From a virus, in IMG/VR virus record IMGVR_UViG_3300020601_000959, positions 1 through 64,000 of that record: DNA of 64,000 nucleotides. One strand, written 5' to 3'. Made by a program: the position numbers and the translations under genes. The notes below the pieces were generated by a model, which saw only the letters and a list, made by a program, of their open reading frames with translations, did no database searches and was not told the origin of the DNA. Of this stretch, positions 1 to 64,000 are shown piece after piece. Position 1 is the first letter of the stretch. The number at the start of each line of letters is the position of its first letter.

Positions 1-46
1 TACGTCTGCCATTTAGAGTATTAAGGAGATTAAAATGGCAGACGTA
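1..46. repeat. 12-bp inverted repeat enclosing a ribosome-binding site
   Basis: Bases 1-12 are the exact reverse complement of bases 35-46. The right arm contains the ATG (35-37) and the next three codons of the first gene. The 22-base loop holds the Shine-Dalgarno AAGGAG (23-28). In RNA this would put the start codon in a 12-bp stem. Because the left arm begins exactly at base 1, the repeat may continue upstream or be a fold-back artefact at a contig end. Confidence 0.6.
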
Positions 47-343
47 AGTTCAGTAGCAGTTGGCGCAACAACAGTAGGCGCAAACCACAACCAAGTAACA
101 GCGAGCATGGGTGTAGGCCCAATTACTCGTGTTGTAACAATGAGTAAGTCAAGCATCACTAACGACGAATCAGTAGCAGCAATCCGTTATGCGGAAGGCG
201 AAGGAAACGTTGTAGCAGGCGTGATTAAAGAAACAAATGTACACACATTGCTTCTACAAGGTGCTGGCATCACAGATGGTTCTAACTACGGTGTTGGTTC
301 AACAGGCGTGACAGCAGCAACTACATTAACTTTCACACAGTAA
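35..343 (+). CDS. Small virion-type protein, function unknown
   Basis: A 102-residue protein rich in Gly, Thr, Val and Ala with no membrane segment, no cysteine and few charges. That composition is typical of small phage decoration or structural proteins, but I recognise no family. The start is supported by AAGGAG seven bases upstream. The ATG and first codons lie in the right arm of a 12-bp inverted repeat, so translation could be limited by RNA folding. A strong intrinsic terminator follows 18 bases after the stop, so it ends a transcription unit. It precedes a run of T4-like structural genes. A structural role is inferred from composition and location only. Confidence 0.65.
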   Translation: MADVSSVAVGATTVGANHNQVTASMGVGPITRVVTMSKSSITNDESVAAIRYAEGEGNVVAGVIKETNVHTLLLQGAGITDGSNYGVGSTGVTAATTLTFTQ

Positions 344-360
344 GTTAATATAATAAATTA

Positions 361-391
361 AAGGGTTCAGTTTTTACTGGACCCTTTTTTT
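361..391 (+). terminator. Rho-independent terminator
   Basis: A 10-bp stem with one G-T pair (AAGGGTTCAG / CTGGACCCTT), a short T-rich loop and a run of seven T. It closes the transcript of the gene ending at 343. Confidence 0.9.
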
Positions 392-409
392 GTGGCTATA
401 AGTAATACT

Positions 410-748
410 ATGTTTAGAATGTTTACTATGGTCGATATAACAAAGACAGGTGCCCGTCGAGGAGATGATCCTTTTGCTGTAAAACAACAACAAAATTATC
501 TTACAGCCGAGAACACAATTAGTATGCGTTCTAATCCTATTATTAAAAACCTAAGTATTGAGCACGACGAGGACATAGATCAAGATATATGGATATTAGA
601 TTTTGATTTTGAAAATGAAAATGCTCACACTATTGAAATGCTTGAAAACGATTTTGATCTAATACCTGTTATTCCTATAAACAATTATAATGCTTTTTTG
701 ACAAAATCTGGCAAAATTAATACATGGTTTGAGATAAATAAAATGTAG
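410..748 (+). CDS. Hypothetical acidic phage protein
   Basis: About 112 residues from ATG 410; an in-frame GTG at 392 would add six but overlaps the T-run of the terminator. No clear Shine-Dalgarno is visible for either start. The middle of the protein is acidic (runs of Asp and Glu near residues 50-85) and predicted soluble, ending in Trp/Phe/Ile-rich sequence. No family recognised. It sits between the terminated first gene and a small membrane protein. Codon use resembles its neighbours, so I take it as a real gene. Confidence 0.6.
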   Translation: MFRMFTMVDITKTGARRGDDPFAVKQQQNYLTAENTISMRSNPIIKNLSIEHDEDIDQDIWILDFDFENENAHTIEMLENDFDLIPVIPINNYNAFLTKSGKINTWFEINKM

Positions 749-813
749 AGATACACTTAGGCATTTAATTAGGTAAACGAAAAGGCTATTTCCTGTCGTA
801 AATGGAGTAATTA

Positions 814-1044
814 ATGTCGACATCTCAAATCGAAAAAGAAAGTTTAGAAGCACACGTAGATTTGTGTGCGTTACGCTACGAGCAATTTGAAAAGCGTCTA
901 AGCAGTGTTGAAGGCAAGCTCGACGGTATTGCTGATCAAATGACAGCAGGGCAACAAAGCCTAGTTAAAGTAATTATTGGTGCTGCTGGCACCATAGTAG
1001 CAGGGCTACTATCAACTATTGTAGTAATTATTCTACAACTATAA
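814..1044 (+). CDS. Small coiled-coil and C-terminal membrane-anchor protein
   Basis: A 76-residue protein. Residues about 1-45 are charged and likely helical or coiled-coil. Residues about 50-75 form one hydrophobic segment rich in Ile, Val, Gly and Ala, predicted to cross the membrane, so this is a tail-anchored topology. The start is supported by GGAG upstream. Small proteins of similar plan occur on the minus strand at 39.9-40.7 kb. A role in membrane association or holin-like function is possible but not shown. No catalytic motif. Confidence 0.7.
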   Translation: MSTSQIEKESLEAHVDLCALRYEQFEKRLSSVEGKLDGIADQMTAGQQSLVKVIIGAAGTIVAGLLSTIVVIILQL

Positions 1045-1053
1045 ATTTCCTGA

Positions 1054-1059
1054 TAAATA
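1054..1059 (+). promoter_or_regulatory. T4-type late promoter abutting the start codon
   Basis: TAAATA lies five bases before ATG 1065. In T4 the last A of this box is near -6, so the predicted transcript would begin at the A of the ATG (leaderless). Confidence 0.6.
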
Positions 1060-1064
1060 ACTTT

Positions 1065-1346
1065 ATGTTGGTAAGAGACTTATATGAAGAACCTGTGATC
1101 GAAAAACAGGTATGGGCACGATCTGGTAAGAAGGTAGTGCGCAAGTATCGTTGCACTACAGGTAGACGCAAAGGACGTGTGGTATCTAAGATGAGTCAAT
1201 GCTATGCTCCATTAGATATTAAGCAAAGTGTAAGATTTAAACAATCAAAACGAAAACTAGGCAATAGGATGTCTCGTAAAGCAAGAAGAACTAAAAGGAC
1301 AAACCCTGCTAGTAAAAGATTAAAGCAGTTAAATAAAAGAAGATGA
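1065..1346 (+). CDS. Small very basic protein, first of a tandem pair
   Basis: A 93-residue protein with a very high Lys/Arg content, especially in the C-terminal half. The segment around residues 15-45 (QVWAR, then KYRCT, then GRRKGRVVS, then a second Cys) recurs in the next gene, so the two are paralogs by tandem duplication. The composition fits binding to DNA or RNA or packing in a prohead core; T4-like genomes carry small basic core proteins near the capsid genes, but homology is not shown here. No Shine-Dalgarno is present and the late promoter box is five bases before the ATG. Its stop overlaps the next start (ATGA). Confidence 0.75.
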   Translation: MLVRDLYEEPVIEKQVWARSGKKVVRKYRCTTGRRKGRVVSKMSQCYAPLDIKQSVRFKQSKRKLGNRMSRKARRTKRTNPASKRLKQLNKRR

Positions 1347-1636
1347 AGTTCAAAGAGATCATAGAAGGCTACACACAGGTATGGGCTCGCAATAACAAAG
1401 GTGGAGTCAAGCGTAAGTACCGTTGTACCAGTGGACCTAAAAAAGGACGAGTGGTAGCAAAGATATCAACTTGTAGCACTCCTGTATCTCAAAGCAAAAG
1501 CACAGCACTAAAACGCACCCGTAGATCAAAAAGCAGTTTACAAAAAGTTAGACGTAAATATACAATGAAAAGACCTACTACCAAAAGAGTATATAAACTA
1601 AACAAGACAAGTGTTAAACCAAAAAGGCGTAGATAA
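1343..1636 (+). CDS. Small very basic protein, second of a tandem pair
   Basis: A 97-residue Lys/Arg-rich protein. It opens with a short Glu-containing head (MKFKEIIEG) and then repeats the QVWAR / KYRCTSG / KKGRVVAK / Cys block of the preceding gene, so the two arose by duplication. The tail is almost entirely basic plus Ser/Thr/Pro. Coupled translation is likely because its ATG overlaps the upstream TGA and its TAA overlaps the next ATG. A nucleic-acid-condensing or capsid-core role is inferred from charge and neighbourhood. The two spaced Cys could bind metal, but the spacing (about 22 residues) is not a standard zinc knuckle. Confidence 0.75.
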   Translation: MKFKEIIEGYTQVWARNNKGGVKRKYRCTSGPKKGRVVAKISTCSTPVSQSKSTALKRTRRSKSSLQKVRRKYTMKRPTTKRVYKLNKTSVKPKRRR

Positions 1637-2169
1637 TGAGATTCGAAGAGTTCACAACTGAAGAAGAAAGAATGGATGAAATCCTTCCTCTCATTCCTGC
1701 TATTGCTGGCGGCGTAGCAAGAGCAGCAGTTGGAGGCGTAGGTAGACTTGCCGGCAAAGCAGCTTTAGGATTAGGTAAAGCAGCAGCAAGAGGCGTAGGC
1801 AAAGCAGCAAAAACAATTGGTAAAGCAGCAGTAGCACCAATTGTAAATAGAAAAAAAGACGATGAACCAGAACCAACTAATCCAAATGACACAGTAGGTA
1901 CACAACCTACTACACAAGAACCAGCAATTCCAGCACAAAAGACTGGCGCGGCTCCAGCCATACAAGGTGCTGAACCAATGGAGCCACAAAAACTTATCAA
2001 AGGTAAAGATGTAGAATTACCAACCAAAACCCAGGGCGGACTAGAAAAATACACTGTAACATCTACAGATGGCAAAACAGTAACTATTAAAAAGAAAAAT
2101 GCTATGAAGGGCGAACCAGAGCTCAAATATAGCCAAAAAGATTTTGATAATATGGTATCCGCAAAATGA
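1636..2169 (+). CDS. Ala/Gly-rich virion-associated protein, function unknown
   Basis: A 177-residue protein. Residues about 17-70 form a long Ala/Gly/Lys segment of helix-forming repeats (AAVGG, GKAAL, GKAAARG) that may be amphipathic or membrane-active. The middle is Pro/Thr/Gln-rich and disordered. The last 45 residues look like a compact basic domain. It is translationally coupled on both sides (TAATG at the start, ATGA at the end). The N-terminal short acidic head resembles those of other genes in this block. Likely virion or prohead component by position; no family assigned. Confidence 0.7.
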   Translation: MRFEEFTTEEERMDEILPLIPAIAGGVARAAVGGVGRLAGKAALGLGKAAARGVGKAAKTIGKAAVAPIVNRKKDDEPEPTNPNDTVGTQPTTQEPAIPAQKTGAAPAIQGAEPMEPQKLIKGKDVELPTKTQGGLEKYTVTSTDGKTVTIKKKNAMKGEPELKYSQKDFDNMVSAK

Positions 2170-2372
2170 AGTTAAACGAACTAATAACAGATTTTGAAAT
2201 CTTTATAACCAATGAAGAGAAACAGTTGGTTGACAAGATAACAAATCCGTGTTATATTGATATTTTTACTGAACGTGAATTACAAGTAATTGACAATCTT
2301 GTTCGTAAAAGTATTTTGTCAAAAGTCAACTACAAGGGAACAATTTTGGTGGTAGGAAATGAAAAGCCTTAG
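2166..2372 (+). CDS. Conserved T4-like marine phage small protein
   Basis: A 68-residue soluble protein. Its pattern (MKLNELITD start, ITNEE, PCYIDIFTERE, DNLVRKS) looks like a small protein common in T4-like marine phages, from my memory of those genomes rather than a search. No catalytic motif. The ATG overlaps the upstream TGA, and its end overlaps the next gene by 14 bases, so all three are probably co-translated. Function unknown. Confidence 0.75.
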   Translation: MKLNELITDFEIFITNEEKQLVDKITNPCYIDIFTERELQVIDNLVRKSILSKVNYKGTILVVGNEKP

Positions 2373-2787
2373 CAGCACAGCAACAGAACTAGAAACATTA
2401 ATTAACAAAGTATTGCCACAATACAAGTTACCCTATAAGAATGGGCGTAATGTTGTTATTGGTACCATGCTAGTGCGTCCTAGTAAAAAACATGGCTTTG
2501 TTATTATTGATAGAAAAAACAATTCTACTGTAGATGTAGCATTTACTAAAGCAGGAGCAATAGCACTAGCAAAATGCTATGACGAAGATGGAAATAATAA
2601 TTCACAGTTAAAAAAGTATGATCAAGATGCCAATAAACATCTTTGTGATACTATATTTTTTAGGAATATTATGAATAAAAGCAAAGATGATGATAAGATA
2701 GAAATAGCAGAAACTAGATTTGAAATTAGTATGATGGCATTTGAACAAATATCTAATCGTCTAGAATCTTATATTATGAAAGTTTAA
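2359..2787 (+). CDS. Hypothetical phage protein
   Basis: A 142-residue soluble protein with a mixed alpha/beta look (VVIGTMLVRP and HGFVIIDRK strand-like segments, then helices). No signal peptide, membrane segment or known active-site motif. It overlaps the preceding gene by 14 bases, and a late promoter box lies three bases after its stop, ahead of the next gene. Function unknown. Confidence 0.75.
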   Translation: MKSLSSTATELETLINKVLPQYKLPYKNGRNVVIGTMLVRPSKKHGFVIIDRKNNSTVDVAFTKAGAIALAKCYDEDGNNNSQLKKYDQDANKHLCDTIFFRNIMNKSKDDDKIEIAETRFEISMMAFEQISNRLESYIMKV

Positions 2788-2790
2788 TGA

Positions 2791-2796
2791 TAAATA
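2791..2796 (+). promoter_or_regulatory. T4-type late promoter
   Basis: TAAATA 27 bases upstream of ATG 2824, followed by a leader with AGGAAAG near the start codon. This is the conventional leader-plus-Shine-Dalgarno arrangement. Confidence 0.65.
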
Positions 2797-2823
2797 ATAT
2801 TAAACAAACCCAGGAAAGAAAAC

Positions 2824-3588
2824 ATGAACATTTCAGAATTCGCACAACCAGTAACATCAAAAACTCTTAATGAAAGTTTGGCCAAACGTTTTGGTAAAAA
2901 AATTAACCTAGAGAGTTATACTTTAGAACAATTACAGAACGCACGTAATAAAATTCGTACACAACTTAGTCAAGTTGAAACAAACGAAAGTTTTGATGCT
3001 GTTCACAATGAAACATATCAAAAAACAAAATTGATGCTTGACGTATTAAACGCTGAAATAAGTGAGCGTGGACATGTTGAAATTGAAGAGTCACAAATTG
3101 TTGAAGGTGCTGAAGATCATGCTGAATTGGTTATGGCAGCAAAAGAAATGGTTGACCGTCTAACTGGGTGGATGGAAGACACAGCTGAAATGCAAACTGA
3201 AAGCATGTTAGAACTAGCAGATGCTATCCGTGATGAAATGGGTGCTGAAGCAAGTGAAGCATTTACAAATACAGTAAAGCCTGGACTGGATCAATTATAC
3301 ACAGCAATGGAATCAACACGTGAAGCTTTAACAAGTGGCGTAGCTCAAATCACAGGTGACGAAAACGCAATGCCAACTATGGGCGATGACGACATGGGTA
3401 TGGGTGGTGACATGGATGATATGGATATGGAGCCAACTCTTGATGCTGAACCGACAGATGATATCGAAGGCGATGATGACTTTGGAGCAGATGCTGCCGC
3501 AGCAGGTGGTGAAGAGCCAGAAGAAAGAGCCAAGCGTGAGAGCGTTGATCCTCGCAAGCTAGGCAAAATGCTTTCAAAAAAAAAGTAA
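2824..3588 (+). CDS. Virion structural protein of T4-like marine phages (possible frameshift donor)
   Basis: A 254-residue protein. Residues about 24-75 carry an FGKKINLESYTLEQL-type segment that I recall as conserved in marine T4-like myoviruses. Residues 95-170 are Glu-rich helices. Residues 180-240 are a low-complexity Asp/Met/Gly tract, followed by a basic end. The start has AGGAAAG upstream. The ORF ends in nine A then GTAA, containing the slippery heptamer A AAA AAG just before the stop. The -1 frame continues open into the next ORF, giving a potential fusion of about 359 residues. A missing A in the homopolymer would give the same picture. Confidence 0.8.
   Translation: MNISEFAQPVTSKTLNESLAKRFGKKINLESYTLEQLQNARNKIRTQLSQVETNESFDAVHNETYQKTKLMLDVLNAEISERGHVEIEESQIVEGAEDHAELVMAAKEMVDRLTGWMEDTAEMQTESMLELADAIRDEMGAEASEAFTNTVKPGLDQLYTAMESTREALTSGVAQITGDENAMPTMGDDDMGMGGDMDDMDMEPTLDAEPTDDIEGDDDFGADAAAAGGEEPEERAKRESVDPRKLGKMLSKKK
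3576..3588 (+). other. Candidate -1 frameshift site (A AAA AAG before a stop)
   Basis: The A9 run at 3576-3584 plus G3585 places A AAA AAG (3579-3585) in the zero frame directly before TAA. This is the dnaX-type slippery heptamer. The -1 frame is open from here through 3902. A short palindrome (TGATAAA / TTTATCA) lies about 24 bases downstream, but it is weak as a stimulator. Confidence 0.45.
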
Positions 3589-3620
3589 CTGAAGCAGTAA
3601 CAACTGATAAACTTTATCAA

Positions 3621-3902
3621 GTGTTAACTCTATTGAAAGATAGAGGCATGAATGAATTTACTCTTGAACAACTTAATCAATATATGATGAACATAGGCCG
3701 TGAGCAGTTTGACTATGAAACGCTCAAGGCAGCATATGACAGCGATCCTAGAATCAATGAAATTATCAAAGACTTTACACAAGATACTATCGAATTGAAA
3801 ACAAGCGAAGTTGACGATTTAAAGTTAAAGAAGAAGCGCAGAGATAAGAACAAAGTTAGCACAATGGCAAAGAAAGCAACTGATGTTGGCGATAAACTAT
3901 AG
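3621..3902 (+). CDS. Downstream frame of the structural protein, or a separate small gene
   Basis: From GTG 3621 this gives 93 residues; an ATG at 3648 is an alternative. Neither has a convincing Shine-Dalgarno. Reading the same frame upstream there is no stop back to the A9 run at 3576, and that stretch (VTEAVTTDKLYQ) looks like protein sequence continuous with what follows. The best explanation is therefore that this is the C-terminal part of a longer product reached by -1 slippage, or that one A is missing. The end is Lys-rich. A sigma70-like promoter follows for the next gene. Confidence 0.6.
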   Translation: MLTLLKDRGMNEFTLEQLNQYMMNIGREQFDYETLKAAYDSDPRINEIIKDFTQDTIELKTSEVDDLKLKKKRRDKNKVSTMAKKATDVGDKL

Positions 3903-3903
3903 G

Positions 3904-3932
3904 TTGACTTCTGGACCTGATCCAATTATAAT
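3904..3932 (+). promoter_or_regulatory. Sigma70-like promoter
   Basis: TTGACT, 17-base spacer, TATAAT. The transcript would start just before ATG 3939. Confidence 0.75.
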
Positions 3933-3938
3933 ATAAAC

Positions 3939-4619
3939 ATGACATTGATAAACCCTAAGTACACCTATGCTAAACTCAAACGTGTTGAAGTAGGTGGTAA
4001 GCGCCGTTATGAAACTCCAGGCGGTCCTCCAGTAGCAAGTGTTACAACTATACTAGGCGAGACTAAAGACAAGACACACCTTATCGAATGGCGCCGTAGA
4101 GTAGGTGAAAAGAAAGCACAAGAAATTACAACTGAAGCAGCAGGTGTAGGCACAAGGATGCACCACTACTTAGAAAAGTATGTTGAAACAGGAGAATGGC
4201 CACAACCTGGTAGTAATCCTTATGCTCAACAAGCACACATGATGGCTACACAAATTAAAACAAGTGCTATGGATGATGTAGATGAAATATGGGGCAGTGA
4301 AGTGCCATTGTATGTTCCACAAATGTATGCGGGTACAACTGACCTTGTAGGAGTTTACAAAGGACAGCCTTGTATAATGGACTTTAAACAAACTAACAAG
4401 CCTAAGAAACTTGAGTGGGTTGAGGATTACTTTCTACAACTAACAGCATATGCTATTGCTCACAACGAAGTACACGGCACTAATATACGTGAAGGACATA
4501 TCTTTATGTGTAGTAGGGCAGGTGAATACCAGCAGTTTGATATTTGGCCACACGAGTTTGACGAGTGGGAGCAGGAGTGGTGGAAGCGTGTCTATCAATA
4601 CTATGAGAAGTTTGGCTAA
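3939..4619 (+). CDS. PD-(D/E)XK superfamily nuclease (RecB/Cas4-like exonuclease)
   Basis: A 226-residue protein with the ordered motifs of the RecB-type PD-(D/E)XK nuclease fold: a GTRMHHYLE helix near residue 71, AGTTDLVG (the Asp motif, around residue 130), IMDFKQT (the D-x-K catalytic pair, around 147-151) and a QLTAYAIA helix near 170. Such enzymes degrade or process DNA ends. Marine T4-like phages often carry a similar exonuclease. It is expressed from its own promoter (TTGACT/TATAAT), which puts it in the early or middle class rather than with the structural genes around it. Host-DNA breakdown or recombination is the likely role. Confidence 0.8.
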   Translation: MTLINPKYTYAKLKRVEVGGKRRYETPGGPPVASVTTILGETKDKTHLIEWRRRVGEKKAQEITTEAAGVGTRMHHYLEKYVETGEWPQPGSNPYAQQAHMMATQIKTSAMDDVDEIWGSEVPLYVPQMYAGTTDLVGVYKGQPCIMDFKQTNKPKKLEWVEDYFLQLTAYAIAHNEVHGTNIREGHIFMCSRAGEYQQFDIWPHEFDEWEQEWWKRVYQYYEKFG

Positions 4620-4622
4620 ATA
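4617..4622 (+). promoter_or_regulatory. T4-type late promoter
   Basis: TAAATA 26 bases before ATG 4649, with TTAGGAG as Shine-Dalgarno in the leader. Confidence 0.65.
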
Positions 4623-4648
4623 TATAAAAGATCCTTAGGAGTTTTATA

Positions 4649-6466
4649 ATGGCCGTTGTACAGATTTCTCGTATACAGAACAGACGTGGTAGAGAATTAA
4701 CAGATGTTGGTATTCCACAATTAGCATCAGGTGAGATTGGATGGGCAATCGACACACAAAAGATGTATATTGGTAATGGATCAGTATCTGAAGGAGCGCC
4801 TGCTGTAGGCAATACAGAAATACTCACAGAGTTTTCAGACATATTCAGTTTAGCTGATACTTACACATATAAGAAAACAAGTAACATTTGGGGAAGTACA
4901 TCTCAACATACTCAAACATTACTATCTAAGTTAGATCAAACTGTTACAGTAAAAGACTTTGGTGCGGTAGGAGACGGGCTTGGTACTGATGATACTCCAG
5001 CATTCCAAGCAGCAATTGATTCATTATATATTAGAGCATTAGTAGCAGGCGATAAGGCAGTGTTGAATGTTCCTCCAGGAGAATACTTTTTACAAGACAC
5101 AGTCTATCTTCCTCCACTGGTAAGTTTAAAAGGCTCAGGTGTAGATAAGACAATACTATATAACGCACTTGATTTTGACACTGTCTCGTCTGCTCGCAAA
5201 CCAATGTTTAGAACAGTTAATGGTAACGCTCAACCTGGAGTTTACACAGGCTTAGCAGACACAGTGTCTGTGACAGCAGCAAATACAACACAAGCTCGTC
5301 ATATCTATATTGAAGACATGTCGCTCAATAATAACAGAGCGTCCGAAGTCTTTGTTTTAGATGAATGTGCTAGAAGCACATTTAGAAATTTAAAAATTAC
5401 AGGAAAATGGCCAGAAGGGCAAGGTTCAGGGTTTGGCGGCGCAGACTATGGAAACGCTAGTGAAGCAGATATATGTGCTTTTGAATTTATCGGGACTTCA
5501 AACGCACAATGTATTGAGAACCGTTTTGAAAACGTAATGATAAGAAATGTTTATGCTGCCTGTCGAAGCACTCATGATTCCAATAAAAACATTTTTAAAA
5601 ACGTAGATGTTAATACTACGGCTGTAGGATTCCAATGGGGTATAGGAAGTTTAGCACCATTAGATGGTTTCTCAACAGGTCCTAGTTCTAATATTATCGA
5701 AGATTGTAAATTTGATTTAGTGAGTCAAATTGGTATAGAAATAGAAAACGGTGAATATAATAAAATTAAAAATAGTTATTTTTACACAGTTGGCAATACT
5801 AGTGGTGATGCTTTAGGCGGTAATGACTCGAATCCAGACAATCCAACTGGTTTTGGTTCAGAGGCGTTAGCATCTCACAATATTATTTTGTTTACCAATA
5901 ATTTTACAAATACTAGCGAAAATAATTATTTTCAAAGAACGGCTCAACTGAGTCCTCATAGAAGTTCAGGAGATAGCACTATTCTTGATCCTTTTCTACT
6001 TACGGATTATATTGCCGAAGTCGGCGGCAAAGTAAACTACACAAACTACAACCAAACTGAACGTCCTATTGGTTACACATTAAATGATGTAGGCGATGAT
6101 ACGGTTGACATTATAAAATTGCCGTGCTATAATGATGGTACTGTTACACTTTATTACCAATATGAAGGTGAGAGAGTAAATGGTACAGATCCAGACTTAT
6201 ACATTAGACAAGCAGGTACAATGGAATTACATTTTTTAGAAGGTGATAGCCAATTAACAGTTTCGCAGGACTTTACGTTCCAAGGTGATGCTGCTTATAG
6301 TGATCCTAATTTTGCGTTCTCGGCTCTTTTAGATGAGATAGAATCAAACCCAGGCCAACGTAGTATTATTATACAATGTAAAAATTTATTTCCAAGTACA
6401 AATGACAAGTTTAATTGGTATTATAGTGTGAAATCTAGTAACTCAACAACTGACATAAATCCTTAA
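4649..6466 (+). CDS. Tail fibre or tailspike with pectate-lyase-type beta-helix
   Basis: A 605-residue protein. Residues 1-60 (QISRIQNRRG, then GEIGWAIDTQKMYIGNG) match the N-terminal attachment domain seen in phage receptor-binding proteins such as the Bordetella phage tropism determinant. From about residue 100 (VTVKDFGAVGDG, TDDTPAFQAAID) it has the start signature of the pectate-lyase-3 right-handed beta-helix used by tailspikes, followed by Asn- and Ser-rich helix rungs. The C-terminal 150 residues may form a trimerisation or receptor-binding head. It has a late promoter and good Shine-Dalgarno. Probable role: binding, and perhaps cleaving, a surface polysaccharide of the host. Confidence 0.85.
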   Translation: MAVVQISRIQNRRGRELTDVGIPQLASGEIGWAIDTQKMYIGNGSVSEGAPAVGNTEILTEFSDIFSLADTYTYKKTSNIWGSTSQHTQTLLSKLDQTVTVKDFGAVGDGLGTDDTPAFQAAIDSLYIRALVAGDKAVLNVPPGEYFLQDTVYLPPLVSLKGSGVDKTILYNALDFDTVSSARKPMFRTVNGNAQPGVYTGLADTVSVTAANTTQARHIYIEDMSLNNNRASEVFVLDECARSTFRNLKITGKWPEGQGSGFGGADYGNASEADICAFEFIGTSNAQCIENRFENVMIRNVYAACRSTHDSNKNIFKNVDVNTTAVGFQWGIGSLAPLDGFSTGPSSNIIEDCKFDLVSQIGIEIENGEYNKIKNSYFYTVGNTSGDALGGNDSNPDNPTGFGSEALASHNIILFTNNFTNTSENNYFQRTAQLSPHRSSGDSTILDPFLLTDYIAEVGGKVNYTNYNQTERPIGYTLNDVGDDTVDIIKLPCYNDGTVTLYYQYEGERVNGTDPDLYIRQAGTMELHFLEGDSQLTVSQDFTFQGDAAYSDPNFAFSALLDEIESNPGQRSIIIQCKNLFPSTNDKFNWYYSVKSSNSTTDINP

Positions 6467-6469
6467 TAC

Positions 6470-6895
6470 ATGTTTGATAAAAACCCTGAGGATCGGCTTC
6501 GTGCCTGGTCTGATTTTAGAAATAATTTAGAGAGCGAGCCTGACCCTTTTACATGTGCGGTCAAATTATATAATATGGCTCCTCTTTCAGCATACAGCAT
6601 TGACCCAGATAGTCCTAATAGCTGGCCTAATCCTTGGGAATTGTTAAATGAAAACGAGTATGATGAACTGGGATATATACTTGGTATTGGATACACTTTA
6701 GGGTTAACTGATCGTTTTTCTGAGTGTCCAATTGAGATACATATAACACAAGACAAAGAGAAATCCCGCCAGTATTATTTGTTACACATAGATGATAAAG
6801 TTATTGGATTCGATAGACAGGGTCCTGTTTGCCGCAAAGAATTACCGACCACACTTTTTGTCGAATCAATACATAAGCTACGGCTTGACTACTAA
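6470..6895 (+). CDS. Conserved hypothetical phage protein
   Basis: A 141-residue soluble protein, Pro/Trp-rich in the middle (around residues 45-60) with a beta-rich C-terminal half. No signal peptide or recognised active site. It begins three bases after the fibre gene and is followed by a late promoter, so it probably shares the fibre transcript. Function unknown; a fibre-associated or regulatory role would be a guess. Confidence 0.7.
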   Translation: MFDKNPEDRLRAWSDFRNNLESEPDPFTCAVKLYNMAPLSAYSIDPDSPNSWPNPWELLNENEYDELGYILGIGYTLGLTDRFSECPIEIHITQDKEKSRQYYLLHIDDKVIGFDRQGPVCRKELPTTLFVESIHKLRLDY

Positions 6896-6898
6896 ATA
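6893..6898 (+). promoter_or_regulatory. T4-type late promoter
   Basis: TAAATA 21 bases before ATG 6920, with an AAAAGG Shine-Dalgarno in the leader of nrdA. Confidence 0.55.
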
Positions 6899-6919
6899 GA
6901 AATTAAAAAGGATAAGATA

Positions 6920-9229
6920 ATGATTCAAGTTACCAAACGCGATGGACGCAAAGAAACTCTCGATATTGAAAAATTACACAAAGTTGTTTTTCACGCATGT
7001 AATGATATTACAGGAGTTAGTCCAAGTGAGGTAGAAATCAAAAGTCAAATCCAATTTTTCAATGGTATGAAAAGTAGTGAGATCCAAGAGACTCTTATCA
7101 AAGCAGCAGCAGATCTTATCAGTGAAGAAACACCAAACTATCAATATGTTGGCGGTAGACTAATTAACTATCATCTACGCAAAGAAGTGTATGGTGGCTA
7201 TGATCCGTGTCACATTAAAGAACTTGTAGAGCGTAACATTGAACTTGGTTTCTATGATCCAGAACTTATTAATTATTATGACGACGACGAATGGGAAAAG
7301 ATTAACAATTTTATTAAACACGAGCGTGATGAGAATCTAACCTATGTTGCTATGGAACAACTTCGTGGTAAGTATCTTGTACAAAATAGAGTTACAGGAC
7401 ATATATTTGAAACACCGCAAATGTGCTATGCTTTGATAGCGGCTGTACTGTTCGCAGACTATGACAAAGAAACTAGACTTAAATGGGTAAAAGAGTATTA
7501 TGACGCAGTTAGTCTACATGATATTAGCTTACCTACTCCTGTTATGGCTGGCGTTCGCACGCCACAACGTCAGTTTAGTTCTTGCGTCCTTATCGAATCT
7601 GATGATAGTCTTGATAGTATCAATGCTACTACTAGCAGTATTGTTAAGTATGTAAGTCAAAAAGCAGGCATTGGCATCGGCGGCGGTAAGATCCGTGCTA
7701 TTGGTTCACCAGTGCGTAAAGGCGATGCTTATCACACAGGCATTATTCCATTTTATAAAATGTTTCAGTCGGCAGTAAAGTCATGTAGTCAAGGTGGTGT
7801 GCGTGGCGGAGCAGCAACTATCTACTATCCAATTTGGCATTTAGAAGCAGAAGAAATGCTAGTGCTAAAGAACAACAAAGGCACAGAAGAAAACCGTGTG
7901 CGTCATATGGACTATGGTGTACAGTTCAACAAACTAATGTATGAAAGACTTATTACAGGCGGCGATATAACTCTTTTCTCGCCTAGTGATGTACCTGGCT
8001 TGTACGATGCTTTCTTTGCGGACCAAGATAAGTTCCGTGAGCTATATGAAACAGCAGAACGCAACACAAGACTAAGAAAGAAAACAGTAAAGGCAAGCGA
8101 TTTGTTTAGTGCTTTCATGGAAGAGCGTAAGAACACAGGACGTATCTACTTACAGAATGTAGACAATGCTAACGAGCATGGTAGTTTCTTACCAGAGATA
8201 GCGCCTATTAGACAATCAAATTTGTGTGCTGAAATTGATTTACCAACAAAACCGTTGTCGTCGTTTGATGATCCAGAAGGTGAAATTAGTTTGTGTACAT
8301 TGAGCGCAATCAACTGGGGCAACATTAAACAAGTAAGTGACTTTGAAAGAGTGTGCCGTTTGGCAGTGCGTGGACTAGATGCTTTGTTAAGCTACCAAAA
8401 CTATCCTGTCATAGCAGCACAACTCAGCACAGAAAAACGCCGTCCGTTAGGTGTTGGTATTATCAACTTTGCCTACTGGTTAGCAAAGAACAATCTTGAC
8501 TACCAAAACATAGACAGTGACGGATTGGCATTAGTAGACGAGTTCGCTGAAGCATGGAGTTTCTATCTAATCAAAGCAAGTGCTGACTTAGCAACAGAAC
8601 AAGGTGCGCCAAGTGGTAACATGGAAACAAAGTATGGACATGGCATTACACCTAACCAAACATATAAAAAAGATGTAGACGAACTAGTTAAACATCAAGA
8701 ACGTATGGACTGGAAAGGATTGCGCAAGCAATTAAAAGAAACAGGTATTCGCAACAGTACACTAATGGCACTTATGCCAAGTGAAACATCAGCACAAATA
8801 GCAAATGCCACAAATGGTATTGAACCGCCTAGAGCCTACATTAGTGTAAAACAATCAAAGCATGGTGTTCTCAAGCAAGTAGTACCAGAGTATAAACGCC
8901 TAAAGAACAAGTACGATTTGCTATGGGACCAACAGTCACCAGAAGGTTATCTAAAGATAATGAGTGTGCTACAGAAATACATTGATCAAGGTATTAGTGT
9001 AAACACAAGCTACAATCCACAGTTTTATGACGATGAAAAGATTCCAATGAGTACGATGCTACAGCACATGTTGATGTTTTATAAATACGGTGGGAAGCAA
9101 TTGTATTATTTCAACACACATGACGGACAGGGAGAACTTGATGTTAGTAAGATGATGTCAAAAGAATCATTGCCTGAATTAGAATCAACAGTTGAAGATG
9201 ATGAATATTGCGAAACTTGCGTAATCTAG
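6920..9229 (+). CDS. nrdA: Ribonucleoside-diphosphate reductase class Ia, alpha subunit
   Basis: A 769-residue catalytic subunit that reduces ribonucleotides to deoxyribonucleotides for phage DNA synthesis. An ATP-cone domain occupies about residues 1-95 (TKRDGRKE start), so allosteric control by ATP/dATP is probably kept. The active-site cysteines appear in FSSCVL, the NLCAEI motif (Asn-x-Cys-x-Glu) and SLCTLS. The radical-transfer tyrosine pair appears in QLYYFN near the end. The C-terminus finishes CETCVI, the mobile dithiol re-reduced by glutaredoxin, whose gene is two downstream. Length is normal for the family. Encoded in the order nrdA-nrdB-grx. Confidence 0.97.
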   Translation: MIQVTKRDGRKETLDIEKLHKVVFHACNDITGVSPSEVEIKSQIQFFNGMKSSEIQETLIKAAADLISEETPNYQYVGGRLINYHLRKEVYGGYDPCHIKELVERNIELGFYDPELINYYDDDEWEKINNFIKHERDENLTYVAMEQLRGKYLVQNRVTGHIFETPQMCYALIAAVLFADYDKETRLKWVKEYYDAVSLHDISLPTPVMAGVRTPQRQFSSCVLIESDDSLDSINATTSSIVKYVSQKAGIGIGGGKIRAIGSPVRKGDAYHTGIIPFYKMFQSAVKSCSQGGVRGGAATIYYPIWHLEAEEMLVLKNNKGTEENRVRHMDYGVQFNKLMYERLITGGDITLFSPSDVPGLYDAFFADQDKFRELYETAERNTRLRKKTVKASDLFSAFMEERKNTGRIYLQNVDNANEHGSFLPEIAPIRQSNLCAEIDLPTKPLSSFDDPEGEISLCTLSAINWGNIKQVSDFERVCRLAVRGLDALLSYQNYPVIAAQLSTEKRRPLGVGIINFAYWLAKNNLDYQNIDSDGLALVDEFAEAWSFYLIKASADLATEQGAPSGNMETKYGHGITPNQTYKKDVDELVKHQERMDWKGLRKQLKETGIRNSTLMALMPSETSAQIANATNGIEPPRAYISVKQSKHGVLKQVVPEYKRLKNKYDLLWDQQSPEGYLKIMSVLQKYIDQGISVNTSYNPQFYDDEKIPMSTMLQHMLMFYKYGGKQLYYFNTHDGQGELDVSKMMSKESLPELESTVEDDEYCETCVI

Positions 9230-9258
9230 TTGACAACTAGAATAAATTATGCTACAAA
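9230..9258 (+). promoter_or_regulatory. Sigma70-like promoter upstream of nrdB
   Basis: TTGACA, 17-base spacer, TACAAA, starting at the end of nrdA and followed by AAAGGA before ATG 9278. It would allow nrdB to be made separately. Confidence 0.55.
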
Positions 9259-9277
9259 TATAAAAAAGGATACACAC

Positions 9278-10405
9278 ATGAGCGTTTTTGATACAACGAA
9301 CAAAACTGATCACACCAAAGTTCTAGCGTTTCTAGATCCATCGGGCGGTCCAACTATTCAACGTTATGATACGTTGAAATACAAAACATTTGATAGCCTA
9401 ACAGACAAACAGCTAGGATTCTTTTGGCGTCCAGAAGAAGTTGATATCTATAAAGATGCTAAAGACTTTAAAGCTCTCACCGAACATGAGCAGCATATCT
9501 TTACAAGTAACTTAAAACGTCAAATTTTATTAGATAGTGTACAAGGTCGTGCTCCAGTTGAAGCATTTGCTCCAATTGTATCCTTACCGGAGTTAGAAAA
9601 CTGGATCCAAACATGGACCTTTAGTGAAACAATTCACTCACGTAGCTACACACATATTATCCGTAACGTCTACAGCAACCCAAGCAAAGTGTTTGACGAG
9701 CTTATGGACATTGAAGAAATTGTAGACTGTGCTGGAGACATTTCAAAGTATTACGATGACTTGATTGAACAAAGCATGTGGTACAACTTGCTGGGTGAAG
9801 GTACCCACACAGTCAATGGCAAAAAGAAAACAGTTGATTTATATGAACTAAAGAAAAACTTGTGGCTTACATTAATGAGCGTAAATATTCTTGAAGGTGT
9901 TCGTTTCTATGTGTCATTTGCGTGTAGTTGGGCGTTTGCTGAACTGAAGAAGATGGAAGGTAACGCTAAGATTATCAAGCTGATCGCCCGTGATGAAAAC
10001 TTACACTTGGCAAGTACACAGATGCTTTTAAAAGTACTAAAAACAGATGATCCAGACTATGCTAAAATTGCTGAAGAAACAGAAGAGGAATGTATTCAAA
10101 TGTTTGTTGACGCCGTTGATCAAGAAAAGGCATGGGCAGAATATTTGTTTAAAGATGGTAGTATGATTGGGTTGAATACAGAGTTGCTAGGACAGTATAT
10201 TGAGTTTATTTGTACTCGTAGAATGAGCAATGTAAATTTAAAAAGTCCATACAACCAAAAAACAAATCCTTTGCCGTGGACACAGAAATGGATCAGTGGC
10301 GCAGATGTTCAAGTGGCGCCACAAGAAACAGAAATTACAAGTTACGTGTCAGGGGGTACAAAACAAGATGTGGGCCAAGATACATTCAAAGGCTTCAGCC
10401 TATGA
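9278..10405 (+). CDS. nrdB: Ribonucleoside-diphosphate reductase class Ia, beta subunit
   Basis: A 375-residue radical-generating partner of NrdA. All diiron ligands of the E. coli enzyme can be matched: Asp in PEEVDIY, Glu and His in SETIHS, Glu in NILEGVRF, and Glu and His in RDENLH. The radical tyrosine is present in HSRSYTH. So it should be an active tyrosyl-radical Ia enzyme. ATG 9278 is chosen because AAAGGA precedes it; the upstream TTG at 9230 lies in the -35 box of the local promoter. The stop overlaps the glutaredoxin start (ATGA). Confidence 0.96.
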   Translation: MSVFDTTNKTDHTKVLAFLDPSGGPTIQRYDTLKYKTFDSLTDKQLGFFWRPEEVDIYKDAKDFKALTEHEQHIFTSNLKRQILLDSVQGRAPVEAFAPIVSLPELENWIQTWTFSETIHSRSYTHIIRNVYSNPSKVFDELMDIEEIVDCAGDISKYYDDLIEQSMWYNLLGEGTHTVNGKKKTVDLYELKKNLWLTLMSVNILEGVRFYVSFACSWAFAELKKMEGNAKIIKLIARDENLHLASTQMLLKVLKTDDPDYAKIAEETEEECIQMFVDAVDQEKAWAEYLFKDGSMIGLNTELLGQYIEFICTRRMSNVNLKSPYNQKTNPLPWTQKWISGADVQVAPQETEITSYVSGGTKQDVGQDTFKGFSL

Positions 10406-10653
10406 TAGAGATATGGGGTAAGGACAATTGTATATATTGTACTAGAGCAAAAGCTCTATGTGAGACACGAGGCTATACATTTACCTACAAAATGTTAGGA
10501 ACAGATTTCATGCGTGAAGAAGTTCTTGAAGAATTTCCAGGAGCAAGAACCTTTCCACAAATTAAAGTAGGTGGTAGGGCTGTTGGTTCTTATAATGACT
10601 TCGTAAAATATTTAGAAGATACAGGATACAATGGAACTGGGCATAGTCTTTGA
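10402..10653 (+). CDS. grx: Glutaredoxin
   Basis: An 83-residue glutaredoxin with the CIYC redox motif at residues 10-13, the cis-proline in TFPQIKVGG and the GSYNDF glutathione-binding region. It is the expected electron donor for the phage ribonucleotide reductase, comparable in role to T4 NrdC. ATG 10402 overlaps the nrdB stop (ATGA); reading further upstream in frame only gives nrdB shadow sequence. The end overlaps the next gene by four bases. Confidence 0.93.
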   Translation: MIEIWGKDNCIYCTRAKALCETRGYTFTYKMLGTDFMREEVLEEFPGARTFPQIKVGGRAVGSYNDFVKYLEDTGYNGTGHSL

Positions 10654-11315
10654 GTTTTATATTTCATAGTACTGAACAAGACGGCGTTTTGTTTTACTTT
10701 CATAAGTGCGGAACTACAAATATTACTACACCAATGCCTGATAGATCAGTCTATAACTTAATTGGATCTAGTGTTTACACAATGAAAGGTCAAACTGCCT
10801 ACGAACACTACGCCATGCGCTATGTAAATTTTGATCAAAAGAAATATGTGCTGGTAAGGCATCCTATGGAAAAGTTTATAAGTGGTTACCATCATTATCT
10901 ATCGCTAATTAAATCTAATCTTGATAACAAAAAAGAATGGATGTCAAAACTTTTAAATAAGAAATTTGGAGAATATGATATTAATTTACATTGTGAGGCA
11001 GTCCGTAAACTGTCTGTATTAAATGAAACTTATGATCATGATTACGGCCATCATTGCTTAGACTTTTATCTACATTGTGTAGAGGATATGGGAGACCATA
11101 TAACAGACGACATGGAAGTAATTAGACTAGGTGGCAATTACGAACAACTTAAAAATACATCGTTGTATGAATTATTAGAAGGTAAACATAAAAATCAGAC
11201 GCAATCACATATCAAGGAATCAGCTCCTTTGAATTGGACACCTGAAAGTTATAATTATATTACTAAGAAGTATAAGAAAACTATGAAAAGACTAGGATAC
11301 AAATATGATCATTGA
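10650..11315 (+). CDS. Sulfotransferase-like P-loop protein (1 of 5)
   Basis: A 221-residue protein with the two PAPS-contact signatures of the sulfotransferase superfamily. The N-terminal phosphosulfate loop is FYFHKCGTTNIT (about residues 16-27). The 3'-phosphate motif is YVLVRHPMEKFISGYHH (about 69-85). Family members move sulfate from PAPS to carbohydrates or other acceptors; the acceptor here is unknown. It starts at TTG overlapping the glutaredoxin stop (TTGA), so it is probably translationally coupled. Four more members of the same general type occur at 47.8, 58.6, 59.2 and 60.8 kb, all divergent from each other. Confidence 0.75.
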   Translation: MSFIFHSTEQDGVLFYFHKCGTTNITTPMPDRSVYNLIGSSVYTMKGQTAYEHYAMRYVNFDQKKYVLVRHPMEKFISGYHHYLSLIKSNLDNKKEWMSKLLNKKFGEYDINLHCEAVRKLSVLNETYDHDYGHHCLDFYLHCVEDMGDHITDDMEVIRLGGNYEQLKNTSLYELLEGKHKNQTQSHIKESAPLNWTPESYNYITKKYKKTMKRLGYKYDH

Positions 11316-11595
11316 AACACCATACAAAGCAAACGATACTGTTACTATCAAAACTACAGGAGGCGATGAAATTGTTGCCCGGTTTGTAGAGGAAAATGAT
11401 AAATCAGTTACAGTATCAAAACCCTTAGCATTAATGGCAACACAACAAGGCATGGGACTTGCTCCTTATGCGTTTACCATTCCACAGGATAGCAAAGTAC
11501 ACATAAATAAAAGTGCTGTTGTATTCATTTGTAAAACTGATCCCGAAATGGGCAAACAATATATGACAAGCACCACAGGAATTCAAATGGCTTAG
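11305..11595 (+). CDS. LSm-like small beta-barrel protein, conserved in marine phages
   Basis: A 96-residue protein. Residues 8-40 alternate strand-like segments (DTVTIKTTGG, EIVARFVEEN, SVTVSKPLAL) in the manner of an Sm/Hfq-type five-strand barrel. The remainder is less regular. It overlaps the sulfotransferase-like gene by 11 bases and is followed by the PAAR gene. The fold assignment is by pattern only; RNA binding is not shown. Confidence 0.7.
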   Translation: MIIETPYKANDTVTIKTTGGDEIVARFVEENDKSVTVSKPLALMATQQGMGLAPYAFTIPQDSKVHINKSAVVFICKTDPEMGKQYMTSTTGIQMA

Positions 11596-11603
11596 GGGTT
11601 TTA

Positions 11604-11954
11604 ATGGGCGGCAAGGTTGCTAGAAAAACAGATACTACTACAACAGGACATAGTTGTGACACTACAACTACCCTTAACAATGGTCAAGGTAGTGTGTTTG
11701 CGGAAAACCAACTTGTAGCAAGAATCGGCGACCCTACGGTATCACATGATGTTCCAACAGTAATTCAAACAGGAACGGACGAAGACGGCAATCCAACTTT
11801 TTCAACAGTGTGTCTGCCTCATACAGGATCAGTAACAACAGGCAATGGAACTGTTTATGCTGTTGGCAAACTCATTACATTCCTAGGTGAAACTGTTTCT
11901 TGTAGCAGCGGATCAATTACAAGTTCAGCAAACACAGTTTACGTAGAAAATTAA
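11604..11954 (+). CDS. PAAR-domain spike-tip protein (gp5.4-like)
   Basis: A 116-residue PAAR-repeat protein: GGKVARKTD at the start, then GSVFAENQLVARIGD, H- and C-containing turns (GHSC, VSHDVP, CLPH) and the closing GNGTVYAVGKLITF. PAAR proteins bind one metal ion and form the sharp conical tip of contractile-tail spikes; T4 gp5.4 is the phage example. This supports a contractile-tail (myovirus) particle. A Shine-Dalgarno-like GGGG lies just upstream. It ends before a sigma70-like promoter. Confidence 0.88.
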   Translation: MGGKVARKTDTTTTGHSCDTTTTLNNGQGSVFAENQLVARIGDPTVSHDVPTVIQTGTDEDGNPTFSTVCLPHTGSVTTGNGTVYAVGKLITFLGETVSCSSGSITSSANTVYVEN

Positions 11955-11958
11955 TCAC

Positions 11959-11986
11959 TTGACATTATCCATACTTGTGTTATAAT
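11959..11986 (+). promoter_or_regulatory. Sigma70-like promoter
   Basis: TTGACA, 16-base spacer, TATAAT, upstream of the nucleotidase gene; GAGAGGC serves as Shine-Dalgarno before ATG 12019. Confidence 0.75.
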
Positions 11987-12018
11987 GAAGCACAACTTAG
12001 GCAATTAGAGAGGCATTT

Positions 12019-12525
12019 ATGAAAATTTATCTAGATATGGACGGCGTTATAGCTGACTTCTTTGGAGGACTACAGAACTACTATGGTGTAGATCATTGGA
12101 AGAACTTACCAGATAAAGAAGAAAGCATTTGGGCACTAAAATACACAAACTTCTTTGATACACTTGAACCATTTCCAACAAGTGCTAGGCTTGTTAACAC
12201 AGTAAGAGAACTTGCTGGTGATAATTATGGCATTTGTTCTAGTCCGTTGCGTGGAGATAAGGACAATAGTAGTTACTGGAAGCGTGTATGGTTAACAAGA
12301 CATAACTTTTTGCCAAGCCGTGTGCCAAACATTATCTTTACTGGATACAAACCAAAGTATGCTATTGAAGATATTACTGGTATGCCCAACATTCTAGTTG
12401 ATGATAAACCTAGCAATATTGATAGTTGGAAGGCAAAGGGTGGTATTGGTATTAGATATCAAGCTAACGAAGATAGTGTTGATGATCTAATTGAGAACTT
12501 AAGAACTTTATACGTAGGTGATTAG
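12019..12525 (+). CDS. 5'(3')-deoxyribonucleotidase-like HAD phosphatase
   Basis: A 168-residue HAD-superfamily enzyme of the NT5C type. Motif I is DMDGVIADF (residues 6-14; the first Asp is the nucleophile). Motif II Ser-Ser is in YGICSSP. The conserved Lys is near TGYKPKYA. Motif IV is ILVDDKPSN. Such enzymes dephosphorylate (deoxy)nucleoside monophosphates and balance pools next to ribonucleotide reductase. Its own promoter marks it as early or middle. The next gene starts at GTG overlapping the TAG stop. Confidence 0.85.
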   Translation: MKIYLDMDGVIADFFGGLQNYYGVDHWKNLPDKEESIWALKYTNFFDTLEPFPTSARLVNTVRELAGDNYGICSSPLRGDKDNSSYWKRVWLTRHNFLPSRVPNIIFTGYKPKYAIEDITGMPNILVDDKPSNIDSWKAKGGIGIRYQANEDSVDDLIENLRTLYVGD

Positions 12526-12707
12526 TGGAACAAAAAAACTTGCACGAACAGATAGTTCTTGCTTTTGACATTTATATGAAAGAAAGTGAGAAGTTTGAAA
12601 GCGGAGTAAAAGCCTCTGCTGTTCGTGCTCGCCAAGCCTTATTTGAAATGAAAGATCTGCTTGTACTTCGAAGAAAAGAAATACAAGAAAAGAAAAGAGA
12701 AATGTAA
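12525..12707 (+). CDS. Histone H1-like (Hc1-type) small basic protein
   Basis: A 60-residue helical protein. The second half (GVKASAVRARQALFEMKDL, then RRKEIQEKK) resembles the Chlamydia Hc1 histone-like family and a small protein I associate with T4-like marine phages. It would bind DNA non-specifically through Lys/Arg on one helical face. The GTG start overlaps the upstream TAG (TAGTG), suggesting coupling. Assignment is from pattern resemblance, moderate confidence. Confidence 0.65.
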   Translation: MEQKNLHEQIVLAFDIYMKESEKFESGVKASAVRARQALFEMKDLLVLRRKEIQEKKREM

Positions 12708-12713
12708 TAAATA
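12708..12713 (+). promoter_or_regulatory. T4-type late promoter
   Basis: TAAATA 17 bases before ATG 12731; GAGGA in the short leader. Confidence 0.55.
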
Positions 12714-12730
12714 CAGTAGAGGATAATAAA

Positions 12731-12994
12731 ATGGAAACACTTTCAGATTTAAGAAAATATATTTTGTCAAACTACGGTATTCAACCGCATGTGTCTAATG
12801 ATGATGAATTAACGTACAGAGCAATAACCTTTTCACGTAAAGTTACACCAGGTGTTGGTTTCCATGATCCTGGAGACATGTGGGCAGTTAGACGCCACGG
12901 CAAAACAGAAGATTTTATGAGAACAGAAGAATTAGAAAAAGCAGTAGATGCGGGCGGCAGCCTTTTGTACTGGTTTTTTCCTGAAGGCTCTTAA
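12731..12994 (+). CDS. Hypothetical phage protein
   Basis: An 87-residue soluble protein with a basic, aromatic middle (TPGVGFHDPGDMWAVRRHG). No signal, membrane segment or known motif. Preceded by a late box and GAGGATAAT. Function unknown. Confidence 0.65.
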   Translation: METLSDLRKYILSNYGIQPHVSNDDELTYRAITFSRKVTPGVGFHDPGDMWAVRRHGKTEDFMRTEELEKAVDAGGSLLYWFFPEGS

Positions 12995-13026
12995 TTCAGT
13001 GTTAGCGCTCTATTGTAACATTTTTG

Positions 13027-13032
13027 TAAATA
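13027..13032 (+). promoter_or_regulatory. T4-type late promoter abutting the start codon
   Basis: TAAATA four bases before ATG 13037. Predicted leaderless transcript. Confidence 0.55.
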
Positions 13033-13036
13033 CATT

Positions 13037-13243
13037 ATGTTGCGAAATGATCTCAAAGAAGAATACCGCATTTTCTACATGGTGAAAGGCCACCTCAACG
13101 CCTCCCCTGAAACAGTATTGGACAGCTATAACGGCTATTTTAAACGCCTATGGTATGATGGTGGCGATGGCGCACCCCTTTACGATTACAGTGAACAGTT
13201 CGAAGAAGCATGGAGTAAACACAATGGTCTCGAAACAATTTGA
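13037..13243 (+). CDS. Hypothetical phage protein
   Basis: A 68-residue soluble protein rich in Tyr, Trp and acidic residues (YNGYFKRLWYDGGDG). No motif recognised. No Shine-Dalgarno; the late box sits directly before the ATG. It overlaps the following gene by 20 bases. Confidence 0.6.
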   Translation: MLRNDLKEEYRIFYMVKGHLNASPETVLDSYNGYFKRLWYDGGDGAPLYDYSEQFEEAWSKHNGLETI

Positions 13244-13442
13244 AGCTTTAACTGAGGACGAGCTACAGTTTATGGAAAAACTATTGGCCGAAGCATTAGG
13301 TAAAGAAATAGAGCAAGATAAAACTTGGCAAAATAAGAATGGATATTCTAGACCATTTCAAAAACAGCGCAAAATACTGAACTGTCTTAACGCAATCAAA
13401 TCACAAAAAAGAGTACAAAAGTTACGTGCTACTAAATGGTAA
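13224..13442 (+). CDS. Hypothetical phage protein, basic C-terminus
   Basis: A 72-residue protein from ATG 13224, chosen because GGAG lies nine bases upstream; longer in-frame starts would overlap the previous gene completely. Acidic helical N-terminal half (EALTEDELQFMEKLLAEALG), strongly basic end. It lies directly ahead of the tmRNA promoter. Function unknown. Confidence 0.6.
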   Translation: MVSKQFEALTEDELQFMEKLLAEALGKEIEQDKTWQNKNGYSRPFQKQRKILNCLNAIKSQKRVQKLRATKW

Positions 13443-13449
13443 TTAAAGG

Positions 13450-13480
13450 TTGACAACCTTTAAATTTTATGTTATAAATA
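13450..13480 (+). promoter_or_regulatory. Composite promoter of the tmRNA gene
   Basis: TTGACA (13450-13455), exactly 17 bases, then TATAAATA (13473-13480), which serves both as a -10 and as a full T4-type late box. Predicted start near 13485. The same composite occurs at 25181 and 46816. Confidence 0.75.
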
Positions 13481-13484
13481 ACCT

Positions 13485-13707
13485 GTAGGCGTTATAAAGC
13501 GTATTTGGACTCCGGGGCGGTACCGGACGCCTCCACCATAAACACATTTACTGAGTGTGTTTTTGATGGGGGCGACATAGGATTCGACAGGTAGGCTAGT
13601 TTACAAAACACAAATGCAAACGATAACTTTGCACCATCTGGATTTGCCTTAGCGGCCTAATCACAGGGGGTATGGGTTCCACCTAGCAACAGAACGGGCC
13701 TGTTTTC
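13485..13707 (+). ncRNA. ssrA: Circularly permuted two-piece tmRNA (alphaproteobacterial type)
   Basis: The 3' tRNA-like half comes first: a T-arm-like stem TCCGG/CCGGA (13511-13527), then acceptor strand CGCCTCC, discriminator A and encoded CCA ending at 13538. A hairpin spacer AAACACA/TGTGTTT follows. Then comes the 5' half with acceptor strand GGGGGCG at 13568-13574 (pairing with CGCCTCC with one G-U) and GGATTCGACAGG. The tag frame at 13616-13660 encodes ANDNFAPSGFALAA and a TAA. Downstream is the GGGTTCCACCTAGCAACAGAAC block seen in permuted tmRNAs. GTAGGCT in the coding piece can pair with AGCGTAT in the acceptor piece. tmRNA frees stalled ribosomes and tags the nascent chain for ClpXP-type proteolysis. 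The piece ends are approximate. Confidence 0.93.
13616..13660 (+). other. tmRNA proteolysis-tag reading frame
   Basis: Fourteen codons, GCA to GCC, then TAA. The encoded tag starts ANDNFA and ends ALAA, the usual C-terminal degron shape read by ClpX/ClpA. It follows the pattern of alphaproteobacterial tags. Confidence 0.92.
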
Positions 13708-13728
13708 CAACTAACAAGGGAGAAATAT

Positions 13729-15021
13729 ATGTTAGAAAAACTATTTGGGTTGTCAGCAGCAGGAACTACTGTAAGAACAGAAGTAATGGCTGGTTTAGCA
13801 ACCTTTCTTACAATGGCATATATTACTGTAGTCAACCCAGCTATTCTTTCAACTGAAGGATCAGGTATGGGTTTTGGTGCTGTGTTTACAGCAACCATTA
13901 TTGCCGCAGTAATTGGCACATTGATAATGGGTCTCTGGGCTAATTGGCCAGTAGCACTCGCACCAGGTATGGGACTTAATGCGTTCTTTACTTTTGGTGT
14001 TATCTTTGGTATGGGATATACCTATCAACAGGCACTTGCCGCTGTATTTGTAGCTGGTATTGTGTTTATTGGACTTAGTGTAACACCAGCACGTAAGTAT
14101 ATTATTAACAGCATTCCTAAGTCTATGAAACTTGGTGTTGGCGCAGGTATTGGCCTGTTTCTTGCCATTATTGGTTTGAAAAATGCTGGCATTGTAGTTG
14201 ACGATCCTGCTACACTAGTAGGACTTGGAGACGTAACTAGTTGGCCAGTATTGCTAACAGGTTTAGGCTTTGTAATTATGGCAATCCTAGACAAGCGTAA
14301 AGTTCCAGGCGCAGTGATTCTTGGTATTCTAGCTGTATCAGCTATTGCTTGGATCACAGGTATTGCGGACCTAGGCGGAGTAGCTGGTGCTATTCCAAGT
14401 CCTGAACATGCCTTTAGTATGGACTTTAGTGCTCTATTTACAGCAGGATTTATTGGAGTTGCTTTTGCCTTTTTGTTTGTTGACTTTTTTGACACAGCAG
14501 GAACACTTACAAGTGTTGCTAACCTAACAGGAAAAGTTAATGACGATGGCGAAGTAGAGCAAATTGATCGTGCTTTACTTGCTGATTCAGTAGCAACTAC
14601 AGCAGGTGCGTTAGTAGGAACATCAAACACTACTTCATACATTGAAAGTGGAGCAGGTATCAAAGAAGGTGGTAAGACAGGACTTACAGCAGTAGTTGTC
14701 GCTATCTTGTTCGGTGCTTGTTTATTCTTAGCGCCACTAGCACAAAGCATTCCAGCTTATGCTACAGCGCCAGCACTAATCTTTATTGCTACATACTTTT
14801 TACGCAACATCGCAGATATTGACTGGGATGATGTAACTGAGTATGCTCCAGCAGTATTGGCAGCAGTGTTGATGCCACTAACATTTAGTATCGCACACGG
14901 CATTGCTATTGGCTTTGTAGCTTATGCGCTAATCAAAGCATTAAGCGGTCGTACAGACGATCTAAATGGCGGTAGCATTGCTATCGCAGCTATCAGCGTT
15001 ATCTATTTTATCGCTGTATAA
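13729..15021 (+). CDS. NCS2-family purine permease (AzgA/GhxP-like)
   Basis: A 430-residue polytopic membrane protein, full length for the NCS2 hypoxanthine/guanine/adenine group. It begins FGLSAAGTTVRTEVMAGLATF, has ALAPGMGLNAFF (the transmembrane-3 signature) and continues with DFFDTAGTL and GTSNTTSYIESGAGIKEGGKTG (the transmembrane-10 and binding-site region with conserved Glu), all typical of AzgA-like proteins. About 12-14 membrane segments are visible. It would import a purine base by proton symport. It lies 22 bases after the tmRNA with AAGGGAG as Shine-Dalgarno and ends in an intrinsic terminator, so it may be read through from the tmRNA promoter. A complete transporter is unusual cargo for a phage. 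Confidence 0.92.
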   Translation: MLEKLFGLSAAGTTVRTEVMAGLATFLTMAYITVVNPAILSTEGSGMGFGAVFTATIIAAVIGTLIMGLWANWPVALAPGMGLNAFFTFGVIFGMGYTYQQALAAVFVAGIVFIGLSVTPARKYIINSIPKSMKLGVGAGIGLFLAIIGLKNAGIVVDDPATLVGLGDVTSWPVLLTGLGFVIMAILDKRKVPGAVILGILAVSAIAWITGIADLGGVAGAIPSPEHAFSMDFSALFTAGFIGVAFAFLFVDFFDTAGTLTSVANLTGKVNDDGEVEQIDRALLADSVATTAGALVGTSNTTSYIESGAGIKEGGKTGLTAVVVAILFGACLFLAPLAQSIPAYATAPALIFIATYFLRNIADIDWDDVTEYAPAVLAAVLMPLTFSIAHGIAIGFVAYALIKALSGRTDDLNGGSIAIAAISVIYFIAV

Positions 15022-15029
15022 TGATAATG

Positions 15030-15064
15030 GCCGGCTTTGATAAATCAGAGTCGGCTGTTCTTTT
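15030..15064 (+). terminator. Rho-independent terminator after the permease gene
   Basis: An 11-12 bp stem (GCCGGCTTTGAT / ATCAGAGTCGGC, two G-T pairs) followed by TGTTCTTTT. Confidence 0.8.
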
Positions 15065-15081
15065 GACTAAAGGAAAATATT

Positions 15082-15486
15082 ATGCCTTATATGACATCAG
15101 CAAATTTATTTGAAGTCGGAGACTTTATTAGCCATGCCGGAAACAAACTTGCGTGGAAGATTGAATGTGATGCTATACGACCTGAATGGTGGGACGGACT
15201 AGCACGTATGATAATGGACTACCAGACGGAGCCATTCAGCAAGGTAGTTGGAATACCAAGAGGTGGACTACCATTACAAAGTGCCATGGAAAAATATGTA
15301 ACGCCAGGCGATCATCCTTGGATGGTAGTAGACGATGTTTACACAACAGGCACAAGTTTTAGAGAATTCTGTACTACAAAAGATACAATGTTTGCCTATA
15401 AGTGGACTATCTTTGCTCGTAAACCAATTGAGTATAACGAGCCAACTGATATCAGAGCATTATTTACGATGCCTGCTACAATTTAA
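15082..15486 (+). CDS. Type I phosphoribosyltransferase
   Basis: A 134-residue protein with the PRPP-binding signature VVDDVYTTGTSF (about residues 83-94) and the pyrophosphate loop VVGIPRGGLPL (about 55-65). It is short for an enzyme of the family but has the core. It would join a base to PRPP or act as a related regulator. Directly downstream of the purine permease, it suggests salvage of imported bases, though the base specificity cannot be read here. Shine-Dalgarno AAAGGA. Confidence 0.8.
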   Translation: MPYMTSANLFEVGDFISHAGNKLAWKIECDAIRPEWWDGLARMIMDYQTEPFSKVVGIPRGGLPLQSAMEKYVTPGDHPWMVVDDVYTTGTSFREFCTTKDTMFAYKWTIFARKPIEYNEPTDIRALFTMPATI

Positions 15487-15501
15487 CACACTTCGGCGGG
15501 C

Positions 15502-15530
15502 TTGACTTTTGTGGTTTATCCTGCTATATA
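15502..15530 (+). promoter_or_regulatory. Sigma70-like promoter
   Basis: TTGACT, 17-base spacer, TATATA; Shine-Dalgarno AGGAGA before ATG 15558. Confidence 0.65.
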
Positions 15531-15557
15531 TTAATACATACACACAGGAGAATTATT

Positions 15558-15917
15558 ATGAAAAAAGTTAAACCCATTGGTTGGGCAACTACAATATCAG
15601 AGCTTGTAAAGATTCCACGTGAAATGTGGGACAGTGTAATGACAGTAGAAAAGTCACCACTACGTCACTTAGATCCTATGGTAGGACACATGATCTTCCA
15701 GTGTTTATTTTTTATCTGGAGTGGCATCTTTGCCCTAATGGTAGGAAGTTATATGGCGTTTGGAATTAGCGCAGCCTTTCATTTACTTTTAATTAGTGGT
15801 ATTACAATTACGGCTGTAACATTCCGCCAAGCAGAACGCAACCCTGATTCATTAAATGAATTGGTAAAGTCAGGTCGTAAATATGATGGACGTGCAAATG
15901 GTGGTGAGCATGAGTGA
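15558..15917 (+). CDS. Two-span membrane protein, function unknown
   Basis: A 119-residue protein with a soluble head of about 50 residues, two hydrophobic spans (about 53-75 and 80-98) joined by a short loop, and a polar tail. Its own sigma70-like promoter starts a run of small genes that includes an oxidase-subunit-like protein and pseudoazurin, so a part in respiratory or membrane function is plausible by context only. The end overlaps the next start (ATGAGTGA). Confidence 0.7.
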   Translation: MKKVKPIGWATTISELVKIPREMWDSVMTVEKSPLRHLDPMVGHMIFQCLFFIWSGIFALMVGSYMAFGISAAFHLLLISGITITAVTFRQAERNPDSLNELVKSGRKYDGRANGGEHE

Positions 15918-16068
15918 GCAAACCAATTATTGTACGACAAAGGGATTGCTACCAGCATTTCTTATTATCATGTTTTTTATCGTAGGAATACCTTTCCTTC
16001 TTGTTGACAATGCCAAATATTGTAAACAAAGTATTATTCCTTGTTATCCTTGGGTAACACCTGAGTAG
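15910..16068 (+). CDS. Single-span membrane microprotein
   Basis: A 52-residue protein with one hydrophobic segment (about residues 12-33, LLPAFLIIMFFIVGIPFLLV) and three Cys, two in the tail (KYCKQS, IPCYP). ATG 15910 is chosen because it overlaps the upstream TGA. Function unknown. Confidence 0.55.
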   Translation: MSEQTNYCTTKGLLPAFLIIMFFIVGIPFLLVDNAKYCKQSIIPCYPWVTPE

Positions 16069-16070
16069 AG

Positions 16071-16247
16071 ATGTGGGTAGGAAGAGATAAAGAAGGCAAA
16101 CTTATTTGTATGTCTCCACGTAGATCGGAGGCATACGAACTTGCTGAATCTAAAGCTGGCAAGGATAATTTTGTTGTAGAAGAAGCGTTAGATCAAGCAG
16201 AGCTGTTTGAAATCTATCGTTCATATTATGGAACACGGTCAGTATGA
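16071..16247 (+). CDS. Hypothetical 58-residue phage protein
   Basis: A short ORF from ATG 16071 to TGA 16247. Soluble and charged, starting WVGRDKEGKLICMSPRR, then an Ala/Glu helix. Its stop overlaps the next ATG (ATGA), which supports a real gene in this tightly packed operon. No family recognised. Confidence 0.6.
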   Translation: MWVGRDKEGKLICMSPRRSEAYELAESKAGKDNFVVEEALDQAELFEIYRSYYGTRSV

Positions 16248-16465
16248 CAGATGAAGTTAGAGCTGCCGCACAGGCAGAAGCAGAACGCACATTTGAACAG
16301 TTCATGATGTGGACAAAAAGAGTAACACTATGGAGTATATTCTTTTTGTTAGTTGTCGTTGTTGGTTGTAACAGCGGCGTAGAAACTGGACCTAACGCAA
16401 CTGGTTCAGGTTATAATGGGGAACAATATTCTCCATCAAATCTCAATGTAAAGGATAAAAAATGA
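16244..16465 (+). CDS. aa3-type cytochrome c oxidase subunit IV-like membrane protein
   Basis: A 73-residue protein. The segment RTFEQFMMWTKRVTLW followed by a Val/Leu/Phe span (about residues 15-42) has the form of the small bacterial aa3 oxidase subunit IV: a TF-x-x-F motif on the cytoplasmic side, then one membrane helix. The 30-residue polar extension after the helix is not typical. The gene overlaps both neighbours and lies directly before pseudoazurin, which strengthens a respiratory reading. It could instead be an unrelated one-span protein or a lipoprotein (VVGCNSG). Confidence 0.55.
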   Translation: MTDEVRAAAQAEAERTFEQFMMWTKRVTLWSIFFLLVVVVGCNSGVETGPNATGSGYNGEQYSPSNLNVKDKK

Positions 16466-16893
16466 AGTATAGAATCGCAGCAATAGGCGCATTATTTGCG
16501 TTATCGTTTGCTTTACCAACAGGTGTGTTGGCAGCAGATATGACTATTGACATGTTAAACAAACGTGATGACGGTGCTAAGATGGCGTACAGCGAAGACA
16601 TCGCACGTATTGATGTAGGCGACACCGTCACATGGGTACCAACATCAAAAGGTCACAATGTTGAGTTTATCGCAGGACCAGATGGTTGGGAAGCACCAAA
16701 GAAATCCAAACTAGGCAAAGAATATGCCTACACATTTGATACACCAGGTGTGTATTTGTATCAGTGTACACCACACAAGTCAATGGGTATGATTGCCGTT
16801 GTGGTTGTGGGTGATGGTGATAACGATATCTCGGGAACTAAAGTACGTGGCAAATCTAAGAAAAAACTTGCTGAGATCTTGGAACAACTATGA
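16462..16893 (+). CDS. Pseudoazurin (periplasmic blue copper protein)
   Basis: A 143-residue precursor with a signal peptide (residues 1-24, cleavage after VLA-A). The mature part starts DMTIDMLNK and has the cupredoxin copper ligands in the right spacing: His65 (KGHNVEF), Cys102, His105 and Met110 (CTPHKSMGM). The PGVYLYQC strand precedes the Cys as in pseudoazurins. The C-terminal helices (about 120-143) match family length. It carries electrons in the periplasm between the cytochrome bc1 complex and terminal reductases or oxidases. It overlaps the upstream oxidase-subunit-like gene by four bases. Cyanophages carry plastocyanin; this would be the counterpart for a respiring host. Confidence 0.92.
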   Translation: MKYRIAAIGALFALSFALPTGVLAADMTIDMLNKRDDGAKMAYSEDIARIDVGDTVTWVPTSKGHNVEFIAGPDGWEAPKKSKLGKEYAYTFDTPGVYLYQCTPHKSMGMIAVVVVGDGDNDISGTKVRGKSKKKLAEILEQL

Positions 16894-16913
16894 CATCGAC
16901 GAGGTAATAGAAC

Positions 16914-17138
16914 TTGAAGTTTTTGATTATAGTAACTATGGCAGTAGCAGATCCGTTTATAGTTCCAATACTAGAGTTTAACTCTAAAGACGAATGCGTT
17001 AAATATGTTATGAATCCTAACAACAGCGACAGACTGGCTGTTGAAGTAATCGCAAAAGCAGGATTTAATGATGAGATAACCGCAGTATTATGTTTGCCAG
17101 AAAACCAAAAAGTTGTGGAGATACCAGATGAAGCCTAA
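16914..17138 (+). CDS. Small secreted or membrane-anchored protein
   Basis: A 74-residue product from TTG 16914, with GAGG ten bases upstream. The hydrophobic start (MKFLIIVTMAVADPFIV) may be a short signal or anchor. The rest is soluble with two Cys (DECVKY, VLCLPE), possibly a disulfide in the periplasm. It overlaps the next gene by 11 bases. Function unknown. Confidence 0.6.
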   Translation: MKFLIIVTMAVADPFIVPILEFNSKDECVKYVMNPNNSDRLAVEVIAKAGFNDEITAVLCLPENQKVVEIPDEA

Positions 17139-17346
17139 CAAAAAGTTTGATCTCAGTGTGCGAGATATTGAAATTATTGAGCAAGCACTAAGAGCCAAAG
17201 CAGGGCGCAGAGGAATGGCAATTGCGCAAGGTGAAACATCGCCTCAACTTAGAGAAGAAATGCTCGAGATACAAAAATTACTCGGCAGATTACACGACCA
17301 AAAAGTTTGGTACAAACCAAAAAATAAATTTGTACCAGGTGGATAG
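17128..17346 (+). CDS. Small helical phage protein
   Basis: A 72-residue basic protein. ATG 17128 is chosen because GGAGA lies upstream. It is mostly helical (SVRDIEIIEQALRAKAGRR, then REEMLEIQKLLGRLHD). Similar helix-hairpin proteins occur in T4-like marine phages, in my recollection. Function unknown. The transcript probably ends at the terminator hairpin near 17421. Confidence 0.65.
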   Translation: MKPNKKFDLSVRDIEIIEQALRAKAGRRGMAIAQGETSPQLREEMLEIQKLLGRLHDQKVWYKPKNKFVPGG

Positions 17347-17413
17347 TGTTGCTCATTGAACACACTCACCACAAAAGTGTATTAGGATTGCTGCGGCGCA
17401 GTAACAAGATACA

Positions 17414-17458
17414 TAAATAGAGTGTGGGCCGGAATAGTACTCCGAACCCACTTTTTTT
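17414..17458 (+). terminator. Late box running straight into an intrinsic terminator
   Basis: TAAATA at 17414-17419 is followed within five bases by a hairpin (GTGGG with CCCAC at 17424-17451, inner CGGA/TCCG) and seven T. It can end the upstream operon. If the late box is used, the transcript would begin at the hairpin base and meet the T-run after about 35 bases. Confidence 0.7.
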
Positions 17459-17487
17459 ACACATAAAATTTGAAAAGGAAAAATATT

Positions 17488-18273
17488 ATGCGCAAGGTAT
17501 TTACCACACTAGCAGTGTTTTTAACTGCGGGAACAGCATTTGCTGAAACACCAGCACCAGCACCATCAATTTTGACAGGCGAAGTTGAAATGAAATTCGC
17601 ACAAGACGCAAATGATGACTGGGGTGGAACAATGGGTCTAGAACTAGATATCAATGCTACTGGTTTAGCAAACGTTGATTTAGACTTCAGTGCTACAGAT
17701 GGCAATGCTGTAACATTAGACAGTTGGACAGTTGGTACAACAGTCAATAGTATTGGAATTGCTATGGGTGACGATAATGGCTTAATGCCAGACGCCGAAG
17801 GTAACCAAACATTAACAGCGCCAACAATGACTGAGTCAGTAGCAATTACAGCAGGCGCGGCATCAGTAGCTGTTGGTTTTACAGACTGGAACACAGACAT
17901 TACAGACATTAGTAATGTACAAGGTGCTTATACTTTTGGTGTAGGTAGCTTGAGTGTCACAGCAGCTGGCGACTATAACATGGATTCAGAAAACACAGTG
18001 CTAGGCGCAGGTGTATCTGGACTAGATTTAGGAATGGCTTCAATTGGTGGTGCTATGTCATATGACTTAGACGCCGAAGCAATTGGTTATGAAGGTACCG
18101 CAACAACAGGTGGCCTAACAGCATACTTGAATGGTGATGACACAGACACACTACAAAACGTAGGTGGCGAGTATACATACATGTTAAGTGGAGCAGAGCT
18201 TGAAGCAGGCGTAAACTACAACTTGGACTCAGAAGAGTTCACACCAACTGTAACAGTAGGATTTTCTTTCTAA
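17488..18273 (+). CDS. Secreted outer-membrane beta-barrel (porin-like) protein
   Basis: A 261-residue protein with a signal peptide (MRKVFTTLAVFLTAGTAFA, cleavage before ETPAP). The mature part is made of short alternating strands with Asp/Asn/Gly turns and ends in ...TVTVGFSF, the terminal-Phe signal recognised by the Bam machinery. It looks like a small porin. ATG 17488 is chosen over TTG 17470 because of AAAAGG and the better signal sequence. A terminator follows. Possible roles are surface masking, superinfection exclusion or nutrient uptake; none is shown. Confidence 0.75.
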   Translation: MRKVFTTLAVFLTAGTAFAETPAPAPSILTGEVEMKFAQDANDDWGGTMGLELDINATGLANVDLDFSATDGNAVTLDSWTVGTTVNSIGIAMGDDNGLMPDAEGNQTLTAPTMTESVAITAGAASVAVGFTDWNTDITDISNVQGAYTFGVGSLSVTAAGDYNMDSENTVLGAGVSGLDLGMASIGGAMSYDLDAEAIGYEGTATTGGLTAYLNGDDTDTLQNVGGEYTYMLSGAELEAGVNYNLDSEEFTPTVTVGFSF

Positions 18274-18292
18274 GTTACATAAGATATTAAAG

Positions 18293-18319
18293 AAGGTCGC
18301 CTAGTGCGGCCTTTTTTTA
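18293..18319 (+). terminator. Rho-independent terminator
   Basis: Stem AAGGTCGC / GCGGCCTT (one G-T pair), five-base loop, then a T-run. It closes the porin-like gene. Confidence 0.85.
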
Positions 18320-18323
18320 TGAC

Positions 18324-18329
18324 TAAATA
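18324..18329 (+). promoter_or_regulatory. T4-type late promoter
   Basis: TAAATA 23 bases before ATG 18353, with TGAGGG in the leader. Confidence 0.55.
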
Positions 18330-18352
18330 TACACATATAATGAGGGTTATAT

Positions 18353-18694
18353 ATGTGGCAAAAAATTAAGAAAAAACTGAATATTGATTCCATAGTTGAT
18401 GTCTCAGTAGACTTATTTTTAATTTTGTTCGATGTGTTAAGTTCACCTATCTTGATTGTTATGAGGCTTTTAAGATGGTTTGTTGGTAAGTATATGTTAG
18501 ACGGGTTGAAGAACAAAATAAAAAAATTAATACACTGGACAACAGGTAAACATCCATTACTACAAATATGGGTTTGGACATTAACAATATGTGTAGTGGC
18601 AGTAATCCTTGTATTGATGTGGCTTTTTGGACAAGCGTTCGGAGAAGTAATAATGGAACTATGGGGCGACCAAGCGTTAAACTTGGATGAATAG
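18353..18694 (+). CDS. Membrane protein, function unknown
   Basis: A 113-residue protein with a basic N-terminus, an amphipathic hydrophobic stretch (about 18-45), a basic linker and one strong membrane span (about 74-95, VWTLTICVVAVILVLMWLFG). No motif recognised. Shine-Dalgarno GAGGG. Holin-like function is possible by size and topology, not shown. Confidence 0.65.
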   Translation: MWQKIKKKLNIDSIVDVSVDLFLILFDVLSSPILIVMRLLRWFVGKYMLDGLKNKIKKLIHWTTGKHPLLQIWVWTLTICVVAVILVLMWLFGQAFGEVIMELWGDQALNLDE

Positions 18695-18710
18695 CAATGA
18701 GGGTAATAAC

Positions 18711-19190
18711 ATGCAAAACAACGAATATGACGTGACAGTCATTAAAGTAGTCGACGGAGATACAGTAGATGTAGATATTGATTTAGGATTTGGCGTTTGT
18801 TTAAAAGACGAACGTGTAAGAATAATGGGTATTGATACACCAGAGTCACGTACTAGCGATAAAGTAGAAGATTTGTTTGGCGAAGCAGCCAAAGCAAGAC
18901 TTAAAGAACTTATGAAAGACGGCGGTAAACTAATTACTACTGAAGATAAAAAAGGTGAAGATATGAAAGGCAAGTTTGGTCGTATCTTAGGAGACTTCAA
19001 AGTAAATTACAATGGCGAGATGAAAAGGGTTACTGAGATTATGGAAGCCGAAGGACATTGTGTTCCCTACTTTGGCGGATCAAAAGACGATACTCAAGCC
19101 GCACACATGGCTAACCGTGAGCGTTTACTTAACGAAGGCATTGTAAGTCGCGAAGACTATGATGCCGCAGTAGCTAAAATGACAAAATAA
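18711..19190 (+). CDS. Thermonuclease (staphylococcal nuclease family)
   Basis: A 159-residue protein from ATG 18711 (GAGGG upstream). It contains the SNase signature VVDGDTVDVDIDLGFGV, then RVRIMGIDTPESR (the metal-binding Asp and catalytic Arg), a LKEL helix, KFGRILGDF (the second catalytic Arg region) and NRERLLNEG. No signal peptide is visible, so it would act inside the cell on DNA or RNA, probably for host nucleic acid breakdown. It is followed by a sigma70-like promoter. Confidence 0.9.
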   Translation: MQNNEYDVTVIKVVDGDTVDVDIDLGFGVCLKDERVRIMGIDTPESRTSDKVEDLFGEAAKARLKELMKDGGKLITTEDKKGEDMKGKFGRILGDFKVNYNGEMKRVTEIMEAEGHCVPYFGGSKDDTQAAHMANRERLLNEGIVSREDYDAAVAKMTK

Positions 19191-19193
19191 AGG

Positions 19194-19221
19194 TTGACAT
19201 TCGGTAGTATTCTGTTATACT
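19194..19221 (+). promoter_or_regulatory. Sigma70-like promoter
   Basis: TTGACA, 16-base spacer, TATACT; GGAG precedes ATG 19253. Confidence 0.7.
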
Positions 19222-19252
19222 GTTTATAGATTAAACAAAATGGAGTACCGTT

Positions 19253-19609
19253 ATGACAATGTCTTTAGTAGGTCCTTACCTCACTACAACACGTTATAAT
19301 CGCAAACAGAAAAAATCTAAAAATAAGAGACTACAGAAGGCACAAGCCGAACACGAGCAGTGGCTTGCGTCTATGGGTGTTGGTAAGTCAAAGGCACAAC
19401 ACACTAATGAAATACCAGATTACAAAACTAGAGATACAGCACCATTAAGCAACAACATAGCAGGACATGGTCCAGCAAAAGAGTCTATGGTTTATTCAGG
19501 CGAACGTAGGTTGCTTGGTATTGCTACAATGCACAAGAGTAATATGGTACCAGTATTCGCAGACAAAAAAGAAGATGCTAAAGACATCGCTGCGATGCGC
19601 AGAAACTAA
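19253..19609 (+). CDS. Conserved T4-like marine phage protein
   Basis: A 118-residue protein with a basic Lys/Arg/Gln-rich start, a disordered middle and a conserved-looking end (RRLLGIATMHKSNMVPVF) that I associate with marine T4-like phages. No enzymatic motif. It has its own promoter and GGAG. Function unknown. Confidence 0.75.
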   Translation: MTMSLVGPYLTTTRYNRKQKKSKNKRLQKAQAEHEQWLASMGVGKSKAQHTNEIPDYKTRDTAPLSNNIAGHGPAKESMVYSGERRLLGIATMHKSNMVPVFADKKEDAKDIAAMRRN

Positions 19610-19632
19610 GTAAAACAACAATTGAGGTAGAT

Positions 19633-20115
19633 ATGAAAAAGTTCTTACTAATCGTAGGAGTAATCCTTGGCAGCACAGGAGTGTCAGCAACCGAAAGTTA
19701 TTCATTTGATTTGAATAAGTTTCCACAAGAACATTGCTTGGCATTGAATGTGTATTATGAAGCAAGAAGCAGTAATTTAGCAGATAAATATGCTGTGGCA
19801 GATGTGGTTTTGAATCGTGTGAACGACAGACGTTTTCCAAACACCATCTGTGGAGTAGTCAAAGACGGCTACAAGAAAGGAAGAAGAGATTGCCAATTTA
19901 GCTGGTATTGTGATGGTAAGTCAGATGACCCACAAGACCGAGACCGTTGGATTGAAGCGCAAACCATAGCATGGTCAATCAGCAAATGGGACAAGCACAG
20001 AGGATTAACCGAAGGTGCTACCAACTATCATGCTACATATGTGAATCCAAGATGGGCTAAAAAGCTACAAATGGTGGGTAGAATAGGTGCGCATATATTC
20101 TACCGATGGGAGTAA
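19633..20115 (+). CDS. Cell-wall hydrolase (SleB/hydrolase_2 family) with signal peptide
   Basis: A 160-residue precursor. Residues 1-19 are a signal peptide (cleavage after VSA). The mature part has the SleB-type lytic-transglycosylase pattern: LALNVYYEARS (catalytic Glu), AVADVVLNRV, RRDCQFSWYCDG and GATNYHATYV. It would cut peptidoglycan glycan strands. Export by the host Sec system would place it in the periplasm without a holin. It overlaps the next gene, which encodes a large membrane coiled-coil protein. Confidence 0.88.
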   Translation: MKKFLLIVGVILGSTGVSATESYSFDLNKFPQEHCLALNVYYEARSSNLADKYAVADVVLNRVNDRRFPNTICGVVKDGYKKGRRDCQFSWYCDGKSDDPQDRDRWIEAQTIAWSISKWDKHRGLTEGATNYHATYVNPRWAKKLQMVGRIGAHIFYRWE

Positions 20116-22343
20116 TTAAATACAATACTATGTTTTTAGGAATACTTGTGCTAATAACGGCGCTGACAATCAGTGCCGTAGCAATATATTACAGCGTTAG
20201 TGGTTTAGTCGCAATCTTTGCGGCTGCCGCATTGCCAATCATTATCATGGGCGGCGCTTTGGAAATTGGTAAACTGGTCACGGCAGTGTGGCTACATTGG
20301 TATTGGGATCGTGCCAAGTGGTGGTTGAAAACCTACTTGAGCATCAGTGTCCTAGTGCTGATGTTTATTACCAGCATGGGTATTTTTGGCTTCCTATCAA
20401 AAGCACACATTGAGCAAACCAGTGCTGCCGAAGAAGGCATCGCACAAATCGAGCGCATTGAACAGGAAGTTGTCAGGATTGAAGATCTTATTCTTAGAGC
20501 AGAAACTAGGATACAAGATGCTGAAGCCAGTGTAGGTGAGGGCAATGCTGCCACACAAGCACAAATTGACAAAGAACAAGAAAGGATAGACAGTGCTTAC
20601 ATTCGTATTGAGCCTGCTATTGCGGAACAAAATCAAATCATACAAACGCAACTTGAAAGACTCGAAGACCGAGTAGGTGTTTATGAAGAAGAAATTGAAA
20701 GTTTAGACAGCGAACTAGAGCGTCTAAAATCAGTAGTAGCAGACTACAGAACAGAGATGGAAAACACCAGTGTAGCAAGTATCGAAGCACAGGTAGAACC
20801 ATACAACAAACAGATAGAACAACTTGATGCTGACCTTGAACGTATTAATAAACAAGCAAATGAATACGAACAGCGCATCACAGACTTACAAATAGATACC
20901 AGTGCTATAGAAAGTTTAAAAACTAGAGTTGCTGCCATAGAAGAAAACATTGTGGTTGTGACCAATAAACTACAAAGCAACGAGCGTGAAAAAATCAAAG
21001 AAGGACAAGCAGTAATTGGTGTAACCAGTGATGGCTTGTTTGGCGGCAATACAACTAGAGCATACAATGCTTGGTTAGAAGCACAGAGAGCACGTATAAG
21101 CGAGCTACAAGCACAGGAAACAGGCCTACGCACACAAGCACAGTCAACACTAGATGCCGAAAGAGATCGTTTGACTGAGCAGGTAAAAGATTTGCGTGGC
21201 GAACAAACCAACAACATACTACAGCGCAAGCAAAGTCTACTAGATGCTATAGACAGCATTCGTAGTGGCGCAGTAGATGAAGCCAAGACACAGAGAGCGA
21301 CGATACAAAGTAAGATTGATACAATCTTGGACACAGATATTCCTGCTAATAGGAGCGCAAGGCAAACTGCTCAAGAGCAAATCACTGCCTTGCGTCAAGC
21401 AGATGATGCTCGTATCAACGCTGCCAGACAAAGCATAAAAGATCTAAGAGCAGGCGCAGAAGCACAAATTGCTGCCAGCAACGATCTAATACAGAGATTG
21501 CGCAACAGCCTCACAGTAGGCAAAGACGCAGATGTTGAAGCTATCATAGACGCTCAACAAAAAAAGATTGTAGAATTTAATAATACTATTGACAGTTTGA
21601 CTGAAGACAAGTATACTCTACAAGCTGAATATAGAAAACTAGAAGCAGAAGTAGGACCTATCAAATATCTTGCTGAATTTGTATATGGAGAAACAAACCA
21701 AGATATACTAGAAGAGGCAGTGCGTTGGGTTATCATAGTGATAATTTTTGTGTTTGACCCACTCGCCGTGCTACTGCTAATAGCCAGCCAGGCAACTTTT
21801 GAGATGCGTAGTCGCAGCCCTAAGAAGGATGATTTTGCTGACTACGAACGTGCGAGGGCACAGCGTATTCTCGAGAACCCAGGTTGGCCACCAGAGGACA
21901 ACAACAATGATAAAAGCAATGATAATATCAATGATGAACATACACAATCCGGAAGCGAAAGTAGACCTAATGAAAACCAATCCACCGACGATACCGAAAC
22001 CAGCGGAGCCAGCGAAACCAACCTTCACAGTGGAGAGGATGAGGCAGATATTACCGTCGATAGAACCCCAGATAATGGAGGAGACTCTTCCGAAGGATTG
22101 GCTGAACGAGAACTAACCAAAGAAGAAAAAAAAAGAGCTGAAGAAATTGCTGAATTAGAAGAAACTGAAGCGTTTAAAGAAGCTAAGAAAGCATGGAAAG
22201 TTGATCATCCAGAACAGAGAATTAAGTACTGGAAAGATCAATATATAAAAGGTAAGGTTACTACCTTGCCATGGTCAGAGTATGTTCAAAACGATGAACA
22301 AGATGAAAACAGTCTTTGGAATAAAATAGGTAAAAATGAGTGA
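20106..22343 (+). CDS. Large membrane-anchored coiled-coil protein
   Basis: A 745-residue protein (737 if ATG 20130 is used). The N-terminal third has three to four membrane spans within residues 8-100. Residues about 105-530 are a long Glu/Gln/Arg coiled coil with an inserted GVTSDGLFGGNTTRAYNAW segment that looks like a peptidoglycan-binding repeat. Another span follows at about 540-565 (VIIVIIFVFDPLAVLLL). The last 180 residues are acidic and disordered. The layout suggests a protein bridging the inner membrane and the wall. It follows the cell-wall hydrolase directly, so a spanin-like or envelope-disrupting role can be considered. I associate this type with T4-like marine phages; function unknown. 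Confidence 0.8.
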   Translation: MGVIKYNTMFLGILVLITALTISAVAIYYSVSGLVAIFAAAALPIIIMGGALEIGKLVTAVWLHWYWDRAKWWLKTYLSISVLVLMFITSMGIFGFLSKAHIEQTSAAEEGIAQIERIEQEVVRIEDLILRAETRIQDAEASVGEGNAATQAQIDKEQERIDSAYIRIEPAIAEQNQIIQTQLERLEDRVGVYEEEIESLDSELERLKSVVADYRTEMENTSVASIEAQVEPYNKQIEQLDADLERINKQANEYEQRITDLQIDTSAIESLKTRVAAIEENIVVVTNKLQSNEREKIKEGQAVIGVTSDGLFGGNTTRAYNAWLEAQRARISELQAQETGLRTQAQSTLDAERDRLTEQVKDLRGEQTNNILQRKQSLLDAIDSIRSGAVDEAKTQRATIQSKIDTILDTDIPANRSARQTAQEQITALRQADDARINAARQSIKDLRAGAEAQIAASNDLIQRLRNSLTVGKDADVEAIIDAQQKKIVEFNNTIDSLTEDKYTLQAEYRKLEAEVGPIKYLAEFVYGETNQDILEEAVRWVIIVIIFVFDPLAVLLLIASQATFEMRSRSPKKDDFADYERARAQRILENPGWPPEDNNNDKSNDNINDEHTQSGSESRPNENQSTDDTETSGASETNLHSGEDEADITVDRTPDNGGDSSEGLAERELTKEEKKRAEEIAELEETEAFKEAKKAWKVDHPEQRIKYWKDQYIKGKVTTLPWSEYVQNDEQDENSLWNKIGKNE
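20117..20122 (+). promoter_or_regulatory. Possible T4-type late promoter
   Basis: TAAATA seven bases before the internal ATG at 20130. If used, it would favour 20130 as the start, with a two-base leader. Confidence 0.4.
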
Positions 22344-22728
22344 TATTACAGTAGTAACACCACCTGATGTTTTTGTTACAGATTTATACAGTATTTTATT
22401 AATACATCCTAAACCTGAAATAAAGCAAGAGCTAAGTGCTATTCTTGAAACAGTAAGCACACCAATTGTAATATATATGTATGAAGAAAATGACACGCTA
22501 GAAATACCGTGGCTTTTAGATTCTGTACAAAAAACTGACATGGTGTTTATTGATGTAGATAATTGTGATCCTATCGTAAGAAATCTTGCTAGTTATATAA
22601 TTGGCAAAACTAAAACTTTTTACTTGACAAACGACACAAAGACCCCTTATAATATAATTAATCATAACCGTGTATATGATTTTAATTGGCTTGAAGCCAC
22701 TATCAAAAGAGGATTAAATGAAATTTAA
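22336..22728 (+). CDS. Conserved hypothetical phage protein
   Basis: A 130-residue alpha/beta protein with regular hydrophobic strands (VFVTDLYSILLI, IVIYMYEE, MVFIDVDNC, KTFYLTND), like a Rossmann or receiver-type fold without its catalytic set. It overlaps the upstream gene by eight bases and the bS21 gene by 11. A TTGACA-N18-TATAAT promoter is embedded near its 3' end. Function unknown. Confidence 0.75.
   Translation: MSDITVVTPPDVFVTDLYSILLIHPKPEIKQELSAILETVSTPIVIYMYEENDTLEIPWLLDSVQKTDMVFIDVDNCDPIVRNLASYIIGKTKTFYLTNDTKTPYNIINHNRVYDFNWLEATIKRGLNEI
22624..22653 (+). promoter_or_regulatory. Internal sigma70-like promoter ahead of the bS21 gene
   Basis: TTGACA, 18-base spacer, TATAAT inside the preceding gene, about 65 bases before ATG 22718. 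Confidence 0.55.
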
Positions 22729-22948
22729 AAAACGTGACGACGGACCGCAAGGGTTGCGTGTGGAAGTTAGAGATAACGATATTACAAAAGCATTACGCAA
22801 GTTTAAAAAGAAACTAGCAGATGATGGCTTATTACAAGATTTACGTAAAAGAGAATTTTACGAATCAAAAGGCACCAAAAGGCGCAAAGCAAAAGAAGCA
22901 GCAATCCGCAGATATAAAAGATTAAGAGCCAAACAAGCTGATGTATAA
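22718..22948 (+). CDS. rpsU: Ribosomal protein bS21 homolog
   Basis: A 76-residue basic protein with the bS21 pattern: VEVRDNDITKALRKFKKKL at the N-terminus, then LRKREFYESKGTKRRKAKE, then AIRRYKR. bS21 sits on the 30S platform next to the anti-Shine-Dalgarno and influences which messages are initiated. bS21 genes are known in some phages, including pelagiphages. The start has GAGG upstream. With IF-1 (41807) and tRNAs, it points to control of translation initiation by the phage. Confidence 0.88.
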   Translation: MKFKKRDDGPQGLRVEVRDNDITKALRKFKKKLADDGLLQDLRKREFYESKGTKRRKAKEAAIRRYKRLRAKQADV

Positions 22949-23588
22949 ACATCTTTATGCTCTTGGGTGTAGTTGGACTGAAGGCACAGATGATAATGAT
23001 AACAAGGCAGGTTGGGTAGGAAGGCTTGCTGAACAACTTGGTTGTGTAGGATTCACTAACTTTGGTGGCAGTGGCGACAGTAACTGGCAACAGTATCAAA
23101 ACTTTATAAAACATATCGAAGCAAATGATGCTATAGCTATTTTTGGTTTGACTGCCTTCAGTAGAACAGTTGGATCTAATGGTAATACTATCTATGGTGG
23201 AGACTTTGATAAACAATATCTATTAAAGTATTATAACAGTGACTTAATCAAATTCCAAACTCACACATTAATACACAGCTTTCAACAGCTTTGCCAAATG
23301 AATAATATAGATAACTTGACTTTTATTAGTTTTGATGATTTAGATTTGTTAGATAAAGATTATAACTACTTGGACTATAGAAAAATAATTACCGATACAA
23401 CTATGCGAGATTATATTAACGGCAGCAAAAATATAGGCGGTGATGTAAACGATACTAGTAAGCACATAGGCAAACCAAGTACAAAGCATAGAGTAAATGT
23501 AGAATACTTTAGTAAAGATGGTCATCCAAATGCTAAAGGTTACACAAAATGGGCTGACTATCTATTTAGGAGAATAACATGCGGTTAG
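22941..23588 (+). CDS. SGNH/GDSL-like hydrolase
   Basis: A 215-residue protein with the blocks of the SGNH fold: ALGCSWTEG near residue 10 (block I Ser), NFGGSGDSN near 40 (Gly/Asn), [12 protein letters not shown], and [14 protein letters not shown] near 195 (block V Asp-x-x-His, here D-G-H). Such enzymes hydrolyse esters, for example acetyl groups on surface sugars or lipids. There is no signal peptide, so it may act on virion or cytoplasmic substrates. It overlaps its neighbours on both sides. Confidence 0.75.
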
Positions 23589-24667
23589 AAGAAGACATAA
23601 AATTAGACTACAAGGATGTACTAATACGTCCAAAGCGTAGTACATTGAAAAGCCGTAGTCAAGTTAGACTTGAACGAAAGTTTAATTTCCGTAACAGCAA
23701 AGCGTATTACGAAGGTGTGCCTATTATGGCTGCTAATATGGATGGCGTAGGTACATTTGAAATGGCAGACAAACTTGCCGAAGGCGGATTGTTTACCTGT
23801 CTAGTTAAAACATATAGTGTAGAAGATATTGCTAGTTATTTTAATGCTGACATTCCAGAGAGATTAGACAATGTTGCTATGAGTATTGGTTCAAGTGATA
23901 CTGACTTTCACAAGCTAGTAGATGTACAAGCAAAAATAGAGCATAAACTTAAATATGTTTGTATGGATATTGCGAATGGTTACAGTGATCATTTTGCGGC
24001 AAGAGTCCGTAAGGTACGTGATCAATTTCCAGGTTTAACTATTATTGCTGGCAATGTTGTGACAAGAGAAATGACAGAGGAGTTGATTCTAAGTGGAGCA
24101 GATATTGTTAAAGTGGGCATTGGTCCCGGGTCTGTGTGCACTACTCGCATACAAACTGGTGTTGGATATCCGCAGTTATCGGCAGTTATCGAATGTGCAG
24201 ATGCCGCCCATGGACTTGGGGGTCACATTATTGCTGACGGTGGGTGTACTTGCCCTGGAGATGTCGCTAAAGCCTTTGCTGCCGGCGCAGATTTTGTTAT
24301 GCTTGGCGGCATGCTTGCTGGGCATGATGAAGGCGGCGGCGAAGTAATTACTAGAAAGTTTATTACAGATGAATTTCAGGATGATGGAAGGACTCGAAAG
24401 TTTAATGAAAAACATTTTGTACAGTTCTACGGTATGAGTAGTGACGCAGCAAACACCAAACACTTTGGCGGATTAAAAGATTATCGTAGTAGCGAAGGAC
24501 GCGAAGTCTTAGTGCCATATAGAGGAAGTGTTGCTCATACAATACAAGATTTATTAGGCGGCATTCGGTCTGCTTGTACATACACAGGAGCAATGAAACT
24601 TAAACAATTAAGTAAGTGCGCTACGTTTGTGAGATGTACACAACAATTTAATAGTGTGTACGCATGA
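23579..24667 (+). CDS. guaC: GMP reductase
   Basis: A 362-residue TIM-barrel enzyme very close in pattern to E. coli Gua[20 protein letters not shown] at the start, [28 protein letters not shown] (the catalytic Cys), [38 protein letters not shown] and [13 protein letters not shown]. It makes IMP from GMP with NADPH, feeding guanine nucleotides back to the adenine branch. The extra residues against E. coli lie mainly between about 255 and 275. It overlaps the SGNH gene at its start and the methyltransferase gene at its end. It fits with the purine permease and phosphoribosyltransferase at 13.7-15.5 kb. Confidence 0.95.
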
Positions 24668-25179
24668 TAACAGAAAAGTATCTAAAGTTATATCAGCAAA
24701 TGCATAATGATGGATATTTTGCTGGCGATTATGTAAACGAAAGACTATGGGGTACATTTGAAAACTTTTTTATTGAAAGTGAAAGCAAAACTTTACTAGA
24801 CTTTGGATGCGGCAAAGGATTGTATTGGAAAAACTATATGTGGCACAGTAATCCTGAGCTTACTTGTTATGATCCAGCATACGAACCATTTAGTAAACTA
24901 CCCGAAGGCAGATTTGATATGATTATGTCAAAAGATTGCCTAGAACATATTCCAATGGAACAACTTGAAGAATGTGTACAATGGTTTTATAAACACACTA
25001 ACAAAGTTACTGTACACTATATATGTGAAACTTTGGCAACTAAAAACTTACCAAATGGAGAAAATACTCATTGTACAGTGATGACTGTTGCTGAGTATGC
25101 TGAACTATTTCAAAAATATGCTACACCTGGCATTGAGACTATTTTATTCACTGGTCCAAAAGAAATAGTTAGATTCTAA
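24664..25179 (+). CDS. Class I SAM-dependent methyltransferase
   Basis: A 171-residue protein with the SAM-binding motif [12 protein letters not shown] (about 41-52) and the post-motif [12 protein letters not shown]. It lacks a (N/D)PPY DNA-methylation motif, so the substrate is more likely a small molecule or protein. It overlaps guaC by four bases. A composite promoter for hsp20 follows directly. Confidence 0.75.
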
Positions 25180-25180
25180 C

Positions 25181-25211
25181 TTGACAAAAGTTGAAAAATA
25201 TTGTATAAATA
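25181..25211 (+). promoter_or_regulatory. Composite promoter of hsp20
   Basis: TTGACA (25181-25186), 17 bases, TATAAATA (25204-25211). Same combined layout as the tmRNA promoter. Predicted start near 25217. Confidence 0.75.
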
Positions 25212-25214
25212 ATA

Positions 25215-25261
25215 ATGAGCGCCGAAAGGGCTCATTAACATATCTTGCTTATAAAGGAGAA
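25215..25261 (+). promoter_or_regulatory. ROSE-like RNA thermometer candidate in the hsp20 leader
   Basis: The predicted leader folds into two hairpins. The first is ATGAGC/GCTCAT (25215-25235) capped by a GAAA tetraloop. In the second, TCTTGCT (25243-25249) pairs with the Shine-Dalgarno AGGAGA (25255-25260), with U-G and a bulged G, leaving loop TATAA. The U-U-G-C-U against AGGA arrangement is the hallmark of ROSE thermometers in front of alphaproteobacterial small heat-shock genes. Confidence 0.55.
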
Positions 25262-25266
25262 ATGAC

Positions 25267-25713
25267 ATGACAAGATTTACCACCCTAAACCTACCTGACT
25301 TTCACAGAGCTACTATTGGATTTGATAGAATGTTTGAAGACCTCAATAGAGAGTTTACAAACACAAAGTCACAAGGTTATCCACCATACAATGTAATCCA
25401 AGAAAATGATGATGAGTATACAATCTCATTGGCCATTGCTGGATTCTCAATGGATGATTTAGACATTACACTAGAAAAAAATGTCTTAACAATCGAAGGT
25501 ACATCACCTGAAGTTCCAGAAGGTAAAAATTATCTTCACAAAGGTATTGGCAACAGAAACTTCCGTAGACAGTTTACACTAGCTGAACATATCGAAGTTG
25601 AAGGTGCTGAACTAGAAAACGGTATGCTACATATCAACTTGGTTCGCAATGTTCCTGAAGCGCAAAAACCAAAGAAAATTAGTATCCGTGAAGTAGGAAC
25701 GATTGAAGGTTAA
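25267..25713 (+). CDS. hsp20: Small heat-shock protein Hsp20 (IbpA-like)
   Basis: A 148-residue alpha-crystallin-domain protein. The N-terminal region includes TIGFDRMFEDLNRE, as in IbpA. The crystallin domain (about 40-130) carries YTISLAIAGFSMDDLDI, LTIEGTSPE, GIGNRNFRRQFTLAEHIEV and ENGMLHINL. A C-terminal KKISI gives the I-x-I-like anchor. It holds unfolded proteins. It is common in T4-like cyanophages. Start at ATG 25267 after AAAGGAGA; an out-of-frame ATG lies at 25262. Followed by a G/C hairpin and clpS. Confidence 0.93.
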   Translation: MTRFTTLNLPDFHRATIGFDRMFEDLNREFTNTKSQGYPPYNVIQENDDEYTISLAIAGFSMDDLDITLEKNVLTIEGTSPEVPEGKNYLHKGIGNRNFRRQFTLAEHIEVEGAELENGMLHINLVRNVPEAQKPKKISIREVGTIEG

Positions 25714-25719
25714 CAAGTG

Positions 25720-25741
25720 TGGGGGGAGTCACATCCCCCCA
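25720..25741 (+). other. Strong hairpin between hsp20 and clpS
   Basis: TGGGGGGA / TCCCCCCA, an 8-bp stem with loop GTCACA. No T-run follows (only ATTTAAGG), so it is more likely an RNA-stability or partial attenuation element than a full terminator. Confidence 0.6.
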
Positions 25742-25755
25742 TTTAAGGATATAAT

Positions 25756-26058
25756 ATGACAACTGAAGTAGTAATTGACGAAAAAATAAAAGTAGAAATC
25801 AAAGAACCAAGTATGTATAAAGTCATTTTTTTGAATGATGATGCTACTCCAATGGATTTTGTTATTGCCTTGCTTGTTGAAGTTTTTAGACATAGTGAAC
25901 AAACAGCAGTAGAAATTACGAACAAAATTCACGAAGAAGGATCTGGTGTTGTTGGAGAGTATACATACGAAGTAGCCGAACAAAAGGCTTTGGAAGCAAC
26001 CAGCGTATGTAAAGAAAACAATTTTCCATTACGCATCAGATTAGAAGAAAGTACATGA
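25756..26058 (+). CDS. clpS: ClpS adaptor of the Clp protease
   Basis: A 100-residue protein aligning to E. coli ClpS with a constant offset of seven: Asn27, Asp28 and Asp29 (NDD), Met33 and His59 match the N-degron pocket residues 34-36, 40 and 66. The HEEGSGVVGEYTYEVAE segment is typical. ClpS hands N-end-rule substrates to ClpAP and changes ClpA choice of substrates, including tmRNA-tagged proteins. The gene starts an overlapping set clpS-hemO-pcyX, and the stop overlaps the hemO ATG. Confidence 0.93.
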   Translation: MTTEVVIDEKIKVEIKEPSMYKVIFLNDDATPMDFVIALLVEVFRHSEQTAVEITNKIHEEGSGVVGEYTYEVAEQKALEATSVCKENNFPLRIRLEEST

Positions 26059-26594
26059 GTAGTAAACTTAAAGAACTTACATGGGAAAACCATAGCAAAG
26101 CTGAACGAACAGAACACGCTCGTAAATTATTAAAAGGTATGACTCCTGAAGAGTACCACCGTTATATTTACAACCAATATGTTATGTATGCCGTGCTAGA
26201 AAATCAAGCAGTTGTATACGGAGCAATGGACGAAATTGAATACATTGCTAGAGCAGATGCTATTAAGAAAGACTTAGAAGAACTTGAACAAGAATACAAC
26301 ATCGAACGCAAAGGCGAATTGCTATGTCCTGTTGTTTCAGACTATGTAAATTATATTTTAAGTTTAACTGAATACGATGATTTTATGGCACATATCTACG
26401 TACGACACTTTGGTGATATGTATGGCGGACAAATGATTGCTAAACGTAATCCTGGCTCTGGCAAGATGTATGAGTTTCACGATGTTGATGAACTCAAAAC
26501 AAAAGTTAGAGCAAGACTTCATGATGGTATGGCAGACGAAGCAAATTTGTGTTTTGAATATGCTATGAAACTATTTGAGGAGTTAGAACAGTGA
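26055..26594 (+). CDS. hemO: Heme oxygenase
   Basis: A 179-residue enzyme of the HO-1 family. The proximal heme ligand is His13 (TWENHSKAE). The distal-helix motif appears as YVRHFGDMYGGQMIAK. It opens heme to biliverdin, iron and CO using ferredoxin or another reductant. Its stop overlaps the GTG of the bilin reductase gene, so biliverdin would be passed to that enzyme. The pair matches the hemO-pcyX arrangement described from uncultured marine phages. Confidence 0.93.
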   Translation: MSSKLKELTWENHSKAERTEHARKLLKGMTPEEYHRYIYNQYVMYAVLENQAVVYGAMDEIEYIARADAIKKDLEELEQEYNIERKGELLCPVVSDYVNYILSLTEYDDFMAHIYVRHFGDMYGGQMIAKRNPGSGKMYEFHDVDELKTKVRARLHDGMADEANLCFEYAMKLFEELEQ

Positions 26595-27283
26595 GTATGA
26601 TTTGGGAAAAACTAATTGAATGCCAAGATAAAATTATTGAAACATTTGATTATCATGCGGATGAAATTGAAGAACCAGGTTTAGCTGACTTTAATCAGCC
26701 AGACAATGGTTGGATCAACAGAGTGTGGAGCAACGAGTATATTCGTAGAGCACACATTGATGTTGTAGATGCCCGTGAGTCAAAAGGCTTATGGATGATG
26801 CACGTGTGTATCTTTCCACAATTACATAACGATGCTCCAATTTACGGTTTTGATGTTATTGCTGGCAAGAATAAAATGACAGGTGCCTTTCACGACTTTA
26901 GTCGCAGTGCTGATCCTGAACATCCAATGATACAAGGATACTATGACAGTGTAGATCATTTTGTGCCAAAGAAACAACGTGAATTACCAGAATGGGCAAC
27001 TAACATTTTCACAGGAAAGATGTTGGCTGCTGGTAATGTAAATGACGAAGCAGAATGTACAGAAATTATCCGTATTGCTTTAGAAAATCTAAAAACATAT
27101 ATGTGGGAAGTCAAGGACTTTAACCATACGGCAGACGAAGCTGCTGTGGCAAAGGCACAAGATTATTATTGTCATAATCAGCAACAAAATCCTCATACAC
27201 CTGCGGTTATGAAATCACTGGGACTACCAGAAGAAGATGTAGAAATTTTCTGTAGAGATATGTTGTTTCCAAAATTGGCATAA
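26591..27283 (+). CDS. pcyX: Ferredoxin-dependent bilin reductase (PcyA/PcyX-like)
   Basis: A 230-residue bilin reductase. The core MMHVCIFPQLHNDAPIYGFD holds the His and Asp that correspond by pattern to the proton-donor pair of PcyA (His88, Asp105), followed by AGKNKMTGAFHDFS. The published phage PcyX is PcyA-related but makes phycoerythrobilin from biliverdin; I assign PcyX from the hemO neighbour, the phage context and the absence of cyanobacterial features. PcyA activity cannot be excluded without a tree. GTG 26591 overlaps the hemO stop (GTGA); ATG 26597 is an alternative. Confidence 0.85.
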   Translation: MSMIWEKLIECQDKIIETFDYHADEIEEPGLADFNQPDNGWINRVWSNEYIRRAHIDVVDARESKGLWMMHVCIFPQLHNDAPIYGFDVIAGKNKMTGAFHDFSRSADPEHPMIQGYYDSVDHFVPKKQRELPEWATNIFTGKMLAAGNVNDEAECTEIIRIALENLKTYMWEVKDFNHTADEAAVAKAQDYYCHNQQQNPHTPAVMKSLGLPEEDVEIFCRDMLFPKLA

Positions 27284-27286
27284 ATA
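27281..27286 (+). promoter_or_regulatory. T4-type late promoter abutting the start codon
   Basis: TAAATA five bases before ATG 27292, no Shine-Dalgarno. Predicted leaderless transcript. Confidence 0.6.
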
Positions 27287-27291
27287 ACTTT

Positions 27292-28365
27292 ATGCGTTAC
27301 TCAGAAATCAAAGAAGCTGCTGGCAATAAACTAAAACATGGATCAACTCGCGGACATATGGGCGAGTATCTAATAGGCAGTGCCGTTGTTGCTAAATTAA
27401 TTGCTGGTGCTAATAATATTACAACAGATGATGTAATGTCTGTAATGAATCAAACTAGTGCTACTGAAAATTTAAGTCAAACTTTTACAGGTAACGAAGG
27501 CGATGAAATTGAGTTTATTAATATCATCAAAAACAAAGCCAACATAGCAGATGCTAAAGACGTACAAGCATTAGCCAGTGTAATGACCAGTGAACTACAA
27601 GGTGCTGTAAAATTTGCCAATAGTGATATCTATGCTAAAAAATGGGCTAGAATATTTGCTGAAAATGGCAAGCCAGATAAAATTGTTGTAAAGGCAGCTG
27701 GCGAAGAAGACCAAAGTGGAACTAAAGCAGATATCTTTTTAATCTATACAAAAGAAGATGGCACTGAACGTGTAATCAAAGGCTGGAGTTTAAAAACTGG
27801 TAGCAATCTTATTGGGCAAGCCTCTCCAAGAACATTTGCTAATATGGAAGTGTTTTTTAAAGAACTTGGGGTAACACTAACACCAATTGATGACTATGAG
27901 TCACAACCTGAAAGACATGTCGTTAGTGTGATGCAACAAGTAAGCAATAGTTTAAACCAACTAACAGCCGGTGATGATCCACAAAAAGAAGCGCAGCTTA
28001 TAAAAAATGTCGCTGGTTTTATGGATGAACATTTAACAAAAAAAGATCCAAGGGTTTATATTGTTAATTTAGGCAAGGGCGATTATACTGCACAAACAAT
28101 GCGTACGATGCGTAATAATCTTGCTACTGTTAACTTAGAAACTTCTTTAGTAACTACTGGTAGACCTTCGTTATATGTTCATACAATTGGAAATGTAAGA
28201 AACTTTTTGTTTATGATAAGATATAGTTATACTAGCCCAAAAGTTAGACCCGATGGATCAAAAAGAGCAGGCAGACACAAACTGGTTGTTGAAACAGGTC
28301 CTTTGTTTAAGACTTTGGGCACTATTTCAAGCAAAGATATAGAAAGCGAAGAAAAAACTAACTAA
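27292..28365 (+). CDS. Hypothetical protein with possible restriction-nuclease-like core
   Basis: A 357-residue soluble protein. Residues about 140-175 contain TKADIFLIY, then KGWSLKTGSNLIGQ, which resembles the Asp...(x)x-Lys core of PD-(D/E)XK enzymes but with Ser in place of the usual acidic residue. The C-terminal 100 residues are strand-rich and basic. Late promoter with leaderless layout. It sits between the pigment genes and the curli genes and ends just before the csgF promoter. Function unknown. Confidence 0.7.
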   Translation: MRYSEIKEAAGNKLKHGSTRGHMGEYLIGSAVVAKLIAGANNITTDDVMSVMNQTSATENLSQTFTGNEGDEIEFINIIKNKANIADAKDVQALASVMTSELQGAVKFANSDIYAKKWARIFAENGKPDKIVVKAAGEEDQSGTKADIFLIYTKEDGTERVIKGWSLKTGSNLIGQASPRTFANMEVFFKELGVTLTPIDDYESQPERHVVSVMQQVSNSLNQLTAGDDPQKEAQLIKNVAGFMDEHLTKKDPRVYIVNLGKGDYTAQTMRTMRNNLATVNLETSLVTTGRPSLYVHTIGNVRNFLFMIRYSYTSPKVRPDGSKRAGRHKLVVETGPLFKTLGTISSKDIESEEKTN

Positions 28366-28368
28366 ATA
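28363..28368 (+). promoter_or_regulatory. T4-type late promoter of the curli secretion genes
   Basis: TAAATA five bases before ATG 28374 of csgF, no Shine-Dalgarno. Predicted leaderless transcript for csgF-csgG. Confidence 0.6.
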
Positions 28369-28373
28369 GTTTT

Positions 28374-28850
28374 ATGAGATATTTTATTTTTACGCTGATA
28401 GCATTTACTTTCATGGTAAGGGCAAGTATTGCTGGCGCAGACTTAGTACACAATTTTAAATCACCTGCTTTTAATGGACAGGGATATAGTGGTCATATGC
28501 TTAGTTTAGAGCAATTAACGTTTAATCGTAAAGCAGATTTAGAAGATGAAGCAAAGCGTGAAGAAGAACGTATAGAACGTGAATTAGAAAATACTACTCT
28601 TAACAAATTTATCCGCAACTTAGAATCACGTATCTATGCGACACTATCTAAACAAATGGTTGATAATATGTTTGCTGCCTGCGGAGACGAAGATCAACCA
28701 GCATGTAGTAATACAGGAACTACAGAAGTAGAAGGTGCTACTATTACATGGACCAAAGATGAAACTGACGGTAGCATTACTCTTGTTATAGATGGCGAAG
28801 ATGGATATACAGAAATTACTATACCAGGTTCAGGGGAGTTTAATTTTTGA
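28374..28850 (+). CDS. csgF: Curli assembly protein CsgF
   Basis: A 158-residue precursor with a signal peptide (cleavage near IAG-ADLV). The mature N-terminus DLVHNFKSPAFNGQGYSGHM corresponds to the CsgF segment (TFQFRNPNFGG in E. coli) that plugs into the CsgG pore. A charged helix (about 60-105) and a C-terminal strand domain with SITLVIDG follow, as in the family. CsgF couples secretion through CsgG to nucleation on the cell surface. It directly overlaps csgG (TTGA). Confidence 0.85.
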   Translation: MRYFIFTLIAFTFMVRASIAGADLVHNFKSPAFNGQGYSGHMLSLEQLTFNRKADLEDEAKREEERIERELENTTLNKFIRNLESRIYATLSKQMVDNMFAACGDEDQPACSNTGTTEVEGATITWTKDETDGSITLVIDGEDGYTEITIPGSGEFNF

Positions 28851-29629
28851 AGTATCTAGCTTTTTTATCTTTTTTGTTACTGACAGCTTGTGCCTACAAA
28901 GGCAATTTACCTAGTGTGTTGGACAAAGGACCAACTATACAAGAAAATCCTATGGTCGAACAACTTAATGACTTGAAACCTCTTAACGGTCCGGTAATGA
29001 CTGTAGGAGTTTATGAATTTAGTGACAAGACTGGACAGCGTAAGCCAGCAGAAAATGTTGCTAATCTTTCAAGTGCTGTTACACAAGGTGCCGAAGCATG
29101 GGTAATTGATGCCTTATTACAGGCAGGAAATGGCACTTGGTTTGAAGTTGTAGAACGTGGCGGAATGGATCACGTGATCAAAGAACGTCAACTAATACGC
29201 AACACAAGAGAAAATTACGAAAAAAACAATCCTACATCTTTGGCACCAATGAAGTTTGCTGGCTTGTTACTTGAAGGTGGCATAATTGGCTATGATAGTA
29301 ATATAGAAACGGGTGGCAGCGGAGCAATGTATCTTGGTGTTGGTTCAGCAGTTGAATATAGAGTTGATACCGTCACAGTAGCTATGCGTCTTGTAAGTGT
29401 TAGTACAGGAAGAGTTTTAGTAAGTGTAGCAGCTCAAAAGTCAATAGCAAGTTATAGACAAGGTGCTAGTGCTTTCAAGTTTTTAGATCTTGGTACAGAA
29501 GCATTAGAAGTAGAAACAGGATACACTGTGAACGAAGCAACAAATTATGCTGTTAGAGCTGCTATCGAACAAGGTGTTATAGAATTAATATATCAAGGTG
29601 CTGAACTAGAGCTGTGGAAATTTAAATAA
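28847..29629 (+). CDS. csgG: Curli secretion channel lipoprotein CsgG
   Basis: A 260-residue lipoprotein precursor with a lipobox LTAC (Cys15). The mature protein follows E. coli CsgG closely in order: VGVYEFSDKTGQRKPAENV, SSAVTQGAEAWVIDAL, WFEVVERGG, VIKERQLIRNTREN, LLLEGGIIGYDSNIETGG, VAMRLVSVSTGRVL and FKFLDLGTEALEVETGYT. CsgG forms the nonameric outer-membrane pore for amyloid subunits. Start TTG 28847 overlaps the csgF stop. The gene ends eight bases into the convergent Fis-type gene. No csgE homolog is visible nearby. Confidence 0.94.
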   Translation: MKYLAFLSFLLLTACAYKGNLPSVLDKGPTIQENPMVEQLNDLKPLNGPVMTVGVYEFSDKTGQRKPAENVANLSSAVTQGAEAWVIDALLQAGNGTWFEVVERGGMDHVIKERQLIRNTRENYEKNNPTSLAPMKFAGLLLEGGIIGYDSNIETGGSGAMYLGVGSAVEYRVDTVTVAMRLVSVSTGRVLVSVAAQKSIASYRQGASAFKFLDLGTEALEVETGYTVNEATNYAVRAAIEQGVIELIYQGAELELWKFK

Positions 29630-29906
29630 TACAATATTTCTTCATCTTAGCTAATAATGTTTCTCTTTTTATTCCTAAATCTTTAGCAGCATGTGTTCTG
29701 TTGCCAGCGTTTTCCTTTAAAGCATCTACAACTTTTTGAAAAATAATTTCATCTATATCGTCGTGTAAGCAATAGCCTTCTTGTTTTTCTGGTTCTGTAT
29801 TATCTGCTACAGGCCATAAGTTATCAAATGTTTCCCAAAATACTTGTTGTTCGGTGTGTTTTTGTTTTGCTAATGCTAATGCGTTCATTACTGTTGATTT
29901 TTTCAT
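29622..29906 (-). CDS. Fis-type helix-turn-helix DNA-binding protein
   Basis: A 94-residue protein on the minus strand. The C-terminus NRTHAAKDLGIKRETLLAKM is a Fis/NtrC-type helix-turn-helix. The N-terminal 60 residues are helical and acidic with no receiver or ATPase domain, so it is a stand-alone binder. It is divergent from the first curlin gene, and the intergenic region carries a 16-bp palindrome that recurs at 32857. A role as local regulator of the curli genes is inferred. A minus-strand late box TATAAATA lies at 29952-29959. Confidence 0.8.
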   Translation of the reverse strand: MKKSTVMNALALAKQKHTEQQVFWETFDNLWPVADNTEPEKQEGYCLHDDIDEIIFQKVVDALKENAGNRTHAAKDLGIKRETLLAKMKKYCII

Positions 29907-29919
29907 AATATACTCACTT

Positions 29920-29938
29920 TACTGTAAAAATATTTACA
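29920..29938. promoter_or_regulatory. Palindromic operator candidate, copy 1
   Basis: TACTGTAAAAATATTTACA, containing TGTAAA-N4-TTTACA. An identical 19-base copy is at 32857-32875. This copy lies between the Fis-type gene and the first curlin gene, inside the predicted leader of the Fis-type gene. Confidence 0.6.
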
Positions 29939-29951
29939 CTAAATACCTTTG

Positions 29952-29959
29952 TATTTATA
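29952..29959 (-). promoter_or_regulatory. T4-type late promoter, minus strand
   Basis: TATAAATA on the minus strand, 45 bases before the Fis-type ATG. The palindrome copy 1 lies between the two. Confidence 0.6.
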
Positions 29960-29974
29960 AAACAATAGGCTATG

Positions 29975-29982
29975 TATAAATA
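29975..29982 (+). promoter_or_regulatory. T4-type late promoter of curlin gene 1
   Basis: TATAAATA 27 bases before ATG 30010, with GGAGG in the leader. Confidence 0.7.
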
Positions 29983-30009
29983 CGTTTGGCGGAAGCCGGA
30001 GGTGAAAAA

Positions 30010-30747
30010 ATGAGGGCAATTTTATATAGTTTTTTCATATCAATACTTCTCACTACAGCTACATTAGCAAATGAGATTTATATCACTCAGATAGGTGATA
30101 CACTTGATTTGGATATAACGCAAGATGGAACAGATAACCAATTTGGTAATTCTACCACCGATGTAAACCTAGATGGTGATGATATGACCTTTAGTATTAC
30201 TCAAACAGGAAATACTAACGTCATTGAAGCAGACATTCAAGGTAACACATACACTGGTACGTGGGTATTCACAGGAAATAGTAATAACGTAGATTTAACA
30301 TGTGATCAAACTGCGGGTGTAAATTGTGAAAATGTAACACTAAACATTACAACTACAGGTAGTAGTAATGACTTTCAATTAGCAATTGGTGAAACAGCAG
30401 ACGCTGACGGAGCACAAGTTGACTTTTCAATAGACGGTGATGGTAATGTCCTGGCCAGCACTATTAACGGAGCAAGCGCAGTTTTGAATATTACAGTTGA
30501 TAATAGTGCTACAGCAAGTACAGCTACAGTATCAGATTCTGGTGGTAGCTATACAGCAGGATCAGGTGGTAATGTCATTCTTACAACTCAAAGCGGAGAC
30601 GGCGACACAAGTGGACATAGTATAACATTAGACATCACAGGTGGCGGCAGTGTTTATGAAATAGATCAAAGTGGCATAAAAGATAACACTGTAGACGGCA
30701 CATTCTCAGGTGATGGACAAGATGTTAAGATTACTCAGTCTGATTAG
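30010..30747 (+). CDS. Curlin-repeat amyloid subunit-like protein 1
   Basis: A 245-residue precursor. The signal peptide is MRAILYSFFISILLTTATLA. The mature chain begins EIYITQIGDTLDLDITQDGTDN and has degenerate curlin repeats (ITQ-x-G-x-x-N spaced about 20-25 residues), rich in Asn, Asp, Gly, Thr and Ser. It is a candidate curli subunit or nucleator secreted through the adjacent CsgG. ATG 30010 is chosen for GGAGG. It overlaps the FecR-domain gene by 26 bases. It is closely related in plan to curlin gene 2 (31761). Confidence 0.82.
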   Translation: MRAILYSFFISILLTTATLANEIYITQIGDTLDLDITQDGTDNQFGNSTTDVNLDGDDMTFSITQTGNTNVIEADIQGNTYTGTWVFTGNSNNVDLTCDQTAGVNCENVTLNITTTGSSNDFQLAIGETADADGAQVDFSIDGDGNVLASTINGASAVLNITVDNSATASTATVSDSGGSYTAGSGGNVILTTQSGDGDTSGHSITLDITGGGSVYEIDQSGIKDNTVDGTFSGDGQDVKITQSD

Positions 30748-31828
30748 TTGCCTATTAGCAACCCCAGTATATAGTAGTATTGGCACAATAGCAGAACATA
30801 AAGGTTCTAGCACAATTCAACGTGAAGCAGAAAAATACAATGGCGAAGTAGGCCTTGGTCTTGAAATGAATGACAAAGTCGTTACAGGAAAAGGCTCTCT
30901 CCGTATGGACTTTTTAGACGATACCCGTGTTGATGTTACAGAACATTCACGTATGACAATAGATGAATTTATTTACGATCCAAATTCAGGAACTGGTTCG
31001 CTATCAATGAAAGCAACTCTAGGCGCAGTGCGTTATGCTAGTGGACAAATAGCAAAGAACAGCAGACAAAGAGTAAACATCAGAACACCAAGTGCTACAA
31101 TCAATGTGCGTGGTACAGACTTTATGATGATCGTAGATGAAATAGGTGGATCAATGATTACACTACTGCCAAGTTGTGATGCGGCAGGACTATGTGTTGT
31201 AGGAGAAATATCAGTTGAGTCTGACGTTGGACAAGTTATAATGAATCAAGCATTCCAAACCACTATTGTCAAGCATAGAGGTGCTCATCCAGGACCAAGT
31301 ATAGTATTAGACTTGCCAGAAAACATGCTTACAGCAATGTTAATTGTACGCAAAGTATCCCCTTACACAGAAGAAATATTAAGACAATATCCAAACACTG
31401 ATTTATTAGATATTGATTTTTTAAAATTTGACGAACTGGATAAAGATCCACTTGTAGAAGGTATCAAAAACATTTGGGTCACAGAATTAGATAATATGAC
31501 ATATTTAGACCCTGTATGGGTTGACGAAATGGAAAGGCAATTGGCTGCTATTTTAGCACAATGGTTTGATGAACTCTCAGCACAAAACATAGAGTTTTTT
31601 GAAGAAAAGTTTTTAGGTTTAGATCCTGAAACAAATATTTTTTATGACGAACCTTTTCCTAACTTCTTATTAAGTAGACGAGAAGGCGATCAGCATTATT
31701 TCCAGTTAACTTTAAGTCAAAATAATAGTTATAGCATAGATATGGAACAAGGAGCATTTTATGAATTTGGTTACCGTGTTGGCGTCGGCGGCGCTAATCG
31801 TATTACTATCACCCAACGTAACTTTTAG
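30722..31828 (+). CDS. Secreted FecR-domain protein
   Basis: About 368 residues from ATG 30722 (ATG 30713 is possible). A signal peptide (MLRLLSLISCLLATPVYS) is followed by a FecR domain at about 20-150: GLEMNDKVVTGKGSLRMDFLDDTRVDV, GSLSMKATLGAVRYASGQ and RVNIRTPSATINVRGTDF. The remaining 200 residues are helical and acidic with no clear match. FecR domains bind periplasmic partners and often sit in signalling or surface-protein loci; in alphaproteobacteria they occur with CHASE2 cyclases, one of which is encoded at 36117. It lies between two curlin genes, overlapping both. Confidence 0.8.
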   Translation: MLRLLSLISCLLATPVYSSIGTIAEHKGSSTIQREAEKYNGEVGLGLEMNDKVVTGKGSLRMDFLDDTRVDVTEHSRMTIDEFIYDPNSGTGSLSMKATLGAVRYASGQIAKNSRQRVNIRTPSATINVRGTDFMMIVDEIGGSMITLLPSCDAAGLCVVGEISVESDVGQVIMNQAFQTTIVKHRGAHPGPSIVLDLPENMLTAMLIVRKVSPYTEEILRQYPNTDLLDIDFLKFDELDKDPLVEGIKNIWVTELDNMTYLDPVWVDEMERQLAAILAQWFDELSAQNIEFFEEKFLGLDPETNIFYDEPFPNFLLSRREGDQHYFQLTLSQNNSYSIDMEQGAFYEFGYRVGVGGANRITITQRNF

Positions 31829-32819
31829 TAATGAAATTTATGTTAATCAAGTAGGTGACGATATTGATCTCACCATTACACAGGATGGAGAAAATAACAA
31901 GATTGGTGATTTGAATAATCTATCAAACAAAGGTTTGCTAGGAAGTCTTGGTCCTTCTACATTTTCTTATACACAAACAGGTAACAACAATACGCTTGGA
32001 TTTTACAATGCTGATATAGGAGATAGTAGTAGCACTCTAACACAGACTGGCGATAATAATGATGCTGTAATAGATTGTCAAGGCGAAGACTGCACAATGA
32101 CCGTTACACAACTAGGTGATGGCAATGATGCTCACGCTGAAACTGGCAGTAGTTACAATGATGTTGGCAATACAATTACTGTATATCAAAAAGGTGATTA
32201 CAACGAATCTTATGCAGAAGCTGACGGAATCAGTAATGACGTAGACAGTTATCAAGAATCAGACAATAACTTTAGCCGTGTTGTAGTAACAGGCGATTAC
32301 AATGCTGTCAATGCTTGGCAAGGCAAGCACGATGATGGAACTGTTGATACAGACGAAATTGGTGATCACGAAGTATACTGGACTGTCACAGGCGATAATA
32401 ATATGCTAGACAGTTATCAAACAGACACCAACAGAGGTGGTGGAGGTGGCGCTGGACATCACATAGCAAATGTTGTAAATGGTGACAATAATGGTGTAAC
32501 GCATACACAAATGGGCAAAGCAGGACACGATGGCTTTATTGAAATACAAGGTGACAACAATGATGTTACACTAGAGCAAAGAGGCAATGGTGGTCAACAA
32601 TGGGCAGACATAGTGCTTACAGGTGATGATCATAGTGTTGATGCTAGTCAACGTGGAACTATGGCACATTCATTTGAAATTGATCTTACAAACAGCGGCG
32701 GTGCTTATTCAGTGACCAGCAATCAAACAACCAACAACACAGCCACAAGCAAGACCTACAGCCTTACTGGTATTTGTACAAACACAGCAGGTTGTGCTAT
32801 AACAGTTTCACAAAATTAA
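31761..32819 (+). CDS. Curlin-repeat amyloid subunit-like protein 2
   Basis: A 352-residue precursor with a signal peptide ending near TFS-NEIYV. The mature protein repeats the curlin signature many times: VNQVGDDIDLTITQDGENN, YTQTGNNN, LTQTGDNND, VTQLGDGND, YQKGDYN, VTGDNN, IQGDNND, LTGDDH. Spacing is irregular, with Gly/His loops in the middle (about 215-260). It would form cross-beta fibres on the cell surface once exported by CsgG. A strong AAGGAG precedes ATG 31761. It overlaps the FecR gene by 68 bases. Confidence 0.85.
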   Translation: MNLVTVLASAALIVLLSPNVTFSNEIYVNQVGDDIDLTITQDGENNKIGDLNNLSNKGLLGSLGPSTFSYTQTGNNNTLGFYNADIGDSSSTLTQTGDNNDAVIDCQGEDCTMTVTQLGDGNDAHAETGSSYNDVGNTITVYQKGDYNESYAEADGISNDVDSYQESDNNFSRVVVTGDYNAVNAWQGKHDDGTVDTDEIGDHEVYWTVTGDNNMLDSYQTDTNRGGGGGAGHHIANVVNGDNNGVTHTQMGKAGHDGFIEIQGDNNDVTLEQRGNGGQQWADIVLTGDDHSVDASQRGTMAHSFEIDLTNSGGAYSVTSNQTTNNTATSKTYSLTGICTNTAGCAITVSQN

Positions 32820-32849
32820 ATTGTAATATAACTTGAGCAAATTAGTCAC

Positions 32850-32855
32850 TAAATA
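32850..32855 (+). promoter_or_regulatory. T4-type late promoter next to palindrome copy 2
   Basis: TAAATA; the predicted start lies inside the palindrome that begins two bases downstream. Confidence 0.5.
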
Positions 32856-32856
32856 T

Positions 32857-32875
32857 TACTGTAAAAATATTTACA
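32857..32875. promoter_or_regulatory. Palindromic operator candidate, copy 2
   Basis: Exact copy of the 19 bases at 29920-29938. It directly follows a late box, so binding here would block initiation of the downstream genes. Confidence 0.6.
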
Positions 32876-32889
32876 GAGGGCACTGATTT

Positions 32890-33012
32890 TTGGAAAATGT
32901 TCTGGTTTACTTTCTTGTAGGTTTCCTAACAGCTTTTGGCTGGTGGGCAGCTGGCAAGGTAACAAACAATATCGACTCTCATTATGAACAAAGGCAAGAT
33001 AATGGGAATTGA
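32890..33012 (+). CDS. 40-residue single-span membrane microprotein
   Basis: From TTG 32890 with GAGGG ten bases upstream. The sequence is a short head, a hydrophobic segment (VLVYFLVGFLTAFGWWAAG) and a polar tail. It overlaps the next gene. Small one-span proteins like this are frequent in T4-like phages. Function unknown. Confidence 0.5.
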   Translation: MENVLVYFLVGFLTAFGWWAAGKVTNNIDSHYEQRQDNGN

Positions 33013-33340
33013 AGCACTTACATTAAGTATTGGGTTAAGTTTACATCTTGGCTTTGACAATAACTATAACAGTGTACATCCTCACATGAGGTTTGAACAC
33101 GAAAATTATATAGTAGGAACTTATTATAACAGTGTAAGGAATAATTCAACATATGTTGGATATAGACATGAATTTAATAATTTTGGATTTGAAGGAGCAG
33201 TAGTTACAGGCTATAACAACAAATACTCACCAATGGCTCGTATTACTTATGATCATGAAAACTTTAGGATGTTTGCTCATCCTGGTTTTGAAAAAGATAA
33301 TGTAGGCGTAGTTATTGGATTAGAGTTTATGATTAAATAA
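33002..33340 (+). CDS. Small outer-membrane beta-barrel-like protein
   Basis: About 112 residues from ATG 33002 (AAGG upstream; ATG 32984 would add six). It shows alternating strands with aromatic girdles (HMRFEHENYIVGTYYNSV, STYVGYRHEFNNFGFEGAVVTGY) and ends VGVVIGLEFMIK. This resembles small eight-strand barrels. The signal sequence is short and unclear. Function unknown; probably an envelope protein by composition. Confidence 0.6.
   Translation: MGIEALTLSIGLSLHLGFDNNYNSVHPHMRFEHENYIVGTYYNSVRNNSTYVGYRHEFNNFGFEGAVVTGYNNKYSPMARITYDHENFRMFAHPGFEKDNVGVVIGLEFMIK
33334..33339 (+). promoter_or_regulatory. T4-type late promoter
   Basis: TAAATA 53 bases before ATG 33393. The leader is G/C-rich for this genome, with CGAGGG before the ATG. 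Confidence 0.5.
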
Positions 33341-33392
33341 CATGGTCCGCGGCGTGAGGGCGCAACCGGCATCTAAACAACGAGGGTAAAAA

Positions 33393-35231
33393 ATGAAAAA
33401 TATAACGATTGTCAGCGTAATGGCAGCACTTTTAGGAACGACGGCTCTAGCCGATACATCAAGTATGAACTCAAGTGTAACAGGAATGGGTATACTTGAA
33501 AACGATTATGTAAAAGCAGGCGTCAATGGTACAACAGGTACATTCGGCTCAGGCGGAGGCACTCGTCCAGGACTACAGTTTGATAGCACAGGGTCAGGAA
33601 CATTTCCAGCAGATTCAGAGCAAGGTGACTATCTAACACCAGGTTCACCATTTGATGGATTTGCTTTAAAAATTGACGGCACAAATTCATCAAACAACAA
33701 CACTGGTTCAAACGCATGGACAGATGCTGATGGTTTAACAGATACCACAGATGGGTTTGTATGGACAGGCACAAATTCAGCACACAGTGGTTGGGAAATA
33801 GAAAACACTTATAGTTTAGGTGCTACAGCAGAACATATCGAGATTGGTACAGATATTACTGCTGGAAGCGATGCTGCTGATGTATACTTTGGACGTTTTA
33901 TTGATCCAGATGCTATGCCAGAAACAGGCGACACCAGTGCTACAGACAACGTGCTAGGTTATGGCGTCATTCCAGATAGTAATGTAGCATTTGCTGAAGC
34001 AACAGTTTCACGCTATGCGTTAGGATTGTATTCAACAGATAGTAATGTAGATGCTGGTATTAGTGGGTGGAGTACAGAAGCAGATGCGTATACAGAAAAT
34101 ACTGTAGATGGTGATGGATCAAACACAAACACAGGAGACAATACTATTGGTCTTACTTGGCATTGGACAGGTGTTAGTACAGGTGACATATTAGAAGCAA
34201 ACTATGCTTACATCTTTGGACCAAGTGCTTTTGATGCTGCGGATTCTGCTATTACAGCAGGTGCAGGTGGCGGCGCTGATGTTAGTTCGTGGGGAACACT
34301 AGAAGATGTTGGTAGTGCTACAGACGCAGCAAGCGGTCCAACTGTGGTAGGAACAGGCACAAGTAGTGTTACAAGTCACACAAGTACAACAGCAGATGGC
34401 GTACAAACTATTGCTAGAGAAAAAGCAACAGCAACTTGGGACATTTACAGTGACGGTACTTTAGGAACAGCAAGCACAAGCACAGAAACACTGTCGAGTT
34501 TTGTTGGACGTATGGATACAGGCAAAAAAATTGGTCGTGCTGTAGACTTACACAGTTTAGGTTTTGCTGACTATGTAGCAGGTAGTCGTATTACATCAGA
34601 TCTAGGAGATGGATGTAGTGCTGAAAGTCGTGTGTTAGGCGTGGGTGGATCAACTACTACAGATGATCTACTTACAATCGAAGGTGGGATCAACAGAATC
34701 ACTACCAGTGCTGACGCATGTAGTACAGGAGATATGACCACACTACATATGGGCGTAGGCGCAAGCAAATCACTAGATGAATACACAGTGCGTGGCACAG
34801 TTAATCGTGCTAGTCAAGATACAACCTATGAGAGACACATTGGTGACTTTACTAACCAAGGTGAATATTCAACAACTGATACTTGGGTAAATGTTGAAGT
34901 AGAACCAAACACAGGTCAAATTCGTCCAGTTTTAGGTATTGTAGCAGGCAAGCGTTCAACTGATGCTTATACTGAAACAGGAAGCATACAAAGTGCTTTA
35001 TCTCACGCAGCAATTGATGAAACATATCGTTATGCTACATTAGGTGCTAACTTTGATTTTGATCTTGGAACAGCTCACATCAGCAGAAGCACAGAAGGTA
35101 CAACACGTATCGGCATTGGTGTTGACAAGCACGTTACAGAAAATGTAAAGTTTGTAGGTGACTTACAAAGAAGTATCAATGATAATGCAAGTACTAACAT
35201 GCTAAGTATAGGACTTAAAATTCTGTTTTGA
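33393..35231 (+). CDS. Large secreted surface protein with C-terminal beta-barrel
   Basis: A 612-residue precursor with a signal peptide (cleavage after ALA-DTSS). Residues about 20-330 are Gly/Ser/Thr/Asp-rich and poor in charge, like a passenger domain. Residues about 350-612 show alternating amphipathic strands and end ...MLSIGLKILF, an aromatic C-terminus typical of outer-membrane barrels. It may be an autotransporter-like or porin-like protein. GAGGG lies before the ATG. It follows the curli region and could share its control. Confidence 0.7.
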   Translation: MKNITIVSVMAALLGTTALADTSSMNSSVTGMGILENDYVKAGVNGTTGTFGSGGGTRPGLQFDSTGSGTFPADSEQGDYLTPGSPFDGFALKIDGTNSSNNNTGSNAWTDADGLTDTTDGFVWTGTNSAHSGWEIENTYSLGATAEHIEIGTDITAGSDAADVYFGRFIDPDAMPETGDTSATDNVLGYGVIPDSNVAFAEATVSRYALGLYSTDSNVDAGISGWSTEADAYTENTVDGDGSNTNTGDNTIGLTWHWTGVSTGDILEANYAYIFGPSAFDAADSAITAGAGGGADVSSWGTLEDVGSATDAASGPTVVGTGTSSVTSHTSTTADGVQTIAREKATATWDIYSDGTLGTASTSTETLSSFVGRMDTGKKIGRAVDLHSLGFADYVAGSRITSDLGDGCSAESRVLGVGGSTTTDDLLTIEGGINRITTSADACSTGDMTTLHMGVGASKSLDEYTVRGTVNRASQDTTYERHIGDFTNQGEYSTTDTWVNVEVEPNTGQIRPVLGIVAGKRSTDAYTETGSIQSALSHAAIDETYRYATLGANFDFDLGTAHISRSTEGTTRIGIGVDKHVTENVKFVGDLQRSINDNASTNMLSIGLKILF

Positions 35232-35261
35232 TAAATATCGCTAGTAGAGGGCATCTACTAG
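35232..35261 (+). promoter_or_regulatory. T4-type late promoter followed by a 5'-end hairpin
   Basis: TAAATA (35232-35237), then a perfect 8-bp hairpin CTAGTAGA / TCTACTAG (35241-35261) at the predicted transcript start. It could protect the 5' end of the message. GAGGG precedes ATG 35274. Confidence 0.6.
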
Positions 35262-35273
35262 AAATGAGGGCGA

Positions 35274-35738
35274 ATGATAGATCCAGTATCAGCCATAAGT
35301 ATGGCCACAGCAGCCTACAATGGTATCAAATCAGCAATTAATACAGGTAAAGAAATCCAAGACATGGGTTCACAACTTGGACAATGGGCAAGAGCAATAT
35401 CAGATGTTGATTATGCTCATGCTAAAGCAGAAAAGCCACCGTGGTACAAAGCATTAGGCGGTGGCGTAGAATCCAATGCTATGGAAGTATGGATGCATAA
35501 GAAAAAAGCTGACGAAATGCGTGAGGAATTGCGTTCATATATCAGCTTGTATTATGGACCTAGTGCTTGGAAAGAAATTGTAAACATAGAAGCACAAATG
35601 CGTAAAGAACGTAGAGAGCAAGCATACGCAGCACAAGAACGAAAAGAATTTATTATAGCATGGGTAATAGGATTACTTGTTTTTGCTGTAGGCGCAGCAG
35701 GTCTGTATGGCTTTATTTGGGTACTTCTTCAAGCATAA
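35274..35738 (+). CDS. Tail-anchored membrane protein conserved in T4-like marine phages
   Basis: A 154-residue protein. The N-terminal 120 residues are helical and charged (MIDPVSAISMATAAYNGIKSA at the start). One hydrophobic span lies at about 128-150 near the C-terminus (WVIGLLVFAVGAAGLYGFIWV). No enzymatic motif. Leaderless late box of the next gene follows its stop. Function unknown; membrane or virion association is likely. Confidence 0.75.
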   Translation: MIDPVSAISMATAAYNGIKSAINTGKEIQDMGSQLGQWARAISDVDYAHAKAEKPPWYKALGGGVESNAMEVWMHKKKADEMREELRSYISLYYGPSAWKEIVNIEAQMRKERREQAYAAQERKEFIIAWVIGLLVFAVGAAGLYGFIWVLLQA

Positions 35739-35744
35739 TAAATA
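35739..35744 (+). promoter_or_regulatory. T4-type late promoter abutting the start codon
   Basis: TAAATA four bases before ATG 35749. Predicted leaderless transcript covering the cyclase operon. Confidence 0.55.
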
Positions 35745-35748
35745 CTAG

Positions 35749-36120
35749 ATGTTGAAGTGGATACTTGAAAGACTGCTTAAAGATTATGTAGATGAGTTAG
35801 TAGATAAACGTTTCAAAGAGAAAATGTATGAAAGGTATTATGAAACCAAACAACAAGAACTCAGAGAAAGAATCCAACGACTACGTCGAAGTATTTCATC
35901 ACCAACACAAAGGGTTCAAACTGAGACAAAAAGAGAGGAAAAGCCCAGTAGTGTATTGGAGGTACCCAGATCTGAAGAACCCAGAGTACGGAAGAAGAAT
36001 AATAAGAAGGTAGACAACAGAGACTGGTTTGAAGATACTATGAAAGAAGTAGAAAAAGCAAGAGCAAAACGTGAAGAAATGGATAAACTAAAAGCCAAAC
36101 TCACAGGGAAAACAAGATGA
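35749..36120 (+). CDS. Charged coiled-coil protein
   Basis: A 123-residue protein, almost wholly Lys/Arg/Glu/Gln-rich helix with no Cys. It is likely a coiled coil (residues about 10-50 and 85-120) with a disordered Pro/Ser linker. The stop overlaps the ATG of the cyclase gene, so it may be its partner. Function unknown. Confidence 0.65.
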   Translation: MLKWILERLLKDYVDELVDKRFKEKMYERYYETKQQELRERIQRLRRSISSPTQRVQTETKREEKPSSVLEVPRSEEPRVRKKNNKKVDNRDWFEDTMKEVEKARAKREEMDKLKAKLTGKTR

Positions 36121-38162
36121 GAAAAATTATATTTTCACCATTATGGAGCCTATTAGTATTAGCAGTACTAAGTTATCTATTCTATTTAAACCCGCCGTTT
36201 TTAGAAAGTGTTAAATTACGGTACTTTGACTCGCTGATTGTGAATCAACAGCCAGTTGAAAACAACATCTATACAGTGAATATTGATGAGCCAAGTTTAG
36301 AGGCATACGGACAATGGCCGTGGCCGAGAGGTGATTATGGTAGCCTTATAGAGGAGATATATGCCAGAGGCGCTGGACTAGTAGTGTTCAATGTATTGAT
36401 GTCTGAAACAGATCGTCAGGGCGAGGACGTTATGCTTGCCCTGACTATGAGCAATTATCCAGTTATTGTCACAATGCTGGGCTCCGAAGAAAATAAAAAT
36501 GAACCAATCAATCCTGGTGCTACTATAGTAAACAGTGATTACATTTATACTATCCCAAGCGTTCCAGGAATCATAGCAAATGTTCCTGATATCGAAAATA
36601 ACGCCATTGGGTCAGGCATTACAAACTCTTGGCCTGAAATAGATGGTGTAACAAGACGCATACCATTAGTAGTAGAATCTGGCGGTACATTGTATCCAAA
36701 TGTTACAATGGAGGTATTGCGTGTACTAGCAGGTGATCCAAGTTTCCAAATCAAACTATCACCGATGGGTGTAGACAAACTACGCATACCACAATTTGGT
36801 GTTATACAGACTAGCCCAACAGGTGAAGTATGGATTGACTGGAGTCAACAATCAAAGTCATATAGCGCAGTAGACTTACCAGATGACTTTGCTGGCGGCA
36901 TAGTATTTGTAGGACCAACAGCAGCAGGGCTTACACAGCCATTAGCAACAGCAGCAGGTTCAGTGTTCCCACACGAAGTCCAAGCAGCAATGCTAGGAAC
37001 AGTTTTTAATGAATCAAACATAAGCAGACATCCTGACGCAGAAGCATGGGCTGAACTAGCAGCGTTAATAACGGCAGGCGTATTTTTAATTGCACTCGCC
37101 CGATGGACATATGTTGGTATAGCCTTCTTTGTATTGTCAGTAGGCGGTTTTATTGGAGTTAGTATATATGTATTCAATACACAAAATATTCTTATTGATG
37201 GCGCTACTATCAGTGCTTTCCTCTTGCTCGTGGGTCTCAAACGATATGTGCTCAAGTTCCTCGACGAGTTCCTGCAAAAGCAAGCCATTAAAAAACAATT
37301 CGAAGGATACGCCAGCCCAGCAGTGGTTAAACTATTACAAGAATCTCCAGAGCTTGTTAAACGTGGTATAAAGAAAGATGTGAGTATCGTGTTCAGTGAC
37401 TTGCGTGGATTTACACCATTAGGTGAATCATTTGGAGACGATGTACAAGGGCTAACAAGAATAATGAATGGCTACATGGATGCCATTACAGAGCCAGTGC
37501 TTGACGCAGATGGCATGATTATAAAGTATATTGGTGACGCTAGTATGCACATACACAACGCACCAATTGACGACAACAGACACGCACACACCGCAGTAGA
37601 AACAGGACTTAAAATGTTGAAAGCAGTGGAGAAGTTTAATGAAGAAGTTATTATACCCGAAGGTAGGCCACCTGTCGGTATGGGTGCCGGCATTAATACT
37701 GGGCTTGGTTATCTGGGCGAAATGGGCAGCAGCAAACGACACAGTTATGATGTACTCGGAGACGCCGTCAGTACAGCAGCTCGTGTTGAAAGCAAATGTA
37801 AAGAATACGGATGTCTATTACTTGTTGGAGAAAATACATACGAAGCAACAAAGGAAGACTTCTTCTATCTCAAAGTAGACGATTTACAAGTAAAAGGCAA
37901 AAGTGTAGGATTAAGCATTTATACTGTATTAGATAATCCACAACATGCCTGGAAAAAAGATCAATACAGACACGAAAAAATGATGGAAGCATATAAAGCA
38001 CAAGACTTTGATGAAGCTTATAGAATAAGTGCTGCATTGACAAATTGTTTTGATTTCAAAATGACAGGCTATTATAAAATGTGGATGGAACGTTGTGAAT
38101 ATATGAAAACACAAGACTTACCATCAGATTGGAATGGTGTATTTGTAGCCACAAGTAAATAG
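36117..38162 (+). CDS. CHASE2-domain class III adenylate cyclase
   Basis: A 681-residue membrane protein. A first span (about 10-27) is followed by an extracytoplasmic CHASE2 domain (about 30-300; YTVNIDEPSLEAYGQWPWPRG is its signature), three spans (about 305-375) and a class III cyclase domain (about 410-620). Metal-binding Asp428 (FSDLRGF) and Asp474 (YIGDAS) are present, as is the purine-selective Lys470, suggesting ATP use. The transition-state Asn of the GDxVNxAAR motif is Ser552, while Arg556 is kept, so activity may be reduced. It would make cAMP in response to an envelope signal. A FecR-domain protein is encoded at 30722. Confidence 0.88.
   Translation: MRKIIFSPLWSLLVLAVLSYLFYLNPPFLESVKLRYFDSLIVNQQPVENNIYTVNIDEPSLEAYGQWPWPRGDYGSLIEEIYARGAGLVVFNVLMSETDRQGEDVMLALTMSNYPVIVTMLGSEENKNEPINPGATIVNSDYIYTIPSVPGIIANVPDIENNAIGSGITNSWPEIDGVTRRIPLVVESGGTLYPNVTMEVLRVLAGDPSFQIKLSPMGVDKLRIPQFGVIQTSPTGEVWIDWSQQSKSYSAVDLPDDFAGGIVFVGPTAAGLTQPLATAAGSVFPHEVQAAMLGTVFNESNISRHPDAEAWAELAALITAGVFLIALARWTYVGIAFFVLSVGGFIGVSIYVFNTQNILIDGATISAFLLLVGLKRYVLKFLDEFLQKQAIKKQFEGYASPAVVKLLQESPELVKRGIKKDVSIVFSDLRGFTPLGESFGDDVQGLTRIMNGYMDAITEPVLDADGMIIKYIGDASMHIHNAPIDDNRHAHTAVETGLKMLKAVEKFNEEVIIPEGRPPVGMGAGINTGLGYLGEMGSSKRHSYDVLGDAVSTAARVESKCKEYGCLLLVGENTYEATKEDFFYLKVDDLQVKGKSVGLSIYTVLDNPQHAWKKDQYRHEKMMEAYKAQDFDEAYRISAALTNCFDFKMTGYYKMWMERCEYMKTQDLPSDWNGVFVATSK
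38156..38161 (+). promoter_or_regulatory. T4-type late promoter abutting the start codon
   Basis: TAAATA four bases before ATG 38166, overlapping the cyclase stop. Predicted leaderless transcript. Confidence 0.55.
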
Positions 38163-38165
38163 AGT

Positions 38166-38825
38166 ATGCTCGGTTATAGTATTTTTAAGAATTTTTTTGG
38201 TAAGCCTACTGCGGAAGAAAAACGTACAACAAATGACATAAATGTTATCTGGTGTCATGGTGCTAACCAAACAAGTCTCAGTTTTAAATATCTACAAAGT
38301 AAGACTAATTTTACAAATGAAATATTAGTAAATTACAACAGTATGAATCGCTTCTACGAAAACTTAGAAATGATTGGTGATACTTGTAAAGGTAAAGGTC
38401 CGCACTTTGTTGTAGGACATAGCATGGGCGGATTGTATGCTATACATCTTACCAAGTATGTGCGTGTCATAGGAGGTGTTAGTATTAGCACTCCGTTCCG
38501 TGGCAGTAGTACAGCAGATTGGGCAAAGTATATTGTTCCAAGCTATCCATTGTTTAAAGATATTGGCAGGAGAAGTGATCCTATACGTGAAGCAAATGAA
38601 ATTGAACTGGATATACCTTGGACACAAGTAGTAACAACAGCAGGGTCAGTTCCGTATCACAACGGACCTAATGATGGTGTTTGTACTATTGAATCAATGC
38701 GTCACAGAACTGACATGAAGCACATAGAAGTTAATCACACACATTATGAAACTATGGTAAGTGATCAAGTTGGTGATATTATAAAACAAACATATGAGCG
38801 TGTAACACAATTACAAAAGCAGTAG
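38166..38825 (+). CDS. Lipase-like alpha/beta hydrolase
   Basis: A 219-residue alpha/beta-hydrolase. The nucleophile elbow is GHSMGG (about residues 85-90), the acid is in NDGVCTIESM, and the His is in VNHTHYE. The oxyanion strand is VIWCHGANQ. No signal peptide. It would cleave an ester or lipid in the cytoplasm or at the membrane. Its 3' end overlaps the convergent minus-strand gene by 47 bases. Confidence 0.8.
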   Translation: MLGYSIFKNFFGKPTAEEKRTTNDINVIWCHGANQTSLSFKYLQSKTNFTNEILVNYNSMNRFYENLEMIGDTCKGKGPHFVVGHSMGGLYAIHLTKYVRVIGGVSISTPFRGSSTADWAKYIVPSYPLFKDIGRRSDPIREANEIELDIPWTQVVTTAGSVPYHNGPNDGVCTIESMRHRTDMKHIEVNHTHYETMVSDQVGDIIKQTYERVTQLQKQ

Positions 38826-39150
38826 TGTAATGTAGTGCTTGGTCTAATGCTTGTAATCGCCAAAACCTAGCTTCGTCACGTTTCCAATTGAACTTTGTAT
38901 AGAACACTGTTTTGCCCCAATCAACATGCCAATGTATAATGTAATCAAATATACTATAGATCACTGCCCAGGCAGGTGATACAAAAAACAAACACACTAC
39001 AAAGTTTACGCCAGCATGATGTGCGTAGTGTCTATGTCCGTTATCAAAGTAACGTATTTTGCTGTGAGGTTTTTTGATAAATGTTTGTAGAAACAAATCA
39101 GCAAAGGCATGTTTAATTATAAGGGCAAAGAAAAATACTATTTCAATCAT
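38779..39150 (-). CDS. DUF3307-like multi-span membrane protein
   Basis: About 123 residues on the minus strand (ATG 39165 would add five). Two to three spans are visible, with HAFADLFLQTFI near the start and a conserved-looking His-rich loop (NGHRHYAHHAGVN), then FDYIIHWHVDWGKT. This fits the DUF3307 family of phage and bacterial membrane proteins. It is last in a minus-strand operon. Function unknown. Confidence 0.65.
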   Translation of the reverse strand: MIEIVFFFALIIKHAFADLFLQTFIKKPHSKIRYFDNGHRHYAHHAGVNFVVCLFFVSPAWAVIYSIFDYIIHWHVDWGKTVFYTKFNWKRDEARFWRLQALDQALHYTTAFVIVLHAHMFVL

Positions 39151-39373
39151 TAACCTTGCTCTCATGTTTTAACAAAAGAGCATTAACTTCGTCTGATTTC
39201 ATAAGCCAGCCGTTTTCGTTTACAATAAAAACATCACCTGGTTTGTAAAGAACAGTTTCTTTACCGCCGGTTTTCTTTCCATCTTTAGTCCAGCCCATAA
39301 CTTCTCCAAGCCAGTCGCCCTTGACTCTGAAGTGAGGTCCTGCTTGTTCTATCACATAGTCCATCCAAATCAT
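39143..39373 (-). CDS. Hypothetical phage protein
   Basis: A 76-residue soluble protein. VLYKPGDVFIVNENGWLMK suggests a small beta-barrel (SH3-like) fold. The start overlaps the upstream stop (ATGA) with GGAGA ahead. Function unknown. Confidence 0.65.
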   Translation of the reverse strand: MIWMDYVIEQAGPHFRVKGDWLGEVMGWTKDGKKTGGKETVLYKPGDVFIVNENGWLMKSDEVNALLLKHESKVND

Positions 39374-39627
39374 ATTGCTTTCTCCGAGTGTTTGAGAATA
39401 AAATGTGTGGCTTCTTTTGATTCAGGAAGTATGACACTTATATCGCATTTACAATAGATATCATCTGGCAACGTTCTACTACCGCTACGTGTTAGCTTCC
39501 ATTCCCAATTATTTTCTTCTATTGTTTTGTAAACATCTGTGCCAACTTCACGTTGGATCCACATCTGTTCCATATGTGTTTCTTTGTGCGTCCATTTATA
39601 TTCACAACTGCCTAAATATAGTTCCAT
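39370..39627 (-). CDS. Hypothetical phage protein
   Basis: An 85-residue soluble protein rich in Trp, Glu and Lys with three Cys (two close together in YCKCDISV). A minus-strand TAAATA lies nine bases before the ATG, giving a very short leader. Function unknown. Confidence 0.65.
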   Translation of the reverse strand: MELYLGSCEYKWTHKETHMEQMWIQREVGTDVYKTIEENNWEWKLTRSGSRTLPDDIYCKCDISVILPESKEATHFILKHSEKAI

Positions 39628-39635
39628 AAAGATAC

Positions 39636-39761
39636 TTATTTAGATTTTGAATTCTCGCAATCACATTTGACACATACATCATTTATACATTCTTTACAGT
39701 CTGGAGCGTAACAATGACACTTATGCCCACAACTTTTACAAGTTCTAGGCGCTCCTTTCAT
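39636..39761 (-). CDS. Cysteine-rich zinc-binding microprotein
   Basis: A 41-residue ORF with nine Cys and two His in C-x2-C, C-x-C and C-x2-C spacings (TCKSCGHKCHCY, DCKEC, VCVKCDC). It probably binds one or two zinc ions. Similar microproteins occur in marine T4-like phages, in my recollection. Its ATG overlaps the upstream TAA. Function unknown. Confidence 0.65.
   Translation of the reverse strand: MKGAPRTCKSCGHKCHCYAPDCKECINDVCVKCDCENSKSK
39637..39642 (-). promoter_or_regulatory. T4-type late promoter, minus strand
   Basis: TAAATA on the minus strand, nine bases before ATG 39627. Confidence 0.5.
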
Positions 39762-39928
39762 TATGTCAATGCCTCTAGTAGTTCTTGTTTTAGATATTCT
39801 TTGCCTTTTAAAAACTCTTTGATATGGTCGTTGTTTTCTTTTGTATCCAACGGCATAGCTGTGCCTACCATTTCTGTGTCAGCTGGTAGTATGTCAGCTA
39901 TCGTCATCCCCTTTTCGAACATCATCAT
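39761..39928 (-). CDS. Small acidic phage protein
   Basis: About 55 residues. The start is placed at the ATG triplet run 39922-39928 because AGGAGGG lies immediately upstream; an ATG at 39973 would lengthen it inside the preceding gene. Acidic, with a helical C-terminus (DHIKEFLKGKEYLKQELLEAL). Function unknown. Confidence 0.6.
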   Translation of the reverse strand: MMMFEKGMTIADILPADTEMVGTAMPLDTKENNDHIKEFLKGKEYLKQELLEALT

Positions 39929-40241
39929 TCCCTCCTGTGCTATTAGACTGGACATTACCAGTTTTGTATTCATCCACCAGGCGTTGTAATTCGTCCTGTC
40001 TCTGTGGATTTAATTTTGCTCTGTATTCCAAAACCATTGACAGTTTTTGATTAAGTCTAATCATGTCATTATCTAACATGCGAACACGATCGACTAGTTT
40101 TATTAGAGTACCCATTGTCTCACCAATTACTGGATCAATAGTTTCAGTTACCCATTTCCATATAAAATAGATAAAGTAACCCATGCCCATTGCGGCAATA
40201 ATTGGAAATCCATATTCGCTTACAGCAGCCGCAATATCCAT
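39894..40241 (-). CDS. Small membrane protein of the phage minus-strand block
   Basis: A 115-residue protein with one N-terminal span (about 8-28, YGFPIIAAMGMGYFIYFIW), then a long charged helix (about 45-85) and an acidic tail. It has the same plan as the gene at 40420 and may be a paralog. GGAGA before the ATG. Membrane-perturbing (holin-like) or virion role possible; not shown. Confidence 0.7.
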   Translation of the reverse strand: MDIAAAVSEYGFPIIAAMGMGYFIYFIWKWVTETIDPVIGETMGTLIKLVDRVRMLDNDMIRLNQKLSMVLEYRAKLNPQRQDELQRLVDEYKTGNVQSNSTGGNDDVRKGDDDS

Positions 40242-40436
40242 TTATTCTCCAAACATGTCCATAAGTTCAGGGCCAAAGTTACCAGCAGCCCATCCAAGAG
40301 CTACTATTGCTACCACGCCCATTACTAACCATTTCATTTTGAAATCGTCTACATCCATTCTTAGTGCTACTAGTTCATTTCCTAGTATTCTCACACTTAC
40401 TTCTAGTTTACCTTTATCATCAGTCGCGTCTGGCAT
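40242..40436 (-). CDS. Small tail-anchored membrane protein
   Basis: A 64-residue protein: acidic start, LEVSVRILGNELVALRMDVDDFK helix, then one span (about 37-53). The pattern recalls a conserved T4-like marine phage protein. It is coupled to its neighbours by overlaps. Function unknown. Confidence 0.7.
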   Translation of the reverse strand: MPDATDDKGKLEVSVRILGNELVALRMDVDDFKMKWLVMGVVAIVALGWAAGNFGPELMDMFGE

Positions 40437-40698
40437 CTTCTTTTCCTTCGTTTGCTGCTAACCTATCTACATTAGGTCTAACGTTCAAAGTATAACTTAA
40501 CAACGCATCAATCTTAATAAGATCGTTGTTCATAGTTTGAACTCTATTATCTAATTGTCCTATGATATTTTTTAGAGTTGTAACTCCTCCGGTTACACCT
40601 GCTAGAATAAATTTCAATGTAAGGAAAACAAAACCGCCTGCTGCTAAGGCTCCTGCTATCGGAAAGCCTACATCCCCTACTAAAGTTAAAAAATCCAT
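40420..40698 (-). CDS. Small membrane protein, first gene of the minus-strand block
   Basis: About 92 residues from ATG 40698 with GAGGG upstream. One Gly/Ala/Phe-rich span (about 8-33) is followed by a helix (TTLKNIIGQLDNRVQTMNNDL) and a charged tail. Same design as the gene at 39894. Driven by a minus-strand late box. Function unknown. Confidence 0.7.
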   Translation of the reverse strand: MDFLTLVGDVGFPIAGALAAGGFVFLTLKFILAGVTGGVTTLKNIIGQLDNRVQTMNNDLIKIDALLSYTLNVRPNVDRLAANEGKEDARRD

Positions 40699-40725
40699 GT
40701 GCGCCCTCACGCTCTGCTACAAACA

Positions 40726-40731
40726 TATTTA
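40726..40731 (-). promoter_or_regulatory. T4-type late promoter, minus strand
   Basis: TAAATA on the minus strand, 27 bases before ATG 40698, divergent from the sigma70-like promoter at 40734. Confidence 0.55.
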
Positions 40732-40733
40732 GC

Positions 40734-40762
40734 TTGACAAACAAATAAAATGGCTATATAAT
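40734..40762 (+). promoter_or_regulatory. Sigma70-like promoter
   Basis: TTGACA, 17-base spacer, TATAAT: a full-consensus pair. It heads a long rightward run of small genes (40783 onward). Confidence 0.85.
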
Positions 40763-40782
40763 AAGTATTATTGGAGGAAAAA

Positions 40783-41460
40783 ATGGCTACTACAGAAGAA
40801 AAACAAGAACTAGTTGAAGATCTTAAAGGTCCTAGATATTACACAATACGCATTAGAGGTTACGGTTGCGAATGTGGTTATCTTTCATTAACTAAAGATC
40901 AATACGATTATTGGAATAAACTAAACGAAGATGATACAAACTTAGTTGCTAGTTATTTTTTAGATCCTGATGATTTTGATGAAGTAGTAATTCCCGATGG
41001 TTCTGCTTTTTTGTATGACGAAGAAGGAGAATACAACCAAATGTGGTATGATTGTGACAAATTAGTCGAACATCAATATGGTGTTGATTTCAGCAGTGCT
41101 ATTATAGATATAGACGAAGTTGCTGGTCCTGATTGGGGTGATGCTGTAATAAAAGAAGTTGTAAGCGAAGATTTACCTGAGTGGACTGAAAATAATAGTA
41201 TTCCTGTAGATATGGAAGTTACTGAAGCAGATGAACCTGAATATACTGTACAGATTTTTAATGCTGAGAAAGGCACGTTTTTTGATGGTATAATTGAAAC
41301 TACAGGAGAATTTGATCCAAAACAATTAAAAATTTATACTATGGAATATTGGAACGGTGATGACACTCTAACTAGTGTTACCTATAAAGGTGAGGAAGTT
41401 GACAACAATGGCGGCGATACAATGAGCAAAGGTTCTAGTGTGTATTTTTGGAGAAACTAA
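40783..41460 (+). CDS. Acidic hypothetical phage protein
   Basis: A 225-residue, strongly acidic protein from ATG 40783 (GGAGG upstream). An aromatic, Cys-containing N-terminal domain (YYTIRIRGYGCECGYLSL) is followed by Asp/Glu-rich strands, and it ends VYFWRN. The acidic surface could mimic DNA, as in some anti-restriction proteins, but that is only a compositional hint. First gene after a consensus promoter, hence probably early. Confidence 0.7.
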   Translation: MATTEEKQELVEDLKGPRYYTIRIRGYGCECGYLSLTKDQYDYWNKLNEDDTNLVASYFLDPDDFDEVVIPDGSAFLYDEEGEYNQMWYDCDKLVEHQYGVDFSSAIIDIDEVAGPDWGDAVIKEVVSEDLPEWTENNSIPVDMEVTEADEPEYTVQIFNAEKGTFFDGIIETTGEFDPKQLKIYTMEYWNGDDTLTSVTYKGEEVDNNGGDTMSKGSSVYFWRN

Positions 41461-41642
41461 TGAAGTGGAAGGTTGTTACACAAAACGATCATTATATTGT
41501 AGAAAGCAATAGTAGTAAGGATGCTGTTGCTATTGTAGTAGATAAACACAAAGATAAGTCTACAATTAAATCTGTGACAATTGAACCAAAAAATATAATT
41601 GGAAAGACACGTAGACTATGGAGAAATACATTTGGTAAATAA
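41460..41642 (+). CDS. Small basic phage protein
   Basis: A 60-residue protein from ATG 41460 (TAATG overlap with the upstream stop). Beta-rich start (MKWKVVTQNDHYIVES), basic end. Function unknown. Confidence 0.6.
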   Translation: MKWKVVTQNDHYIVESNSSKDAVAIVVDKHKDKSTIKSVTIEPKNIIGKTRRLWRNTFGK

Positions 41643-41820
41643 TTATGAATATAAAGTAGAAGACATATTTGAAGATATCGAAGGTGATGATAAAAATGTG
41701 TTGATGAACATCCCTCCTGAAATTAGAGAACAGTTGGGGTGGAAAGAAGGCGATGTGCTTAGTGTTAAAATAGAGAAAGGAATCATCGTTTTAGAAAAAA
41801 AAGAGAATGACGAAAAATAA
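41632..41820 (+). CDS. SpoVT/AbrB-like swapped-hairpin protein
   Basis: About 62 residues if started at TTG 41632 (GGAG upstream; TTG 41599 is longer). The C-terminal half NIPPEIREQLGWKEGDVLSVKIEKGIIVLEKK (split in two: NIPPEIREQLGWKEG and DVLSVKIEKG) has the AbrB/MazE hairpin pattern, a dimeric DNA-binding fold. It directly precedes and overlaps the IF-1 gene. Probably a small transcription regulator. Confidence 0.65.
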   Translation: MVNNYEYKVEDIFEDIEGDDKNVLMNIPPEIREQLGWKEGDVLSVKIEKGIIVLEKKENDEK

Positions 41821-42025
41821 AGATATTATAGAAGTAGAAGGCGACATAATAGATGTGTTGCCTAACCAAACATTTAAAGTCCGATTAGACAATGAACATT
41901 TAGTGGTATGTTATACAGGCGGAAAGATGCGCCAGTTTAAGATAAGACTAGTCGCTGGAGATAGAGTAAGGATAGAAATGACTCCTTATGATCTAGAAAA
42001 AGGACGTATCACACGCAGATTATAG
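41807..42025 (+). CDS. infA: Translation initiation factor IF-1
   Basis: A 72-residue S1/OB-fold protein of exactly the usual IF-1 length. It follows the bacterial pattern throughout: IIEVEGDIIDVLPNQTFKVRL, then GGKMRQFKIRLVAGDRV, then MTPYDLEKGRITRRL (E. coli: GKMRKNYIRILTGDKV, LTPYDLSKGRI). IF-1 binds the ribosomal A site and steers start-site choice with IF-2 and IF-3. Its start overlaps the AbrB-like gene. I do not recall IF-1 as a usual T4-like gene, so this is notable next to bS21, tRNAs and tmRNA. Confidence 0.92.
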   Translation: MTKNKDIIEVEGDIIDVLPNQTFKVRLDNEHLVVCYTGGKMRQFKIRLVAGDRVRIEMTPYDLEKGRITRRL

Positions 42026-42026
42026 G

Positions 42027-42054
42027 TTGACAATATGCTAGTTTATGCTATTAT
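42027..42054 (+). promoter_or_regulatory. Sigma70-like promoter
   Basis: TTGACA, 16-base spacer, TATTAT; GAGGC precedes ATG 42082. Confidence 0.6.
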
Positions 42055-42081
42055 ATAGTTATAGGCAGCACAGAGGCAACA

Positions 42082-42480
42082 ATGATATACGTTCAAGGCG
42101 GCACAAAAGCTCAAAAAATGTATGCTTACAGCATGGCTGAATTTGTTTGTAACAAATTCAATATAAATCCTGACATTGAAATAAGTTTTAGACGTTTGAC
42201 AAACGATCGTAGTCTTGGTGGTTGTATTCAAGTTGACAATGGCGAATATGAAATTGATATTAAACGCAGTCTCCGTTTGCGTGATATGCTTACAACTCTA
42301 GCACACGAATTAGTACATGTTAAACAGTACGAGCTAGGGCAACTAAAACAAGAAAGCGAAAATGAATTTGATTACTGGGATAAACCTAGTGAAATTGAAG
42401 CACATGGCAGAGAAACAGGATTGTTTGTAACATGGGCAGAACAAAACAAACTAGCACATAAGAAATGGACACAGATATGA
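42082..42480 (+). CDS. Zinc metallopeptidase-like protein (HExxH)
   Basis: A 132-residue protein with LAHELVHVKQ (the HExxH zinc site, about residues 73-82) and a downstream PSEIEAHGRE helix that could give the third ligand (Glu). It resembles SprT/WSS1-like or small phage-type metallopeptidases. Its last codons overlap the restriction enzyme-like gene (ATGA). Substrate unknown. Confidence 0.75.
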   Translation: MIYVQGGTKAQKMYAYSMAEFVCNKFNINPDIEISFRRLTNDRSLGGCIQVDNGEYEIDIKRSLRLRDMLTTLAHELVHVKQYELGQLKQESENEFDYWDKPSEIEAHGRETGLFVTWAEQNKLAHKKWTQI

Positions 42481-43163
42481 GTACTCAATTGTATAATGCT
42501 GGTATCGAAATATTAGCAATGGGCTATTATAAAAATGAAAATGCTCGCAGTGGCGACTACAATCCTGGGCATGAGGATGCTGTTGCTAGTGTGTTAGACA
42601 CACATGGATTCAAAGGATATACACAAAACGATTTTCCAAACCTTCAACGTTCTCATTTGAAGCAATGGTGGGAAAGTGATTTTATTGATGACACAGGATT
42701 AGCGTTAGCACTAATAGAACTACCAGCAGGCAGTTATGTTCTACAGCCAGGTGGTACCCAAAGTTTTCCAGACATTCTTGTACGTGATTTTTGTGGAAGA
42801 TTTGTAGCATTAGAATGTAAAAGCGGCAAAGGTACACATCCTATGTGGAACGATAGCACACCTAAGCCAGGAGCAGCTTATATAATGAGTAGTGGTAAAC
42901 TTAATCAAACTACTTTGTTTATGGGCGAAGATGTAATTACACCTGAACAGCAAAAAATTATTAACGAAGGCTTAATACAATTACAACAACTTGCTGATAA
43001 TATTAGTAGTCAAGTAAAAGAACTTGACAAACACAACAGAGGCTTTATAATTAGTAGTCGTAAACAGTTTTTTCAACAAGGTGGTAAAGAAAAGACTAAT
43101 TATTTTACACACAATAGTAGACAACAGTGTGAACAAAATGTATTGGAGTTTTTGAGTGCTTAA
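42477..43163 (+). CDS. Restriction endonuclease-like protein (PD-ExK)
   Basis: About 228 residues from ATG 42477. It has a clear PD-(D/E)XK core: SFPDILVRD then FVALECKSG (Pro-Asp ... Glu-x-Lys, about residues 97-113), followed by KPGAAYIMSSG. The layout fits type II restriction enzymes. It overlaps the following N4/N6-type DNA methyltransferase by eight bases, so the two look like a restriction-modification pair. It could instead cut unmodified host DNA after the phage genome is methylated. Target site unknown. Confidence 0.7.
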   Translation: MSTQLYNAGIEILAMGYYKNENARSGDYNPGHEDAVASVLDTHGFKGYTQNDFPNLQRSHLKQWWESDFIDDTGLALALIELPAGSYVLQPGGTQSFPDILVRDFCGRFVALECKSGKGTHPMWNDSTPKPGAAYIMSSGKLNQTTLFMGEDVITPEQQKIINEGLIQLQQLADNISSQVKELDKHNRGFIISSRKQFFQQGGKEKTNYFTHNSRQQCEQNVLEFLSA

Positions 43164-44079
43164 ACCTGTAAATGAAAATTTACACACAGTAACTATAAAA
43201 GACATAGAAGATCACAAGTTAATCACAGACGATGAACTCAATAGAGATCTTAAGAATCTAAAAAGATTTACCGCAGAAGAAAATGCTAACAACTTCTACG
43301 GTAATCCTTTCTTATATCATTTCCAATTTAAAAACTTGTTAAAATGTCGTAGAGATAAAGGTAAAACTATCTACGACATTCACAACGATAGCGAAGCGTG
43401 GAATAAACTTATAGACAGTACACGTAAACGTAATCGTGGAGGCAGAACACCAGCAGGTAATGTATATGAGTGTTTTAGAATAAACTTAGGCAGTATTGTA
43501 ATGTTTAAGAGTACAACAGCCAAGTATCTTTATAAAAAATATAATGTTAAACATGTATTAGATCCAACCGCCGGCTGGGGTGGCAGACTGTTGGGTGCTT
43601 GGGCATTGGATATTGATTATACAGGAATAGACACAAACACAGAAATGCGTGATGCGTATAATTATATGATACAATATCTCGACAACTACAGCGACTTTGG
43701 TAATAGTTTGATACAGGAGCAACGTAACTCAACACAGCGTATGATATGGCAAAGTTGCTTAGATGTAGATTTTAGTGCTATAGATTATGATTTTGTGCTT
43801 ACATCTCCGCCTTATGTAAACTTAGAAATATACGAGCATATGACGCCTTGGGAACAAGACGAAGACTTTTATGTGAACTTTTTTATTCCACTTTGGCAAA
43901 AGTGTGTAAATAATATTAAAACAGGAGGCAATGTGTGCTTTAATATTTCTCCTAAAATGTATGATGATGCTATAAAGCATGGATTAACACCTTGTGACGA
44001 TGAAGAAGACTTGTTACAGCAACTAGGACAACAAAAGGGCAAAAAGAAACAAGATAAAATTTATATTTGGAAATGTTAG
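43156..44079 (+). CDS. DNA methyltransferase (N4-cytosine or N6-adenine type)
   Basis: A 307-residue enzyme from GTG 43156 (TGGAG upstream). Motif I is DPTAGWGGRLLG (about 136-147) and motif IV is LTSPPYVNLE (about 215-224). TSPPY is typical of N4-cytosine and some N6-adenine enzymes. The N-terminal 130 residues are likely the target-recognition or accessory part. It overlaps the restriction-like gene. Role: protecting phage DNA against the partner nuclease and perhaps host enzymes. Confidence 0.82.
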   Translation: MLKPVNENLHTVTIKDIEDHKLITDDELNRDLKNLKRFTAEENANNFYGNPFLYHFQFKNLLKCRRDKGKTIYDIHNDSEAWNKLIDSTRKRNRGGRTPAGNVYECFRINLGSIVMFKSTTAKYLYKKYNVKHVLDPTAGWGGRLLGAWALDIDYTGIDTNTEMRDAYNYMIQYLDNYSDFGNSLIQEQRNSTQRMIWQSCLDVDFSAIDYDFVLTSPPYVNLEIYEHMTPWEQDEDFYVNFFIPLWQKCVNNIKTGGNVCFNISPKMYDDAIKHGLTPCDDEEDLLQQLGQQKGKKKQDKIYIWKC

Positions 44080-44080
44080 G

Positions 44081-44109
44081 TTGACAATAGACTCTAGTCC
44101 TGCTATATT
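44081..44109 (+). promoter_or_regulatory. Sigma70-like promoter
   Basis: TTGACA, 17-base spacer, TATATT, directly after the methyltransferase stop. Confidence 0.7.
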
Positions 44110-44155
44110 AAGTTATAGAAAATTGTTACCAAAGATAAAGGCACTGGTGAAGGCA

Positions 44156-44839
44156 ATGACATCTTATAAAACTGAACATCTTATTGAACTTGCTTATGCG
44201 GCATATCGTGTTAACAACGGTTATGAAAAGCAAACTCGTCGTTACAGCGAAGGACAACCTACAACTTTTAGCAATAAAGAACTGATCGCATTCACAGCTC
44301 ACGGTGAATGGAAACCAGAAGATTTTGTTCCTCTCACTATTAAGGAAGAAGATCGTAAGGCAGCTAAAGAAGGCGAAAAGCATATGCGCCGCTATACAAT
44401 GTTAGCGTTAGGCGACCTGCCGCAGTTTGAATCAGATTTATTTGCTGCCTATAGCAGTGACGAAACTAACATTGGTAGAGTAGGATTAATTGCCTACTTA
44501 CCAGCGTTTGTTGATAGAGAACTAGCAAACAAAGAATATAAATTACGTTTGAAAACAGAGTTCTCAGAAAGTAAACACCTCAAAGGAGATAGGCTTGAGC
44601 CTACTGAGGTAGAAATATTGAAGGTCATTACATTAAACAGTGACTGGATAACGGAACCAGCATTTATGCACTTTGGTGCTATTGGTAAAGACTTGGTGTG
44701 CTTTACTGTAAAAAATAAATATGCTGTAGGAGATACGTATGACATTGTCGCACGTATAAAAGGGGAGGATCTCGAGCGTGATTCAAATACACCAATGACA
44801 CGCTTAAATTATGTAAAGCTCAGAAAACAGGAGATCTAA
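44156..44839 (+). CDS. Hypothetical phage protein
   Basis: A 227-residue soluble protein from ATG 44156 (AAGG upstream; the upstream part of the frame overlaps the promoter). N-terminal helices, then a beta-rich C-terminal domain (about 150-225). No known motif. First gene of a promoter-led run of small genes. Function unknown. Confidence 0.7.
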   Translation: MTSYKTEHLIELAYAAYRVNNGYEKQTRRYSEGQPTTFSNKELIAFTAHGEWKPEDFVPLTIKEEDRKAAKEGEKHMRRYTMLALGDLPQFESDLFAAYSSDETNIGRVGLIAYLPAFVDRELANKEYKLRLKTEFSESKHLKGDRLEPTEVEILKVITLNSDWITEPAFMHFGAIGKDLVCFTVKNKYAVGDTYDIVARIKGEDLERDSNTPMTRLNYVKLRKQEI

Positions 44840-44840
44840 T

Positions 44841-45086
44841 ATGAATCGAGTTACAAAAAAATTCTTAGGCAAAGTATTGCCTCCATTTGGTATCATGGGT
44901 TATGTAATGGTTGTAATGACCTTAAGCACTATGGCACCAACACTAGCATTACAAATTGGTATTCCAATTGTATTTTTACTAGTGCCACTTTTTGGTTACA
45001 TGTTCTATGAATCATGGAAAGATGCTAAACGTGAAGTGGAATGGGAAGATAGAGACTTACTAAGGGACATTGAAAGTAATGTTTAA
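44841..45086 (+). CDS. Two-span membrane protein
   Basis: An 81-residue protein: basic start, two hydrophobic spans (about 13-34 and 38-57) and a charged tail. GGAGA precedes ATG 44841. Function unknown. Confidence 0.65.
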   Translation: MNRVTKKFLGKVLPPFGIMGYVMVVMTLSTMAPTLALQIGIPIVFLLVPLFGYMFYESWKDAKREVEWEDRDLLRDIESNV

Positions 45087-45255
45087 TTACTACAATATTT
45101 GGTTAGTTGATGCCGATGGACGCAAAATTAAGCACATCGACACAGTCAAATGTCTAAGCAAAAGCACTGCGGAACAGCAGTGCTTTATGCGCTATGGTTC
45201 TGCGAGTAAATACAGTGGATGGGGCAGAGACAACTTTAAGGCAGAAGTAGCATGA
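45079..45255 (+). CDS. Small phage protein
   Basis: A 58-residue protein from ATG 45079 overlapping the upstream stop. A beta-strand start (NYYNIWLVDADGRKI) is followed by two Cys and a Trp/Gly-rich end. Similar short proteins occur in T4-like marine phages, in my recollection. Function unknown. Confidence 0.6.
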   Translation: MFNYYNIWLVDADGRKIKHIDTVKCLSKSTAEQQCFMRYGSASKYSGWGRDNFKAEVA

Positions 45256-45443
45256 ATATGATGATGTGGATTGGGCTCACGTATATAGCAGGTTCTTATG
45301 CGGGATTTTTATTAGGACGTGGTAAACTTGAAGACGCAATTGATTTAACTATTGATTCATTGATTAACAATGGTTTTTTGCGGCACAAAAAAAATAAAGA
45401 TGGCGAAGTAGAAATTATGAAGTGGAATGAAAATGAGTCATGA
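45252..45443 (+). CDS. Small membrane-anchored protein
   Basis: A 63-residue protein with an N-terminal hydrophobic segment (about 4-22, WIGLTYIAGSYAGFLLG) and a charged helical tail. ATGA overlap with the upstream gene. Function unknown. Confidence 0.6.
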   Translation: MNMMMWIGLTYIAGSYAGFLLGRGKLEDAIDLTIDSLINNGFLRHKKNKDGEVEIMKWNENES

Positions 45444-45636
45444 TTATCTAGGTATTGAAGATACTTTAGACGAAGACGATTATGCTGTAGTTATTGGAAA
45501 AGACGGCAGTCTAAAAGGACTGTACATTCCAACGACAGATGAAGAAGCTGAAGTTCCAGAATCAGTTTGTTATTTTCTTAAAAAATACTGGGGTATCGAT
45601 GCTAATGACCCAGAAACATTTCCAACGATACATTGA
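45433..45636 (+). CDS. Conserved T4-like marine phage small acidic protein
   Basis: A 67-residue acidic protein from ATG 45433 (ATG 45427 also possible). It starts SHDYLGIEDTLDEDDYAVVI and ends with a DPETFPTIH tail, a pattern I associate with marine T4-like phages. Function unknown. Confidence 0.65.
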   Translation: MSHDYLGIEDTLDEDDYAVVIGKDGSLKGLYIPTTDEEAEVPESVCYFLKKYWGIDANDPETFPTIH

Positions 45637-45875
45637 TGACACCTATAGAAATATTTGAATACAAGTTACGTTGGAAACCTGGCTATGTTGTAAGGTTACA
45701 CAGTGATGTAGTAGACAAGGGCAAAACTTGGTGTCGTAGAAATTTACAAAGACATCAGTGGAGTATGACAGATTGGACAGGACCATACGAACATACTTTT
45801 CACTTTGAGGATAAAACAGCAGGGCAAAACTTTGAAATAGAGATGGCCCCGTATGCGAACCAAGAATCTGTCTGA
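45636..45875 (+). CDS. Small phage protein
   Basis: A 79-residue protein rich in Trp, His and Arg (RWKPGYVVRLHSDV, WCRRNLQRHQW), probably beta-rich. ATG 45636 overlaps the previous stop (TGATG). Function unknown. Confidence 0.6.
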   Translation: MTPIEIFEYKLRWKPGYVVRLHSDVVDKGKTWCRRNLQRHQWSMTDWTGPYEHTFHFEDKTAGQNFEIEMAPYANQESV

Positions 45876-46044
45876 ACAACAAATTTACGAAATGGGTAAG
45901 GCATGGAATGACGCCATCGAAGGCAATCCACTACCTTTTATTACTAACGAAGAGCTAGAATCTAAATATCCAAAGCTAAAACGTTTGGGAGATAAGTACC
46001 GTAGTGAATTAGAAAAATATAGAATATGGGAAGAACTTAAATGA
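45853..46044 (+). CDS. Small helical phage protein
   Basis: A 63-residue charged helical protein (IYEMGKAWNDAIEG, LKRLGDKYRSELEKY). It overlaps both neighbours. Function unknown. Confidence 0.6.
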   Translation: MRTKNLSEQQIYEMGKAWNDAIEGNPLPFITNEELESKYPKLKRLGDKYRSELEKYRIWEELK

Positions 46045-46292
46045 CATCTACAAGAACTGAAGCTATCGCACTACTAATTGATTTAGCTAACCAGATGGAA
46101 ATCCAAGATAATATAGATTGGGGATTATTAAACATCAAAGAAGCTGATGCGTATGAACTTATGGCTAACAGTGTAGTTGATCAATTTAATAGTGTAAATC
46201 CTGAATATCACCACACAGTGATGATGGCTACTATTGTAAAATTGCTTGTAGAAAATTTTGTGTTAAATCTTAGGATAAGAGGCCAAGGATGA
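46041..46292 (+). CDS. Small helical phage protein
   Basis: An 83-residue all-helical soluble protein (AIALLIDLANQME, ADAYELMANSVVDQF, MMATIVKLLVENFVLNL). ATGA overlaps at both ends. Function unknown. Confidence 0.6.
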   Translation: MTSTRTEAIALLIDLANQMEIQDNIDWGLLNIKEADAYELMANSVVDQFNSVNPEYHHTVMMATIVKLLVENFVLNLRIRGQG

Positions 46293-46819
46293 TACACAAA
46301 GGACATATCAAACCCTCTTGGGATATCGAAGAGTTCAAATCTTTAGACTACAAGTTTGACACTCACAAAGACAATGACTTACTCAACGAGTTTGCCAGTG
46401 TTGGGCATAGTAAAATGTATATGACATTATACAATTACTTCCAGCCAAATCCTTTACCGCCAGTGGTGTTTGATTATATTGTTCCGCAGTTTGAAATTAC
46501 TAATGTTAGTGTAGCAATCAACTTGTTTACACCTGGACAATATCTACCGCTACACGGAGATTTATACGGCAAGTATAAAACATTTCACGGATTGAAAAAT
46601 CAAAACATTAGACGCTTTGTTGTAATGCTAGAAGACAGTGTGCCAGGACAAATCTCGCAAGTGTGTGATCAAACATATGGCAAATGGCGTGCTGGTGATT
46701 GGTTTGGTTGGGACAATGATGATCCACATGCTGTATACAACTTCAGCACCGTATGGCGCTATGGTATACAAATCACTGGTGTGCCTAAAGAAGAACAAAT
46801 GGATTTAAATTTAGGTTGA
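46289..46819 (+). CDS. 2-oxoglutarate/Fe(II) oxygenase-like or cupin-type protein
   Basis: A 176-residue protein with a jelly-roll pattern: FTPGQYLPLHGDLYGKY (His-x-Asp iron pair, about residues 91-93), IRRFVVMLED, GDWFGWDNDDPHAVYNFS (second His, about 148) and WRYGIQITG (Arg for 2-oxoglutarate). This matches aspartyl/asparaginyl beta-hydroxylase-type enzymes. Phages often carry oxygenases of this class; substrate unknown. Confidence 0.7.
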   Translation: MIHKGHIKPSWDIEEFKSLDYKFDTHKDNDLLNEFASVGHSKMYMTLYNYFQPNPLPPVVFDYIVPQFEITNVSVAINLFTPGQYLPLHGDLYGKYKTFHGLKNQNIRRFVVMLEDSVPGQISQVCDQTYGKWRAGDWFGWDNDDPHAVYNFSTVWRYGIQITGVPKEEQMDLNLG

Positions 46820-46846
46820 CAAATACCAAATTTGCTGTTATAAATA
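46816..46846 (+). promoter_or_regulatory. Composite promoter
   Basis: TTGACA (46816-46821), 17 bases, TATAAATA (46839-46846). Third case of the combined layout. The leader has AAGGAT before ATG 46875. Confidence 0.75.
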
Positions 46847-46874
46847 ATGTGTATTAACATCTAAGGATAGGCAA

Positions 46875-47375
46875 ATGAAAAGGTCACTTTCTACAGTAGC
46901 AGCCCTCGCACTAATGGCTACCACAGCATCAGCTGAAACAAGGTATGCTACTATTACAAATATTAAAACTAATTATCAGGAAATTACAACCAACCAACCA
47001 GTAAACATCTGTAGCGATGTTGAAGTGCCAATCTATGGCAACACTGGCGGAGGCGCATCAGGTGGTGATGTGCTAACTGGTATGATTATTGGTGGTTTGC
47101 TAGGCAAAGGTGCTACAGGCAAAGACAATGGCGCTGCCGCAGGTGCTGTAATTGGCGGCATTATCGCTGCTGATCAGAATAAAGGACAACGTGTAATCAC
47201 AGGTTACAGAGTCGAACGCCAATGTAGACAAGAAAATCGTTACACCACACAACGTCAAGTCAAAAACTATCGTATCACATACGAATGGGATGGTGTGCGA
47301 GCAAGTAGTTATACCTACAATAGATATAACGTAGGTGATCGTATTCCAGTTTCAGTGAGCATTGTAGCACAATGA
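46875..47375 (+). CDS. Secreted glycine-zipper (17-kDa surface-antigen-like) protein
   Basis: A 166-residue precursor with a signal peptide (cleavage after ASA-ETRYA). The middle (about 60-105) is a double glycine zipper (GMIIGGLLGKGATG, AAAGAVIGGIIAAD) like the Rickettsia 17-kDa antigen family. C-terminal part beta-rich with two or three Cys. It would insert in or line the outer membrane. Strong composite promoter, suggesting expression early and late. Possible superinfection exclusion or envelope role. Confidence 0.78.
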   Translation: MKRSLSTVAALALMATTASAETRYATITNIKTNYQEITTNQPVNICSDVEVPIYGNTGGGASGGDVLTGMIIGGLLGKGATGKDNGAAAGAVIGGIIAADQNKGQRVITGYRVERQCRQENRYTTQRQVKNYRITYEWDGVRASSYTYNRYNVGDRIPVSVSIVAQ

Positions 47376-47593
47376 GTGGATACAAAATTGATGAGGTAAT
47401 AGGTTTACTATACCAAATCAATCTGCGTCTAAAGCGTATCGAAGACCATATGGAACTTGACGAGCAGGAACTAGAAGACATTCTTAAACAATTAGATGAA
47501 GAATTATCTACACCTCCTGCTCAAACCAAACCTAAGTTGACTGTGGTCAAAGATGAACCTGATGATAACGTGTTTGAGTTTATACCTCGGTGA
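47372..47593 (+). CDS. Small acidic coiled-coil protein
   Basis: A 73-residue protein: helix with heptads (VIGLLYQINLRLKRIEDHME), acidic middle, short strand-like end. The start overlaps the previous stop (ATGA) and the stop TGA (47591-47593) lies inside the tRNA-Ser gene. Function unknown. Confidence 0.65.
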   Translation: MSGYKIDEVIGLLYQINLRLKRIEDHMELDEQELEDILKQLDEELSTPPAQTKPKLTVVKDEPDDNVFEFIPR

Positions 47594-47678
47594 CGTGGCT
47601 GAGTGGTCGAAAGCACCTCCCTGCTAAGGAGGCGTACCTTAACGGGTACCCAGGGTTCGAATCCCTGCGTCACCGCCA
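47589..47678 (+). tRNA. tRNA-Ser (GCT)
   Basis: Acceptor GGTGACG / CGTCACC, discriminator G, encoded CCA. Anticodon stem CCTCC / GGAGG with loop CTGCTAA gives anticodon GCT. A long class II variable arm (GTACCTTAACGGGTAC) and T-loop TTCGAAT are present. It reads AGC/AGU. The first five bases overlap the end of the preceding gene. Confidence 0.96.
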
Positions 47679-47679
47679 G

Positions 47680-47687
47680 TATAAATA
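47680..47687 (+). promoter_or_regulatory. T4-type late box between two tRNA genes
   Basis: TATAAATA one base after the tRNA-Ser CCA and nine bases before tRNA-Thr. It could give separate late transcription of tRNA-Thr and the sulfotransferase-like gene. Confidence 0.5.
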
Positions 47688-47695
47688 CTCGTGTT

Positions 47696-47771
47696 GCCCC
47701 TATAGCTCAGCTGGTAGAGCAACTGATTTGTAATCAGTAGGTCCGCGGTTCGAGTCCGTGTGGGGGCACCA
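47696..47771 (+). tRNA. tRNA-Thr (TGT)
   Basis: Acceptor GCCCCTA / TGGGGGC (one T-G pair), discriminator A, encoded CCA. Anticodon loop TTTGTAA between ACTGA / TCAGT gives anticodon TGT, reading ACA. T-loop TTCGAGT is canonical. The next gene starts 12 bases later. Confidence 0.96.
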
Positions 47772-47783
47772 TTAGGAGGACAA

Positions 47784-48380
47784 ATGTCATTATATATCAA
47801 TCGTACTGCTACTCAAAAAGGATTAACCTTTGTCCACATTCCAAAGTGTGCTGGGTCTAGCATAAAATATGCTTTGAAAGAAGCATTTCCTGAAGCAGTT
47901 GATACAAATTTTCATCACAACATTGGAAACAAAAATTTAAAAACATACTGGTCGTTTGCTGTGTTTAGAGACCCAATACAACGTGCTCTAAGTATGTATA
48001 ACGAAGTATTTAACGTTTTATCAAGTCGTCCAAAAACATTAGAAAAAATTACAAAACTTTCAGCAAACGATATATACGACAATATTACGTTTGATATATT
48101 TGTACAACAATGGTTTAATCAATCAATAAATGGTATTAAACCTAGCAAAGAACAGGTAAGATACATTAGCAATGACAGTGGAATAGTAGTAGATAAAGTT
48201 ATTCCGTTTCATAAACTTACTGAACAATGGGCTGAAATTGAGGATTTTTGTAAAAAAGACATTCCTCTGCCAAAATTACGTGTTGGAAAATTTAAAACAA
48301 TCAAAATGGAAGATACAACAAAGACTATACTTGAACAGTACTATGCTAAAGATATTCAATACTGGAACACAATAAAATAA
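47784..48380 (+). CDS. Sulfotransferase-like P-loop protein (2 of 5)
   Basis: A 198-residue protein with GLTFVHIPKCAGSSIKYAL (PAPS phosphosulfate loop, about residues 11-29) and SFAVFRDPIQRALSMYNE (3'-phosphate motif, about 62-79), the layout of the sulfotransferase-2 family that acts on sugars. AGGAGG precedes ATG 47784. It follows tRNA-Thr closely and begins a cassette with radical SAM and desaturase genes. Confidence 0.82.
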   Translation: MSLYINRTATQKGLTFVHIPKCAGSSIKYALKEAFPEAVDTNFHHNIGNKNLKTYWSFAVFRDPIQRALSMYNEVFNVLSSRPKTLEKITKLSANDIYDNITFDIFVQQWFNQSINGIKPSKEQVRYISNDSGIVVDKVIPFHKLTEQWAEIEDFCKKDIPLPKLRVGKFKTIKMEDTTKTILEQYYAKDIQYWNTIK

Positions 48381-48383
48381 CTT

Positions 48384-49886
48384 ATGCGGCACATCATAAT
48401 ATTCAATCAAAGTATAATGGGAAGAAGAAGCAGCGGAGCATACAAGGCTGCGGAAAGTTTTCGTGACCGTGGATTTGATACAGAAATTGTAGAATTTTTA
48501 GAACATTGGAACTTTGAAGATTTAAAAAGTTATCTAAGAAAAATAATTCATCACGATACTGTTGGTTTTGGATTTAGTTATACATGGATGACTAGCGGTA
48601 AAGTCAGAGAACTTACAAGTTGGCTACAAAATAATTATCCAGGTAGAAAATACTTTGCTGGAGGCCAACAACCTTTTCAAGAATACGAAGGATTCGAATT
48701 AGTTTGTACAGGATTTTTTGAAAAGGCTGCTGATGATATCATCGATTATCTTTTTAATGATAAAAAAGAACCGCCAAAACACAAAATGATACACAACGGT
48801 AGAACTATGTTGATAAATGGTGATACTGACTATCCGTCTCATAGTATGCCAGACTTGACTGTGCGTTACTCTTACAGTGATTATATATCACCACATGAAG
48901 CACTGACAATTGAGTTAAGTCGTGGTTGTAGGTTTAAATGTAAATATTGTAGCTATGCTTTTTTAGGATTGAAAAACAGCACATACAGAAACAAAGAAAA
49001 TGTAAAAGCAGAATTAATTTACAACTACGAAACCTATGGAACTAAAAATTACATTATAGCTGACCCTACTGTAAACGATGACGATGACAAGTTACGCATG
49101 TTGGGAGAGGTAGTATCGGAGTTACCCTTTGTGCCTAATTTTTCAGCATTTGTTAGAGTTGATTTAGTTGTAGTTAGACCTTACCAAATGGAACTAATGG
49201 CAAAGGCACGTATTTGGGCACATTTTTATGGTGTCGAAACCTTTCATCCAGCAGCAGCTAAAGCAGTTGGTAAAGGCATGCCGCCACAAAAAATAAAAAA
49301 ATGTCTAAAAGATATGCGTAAATATTTTTTAGATCATCTTGGATTGTATAGAGGAACAATAGGATTAATTGCTGGATTACCAGGGGAAGATAAAAAAAGT
49401 TGGCAAACCACACAGCGTTGGATGAAAAAACATTGGAAAACAGAATCATGGCATTGGTGGCCTTTAGATATAACAGATGATAGCGACAACGATAATATCA
49501 ACAGCTTGTTCAGTCGTAATCCAGAAAAGTACGGTTATCGTCCTATGAAAGACAAAAATAAAATAGATCTTATCAAACATCAGTTTTCTCAATTTGGTAA
49601 ACTTACACATCATAAAGTAGACGATGAATACTTTTTTTGGCAAAATGATACCACTGATTTCTACGAAGCAGTCTACTGGTGTAGTGAAATGTTCCAACCT
49701 GAAAATATTTTTACCTATGATGGAAATTTTTACTTAATGAATAGATTAAGTAGTGTTGATAAGTTACAAGATGCTTTAAAATTAAAACTTAACATATGGG
49801 ATGGCAAAACAATAGATACATCTACAGATCCTGAATCTCATACAATTTATGTAAAACGCAAGATAGAAAGCAAGCATAACCAATGA
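48384..49886 (+). CDS. Radical SAM protein (Elp3/B12-type layout)
   Basis: A 500-residue protein. The N-terminal Rossmann-like part (about 1-130) has GFGFSYTW and AGGQQP but no DxHxxG cobalamin motif. The radical SAM core has CRFKCKYCSY (Cys-x3-Cys-x2-Cys, about residues 182-189), then strands and GLIAGLPGED. The C-terminal 130 residues are unmatched. It would use a 4Fe-4S cluster and SAM for a radical reaction of unknown target. The last bases overlap the desaturase gene (ATGA). Confidence 0.85.
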   Translation: MRHIIIFNQSIMGRRSSGAYKAAESFRDRGFDTEIVEFLEHWNFEDLKSYLRKIIHHDTVGFGFSYTWMTSGKVRELTSWLQNNYPGRKYFAGGQQPFQEYEGFELVCTGFFEKAADDIIDYLFNDKKEPPKHKMIHNGRTMLINGDTDYPSHSMPDLTVRYSYSDYISPHEALTIELSRGCRFKCKYCSYAFLGLKNSTYRNKENVKAELIYNYETYGTKNYIIADPTVNDDDDKLRMLGEVVSELPFVPNFSAFVRVDLVVVRPYQMELMAKARIWAHFYGVETFHPAAAKAVGKGMPPQKIKKCLKDMRKYFLDHLGLYRGTIGLIAGLPGEDKKSWQTTQRWMKKHWKTESWHWWPLDITDDSDNDNINSLFSRNPEKYGYRPMKDKNKIDLIKHQFSQFGKLTHHKVDDEYFFWQNDTTDFYEAVYWCSEMFQPENIFTYDGNFYLMNRLSSVDKLQDALKLKLNIWDGKTIDTSTDPESHTIYVKRKIESKHNQ

Positions 49887-50668
49887 GAGTTGATCAAAAA
49901 ACAAACATGTTTCAATTAGCTTGCTACATAGGCGGACCATTGGTGTTGATTTTTAACTTCAACGCAGCATACTTATTTGGTTCGTGGTTATTTTCATGGA
50001 TAGTAGTACATGTTGGAATCAGTATGGGATTACACCGTTGTTTTTCACACAAATCTTGGGAACCAAAAAATAAGTTTATTCTTGTGGTGTTACATTTCTT
50101 GTCTGTAATTAACACAGTTGGTCCTAGTATTCCGTGGACTGCTACACATAGAGTACATCACAAATATTCAGACACTGATAAAGATCCGCACTGTATTAAA
50201 GATTCTACTGTATGGCAAAAATTTAAATTATGGCATAATTTTGTTCCTTATCATCATGTAAGTCCAAGGATAGTGATTGATTTACTAAGAGATCCGTATC
50301 ATAAATTTTTTAACAAGTATTATTTTCATATGTTAGTTGGCTGGGGACTGTTATTATTTGCTATTAGTCCTGACCTGTTTATGTATGGATATCTAGTAAG
50401 CACAATGTTTTGTTTACATACCATATCGTGGATTACAGTAGGTGCCCATATGTTTGGCCATAAAGATACTGACACACACGATGATTCTAAAAACACATTT
50501 ATTATGGGGTTATACTCTTGGGGAGAAGGCTGGCACAACAATCATCATGCGGCGCCATGGAGTTATGCGTTTGGATGGAACCGTAAGCAACCTGACTTTG
50601 GCAAATGGTTGATTGAAAAATTAGCAAAACCTGATTCGCTTAAAGGTGTGAATTATTATGATAAATGA
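49883..50668 (+). CDS. Membrane fatty-acid desaturase
   Basis: A 261-residue integral-membrane diiron enzyme with all three His boxes: HRCFSH (about 50-55), HRVHH (about 87-91) and HNNHH (about 220-224). Four spans are arranged as in stearoyl-type delta-9 desaturases. It would introduce double bonds in host acyl chains during infection. Desaturases are known in some marine phages. It overlaps both neighbours. Confidence 0.9.
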   Translation: MRVDQKTNMFQLACYIGGPLVLIFNFNAAYLFGSWLFSWIVVHVGISMGLHRCFSHKSWEPKNKFILVVLHFLSVINTVGPSIPWTATHRVHHKYSDTDKDPHCIKDSTVWQKFKLWHNFVPYHHVSPRIVIDLLRDPYHKFFNKYYFHMLVGWGLLLFAISPDLFMYGYLVSTMFCLHTISWITVGAHMFGHKDTDTHDDSKNTFIMGLYSWGEGWHNNHHAAPWSYAFGWNRKQPDFGKWLIEKLAKPDSLKGVNYYDK

Positions 50669-51302
50669 AATTGTATCTTCGGGTAGAGTAAGATTACATG
50701 TATTTGATCATGACAATGTTGAATTTGAAAAAGTAAGACAACAGTGCCTACAAGAAGATAATTGGCTACGTGAAAATTACACAAAAGATCGTTGTGTAAT
50801 TGAAGATCACAAATTGTTTTGGATCGCTTACTTAGACGACAAACTTTGGCATTTCAGCGGTTTGCTTGAATTATCTCCACATGTAGCTAGAATACTCAAC
50901 AGAACTTATATGTTTCCTGAATGGCGTAGTCCAAGACAAATTACATATCATCATGATCAACTAGCTAACCATGTAATTCCATTGGTAGAACAAGTGTTAG
51001 GCTTTGAATATGATTTACTGTTTTTCAGTATGCAAAGACGCAAGCGTGGATATCAAATTGAAAAACAACCTTGGTGGGAAAATGTTAAACGTAGTTGGAT
51101 GAGCGTCACAGACAAATGGCAATCGTTTGATGATGGGCTAGTTAGAATATATCCAGACGAACAAGAAAGTTGTTATCAAAATGTGATTTATAAAAGCAAT
51201 GGATATACATTAAAGGACTGGGGTCCGCGAATTATTACATATAATGAATATATAGAAAAATTTTACAAAAAAGATGAAGATTTTTTTGTTTCTTGGCAAT
51301 AA
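50658..51302 (+). CDS. Hypothetical protein of the accessory cassette
   Basis: A 214-residue soluble protein, rich in Trp, Tyr, His and Asp, with mixed alpha/beta pattern (LHVFDHDNVEFEKV, KLFWIAYLDDKLWHFSGLL). A GNAT-like or jelly-roll fold is possible, but I see no diagnostic motif. It overlaps the desaturase gene by 11 bases and ends the cassette. Function unknown. Confidence 0.65.
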   Translation: MINEIVSSGRVRLHVFDHDNVEFEKVRQQCLQEDNWLRENYTKDRCVIEDHKLFWIAYLDDKLWHFSGLLELSPHVARILNRTYMFPEWRSPRQITYHHDQLANHVIPLVEQVLGFEYDLLFFSMQRRKRGYQIEKQPWWENVKRSWMSVTDKWQSFDDGLVRIYPDEQESCYQNVIYKSNGYTLKDWGPRIITYNEYIEKFYKKDEDFFVSWQ

Positions 51303-51307
51303 AATGG

Positions 51308-51336
51308 TTGACAACGGTGTAATAGTTTGCTATATT
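51308..51336 (+). promoter_or_regulatory. Sigma70-like promoter of a non-coding RNA
   Basis: TTGACA, 17-base spacer, TATATT. No ORF of useful size follows; the predicted transcript starts near 51343. Confidence 0.75.
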
Positions 51337-51342
51337 ATAAAC

Positions 51343-51555
51343 ATAACAAAGACGACGGTCCTAGTTAGATAGTGCAAGGAAACGATGCTTACCCAGGCAT
51401 TAACTTGACTCACACGCTGTGGTGGCGCTGTAAGACTTTGGAGACAAAGCATTGCAGAAAAAGTAGGATTAACCATTCTATTGTGAGGTTCCGTGTTGTT
51501 TTGAGCCTGATGGGGCATAACGCGGTTGTTGGTAATCAGTAGTCCAACCTATCAC
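51343..51555 (+). ncRNA. Unidentified structured RNA (about 210 nt)
   Basis: A promoter-led stretch with no coding potential and several stable helices: ATGC/GCAT (51385-51400), CACA/TGTG (51411-51421), CTGTAA/TTGCAG (51428-51456) enclosing CTTTG-GAGA-CAAAG, CCGTGTT/AACGCGG (51491-51525) enclosing a GCC/GGC helix, and GGTTG/CAACC (51523-51549). It does not show the conserved cores I would look for in RNase P, 6S or SRP RNA. It ends just before a late promoter. Identity unknown; the 3' end is approximate. Confidence 0.6.
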
Positions 51556-51556
51556 A

Positions 51557-51564
51557 TATAAATA
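51557..51564 (+). promoter_or_regulatory. T4-type late promoter of the leader ORF and tRNA cluster
   Basis: Exact TATAAATA. The predicted start, near A51570, is the first base of the Shine-Dalgarno AAGGA of the 20-codon ORF. Confidence 0.65.
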
Positions 51565-51582
51565 CAACGAAGGAATTTTAAC

Positions 51583-51645
51583 ATGTTCAAGACTAACACA
51601 ATATGTATAATATGTTGGCCACCAGGAGATTGGGGTATGTCTTGA
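51583..51645 (+). CDS. 20-residue leader peptide candidate
   Basis: ATG 51583 to TGA 51645, with AAGGA nine bases upstream. The codons include ATA three times (all of its Ile), TGG twice, CCA twice in tandem and ATG. These are the codons read by the three tRNA genes downstream (CAT, CCA and TGG anticodons). A terminator follows 28 bases after the stop. The TGG-GGT bases (51632-51636, GGGGT) can pair with GCCCC (51675-51679) of the terminator stem. A codon-sensing attenuator for the tRNA cluster is inferred; chance is possible with so short an ORF. Confidence 0.45.
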   Translation: MFKTNTICIICWPPGDWGMS

Positions 51646-51673
51646 CATGACTTTATAAAAAAGTTATTTCAAC

Positions 51674-51709
51674 AGCCCCTAGCATTAAATTTGTTAGGGG
51701 CTTTTTTTA
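51674..51709 (+). terminator. Rho-independent terminator between leader ORF and tRNA cluster
   Basis: Stem AGCCCCTA / TAGGGGCT (8 bp), loop of about 13 bases, then seven T. Confidence 0.9.
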
Positions 51710-51710
51710 T

Positions 51711-51786
51711 AACTACACTACACCTTACTGCAATAAGGTGTCGTTGCAGAGACAGAGGCCTCGAAAGGGCTAAAGATAGTGTAGTT
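51711..51786 (+). ncRNA. Pseudoknotted RNA element upstream of the tRNA cluster
   Basis: A 10-bp closing stem AACTACACTA (51711-51720) / TAGTGTAGTT (51777-51786). Inside is hairpin CACCTTA/TAAGGTG (51721-51740), whose six-base loop CTGCAA pairs perfectly with TTGCAG at 51744-51749, forming a pseudoknot. A third hairpin lies at 51756-51771. It sits after the terminator and 17 bases before tRNA-Trp. It could be a riboswitch, ribozyme or processing element. Not matched to a class I know. Confidence 0.6.
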
Positions 51787-51803
51787 TTAAAAAAAGTTTT
51801 TAA

Positions 51804-51888
51804 GCAGGTGCGCTACAGTCGGAGAGGTAGGCTGGTCTCCAAAACCAGTGCGTTAGCTGAGCGAGTTCGAATCTCGCCACCTGTGCCA
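51804..51888 (+). tRNA. tRNA-Trp (CCA), unusual 12-base variable region
   Basis: Acceptor GCAGGTG / CACCTGT (G1-U72), discriminator G, encoded CCA. D-stem CTAC/GTAG. Anticodon stem CTGGT/ACCAG with loop CTCCAAA gives anticodon CCA, and loop and discriminator match E. coli tRNA-Trp. T-arm GCGAG-TTCGAAT-CTCGC. The variable region between ACCAG and GCGAG is 12 bases (TGCGTTAGCTGA), against five in usual tRNA-Trp. Confidence 0.88.
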
Positions 51889-51890
51889 AT

Positions 51891-51968
51891 CGGGGCTTGG
51901 GAAAGTCTGGTCAATCCGCCTGTTTTGGGAACAGGAAATCGCTGGTTCGAATCCAGCAGCCCCGACCA
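51891..51968 (+). tRNA. tRNA-Pro (TGG)
   Basis: Acceptor CGGGGCT / AGCCCCG, discriminator A, encoded CCA. Anticodon stem CCTGT/ACAGG with loop TTTGGGA gives anticodon TGG. T-arm GCTGG-TTCGAAT-CCAGC. C1-G72 is typical of bacterial tRNA-Pro. Reads CCA and, with modification, other CCN codons. Confidence 0.95.
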
Positions 51969-51974
51969 AATAAT

Positions 51975-52049
51975 GCGCTTGTAGTTCAGTGGTAGAACCG
52001 TCCGCTCATAACGGATCAGTCGGGAGTTCGAATCTCTCCGGGCGCACCA
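51975..52049 (+). tRNA. tRNA with CAT anticodon (Ile2 or elongator Met)
   Basis: Acceptor GCGCTTG / CGGGCGC (two T-G pairs), discriminator A, encoded CCA. Anticodon loop CTCATAA between GTCCG/CGGAT. T-arm GGGAG-TTCGAAT-CTCTC. Paired first base G1-C72 argues against initiator tRNA. Whether C34 is modified to lysidine (reading AUA) cannot be told from sequence alone. Confidence 0.93.
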
Positions 52050-52060
52050 TATTTCCTTAA

Positions 52061-52066
52061 TAAATA
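52061..52066 (+). promoter_or_regulatory. T4-type late promoter abutting the start codon
   Basis: TAAATA five bases before ATG 52072. Predicted leaderless transcript. Confidence 0.55.
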
Positions 52067-52071
52067 TTGGC

Positions 52072-52224
52072 ATGTTCAAAGCAACCAAAGAAACTATTTG
52101 GCATCTCACATGTATAAAATGTAAAAACTGGTTCACATATGCTACAATGGAAAAAATGTGTATAGACAGGTACACGTTTCATTGTCCACATTGTGGATCA
52201 AAGGGTAAAGTTACTCCGGAGTGA
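52072..52224 (+). CDS. Zinc-ribbon microprotein
   Basis: A 50-residue protein with two Cys-x2-Cys pairs (TCIKCKNW near residue 14 and HCPHCGSK near 38) about 20 residues apart, a typical zinc ribbon. Short proteins like this are common in marine T4-like phages, in my recollection, and may contact RNA polymerase or DNA. No Shine-Dalgarno; the late box adjoins the ATG. Confidence 0.75.
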   Translation: MFKATKETIWHLTCIKCKNWFTYATMEKMCIDRYTFHCPHCGSKGKVTPE

Positions 52225-52226
52225 TA

Positions 52227-53432
52227 ATGTCAAAATGTATTGTACCATGGACGCAAATTGAAATTTGCGCTACAGGATTCTGCCGCCCGTGTGCTGAATA
52301 TGGAACTGATTTAAAATGGGATGACGGTAAACGAATAGATTTTAATGATAAAAATACAACTTTAGATAAAGTTCTTAAATCAAACGACTATAAAACTTTA
52401 CGTGATCAATTTAGAAATAATGAAAAACCAGAGGGCTGTAGAAAGTGCTGGAAACTTGAAGAACAAGGATTGAAAAGTAGAAGACAGCGAGAACTAGAAG
52501 CGCATGAACAACATCTTGATTTAATCTCTACAGATGAAACAAAAATAGTTTTGTTTGACATAAAGCTAGGTAACCATTGTAATTTAAAATGTAATATTTG
52601 TAACAGCGAATACAGCAAGAAATGGGAAAAAGATGAAATGGATTGGTATGGACAAGTCATCAATCCAAGTTACGGAAAAGACTGGTTAAGCAATCCACAG
52701 CATTGGCAGGATATAAAGAAACAATGTGACAGTTTAGAAGTTTTATATCTTAGCGGCGGCGAACCCTTTCTTACTAAACATAATGACGAACTTCTTACAC
52801 ACCTAATTGATATAGGTAGAGCGAAGGATGTTTGGATCAAATATCATACCAACGGAACCTATAAACTTACTGAAAAACTTATAAATCAATTTAAGCAATT
52901 CAAACGTATACAATTGATGTACAGCATTGATGATATAGGTAGGCGTTATGAATATCAAAGACCTCCGGCTAAATGGCATCGGGTAGAATCAAATTTTATA
53001 CATGCGTTAGAACATGGTTTTATTGATACAAAAATTTGTTATACAGTGAGTTTGTTTAATAGTCTTAGCGGACAAGAGATGGAAACGTGGTGTGCTAGTG
53101 TTGGTTTTAATTTAGATAACCTAGAAGTAAATTTTGCTAGAGATCCTATACACTATGATTTAAGTATGCTCGGCGACGAACAAAAAACTATGTTACTAAA
53201 CAAACTAGGACATGGTAAAATTGATACTGAAGTATCAAAATACATTAAAAGTTCACATCAACCCACATTTGATGAGACTGGATGGCCAGTAAAATCAAAA
53301 AAAGAACTTGACAACTTGCGTAAGTATGTTATAAGTAAGGTAGACAGTAAGAGCAACATGTCTCTTATGGATGTCAGTCCTGAAATAGAAAAAGTGGTAA
53401 ATTATGATGAAAACTTGTGTATTACAACGTAA
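52227..53432 (+). CDS. Radical SAM protein with SPASM/twitch-like cysteines
   Basis: A 401-residue protein from ATG 52227. An N-terminal Cys-rich head (CIVPWTQIEICATGFCRPC) and GCRKCWKLEEQG probably bind an auxiliary Fe-S cluster. The radical SAM triad is GNHCNLKCNICNSEY (about residues 114-128), followed by VLYLSGGEP and KYHTNGTY strand motifs. It belongs to a group seen in marine phages and bacteria; the substrate is unknown. It overlaps the next small gene. Confidence 0.85.
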   Translation: MSKCIVPWTQIEICATGFCRPCAEYGTDLKWDDGKRIDFNDKNTTLDKVLKSNDYKTLRDQFRNNEKPEGCRKCWKLEEQGLKSRRQRELEAHEQHLDLISTDETKIVLFDIKLGNHCNLKCNICNSEYSKKWEKDEMDWYGQVINPSYGKDWLSNPQHWQDIKKQCDSLEVLYLSGGEPFLTKHNDELLTHLIDIGRAKDVWIKYHTNGTYKLTEKLINQFKQFKRIQLMYSIDDIGRRYEYQRPPAKWHRVESNFIHALEHGFIDTKICYTVSLFNSLSGQEMETWCASVGFNLDNLEVNFARDPIHYDLSMLGDEQKTMLLNKLGHGKIDTEVSKYIKSSHQPTFDETGWPVKSKKELDNLRKYVISKVDSKSNMSLMDVSPEIEKVVNYDENLCITT

Positions 53433-53595
53433 CGAACGTTCCATTACTGTAGATTTAACAACAAATGGCGCTGTATTCAACGAATACGAAATGTTAGATT
53501 TTGAAACATCTAAAGAGTTTCATGATAAAACTAAAGCAGAACAATATTTTTTGGGTTTGAAAATTAAAGGATTCAAAGAGGCACTTGCGTCATGA
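53404..53595 (+). CDS. Small phage protein
   Basis: A 63-residue soluble protein with a beta-hairpin-like start (CVLQRNERSITVDLTTNGAV) and a helical end. Overlaps the radical SAM gene by 29 bases. Function unknown. Confidence 0.6.
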   Translation: MMKTCVLQRNERSITVDLTTNGAVFNEYEMLDFETSKEFHDKTKAEQYFLGLKIKGFKEALAS

Positions 53596-53825
53596 AGATC
53601 TACGATCTCACAGCAGAACAATGCAAAATGCTTGATCAAATGTGGCAATGTGATAGTGCTGAAGAAATCTATGATTTTTTTCAATCACTTGACAAAGACA
53701 AATATCTCATGGCGTTGACACTTCATGAACTGATGCTACAAGAACTCCAAGAGCAGGATGAAGATCCAAGCAACAACGTTACACAGGCACGTAATATGTT
53801 GTATGATATAGGTGTTAAATGCTAG
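53592..53825 (+). CDS. Small acidic helical protein
   Basis: A 77-residue acidic, all-helical protein (LTAEQCKMLDQMWQ, YLMALTLHELMLQELQEQ). ATGA overlap with the upstream gene. Function unknown. Confidence 0.65.
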   Translation: MKIYDLTAEQCKMLDQMWQCDSAEEIYDFFQSLDKDKYLMALTLHELMLQELQEQDEDPSNNVTQARNMLYDIGVKC

Positions 53826-54139
53826 ATGATCACGCAGCAAATCTGTTTAAGAAAAATATAAACATGATGGTGCCATGGTATCTCATGGCATCATACGCAT
53901 ATTACGAACAAGATGATGCTATCTTATCAGATGGCTTCTTTGACGACATGGGCAAAACCATGTTGGCAGTTTGGGATGACATTGAACACTTCCATAAAGA
54001 ACATATCACTTTAGACGATTTGAAAGCAGGCACTTTCTTAGGAAAGTATCCAAGTCGTGTCAAAGATGGACTGGCAAGTTTACGTGAAGCATACTACACA
54101 AAAAGCGGAACAGTCAGAAAAAAGCCCCATATCAAGTAA
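53819..54139 (+). CDS. Conserved phage protein with ligase-N-terminus-like helix pair
   Basis: A 106-residue protein. MASYAYYEQDDAILSDGFFDDM recalls (split as MASYAYYEQDD and AILSDGFFDDM) the Ia helix region of NAD-dependent DNA ligases, where Tyr and Asp contact NMN, but no adenylation domain is present. A conserved basic tail follows. It is probably a small adaptor; function unknown. Confidence 0.7.
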   Translation: MLDDHAANLFKKNINMMVPWYLMASYAYYEQDDAILSDGFFDDMGKTMLAVWDDIEHFHKEHITLDDLKAGTFLGKYPSRVKDGLASLREAYYTKSGTVRKKPHIK

Positions 54140-54177
54140 CTTTGATAAAACAATAATATATAGTTACAGGAGGTAAC

Positions 54178-55356
54178 ATGGCAAAAGGTGTAGTTAAACG
54201 TAAAAAACCAAGAGCAGCACGTAAGGCAAACGAATGGGAACTGATCAAAGAAGACTGGCCTTGGCAAAAAGCTCAATACTATATCCATTATGAAATTGAC
54301 AGTAAACAATGGTTAGTAAAAGTAAAAGATTATATAAAAGCAAACTATGATAAAAAAGTAGTTAGTGCTATTAATAGACTTCCGGATTGGAAAGTAGGCG
54401 GCAAAAGTCATTATGCTACAGCAGCACATTTTGAAACACATTGGCCGGACAAAGTTATTGAAGGATACAAGGGCGCATTAAATCGCTGGATACTAGGGTT
54501 GGCAGAAGAAGGTGCCAAAATAGTAGAAGAAAAGAAAGCAGAAGAAAAAACCAAAAAGAATGTGTATGTGCCAAGCATACAAGAACGTATCCGCGAGCAA
54601 GCAATTGATGTTTGCGAAGACATAGACACATGGTTAGATGGTTTTATCACTGACAAGAAAAACTTTGATCCTAAGGGATTTGACTTTGCTAAACATTTTG
54701 CCAAGCACAAAGTAACACAAGCACATGCTAGAAAAATAATTGGTTTTTATGCTGGCGAACTTGAGGAAGCAAGGGTAATACAAAAGCTGCCAACGCCTGG
54801 TGAAATCAATCGTTGTAAGGACGAGTTTGAAAAAGACCAATTACAGCAGCTACGCGAAGGCTACAGCCACCTTACTAAAAAGGACGCTAAAGCATACTTG
54901 ACAGCATTAGAGCTGCTACACGGCGCTTGTAGCGTGGTTATAGACGCTGCTAAAGCAACACGTAAGCCACGCAAGAAAGTAGCGCCTAGCAAAGAGAAAT
55001 TGGTAGCCAAAGTCAAGTATTGTGAAAAAGATGATAAGCTACAATTGGTTAGTGTTAATCCGTTAGAACTGGTTGGCGCTACAGAAGTTTGGGTATACAA
55101 TATCAAGACACGCAAACTAGGCAAATACATCGCAGATGAAGCTGCTACAATACAAGTAAAAGGCACTACACTTTTATATTACAATGAAAAAACCAGCATC
55201 CAAAAAACCCTACGCAAACCTGCCGAAACACTCAAAGAGTTCAAACAAGCGGGCAAGGTCCAATTGCGTAAATTTATGGATAACATTAAAACAACTGATA
55301 TAAAACTAAACGGTAGGCTAAACGCAGACACAATTATTCTAAAGGCAACACAATGA
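54178..55356 (+). CDS. Conserved T4-like marine phage protein, Lys-rich
   Basis: A 392-residue soluble protein with a basic N-terminal tail, a helical middle (about 90-270) and a beta-rich C-terminal domain (about 270-390, VKYCEKDDKLQLVSVNPLEL, ATEVWVYNIKTRKLGKYI). GGAGG before ATG 54178 suggests high translation. I associate this type with marine T4-like phages. It is coupled to the next gene by overlap. Function unknown; nucleic-acid binding possible. Confidence 0.75.
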   Translation: MAKGVVKRKKPRAARKANEWELIKEDWPWQKAQYYIHYEIDSKQWLVKVKDYIKANYDKKVVSAINRLPDWKVGGKSHYATAAHFETHWPDKVIEGYKGALNRWILGLAEEGAKIVEEKKAEEKTKKNVYVPSIQERIREQAIDVCEDIDTWLDGFITDKKNFDPKGFDFAKHFAKHKVTQAHARKIIGFYAGELEEARVIQKLPTPGEINRCKDEFEKDQLQQLREGYSHLTKKDAKAYLTALELLHGACSVVIDAAKATRKPRKKVAPSKEKLVAKVKYCEKDDKLQLVSVNPLELVGATEVWVYNIKTRKLGKYIADEAATIQVKGTTLLYYNEKTSIQKTLRKPAETLKEFKQAGKVQLRKFMDNIKTTDIKLNGRLNADTIILKATQ

Positions 55357-55688
55357 ACAAGGTAGCAGATACTGTGGCAGCTCTAAAGGGCATCCCCACA
55401 CGAGAAGAATTACAAAAACTATTAGTTGAAGAAGTGGTTTACATTACGTTTAAGAAACTGGATGGTGCTGAACGTAGAATGCAAAGCACACTAATACCAA
55501 GCATGTTACCGCCAGCACAACGAGATGACAAACTTAGTCAAACCAAAATACGCAATCTAGAAGAAAAGGTATTTGTGGTTTGGTGTGTGGATCGCAGTGC
55601 TTGGCGCAGTTTCCGCTATGACAGAGTTACAGCAGTAGAAGTAGATCATATGTATGGCAATGGAACTGAAGACACTGCCAATTATTAA
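55353..55688 (+). CDS. WYL_2/DUF2693-like SH3-barrel protein
   Basis: A 111-residue protein. VVYITFKKLDGAERRMQSTL near residue 30 and VFVVWCVDRSAWRSFRYDRV near 72 match the phage family of small SH3-like barrels (DUF2693) common in T4-like genomes. It may bind nucleic acid. It overlaps the upstream stop. Confidence 0.78.
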   Translation: MNKVADTVAALKGIPTREELQKLLVEEVVYITFKKLDGAERRMQSTLIPSMLPPAQRDDKLSQTKIRNLEEKVFVVWCVDRSAWRSFRYDRVTAVEVDHMYGNGTEDTANY

Positions 55689-55718
55689 CTCTGTATATTA
55701 AGCAATATGTTAGCGCAA

Positions 55719-55724
55719 TAAATA
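55719..55724 (+). promoter_or_regulatory. T4-type late promoter abutting the start codon
   Basis: TAAATA four bases before ATG 55729. Predicted leaderless transcript. Confidence 0.55.
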
Positions 55725-55728
55725 CTGT

Positions 55729-56043
55729 ATGAAAAATATTACACTTGAAGCATTGGAGCGTCAAGTATTGTTATGGAATCGAGCAGCAATACTGGCGCCC
55801 ATTTTTTTTACTGGCTTGCTTATGGTCGCTTGGCTACTGAGTTTTTGTAGCACACAAACACTGTTCTTCATTGCTTGTGGATTGTATTTCCTCACAGCAG
55901 TTATTTGGTGGTGGTGGACAATGAAAAGTATCCATATGTTGGTAAAGATTTTGTCTAGCACAAACAAGGGTATAAAAGAAGTTAGTGTAGAACTTAAAAA
56001 TATTCGAGAAGAACTAAAGGTTGACAACCAATCTGATAACTAG
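55729..56043 (+). CDS. Two-span membrane protein
   Basis: A 104-residue protein with two hydrophobic spans (about 20-40 and 42-65, the latter ending VIWWWWTMKS) and a charged helical tail. The late box adjoins the ATG; the queD promoter is embedded at its 3' end. Function unknown. Confidence 0.7.
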   Translation: MKNITLEALERQVLLWNRAAILAPIFFTGLLMVAWLLSFCSTQTLFFIACGLYFLTAVIWWWWTMKSIHMLVKILSSTNKGIKEVSVELKNIREELKVDNQSDN

Positions 56044-56049
56044 TATTAT
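56021..56049 (+). promoter_or_regulatory. Sigma70-like promoter of queD
   Basis: TTGACA, 17-base spacer, TATTAT; predicted start near 56056, at the first base of a leader hairpin. Confidence 0.7.
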
Positions 56050-56055
56050 AAAACT

Positions 56056-56112
56056 AAGAGGACTAATGTGTTCGCCCCTCTATAAACATTCCGCACACTC
56101 CAGTAGCCAAGG
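56056..56112 (+). promoter_or_regulatory. Structured leader of queD (pseudoknot candidate)
   Basis: AGAGG (56057-56061) pairs with CCTCT (56077-56081). An A-rich tail ATAAACATT follows. TGTG in the loop (56067-56070) can pair with CACA (56094-56097). The outline (P1, A-rich strand, pseudoknot, then Shine-Dalgarno) recalls preQ1-I riboswitches, but the spacing to AAGGAG does not fit the known class. Confidence 0.45.
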
Positions 56113-56120
56113 AGTATAAT

Positions 56121-56570
56121 ATGAGTTACTACAGTACAAAAACATACGGGCACAACATAGGATTGAGTGCTTGCTTTAGACAACCTAAAGCACATAGCCA
56201 TTGTAAATTTTTACATGGATACAGTTTACAATTTAAATTTACATTTGCGGCAAGTGAATTAGACGAACGAAACTGGGTCGTAGACTTTGGCGGATTAAAA
56301 CCACTCAAAGCATGGCTTGAAGATACATTTGATCACAAGGTTGTGCTAGATGCGGATGATCCATTTATGTATCATTTTGAAACACTTGCGCAAGCAAAAC
56401 TTGCTGAGCTTACAATCCTAGATGGCGTAGGCGTAGAGAAGTTTGCTTATCATGCTTGGAAGTTTGCTAACGATCTTGTTAAAGAAATGACAGACGGACG
56501 TTGCTGGTGCGAGTCTTGTGAATGTGCAGAGCATGGAGCCAATAGTGCCATCTACAAAGCATTGGACTGA
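56121..56570 (+). CDS. queD: 6-carboxytetrahydropterin synthase (QueD-like)
   Basis: A 149-residue protein of the PTPS/QueD fold. The zinc and catalytic region is AHSHCKFLHGYSLQFKF. The VVDFGGLKPLKAWLEDTFDHKVVLDADDP stretch is the conserved dimer and catalytic His-Asp region (seen as VVDFGGLKPLKAWL and DTFDHKVVLDADD). A Cys/His-rich tail (CWCESCECAEHG) is atypical. QueD makes the queuosine/7-deazaguanine precursor; phages use it for tRNA or DNA modification. Own promoter and structured leader. Confidence 0.85.
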   Translation: MSYYSTKTYGHNIGLSACFRQPKAHSHCKFLHGYSLQFKFTFAASELDERNWVVDFGGLKPLKAWLEDTFDHKVVLDADDPFMYHFETLAQAKLAELTILDGVGVEKFAYHAWKFANDLVKEMTDGRCWCESCECAEHGANSAIYKALD

Positions 56571-57378
56571 ATCCAAAGAAGTACGCAGGGCAAGAAAGGC
56601 ACTAGAAAAAGCTAAAAAAGCAGAAGAAGAATCTAGTGCTAAACCTGTTGTAGAAAAAATTCTAAATAAAAAAACCAATAATAGACACATAGTATGCCTT
56701 AAATGGGGCGATAAGTATACGTATGATTATGTTAACAAATTACATAATATGTGTAAAAGGCATGCTCAAGAAGACTTTGAGTTTCATTGTTTTACAGAAA
56801 ATGCCACAGGTATACAAAAAGGCATAAAAATCCATAATTTGCCTAAAATTAAAAAACTACAAGGTTGGTGGTTCAAACCTTGGTTCTTTAGCAATGAACT
56901 CCCATTCACCGGCACACTTTTGTTTCTTGATTTAGATATAGTAATATGTAATAATATTGACAGATTTTTTAATTACAAACCCGAAAAAGATTTTCTAATC
57001 ATTAGAGACTTTAATAGATCAATAAGAAGTAATTGGGACAGAGTAAATAGTAGTGTGTTTAGACTTACGGTGGGTAGCAGAGCACATCAATGGGATAATT
57101 TTTTAAGTCAAAAAGATGATACTATAAGACGTATGCCAGGAGATCAAGATTGGATGTATAGAAATACAAAACCATATTGGTATTGGCCAGACGAATGGGT
57201 AAGAAGTTACAAATGGGAAATGCGTGACAGGCGTGATCTAGAACTTAAAAACGGAGTTAGGCAATTCAAAACAATTGGCTATCCAACAGTAGAAAAAGAA
57301 CAGAGTATAGCTGTGTTTCATGGTAAACCTAATCCAGCAGACTGTAAAGACCCATGGGTGTTAGAAAATTGGCAATGA
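56533..57378 (+). CDS. Glycosyltransferase (GT8-like)
   Basis: About 281 residues from ATG 56533 (GTG 56518 also possible). Lys-rich head, then a GT-A fold: IVCLKWGDKYTYDYV, LLFLDLDIVICNN (D-x-D metal site) and MPGDQDWMY. It would transfer a sugar from a nucleotide sugar to an unknown acceptor, for example phage DNA, virion or host surface glycan. It overlaps queD by 38 bases and the next small gene by four. Confidence 0.75.
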   Translation: MEPIVPSTKHWTESKEVRRARKALEKAKKAEEESSAKPVVEKILNKKTNNRHIVCLKWGDKYTYDYVNKLHNMCKRHAQEDFEFHCFTENATGIQKGIKIHNLPKIKKLQGWWFKPWFFSNELPFTGTLLFLDLDIVICNNIDRFFNYKPEKDFLIIRDFNRSIRSNWDRVNSSVFRLTVGSRAHQWDNFLSQKDDTIRRMPGDQDWMYRNTKPYWYWPDEWVRSYKWEMRDRRDLELKNGVRQFKTIGYPTVEKEQSIAVFHGKPNPADCKDPWVLENWQ

Positions 57379-57551
57379 ATCGTTTAAAAGATTTTAAACT
57401 ATGGTATAGACATCTTAGAAAAGAAGGTAAACGCATGTACGGAGACAATCAGGTTGACATAGCATGGTATGCCAAGTATAATGTAATTAATTGTGCTTTA
57501 TGGGCATGGTATAATAGTAAGCACAACACATTGGATGGAAAATATAAATGA
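57375..57551 (+). CDS. Small aromatic phage protein
   Basis: A 58-residue basic protein rich in Trp and Tyr (FKLWYRHLRKEGK, WYAKYNVINCALWAWYN). ATG 57375 overlaps the upstream TGA. Function unknown. Confidence 0.6.
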   Translation: MNRLKDFKLWYRHLRKEGKRMYGDNQVDIAWYAKYNVINCALWAWYNSKHNTLDGKYK

Positions 57552-58645
57552 TGAATGATTTGAAATTTACCAACGCAGGAGATTTTCTAAAATCGCAGCA
57601 AAGACGTATTGGATTTGCTTGTAAATATCTACACCCTGATCAAACACAGAAGAATAAAGTGCTCGAAGAATTACAGCGTCCACTTACAGAAAAGTGTACA
57701 ACAGTCGCTTGGCTAAATAGACAGAGTAGAGACGTTGCTGAACAAAGGCTGTGGGACATTATGGAACACAACGCAGCAGCAGCGAAAAGGTTAGTAGAAT
57801 ATGTGGGAAGCCTTCCTGAACATCTTCGTATGGTCCGACTGGGTAGCAATCAGCTTCCTTGTGCTACCGAGCCTAGCTGGCGCTATTTTTGGTCTCGTCC
57901 AGATGTGGTGGCGTACTGTGAGAAGCACTACGCAAAAGTCGGTGACGCAGCCAGACGCTTGGATGTTAGGCTCTCAATGCACCCAGGACAATTTACAGTC
58001 CTTGCTTCGGATAACGAAGAAATTGTAGAACGGAGCATAGAAGAATTTGAATATCACGCCACTCTCATCAGGTATATGGGCTACGGTAAGAAGTTCCAAG
58101 ACTTTAAGAACAACGTCCACATCTCCGGCCGCAAAGGTCCCCAAGGTATCAAAGACGTCCTCCCAAGACTATCGCCAGAAGCAAGAAATACTATCACGAT
58201 CGAAAACGACGAAAACAAATGGGGTCTCGAGGCTAGCCTAGAACTTGCTGATGATGTTCCACTGGTGTTAGATATACATCACCACTGGGTAAACACAGGA
58301 GAATACATTGAACCAGATGATGACAGAATTTACCGTATTATCGATAGTTGGCGTGGTGTGCGTCCTGCTATGCATTACAGCCTTTGCCGTCCGGAGTACC
58401 TTGAAGGACATAGATCTAATGTTAGACCAGATATGGAAAAACTTTTAGAAGCAGGCTTCAAAAAACAAAAACTTAGAGCACACTCAGATTACTGCCATAA
58501 TGATGCGTGTAACGACTGGGCATTAGAACACTGGGAATGGGCTGACATTATGGTCGAAGCTAAGATGAAAAACTTGGCAAGTAGACAACTACTACAAAGA
58601 TATTATATGAACAAGGATCCGTTTGCTGGCAAACTAGCAGCATAA
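57548..58645 (+). CDS. uvsE: UV-damage endonuclease (UvdE/UVDE)
   Basis: A 365-residue TIM-barrel repair enzyme. Family motifs in order: RIGFACKYLH, VRLGSNQLP, SMHPGQFTVLAS, NNVHISGRKG, ITIENDENKWG, LVLDIHHHWV, MHYSLCRP and HSDYCHND. The His, Asp and Glu residues form the three-metal site. It nicks 5' to UV photoproducts. It is found in T4-like cyanophages, where it suits sunlit surface waters. ATGA overlap with the upstream gene. Confidence 0.93.
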   Translation: MMNDLKFTNAGDFLKSQQRRIGFACKYLHPDQTQKNKVLEELQRPLTEKCTTVAWLNRQSRDVAEQRLWDIMEHNAAAAKRLVEYVGSLPEHLRMVRLGSNQLPCATEPSWRYFWSRPDVVAYCEKHYAKVGDAARRLDVRLSMHPGQFTVLASDNEEIVERSIEEFEYHATLIRYMGYGKKFQDFKNNVHISGRKGPQGIKDVLPRLSPEARNTITIENDENKWGLEASLELADDVPLVLDIHHHWVNTGEYIEPDDDRIYRIIDSWRGVRPAMHYSLCRPEYLEGHRSNVRPDMEKLLEAGFKKQKLRAHSDYCHNDACNDWALEHWEWADIMVEAKMKNLASRQLLQRYYMNKDPFAGKLAA

Positions 58646-59244
58646 TGTTTTTAAATGACACGCAAAAAATAGTAATATCAGTGCCTATGAAATGCGGTAC
58701 TGAAACTTTTGCTGAAATATTTAAACATGACAAAAATTGGATTGACATTTATAAAAATAAAACTTTAGATGATATTGAATTATCAGGATTAGATAAAACT
58801 TTAAAAGTTTTTGAACTTACAGATAGAAATTTAAATAATTATACTCATTATGTAATTGTTAGACATCCAGTACAATGGATTGTAAGTGGTTTTAGATTCT
58901 TACAATCATTCAAACAAAATAGGAAATTATTCAAATACCATACTGATTTCTACAAGCATTTAAAAGATGTAAAAAAAGAACGTGATTTGAATGTTACTGT
59001 GTTTAACTTATTTTGGAGCGATCATTGTAGTGTAATGCCCGATCGTTACTGTAACGAAAATGCGCTACCAAGACAAATTGAAAACTTGGATGCTTTTTTA
59101 AATGAATTAAACATAGATACAGAAATTCCTATATTAAACAAAACAGGATCTCATATTCCATACCCTGATATAAATATTCGATGTAGAACATTACTACAAG
59201 ACATATGTAAGGATTACTGTCAACAATATGGTTACACTTTTTAA
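58645..59244 (+). CDS. Sulfotransferase-like P-loop protein (3 of 5)
   Basis: A 199-residue protein with IVISVPMKCGTETFAEIF (PAPS loop, about 9-26) and THYVIVRHPVQWIVSGFR (about 68-85). The last base of uvsE is its first base. It overlaps the next member by 17 bases. Acceptor unknown. Confidence 0.72.
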   Translation: MFLNDTQKIVISVPMKCGTETFAEIFKHDKNWIDIYKNKTLDDIELSGLDKTLKVFELTDRNLNNYTHYVIVRHPVQWIVSGFRFLQSFKQNRKLFKYHTDFYKHLKDVKKERDLNVTVFNLFWSDHCSVMPDRYCNENALPRQIENLDAFLNELNIDTEIPILNKTGSHIPYPDINIRCRTLLQDICKDYCQQYGYTF

Positions 59245-59899
59245 TTTAAAAAGAGGCATTGGAATAATAGGTCCATGTAAAAGTGGCAGCAGTAGTCTAC
59301 AACGTAATGGTATGAATGGCAACTATTTAGATTTAGGATGGGCTCAAGGACCTGAATCAAGAGCGTTCCAGAGAAAAAGTCTTAATCACATCGAATTTAA
59401 ACCTAAAGTACAAGACCTTCAGTGGTATATTTTATCACGTAACCCTGTTCACTGGTATATGAGTGGACGATATATGGTAATGACTACTAGAAAAGATGTA
59501 CATCTATTTTCAGCCGAGGTCCGTTATATAAATTTAGTTGACTTTTTTAAACATGTACAAGAGTGGACACTAGAAAAAATATCAGTAAATAGTAAAGTTG
59601 AATACCAAAATAATTTTATTACTCATTGTGTTATGAGTCCTTATCAAATAAAAAAGTCAATTGTAAATAATACCAAAAAACTTAGTACTATAAATATTGA
59701 AAATAAAAATCAAAGATATCTAATTACAAAATTAATAAGTGGCAATTTTCCTCATGTGAACAAAACATCATTCAAAAATAAAGAAATTATTTGTGATAAA
59801 AGTGCCGATATTTTAAAAGACCTTTGTAAAGATTGGGCAAGCGCAGAAGGATATAATATTGAAGAATCAATTGAGAATTGGAACATAAATACAGCATGA
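59228..59899 (+). CDS. Sulfotransferase-like P-loop protein (4 of 5)
   Basis: A 223-residue protein with GIGIIGPCKSGSSSLQRN (loop, about 10-27) and QWYILSRNPVHWYMSGRY (about 64-81). The usual Arg-His/Asp-Pro of the second motif is Arg-Asn-Pro, so PAPS binding may differ. Adjacent to the third and fifth members. Acceptor unknown. Confidence 0.68.
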   Translation: MVTLFNLKRGIGIIGPCKSGSSSLQRNGMNGNYLDLGWAQGPESRAFQRKSLNHIEFKPKVQDLQWYILSRNPVHWYMSGRYMVMTTRKDVHLFSAEVRYINLVDFFKHVQEWTLEKISVNSKVEYQNNFITHCVMSPYQIKKSIVNNTKKLSTINIENKNQRYLITKLISGNFPHVNKTSFKNKEIICDKSADILKDLCKDWASAEGYNIEESIENWNINTA

Positions 59900-60147
59900 G
59901 AAGTAGTAAATTTATAAGATCAATGTATGCTCGAACAACACCTAGTGTATCTGAAAAAAATCCTAACAGAGTTTTAGGAGGATTAAAAGGACACGGTGCT
60001 GATCATTATAGTGTATTAGGTGAAGATGGCACACAACGTGAAGTGCCTACTAGAGCGTATGTCCAAGGTTTAGAAGAAAAAATTAGAGCGCAGGATACAC
60101 GTATATTAACTCTAGAGAAAAAAGTAAGGAAATTTAGCAATGATTAA
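59896..60147 (+). CDS. Small basic phage protein with C-terminal coiled coil
   Basis: An 83-residue protein from ATG 59896 (ATGA overlap). Basic head, Gly/His-rich middle (GGLKGHGADHYSVLGEDG) and a coiled-coil end (YVQGLEEKIRAQDTRILTLEKK). Function unknown; virion association is possible. Confidence 0.65.
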   Translation: MRSSKFIRSMYARTTPSVSEKNPNRVLGGLKGHGADHYSVLGEDGTQREVPTRAYVQGLEEKIRAQDTRILTLEKKVRKFSND

Positions 60148-60304
60148 AAAATGGATTGATGCTCGATTAAAAGAACGAACCTCATGGGACGGAGCAGCAC
60201 TTATTGCGCTCGGACTTATGGTTTTATTTTTAGCACCACTAGCAAAGATTGCGGCAGGTCTTGCGATAGCATATGGAATTTGGACTATCTGGAAACAGGA
60301 CTAA
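60140..60304 (+). CDS. 54-residue membrane microprotein
   Basis: ATG 60140 to TAA 60304. Charged head (MIKKWIDARLKERTSWDG) and a Leu/Ala/Gly-rich span or two short spans. It overlaps the previous gene and abuts the next. I associate it with a conserved small membrane protein of marine T4-like phages. Function unknown. Confidence 0.65.
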   Translation: MIKKWIDARLKERTSWDGAALIALGLMVLFLAPLAKIAAGLAIAYGIWTIWKQD

Positions 60305-60784
60305 ATGAAATTACAACAGCGTATTGTAATAAAAGCCAACGATATGGTGGATTGTTGGCGAACTGAGAATAGCGGACAATGTAGCACTTGTTATCGTAAT
60401 TGGCATGACAAAGGAAAAAGTTTTGAGGAAAGTTTAAAAACTATACCTGAAGATGATTTGAGTATTTTGTTAGAAATGTTTACCGATATTGAACACGAAG
60501 TTTATTCTGATCCAAACAAAATACAAGAAGTATATGGAGATTCTTGGAACTTGCCTTCGGGAGAAAAAACCAGTGACAAAAGCCGGATGCCTAGGACTAT
60601 TGTAATTATAGAAAACAATGTTCCAAACGCTGTGATTGCTGGTAGAGTTATTTTTGCTGGAAACGTTTTAGGACATTCATCTGGTGTATTATTGCGAGAT
60701 AAAATCATAGTCGGTTTGAGCTATAAAGACAGAGGCGGCAAAGAACCAAAAGATGTAGACAAACATGTTTGGTGGGAAGAGTGA
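60305..60784 (+). CDS. Hypothetical phage protein
   Basis: A 159-residue soluble protein with two Cys (GQCSTCYRNW, Cys-x2-Cys), a helical middle and a beta-rich C-terminal half (TIVIIENNVPNAVIAGRV, KIIVGLSYKD). It may bind one metal ion with another partner. It overlaps the next gene by four bases. Function unknown. Confidence 0.65.
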   Translation: MKLQQRIVIKANDMVDCWRTENSGQCSTCYRNWHDKGKSFEESLKTIPEDDLSILLEMFTDIEHEVYSDPNKIQEVYGDSWNLPSGEKTSDKSRMPRTIVIIENNVPNAVIAGRVIFAGNVLGHSSGVLLRDKIIVGLSYKDRGGKEPKDVDKHVWWEE

Positions 60785-61329
60785 TATTTTACAGCAAGCA
60801 AAGAAATTTATCTGTAGTAACTATAGCAAAAAATGGTAGTGAAACAATTATCAAATCTATACGTGATGATTTTACCCAAGTCAAAAATCCTAAAAACAAA
60901 CAATTAGTAATCATTAGAGATCCATTATCTAGATGGATTAGTGGCATAGTAGAACAAAGTTTGTACGGTCCGCACGTTAAAGGATTACGATCAATTGAGT
61001 CAATGCTCAAAAGTTGTGCTATAAAAGTTTTTCAAAATAATGTAGCACATGAAGATTACCATACAGAACCTCAAGTTAGTTTCTTGTACGATTTGCCAAC
61101 AATATATTATTATATGACACCAACAGTTTTTGAGGATATTAATCGTGATCATAACATATTTAAAGGCATTACACATTTACATACTAGCACAGAAGGCAAA
61201 AGATTAGAATATACACAAGCATTAAAGAACTGGGTAGTAGCCAATCAAAAAGCAGTTGATGATTGGGCAAAAGTTGTATATCAAGACGATTACAATCTTA
61301 TAGAAAATTCACATTTTGTTAATAGGTAA
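60781..61329 (+). CDS. Sulfotransferase-like P-loop protein (5 of 5)
   Basis: About 182 residues from GTG 60781 (GTGA overlap with the upstream stop). LSVVTIAKNGSETIIKSI is the loop region (about 9-26) and QLVIIRDPLSRWISGIV the 3'-phosphate motif (about 40-56). It is shorter than usual and convergent with the next gene, overlapping it by 21 bases. Confidence 0.7.
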   Translation: MIFYSKQRNLSVVTIAKNGSETIIKSIRDDFTQVKNPKNKQLVIIRDPLSRWISGIVEQSLYGPHVKGLRSIESMLKSCAIKVFQNNVAHEDYHTEPQVSFLYDLPTIYYYMTPTVFEDINRDHNIFKGITHLHTSTEGKRLEYTQALKNWVVANQKAVDDWAKVVYQDDYNLIENSHFVNR

Positions 61330-61596
61330 TGTACTACTGGCTTTAAGTTGCCAGACTTTTCGTTTGTCTACACCTTTTTGTTGAGCAAACTTTTTAGCAT
61401 CACAGTTTTCACAAACATGAAAATAGTTATTTGTAAGTCTTTTAGGATCCATGGAACCACGTTCTCTTGTGAATTCAATATCGCAGCTATCACAACGTAA
61501 AACTACCATTGTTTTTTTACGACAATAACCGTGTTGATTGCCAAGTTTACTACGGCGCATGTGCCAAGTATCAATTAAAAATTCTTTTATAAACAT
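61309..61596 (-). CDS. Zinc-finger phage protein
   Basis: A 95-residue basic protein on the minus strand. Two Cys-x2-Cys pairs (LRCDSCDIEFTRERG and HVCENCDAKKFAQQKG, about 25 residues apart) make a zinc site. A basic head and tail suggest nucleic-acid binding. It resembles a protein I associate with marine T4-like phages. The minus-strand late box lies five bases from the ATG. Confidence 0.72.
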   Translation of the reverse strand: MFIKEFLIDTWHMRRSKLGNQHGYCRKKTMVVLRCDSCDIEFTRERGSMDPKRLTNNYFHVCENCDAKKFAQQKGVDKRKVWQLKASSTLPINKM

Positions 61597-61601
61597 AACT
61601 A

Positions 61602-61607
61602 TATTTA
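61602..61607 (-). promoter_or_regulatory. T4-type late promoter abutting the start codon, minus strand
   Basis: TAAATA on the minus strand, five bases before ATG 61596. Predicted leaderless transcript. Confidence 0.55.
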
Positions 61608-61631
61608 CATTAAGATTATAAAAAGTAACGA

Positions 61632-61637
61632 TAAATA
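61632..61637 (+). promoter_or_regulatory. T4-type late promoter
   Basis: TAAATA 15 bases before ATG 61653, with AAAGGA in between. Divergent from the box at 61602. Confidence 0.6.
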
Positions 61638-61652
61638 TTAGAAAGGAACACT

Positions 61653-62015
61653 ATGAGCATACTAACTTTAACTCCAGCAGCAGAAAAACAAATAGATCTT
61701 TTATGCGAAGAGAACGAAGCCTATGGCATTACTCTTAACATCAAAGGCGGTGGTTGTGCTGGATTTGAGTACGAATGGGGTACTATTGCTAATCCAACAG
61801 ACCTAGAAAAAGATGATGAAGTAGTTAAAACAGCAAACGGATGTGCGTTTGTTGTTGGCGCACATAGTTTAATGTTTTTAATCGGTACTGAAGTAGACTA
61901 TGTTAAAAGTCTAGTTGGTGCTAACTTTGAAATTAACAATCCAAACGCACACAGTAGTTGTGGTTGCGGAGTAAGTGTTAATTTTGATATGGATAATTTA
62001 GTACCACAATTTTAA
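61653..62015 (+). CDS. A-type Fe-S carrier (IscA/ErpA/HesB-like)
   Basis: A 120-residue protein of the HesB-like family. Its three cluster-binding Cys are in IKGGGCAGFEYEWG (about residue 36) and SSCGCGVSV (about 107-109). Length and order are normal. It delivers Fe-S clusters to target enzymes; in this genome the two radical SAM proteins are possible clients. HesB-like genes are known in cyanophages. AAAGGA before the ATG. Confidence 0.9.
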   Translation: MSILTLTPAAEKQIDLLCEENEAYGITLNIKGGGCAGFEYEWGTIANPTDLEKDDEVVKTANGCAFVVGAHSLMFLIGTEVDYVKSLVGANFEINNPNAHSSCGCGVSVNFDMDNLVPQF

Positions 62016-62027
62016 AGGAAATAAAAG

Positions 62028-64000
62028 ATGGCAAAGCAAGAAGTTGATATTGGCGTAGAGGGTAATGATGGCACAGGCGACAGTATCCGTGAAAGTTTCA
62101 AAAAGGTAAACGAAAACTTTACCGAATTATATGCTATTTTTGGACTTGGTGGTCAAATTAGTATTACTGATCTAAATGATACACCAGCATCTACTACTGG
62201 TGAAGCAGGCAAAGTTCTATTAGTAAATCAAGCAGGAACCGGCATAGATTTTTACGAACTGGTAAGTGATGCTGGAAATTCAGATCCTAATGACGGGCAA
62301 AACACAGTAGCATTTAGTGTTGATGGCAACAAATTAAAAATTAGTGTTATTAACGTTAATATTGAATCTGATCCTGCTCCGATCTTAAGTAATCCTTTAA
62401 AAATGGGTGCTGCTCTAGCCTATGGTGAAACCACTTATGATAAAGTTATAGTTGACAGTGAAAGACAAACACTCATTGATAACTGGAATCTAGTACACGA
62501 ACCAGACGTTGAGATTGATAGGATGATTGCTCCTACTGGATTAAACCAAAGACAATTTATTGAAAAAAACACCCCTGGCATGGGTCCAAGAGTAGCAGAC
62601 ATGCCAACAGACGCATCTGGCTATACAAAAACTATTGCTAGTTATAATGTAGCCGGAAGAGTAAATATGCCAGCACACGGCTTTACAGAAGCTGTGACAG
62701 GCAGCAGATGGAAATACAGTTCTGATACTACAGACGCTACCAACTTGGTTACTGACCAATTTTATTATGTAAGAAGAGAAAATGCTGATCAATTAACACT
62801 TCACCCAACAGCAGCAGATGCTTTAGATAACACAAACCAAATTGTGCCAAGCGGAGGCACTGGTGTACAATCTCTAATAGATGCATCATATAACGATACC
62901 TTAGAAGGATTTTGGACAGAAGATGCTATCCTTCCAAGAAAAGAAATAGTTCGTAGAACTGGCGATACTATGACAGGTGCTCTAACATTACATGATCATC
63001 CTGCTCCATTGGCAGGTGCCGGCACTCCAAACACTGCTGATGACTTACAAGCAGCTACAAAGTATTACGTAGACAGCCAACAATATACACTTAGCGAAAA
63101 TGTCTATGTAAGCACAAAAGGTGACGATGCACAAACACAAACACCTCCAGGTAGAGAAGGACGTAGTGAAACTTATGCTTATAGAACTATAGCAGCGGCA
63201 TGTGCTAGAGCAGCTCGATTACAAGAAGCAGCAGATATTGATGTAGGACCTTATGTACAAACATTAACATTCACTGATGGTACAGGTACTAACAACGGCT
63301 ACGTTGATAACTTTTCAAATATTGGATATACAGCAGTTAGTGCTGAAGTAACAACAGTAGCAAATACTATCGCATCAAACCGTCAGACAGTTATTGACGA
63401 TACAATAGCAGCTATTGCTACAACTTATCCAGATTTTGTTTATAATGAAGCAACTTGTAGACGAGACTTAGGTTTAATTTTTGATAGTATTAGACTGGAT
63501 ATTCTAGCAAGTACTGTAAGTATCAAGCATAATTTTTTAACTAGATATGCTGGATTAAGATATTATGCTAATGCTAGTGGCGAAATTGCTATCGCTCAAG
63601 GAGCAGGCGGACAATACGCACAAACTAGATTTGCTATTGTAACAGCACAGATTGCTATGTTAGCTTTGATTAACACAGCACTAGGAGGCAGTGCTACAGG
63701 TAACCAATGGTATCTTGCTACTGATGCTAGGTTTGATGATATTTTAGCTATGATAGACACAACTACATCAGATGTTGCTATTGTAGAAGCAAGTAATGAT
63801 TATCAACTGTATATCTATAGTGGATCTAACAAATTTTTAACGCAAGCAGGTGACCCAGCAAATGGCGCTGATGCTAATATTGATATTTTTCCAGGTAAAA
63901 TTGTTAGAGGTAAGAAAAGTGGAGCAGTTGGTGTAATCAACAATTATACCCGAGGTGCTGACACAGTAGGCACTCCTACATATGATACATTATCACTTAA
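62028..64000 (+). CDS. Large virion structural / fibre protein, 5' part (runs off the window)
   Basis: Open from ATG 62028 (AAAGGAAATAAAAG upstream) to the window end, 657 codons with no stop. The start KQEVDIGVEGNDGTGDSIRE followed by FKKVNENFTELYAIFG is the N-terminal attachment module I associate with T4-like marine phage fibre or baseplate proteins. Later segments (RRTGDTMTGALTLHDHP, ATKYYVDSQ) match the collar repeat of phage tail-fibre proteins. Ala/Thr/Ser-rich repeats follow. Likely a long fibre or tail structural protein. Confidence 0.88.
   Translation, partial: MAKQEVDIGVEGNDGTGDSIRESFKKVNENFTELYAIFGLGGQISITDLNDTPASTTGEAGKVLLVNQAGTGIDFYELVSDAGNSDPNDGQNTVAFSVDGNKLKISVINVNIESDPAPILSNPLKMGAALAYGETTYDKVIVDSERQTLIDNWNLVHEPDVEIDRMIAPTGLNQRQFIEKNTPGMGPRVADMPTDASGYTKTIASYNVAGRVNMPAHGFTEAVTGSRWKYSSDTTDATNLVTDQFYYVRRENADQLTLHPTAADALDNTNQIVPSGGTGVQSLIDASYNDTLEGFWTEDAILPRKEIVRRTGDTMTGALTLHDHPAPLAGAGTPNTADDLQAATKYYVDSQQYTLSENVYVSTKGDDAQTQTPPGREGRSETYAYRTIAAACARAARLQEAADIDVGPYVQTLTFTDGTGTNNGYVDNFSNIGYTAVSAEVTTVANTIASNRQTVIDDTIAAIATTYPDFVYNEATCRRDLGLIFDSIRLDILASTVSIKHNFLTRYAGLRYYANASGEIAIAQGAGGQYAQTRFAIVTAQIAMLALINTALGGSATGNQWYLATDARFDDILAMIDTTTSDVAIVEASNDYQLYIYSGSNKFLTQAGDPANGADANIDIFPGKIVRGKKSGAVGVINNYTRGADTVGTPTYDTLSL

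Follow-up and report, generated by a model that had tools for sequence, protein, structure and literature searches.

Do phages of respiring heterotrophs supply their hosts with electron carriers? To our knowledge, phages are well documented as manipulating electron transport only where the host is photosynthetic. The question is raised by a short gene cluster in the window, the 64,000-base stretch of DNA analyzed here (bases 1-64000 of a virus record that is 69,187 bases long). The original prediction had read positions 16071-16893 as respiratory cargo: a complete secreted pseudoazurin whose gene overlaps that of a small membrane protein resembling subunit IV of aa3 oxidase, the two forming an equivalent of the plastocyanin carried by cyanophages. 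Three forward-strand open reading frames (ORFs), at 16071-16247, 16244-16465 and 16462-16893, follow one another with successive 4-nt ATGA overlaps, an arrangement that suggests coupled translation. The anticipated overlap between the pseudoazurin gene and the small membrane protein gene is present as the second of these 4-nt ATGA junctions; position 16071, however, begins a separate 58-aa ORF, and the small protein starts at 16244.

The gene at 16462..16893 (forward strand) is a complete ORF for a 143-aa pseudoazurin precursor, a secreted type 1 copper protein with a signal peptide (MKYRIAAIGALFALSFALPTGVLA, followed by AD...) and an intact site predicted to bind copper. The ligands named in the original prediction, His65, Cys102, His105 and Met110, align to those of pseudoazurins in the PDB and are invariant in 25 representative viral relatives. 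The protein scores 63.5 bits against Pfam PF00127 (Copper-bind). Its best NCBIfam family by far is the pseudoazurin family TIGR02375, at 97.2 bits against a cut-off of 109.85, an equivalog cut-off that serves as an annotation threshold and holds no structural criterion. In a sequence search of the PDB, the best 22 matches are pseudoazurins or entries named 'blue copper protein', from 1e-25. An AlphaFold model built from the 25 viral relatives shows a cupredoxin sandwich, predicted with confidence (mean pLDDT 83, and at least 90 across most of the sandwich), and a fold search with this model returned pseudoazurin structures for all of the top 27 places (TM about 0.74/0.85). We excluded a plastocyanin identity on three grounds: identity to phage plastocyanins is ~26-40%, the NCBIfam scores are 97 bits for pseudoazurin and 38 for plastocyanin, and the first plastocyanin in the fold search stands at rank 28 with a lower TM. 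The gene is under purifying selection (median dN/dS 0.17).

A phage copper carrier is not without precedent. Cyanophage plastocyanin (PetE, phrog_515) is likewise a soluble type 1 copper carrier on marine T4-like phages, where it is thought to sustain host electron flow. It differs in belonging to another cupredoxin family and to phages of photosynthetic hosts, whereas the window's protein clusters with the pseudoazurins of heterotrophs and has an oxidase-like helix as its partner. The comparison with plastocyanin in the original prediction is therefore fair as a working analogy and does not extend to the protein itself. Bacterial pseudoazurins (Achromobacter, Alcaligenes, Paracoccus, Sinorhizobium) share with the viral protein the fold, the four ligands, the signal peptide and the C-terminal helix region. 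In contrast to them, the viral protein falls just under the TIGR02375 cut-off, has its own MLNKRDDG.KM signature and a basic GKSKKKL end, and is encoded in a phage module rather than among denitrification genes.

The statement that no phage pseudoazurin had been described held up, as we found none in phage records, PHROGs, BFVD or the open-licence papers searched. Among isolated phages, the only matches to the window's protein were plastocyanins, at ~26-40% identity, and a fold search of a viral structure library returned no pseudoazurin. Its best matches were a blue copper protein of a giant virus and weak sandwiches, and a cyanophage plastocyanin stood at rank 4. A study of nitrogen-cycle genes encoded by viruses observed no electron carriers in its phages (PMC8115048); pseudoazurin is such a carrier. 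A report of viral cbb3 oxidase reads (PMC3474794) offers an earlier hint that viruses of marine heterotrophs touch the terminal respiratory chain. Those were catalytic-subunit reads from the viral size fraction, unlike the electron carrier described here, which has genome context in many contigs. The electron-carrier kind of auxiliary gene is already known from phage plastocyanin, and we rate the pseudoazurin form as new. Its subunit-IV-like partner may be new in itself: we found no copy in phage isolates and no phage gene of this kind in the open-licence papers searched.

The pair could in principle be host DNA or an assembly chimera, as the original prediction had cautioned, and we consider the probability of this negligible. 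Four other IMG/VR contigs contain the segment at 13729-18273 at 99.9-100%, and a fifth contains its first 3 kb. The survey of virus contigs that had been proposed yielded 268 IMG/VR stretches encoding relatives of the pseudoazurin and 125 encoding relatives of the subunit-IV-like protein. A T4-type gp23 capsid gene is present in four pseudoazurin-carrying records, and in one of these, of 119 kb, this major capsid gene ends 0.7 kb from the pseudoazurin. In the window, other phage genes lie on both sides of the module (a ribonucleotide reductase pair, an exonuclease, an endolysin and an endonuclease). The recurrent segment, the 268 viral relatives and the linkage to a capsid gene together rule out contamination. 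The pseudoazurin is an auxiliary metabolic gene in the usual sense: virus-borne, kin to cellular metabolic genes and under purifying selection.

The second gene, at 16244..16465 (forward strand), encodes a single-helix membrane protein of 73 aa. As foreseen, it combines a TF-x-x-F motif (residues 16-20) with a one-helix plan, the model showing one helix at residues 2-43 followed by a loose tail. Whether it is related to oxidase subunit IV is a subtler matter. The original prediction had allowed that the protein might fail the subunit IV profile, and taken alone the window's copy does fall short, at 17.8 bits against a cut-off of 22 for PF07835 (COX4_pro_2); searched against the PDB, the profile of its family matched no subunit IV chain. 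The family as a whole fares better, with 25/30 viral relatives matching PF07835 at E <= 0.1 (best 3.4e-5). When the viral profile was run in six frames against 14 whole alphaproteobacterial genomes, in five of them the best match fell on the PF07835 subunit IV gene, at the same places in a repeat of the search. An hhalign comparison of the viral family with nine host subunit IV sequences gave 94.3% (E = 1e-7, 26 columns); two controls with another viral one-helix family both gave ~1%, ruling out mere helix similarity. The likeness is visible directly in host EKTFAGFINWTTKTV (L186) and viral EKTFEGFILWSKRTT (L032), and the conserved F20 and K25 of the viral N-terminal half coincide with conserved positions in several host subunit IV sequences (TF/TY..F....K). 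These comparisons support homology of the N-terminal half to aa3 oxidase subunit IV, with which it shares T-[FY]-x-x-F, a basic position and a helix of similar length. The small protein is descended from alphaproteobacterial aa3 subunit IV, or at least specifically resembles it.

The rest of the protein has no place in subunit IV, which ends soon after its helix and has neither lipobox nor tail. The viral protein carries a lipobox (VVGC) and a conserved, predicted periplasmic tail of ~30 residues, with the consensus GVE...YNGEQYxPSNLNVKDK. Across 74 unique sequences, position -3 of the lipobox is V in 74/74, position -1 is G, A or S in 73/74 and T in one, and the Cys and the Asn that follows it are present in 74/74. 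The lipobox stands after a basic n-region and a hydrophobic stretch, as in LspA substrates, which makes the protein a putative lipoprotein. Its Cys, the invariant C42, lies 15-17 residues from the last basic residue and, at about residue 40, comes late for a lipoprotein signal. Conservation is highest in the Cys and tail, and the gene is under purifying selection (median dN/dS 0.26). Judged by its sequence, the small protein is subunit-IV-derived in its N-terminal half and a distinct protein as a whole.

The two genes often travel together. In 19/35 dereplicated pseudoazurin loci, the subunit-IV-like gene lies <=20 bp upstream, and it is found elsewhere in the locus in 10 more (29/35); counting redundant copies, 50 loci have the same 4-nt overlap. 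Both genes are also kept, at a distance of ~37 kb, in two related records of 139 and 343 kb. Given the 268 and 125 relatives, the purifying selection and the 50 overlaps, the pairing is not due to chance. Many relatives add a third component, a DoxX-family membrane protein (Pfam 33.1 bits; example L090:5652-6062, with 40 further unique sequences from pseudoazurin loci), whose gene lies directly downstream of the pseudoazurin in 23/35 dereplicated loci. Among subunit-IV-like loci, DoxX is present in 24/30 with pseudoazurin and 1/17 without (Fisher p about 1e-6, phylogeny ignored). No DoxX was found in the window's own record.

The cluster has further neighbors, those in the window all on the forward strand. 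The 58-aa ORF (16071..16247) belongs to no known family and adjoins the module in part of the relatives. At 15883..16068 is the commonest neighbor in relatives, a small one-helix membrane protein with conserved cysteines and the core MSEQTNYCTTKGL...YCKQSIIPCYPW (YCTTKGL...PC family); the internal M of MSEQ is its probable start, and Pfam holds no family of note for it. A frequent neighbor at 15558..15917 is a 119-aa membrane protein with the conserved C-terminus NGGEHE. Family searches including Pfam gave no match for this protein or for the 58-aa ORF. A DUF1127 protein (L027:4189-4443) is another recurrent neighbor, with relatives in ~17 other loci.

The tree of pseudoazurins called for by the original prediction points to a source. 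In a 114-row tree of few columns and many unresolved forks, the viral pseudoazurins, sampled as the 80 best matches per search, a choice that favors one group, fall essentially together, nested within a set of pseudoazurins from marine Alphaproteobacteria (SAR11-like, OCS116 and Rhodospirillaceae single cells). Marine Alphaproteobacteria are our best guess for the host. Inside the viral group are a gene from Rhodobacteraceae MED-G08 and three Rhodobacterales genes of Ascidiaceihabitans type. Because the neighbors of these three are chromosome-like, pseudoazurin has probably been transferred, either from cell to virus or the reverse. Three other pseudoazurin-carrying contigs (L159, L167 and L172), binned in metagenome-assembled genomes (MAGs) of Muricauda, Rhodobacteraceae and Neomarinimicrobiota, were kept separate in the tree on account of their viral-looking neighbors; contigs of this type are a trap for surveys of 'bacterial' pseudoazurins.

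What would such a module do? The best explanation, and one we lean toward as somewhat probable, is a phage-borne respiratory auxiliary module that supplies a periplasmic electron carrier. During infection, the pseudoazurin would fill with copper in the periplasm and take electrons from cytochrome bc1 or a different periplasmic donor and pass them to the host terminal oxidase, so that respiration and ATP synthesis continue despite the shut-off of host genes. The subunit-IV-like helix would associate with the host oxidase, and the periplasmic, possibly lipid-anchored tail would hold or recruit pseudoazurin or another partner there. Delivery of electrons to the oxidase and docking of the small protein at it are steps that we infer. 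This explanation draws on the intact copper site and fold, the export signal and purifying selection; on a subunit-IV-like gene that lies upstream or in the locus, is kept even where the two are ~37 kb apart and is homologous to subunit IV; and on the tie to DoxX, the alphaproteobacterial source and the lack of NirK above the cut-off in the genomes of the cellular relatives. Counting against it are the small protein's score below the Pfam cut-off, the absence of a PDB subunit IV chain among its matches, its features foreign to subunit IV, and the 17/47 dereplicated subunit-IV-like loci that have no pseudoazurin in the stretch examined. The Paracoccus oxidase, moreover, is little affected when its subunit IV is deleted; this subunit is thus no obvious bottleneck, a further point against the explanation. 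A bolder form, which we hold to be doubtful, is that the phage rebuilds the host oxidase: the helix would replace or join subunit IV and the lipid-anchored tail would tether the phage pseudoazurin, with electrons entering through DoxX in many relatives, and the infected cell would gain an electron path to oxygen built by the phage.

The features of the small protein that sit least well with an oxidase subunit are those expected if it is instead a short phage membrane lipoprotein, acting in envelope remodelling, exclusion or lysis, whose signal region came to resemble subunit IV by chance or convergence and which only shares a cargo block with a pseudoazurin that may itself be respiratory. The perfect or nearly perfect lipobox, the strong conservation of Cys and tail and the loci without pseudoazurin all fit this account. 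The late position of the Cys does not, and neither do the match of F20 and K25 to conserved host residues or the profile matches, which were specific against negative controls and recovered the subunit IV gene from whole genomes. We regard this account as possible, if on the unlikely side.

Two other accounts give the pseudoazurin a different task. It might serve another acceptor, for example in nitrite or nitrous oxide reduction, and so support nitrogen-oxide respiration at low oxygen, since NirK and NosZ are the classical partners of pseudoazurin. A pseudoazurin gene is contained in a SAR11 nirK-cbb3 region from an upwelling system (PMC12816887), as this account would have it. However, no copper nitrite reductase (NirK) scored above the cut-off in the 14 genomes encoding the nearest cellular relatives, a set in which many are probably incomplete, while a control genome gave a match above it; the carrier there probably serves something other than NirK, which weakens a nitrogen-oxide role. 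In the corresponding NosZ search, the control gave no signal. The product of the neighboring gene is moreover related to one subunit of an enzyme that reduces oxygen, and we find the nitrogen-oxide account improbable. Alternatively, the cupredoxin could protect against copper or redox stress, buffering periplasmic copper or joining a DoxX oxidative-stress complex rather than conserving energy. DoxX proteins of mycobacteria take part in a membrane oxidoreductase and stress complex, and the tight link between DoxX and pseudoazurin agrees with such a role. Yet the fold and ligands are those of a canonical electron-transfer pseudoazurin, the window's record lacks DoxX, and the coupling in the window is to a subunit-IV-like helix; a protective function likewise seems improbable.

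If the respiratory explanation is right, phages carrying the module may help the infected cell keep breathing. With pseudoazurin and the subunit-IV-like protein, often joined by DoxX, widespread in T4-like marine phages, viruses of heterotrophs would stock the respiratory chain too, and this would tie viral infection to marine oxygen consumption and copper use.

Several other features of these genomes deserve mention. The window shares an adenylate/guanylate cyclase-like gene (36117-38162) with Melnitz and HTVC008M (49% and 34% identical), T4-like phages of marine Methylophilales and Pelagibacter, in which we found no pseudoazurin or subunit-IV-like gene; in Melnitz, the cyclase-like gene follows a curli/FecR cluster. 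At 13729-15021 is an NCS2-type purine/xanthine permease (Pfam Xan_ur_permease, 186 bits) whose PHROG, 27398, bears the label 'tail protein', apparently in error; in locus L153, a 95% identical copy directly precedes the subunit-IV-like gene, with no pseudoazurin in the stretch examined. The gene at 17470-18273 encodes a secreted, outer-membrane-barrel-like protein of no family, with relatives near the module in ~57 loci. Matches to PHROGs labelled ferredoxin oxidoreductase (26591-27283, 72.9 bits) and dehydrogenase (23579-24667, 400 bits) mark possible redox or metabolic cargo. Finally, one record of 342,607 bases (L149) has gp23, pseudoazurin and a subunit-IV-like gene whose two parts lie at opposite ends of the record; this split suggests a large phage genome that is circular or has terminal repeats.
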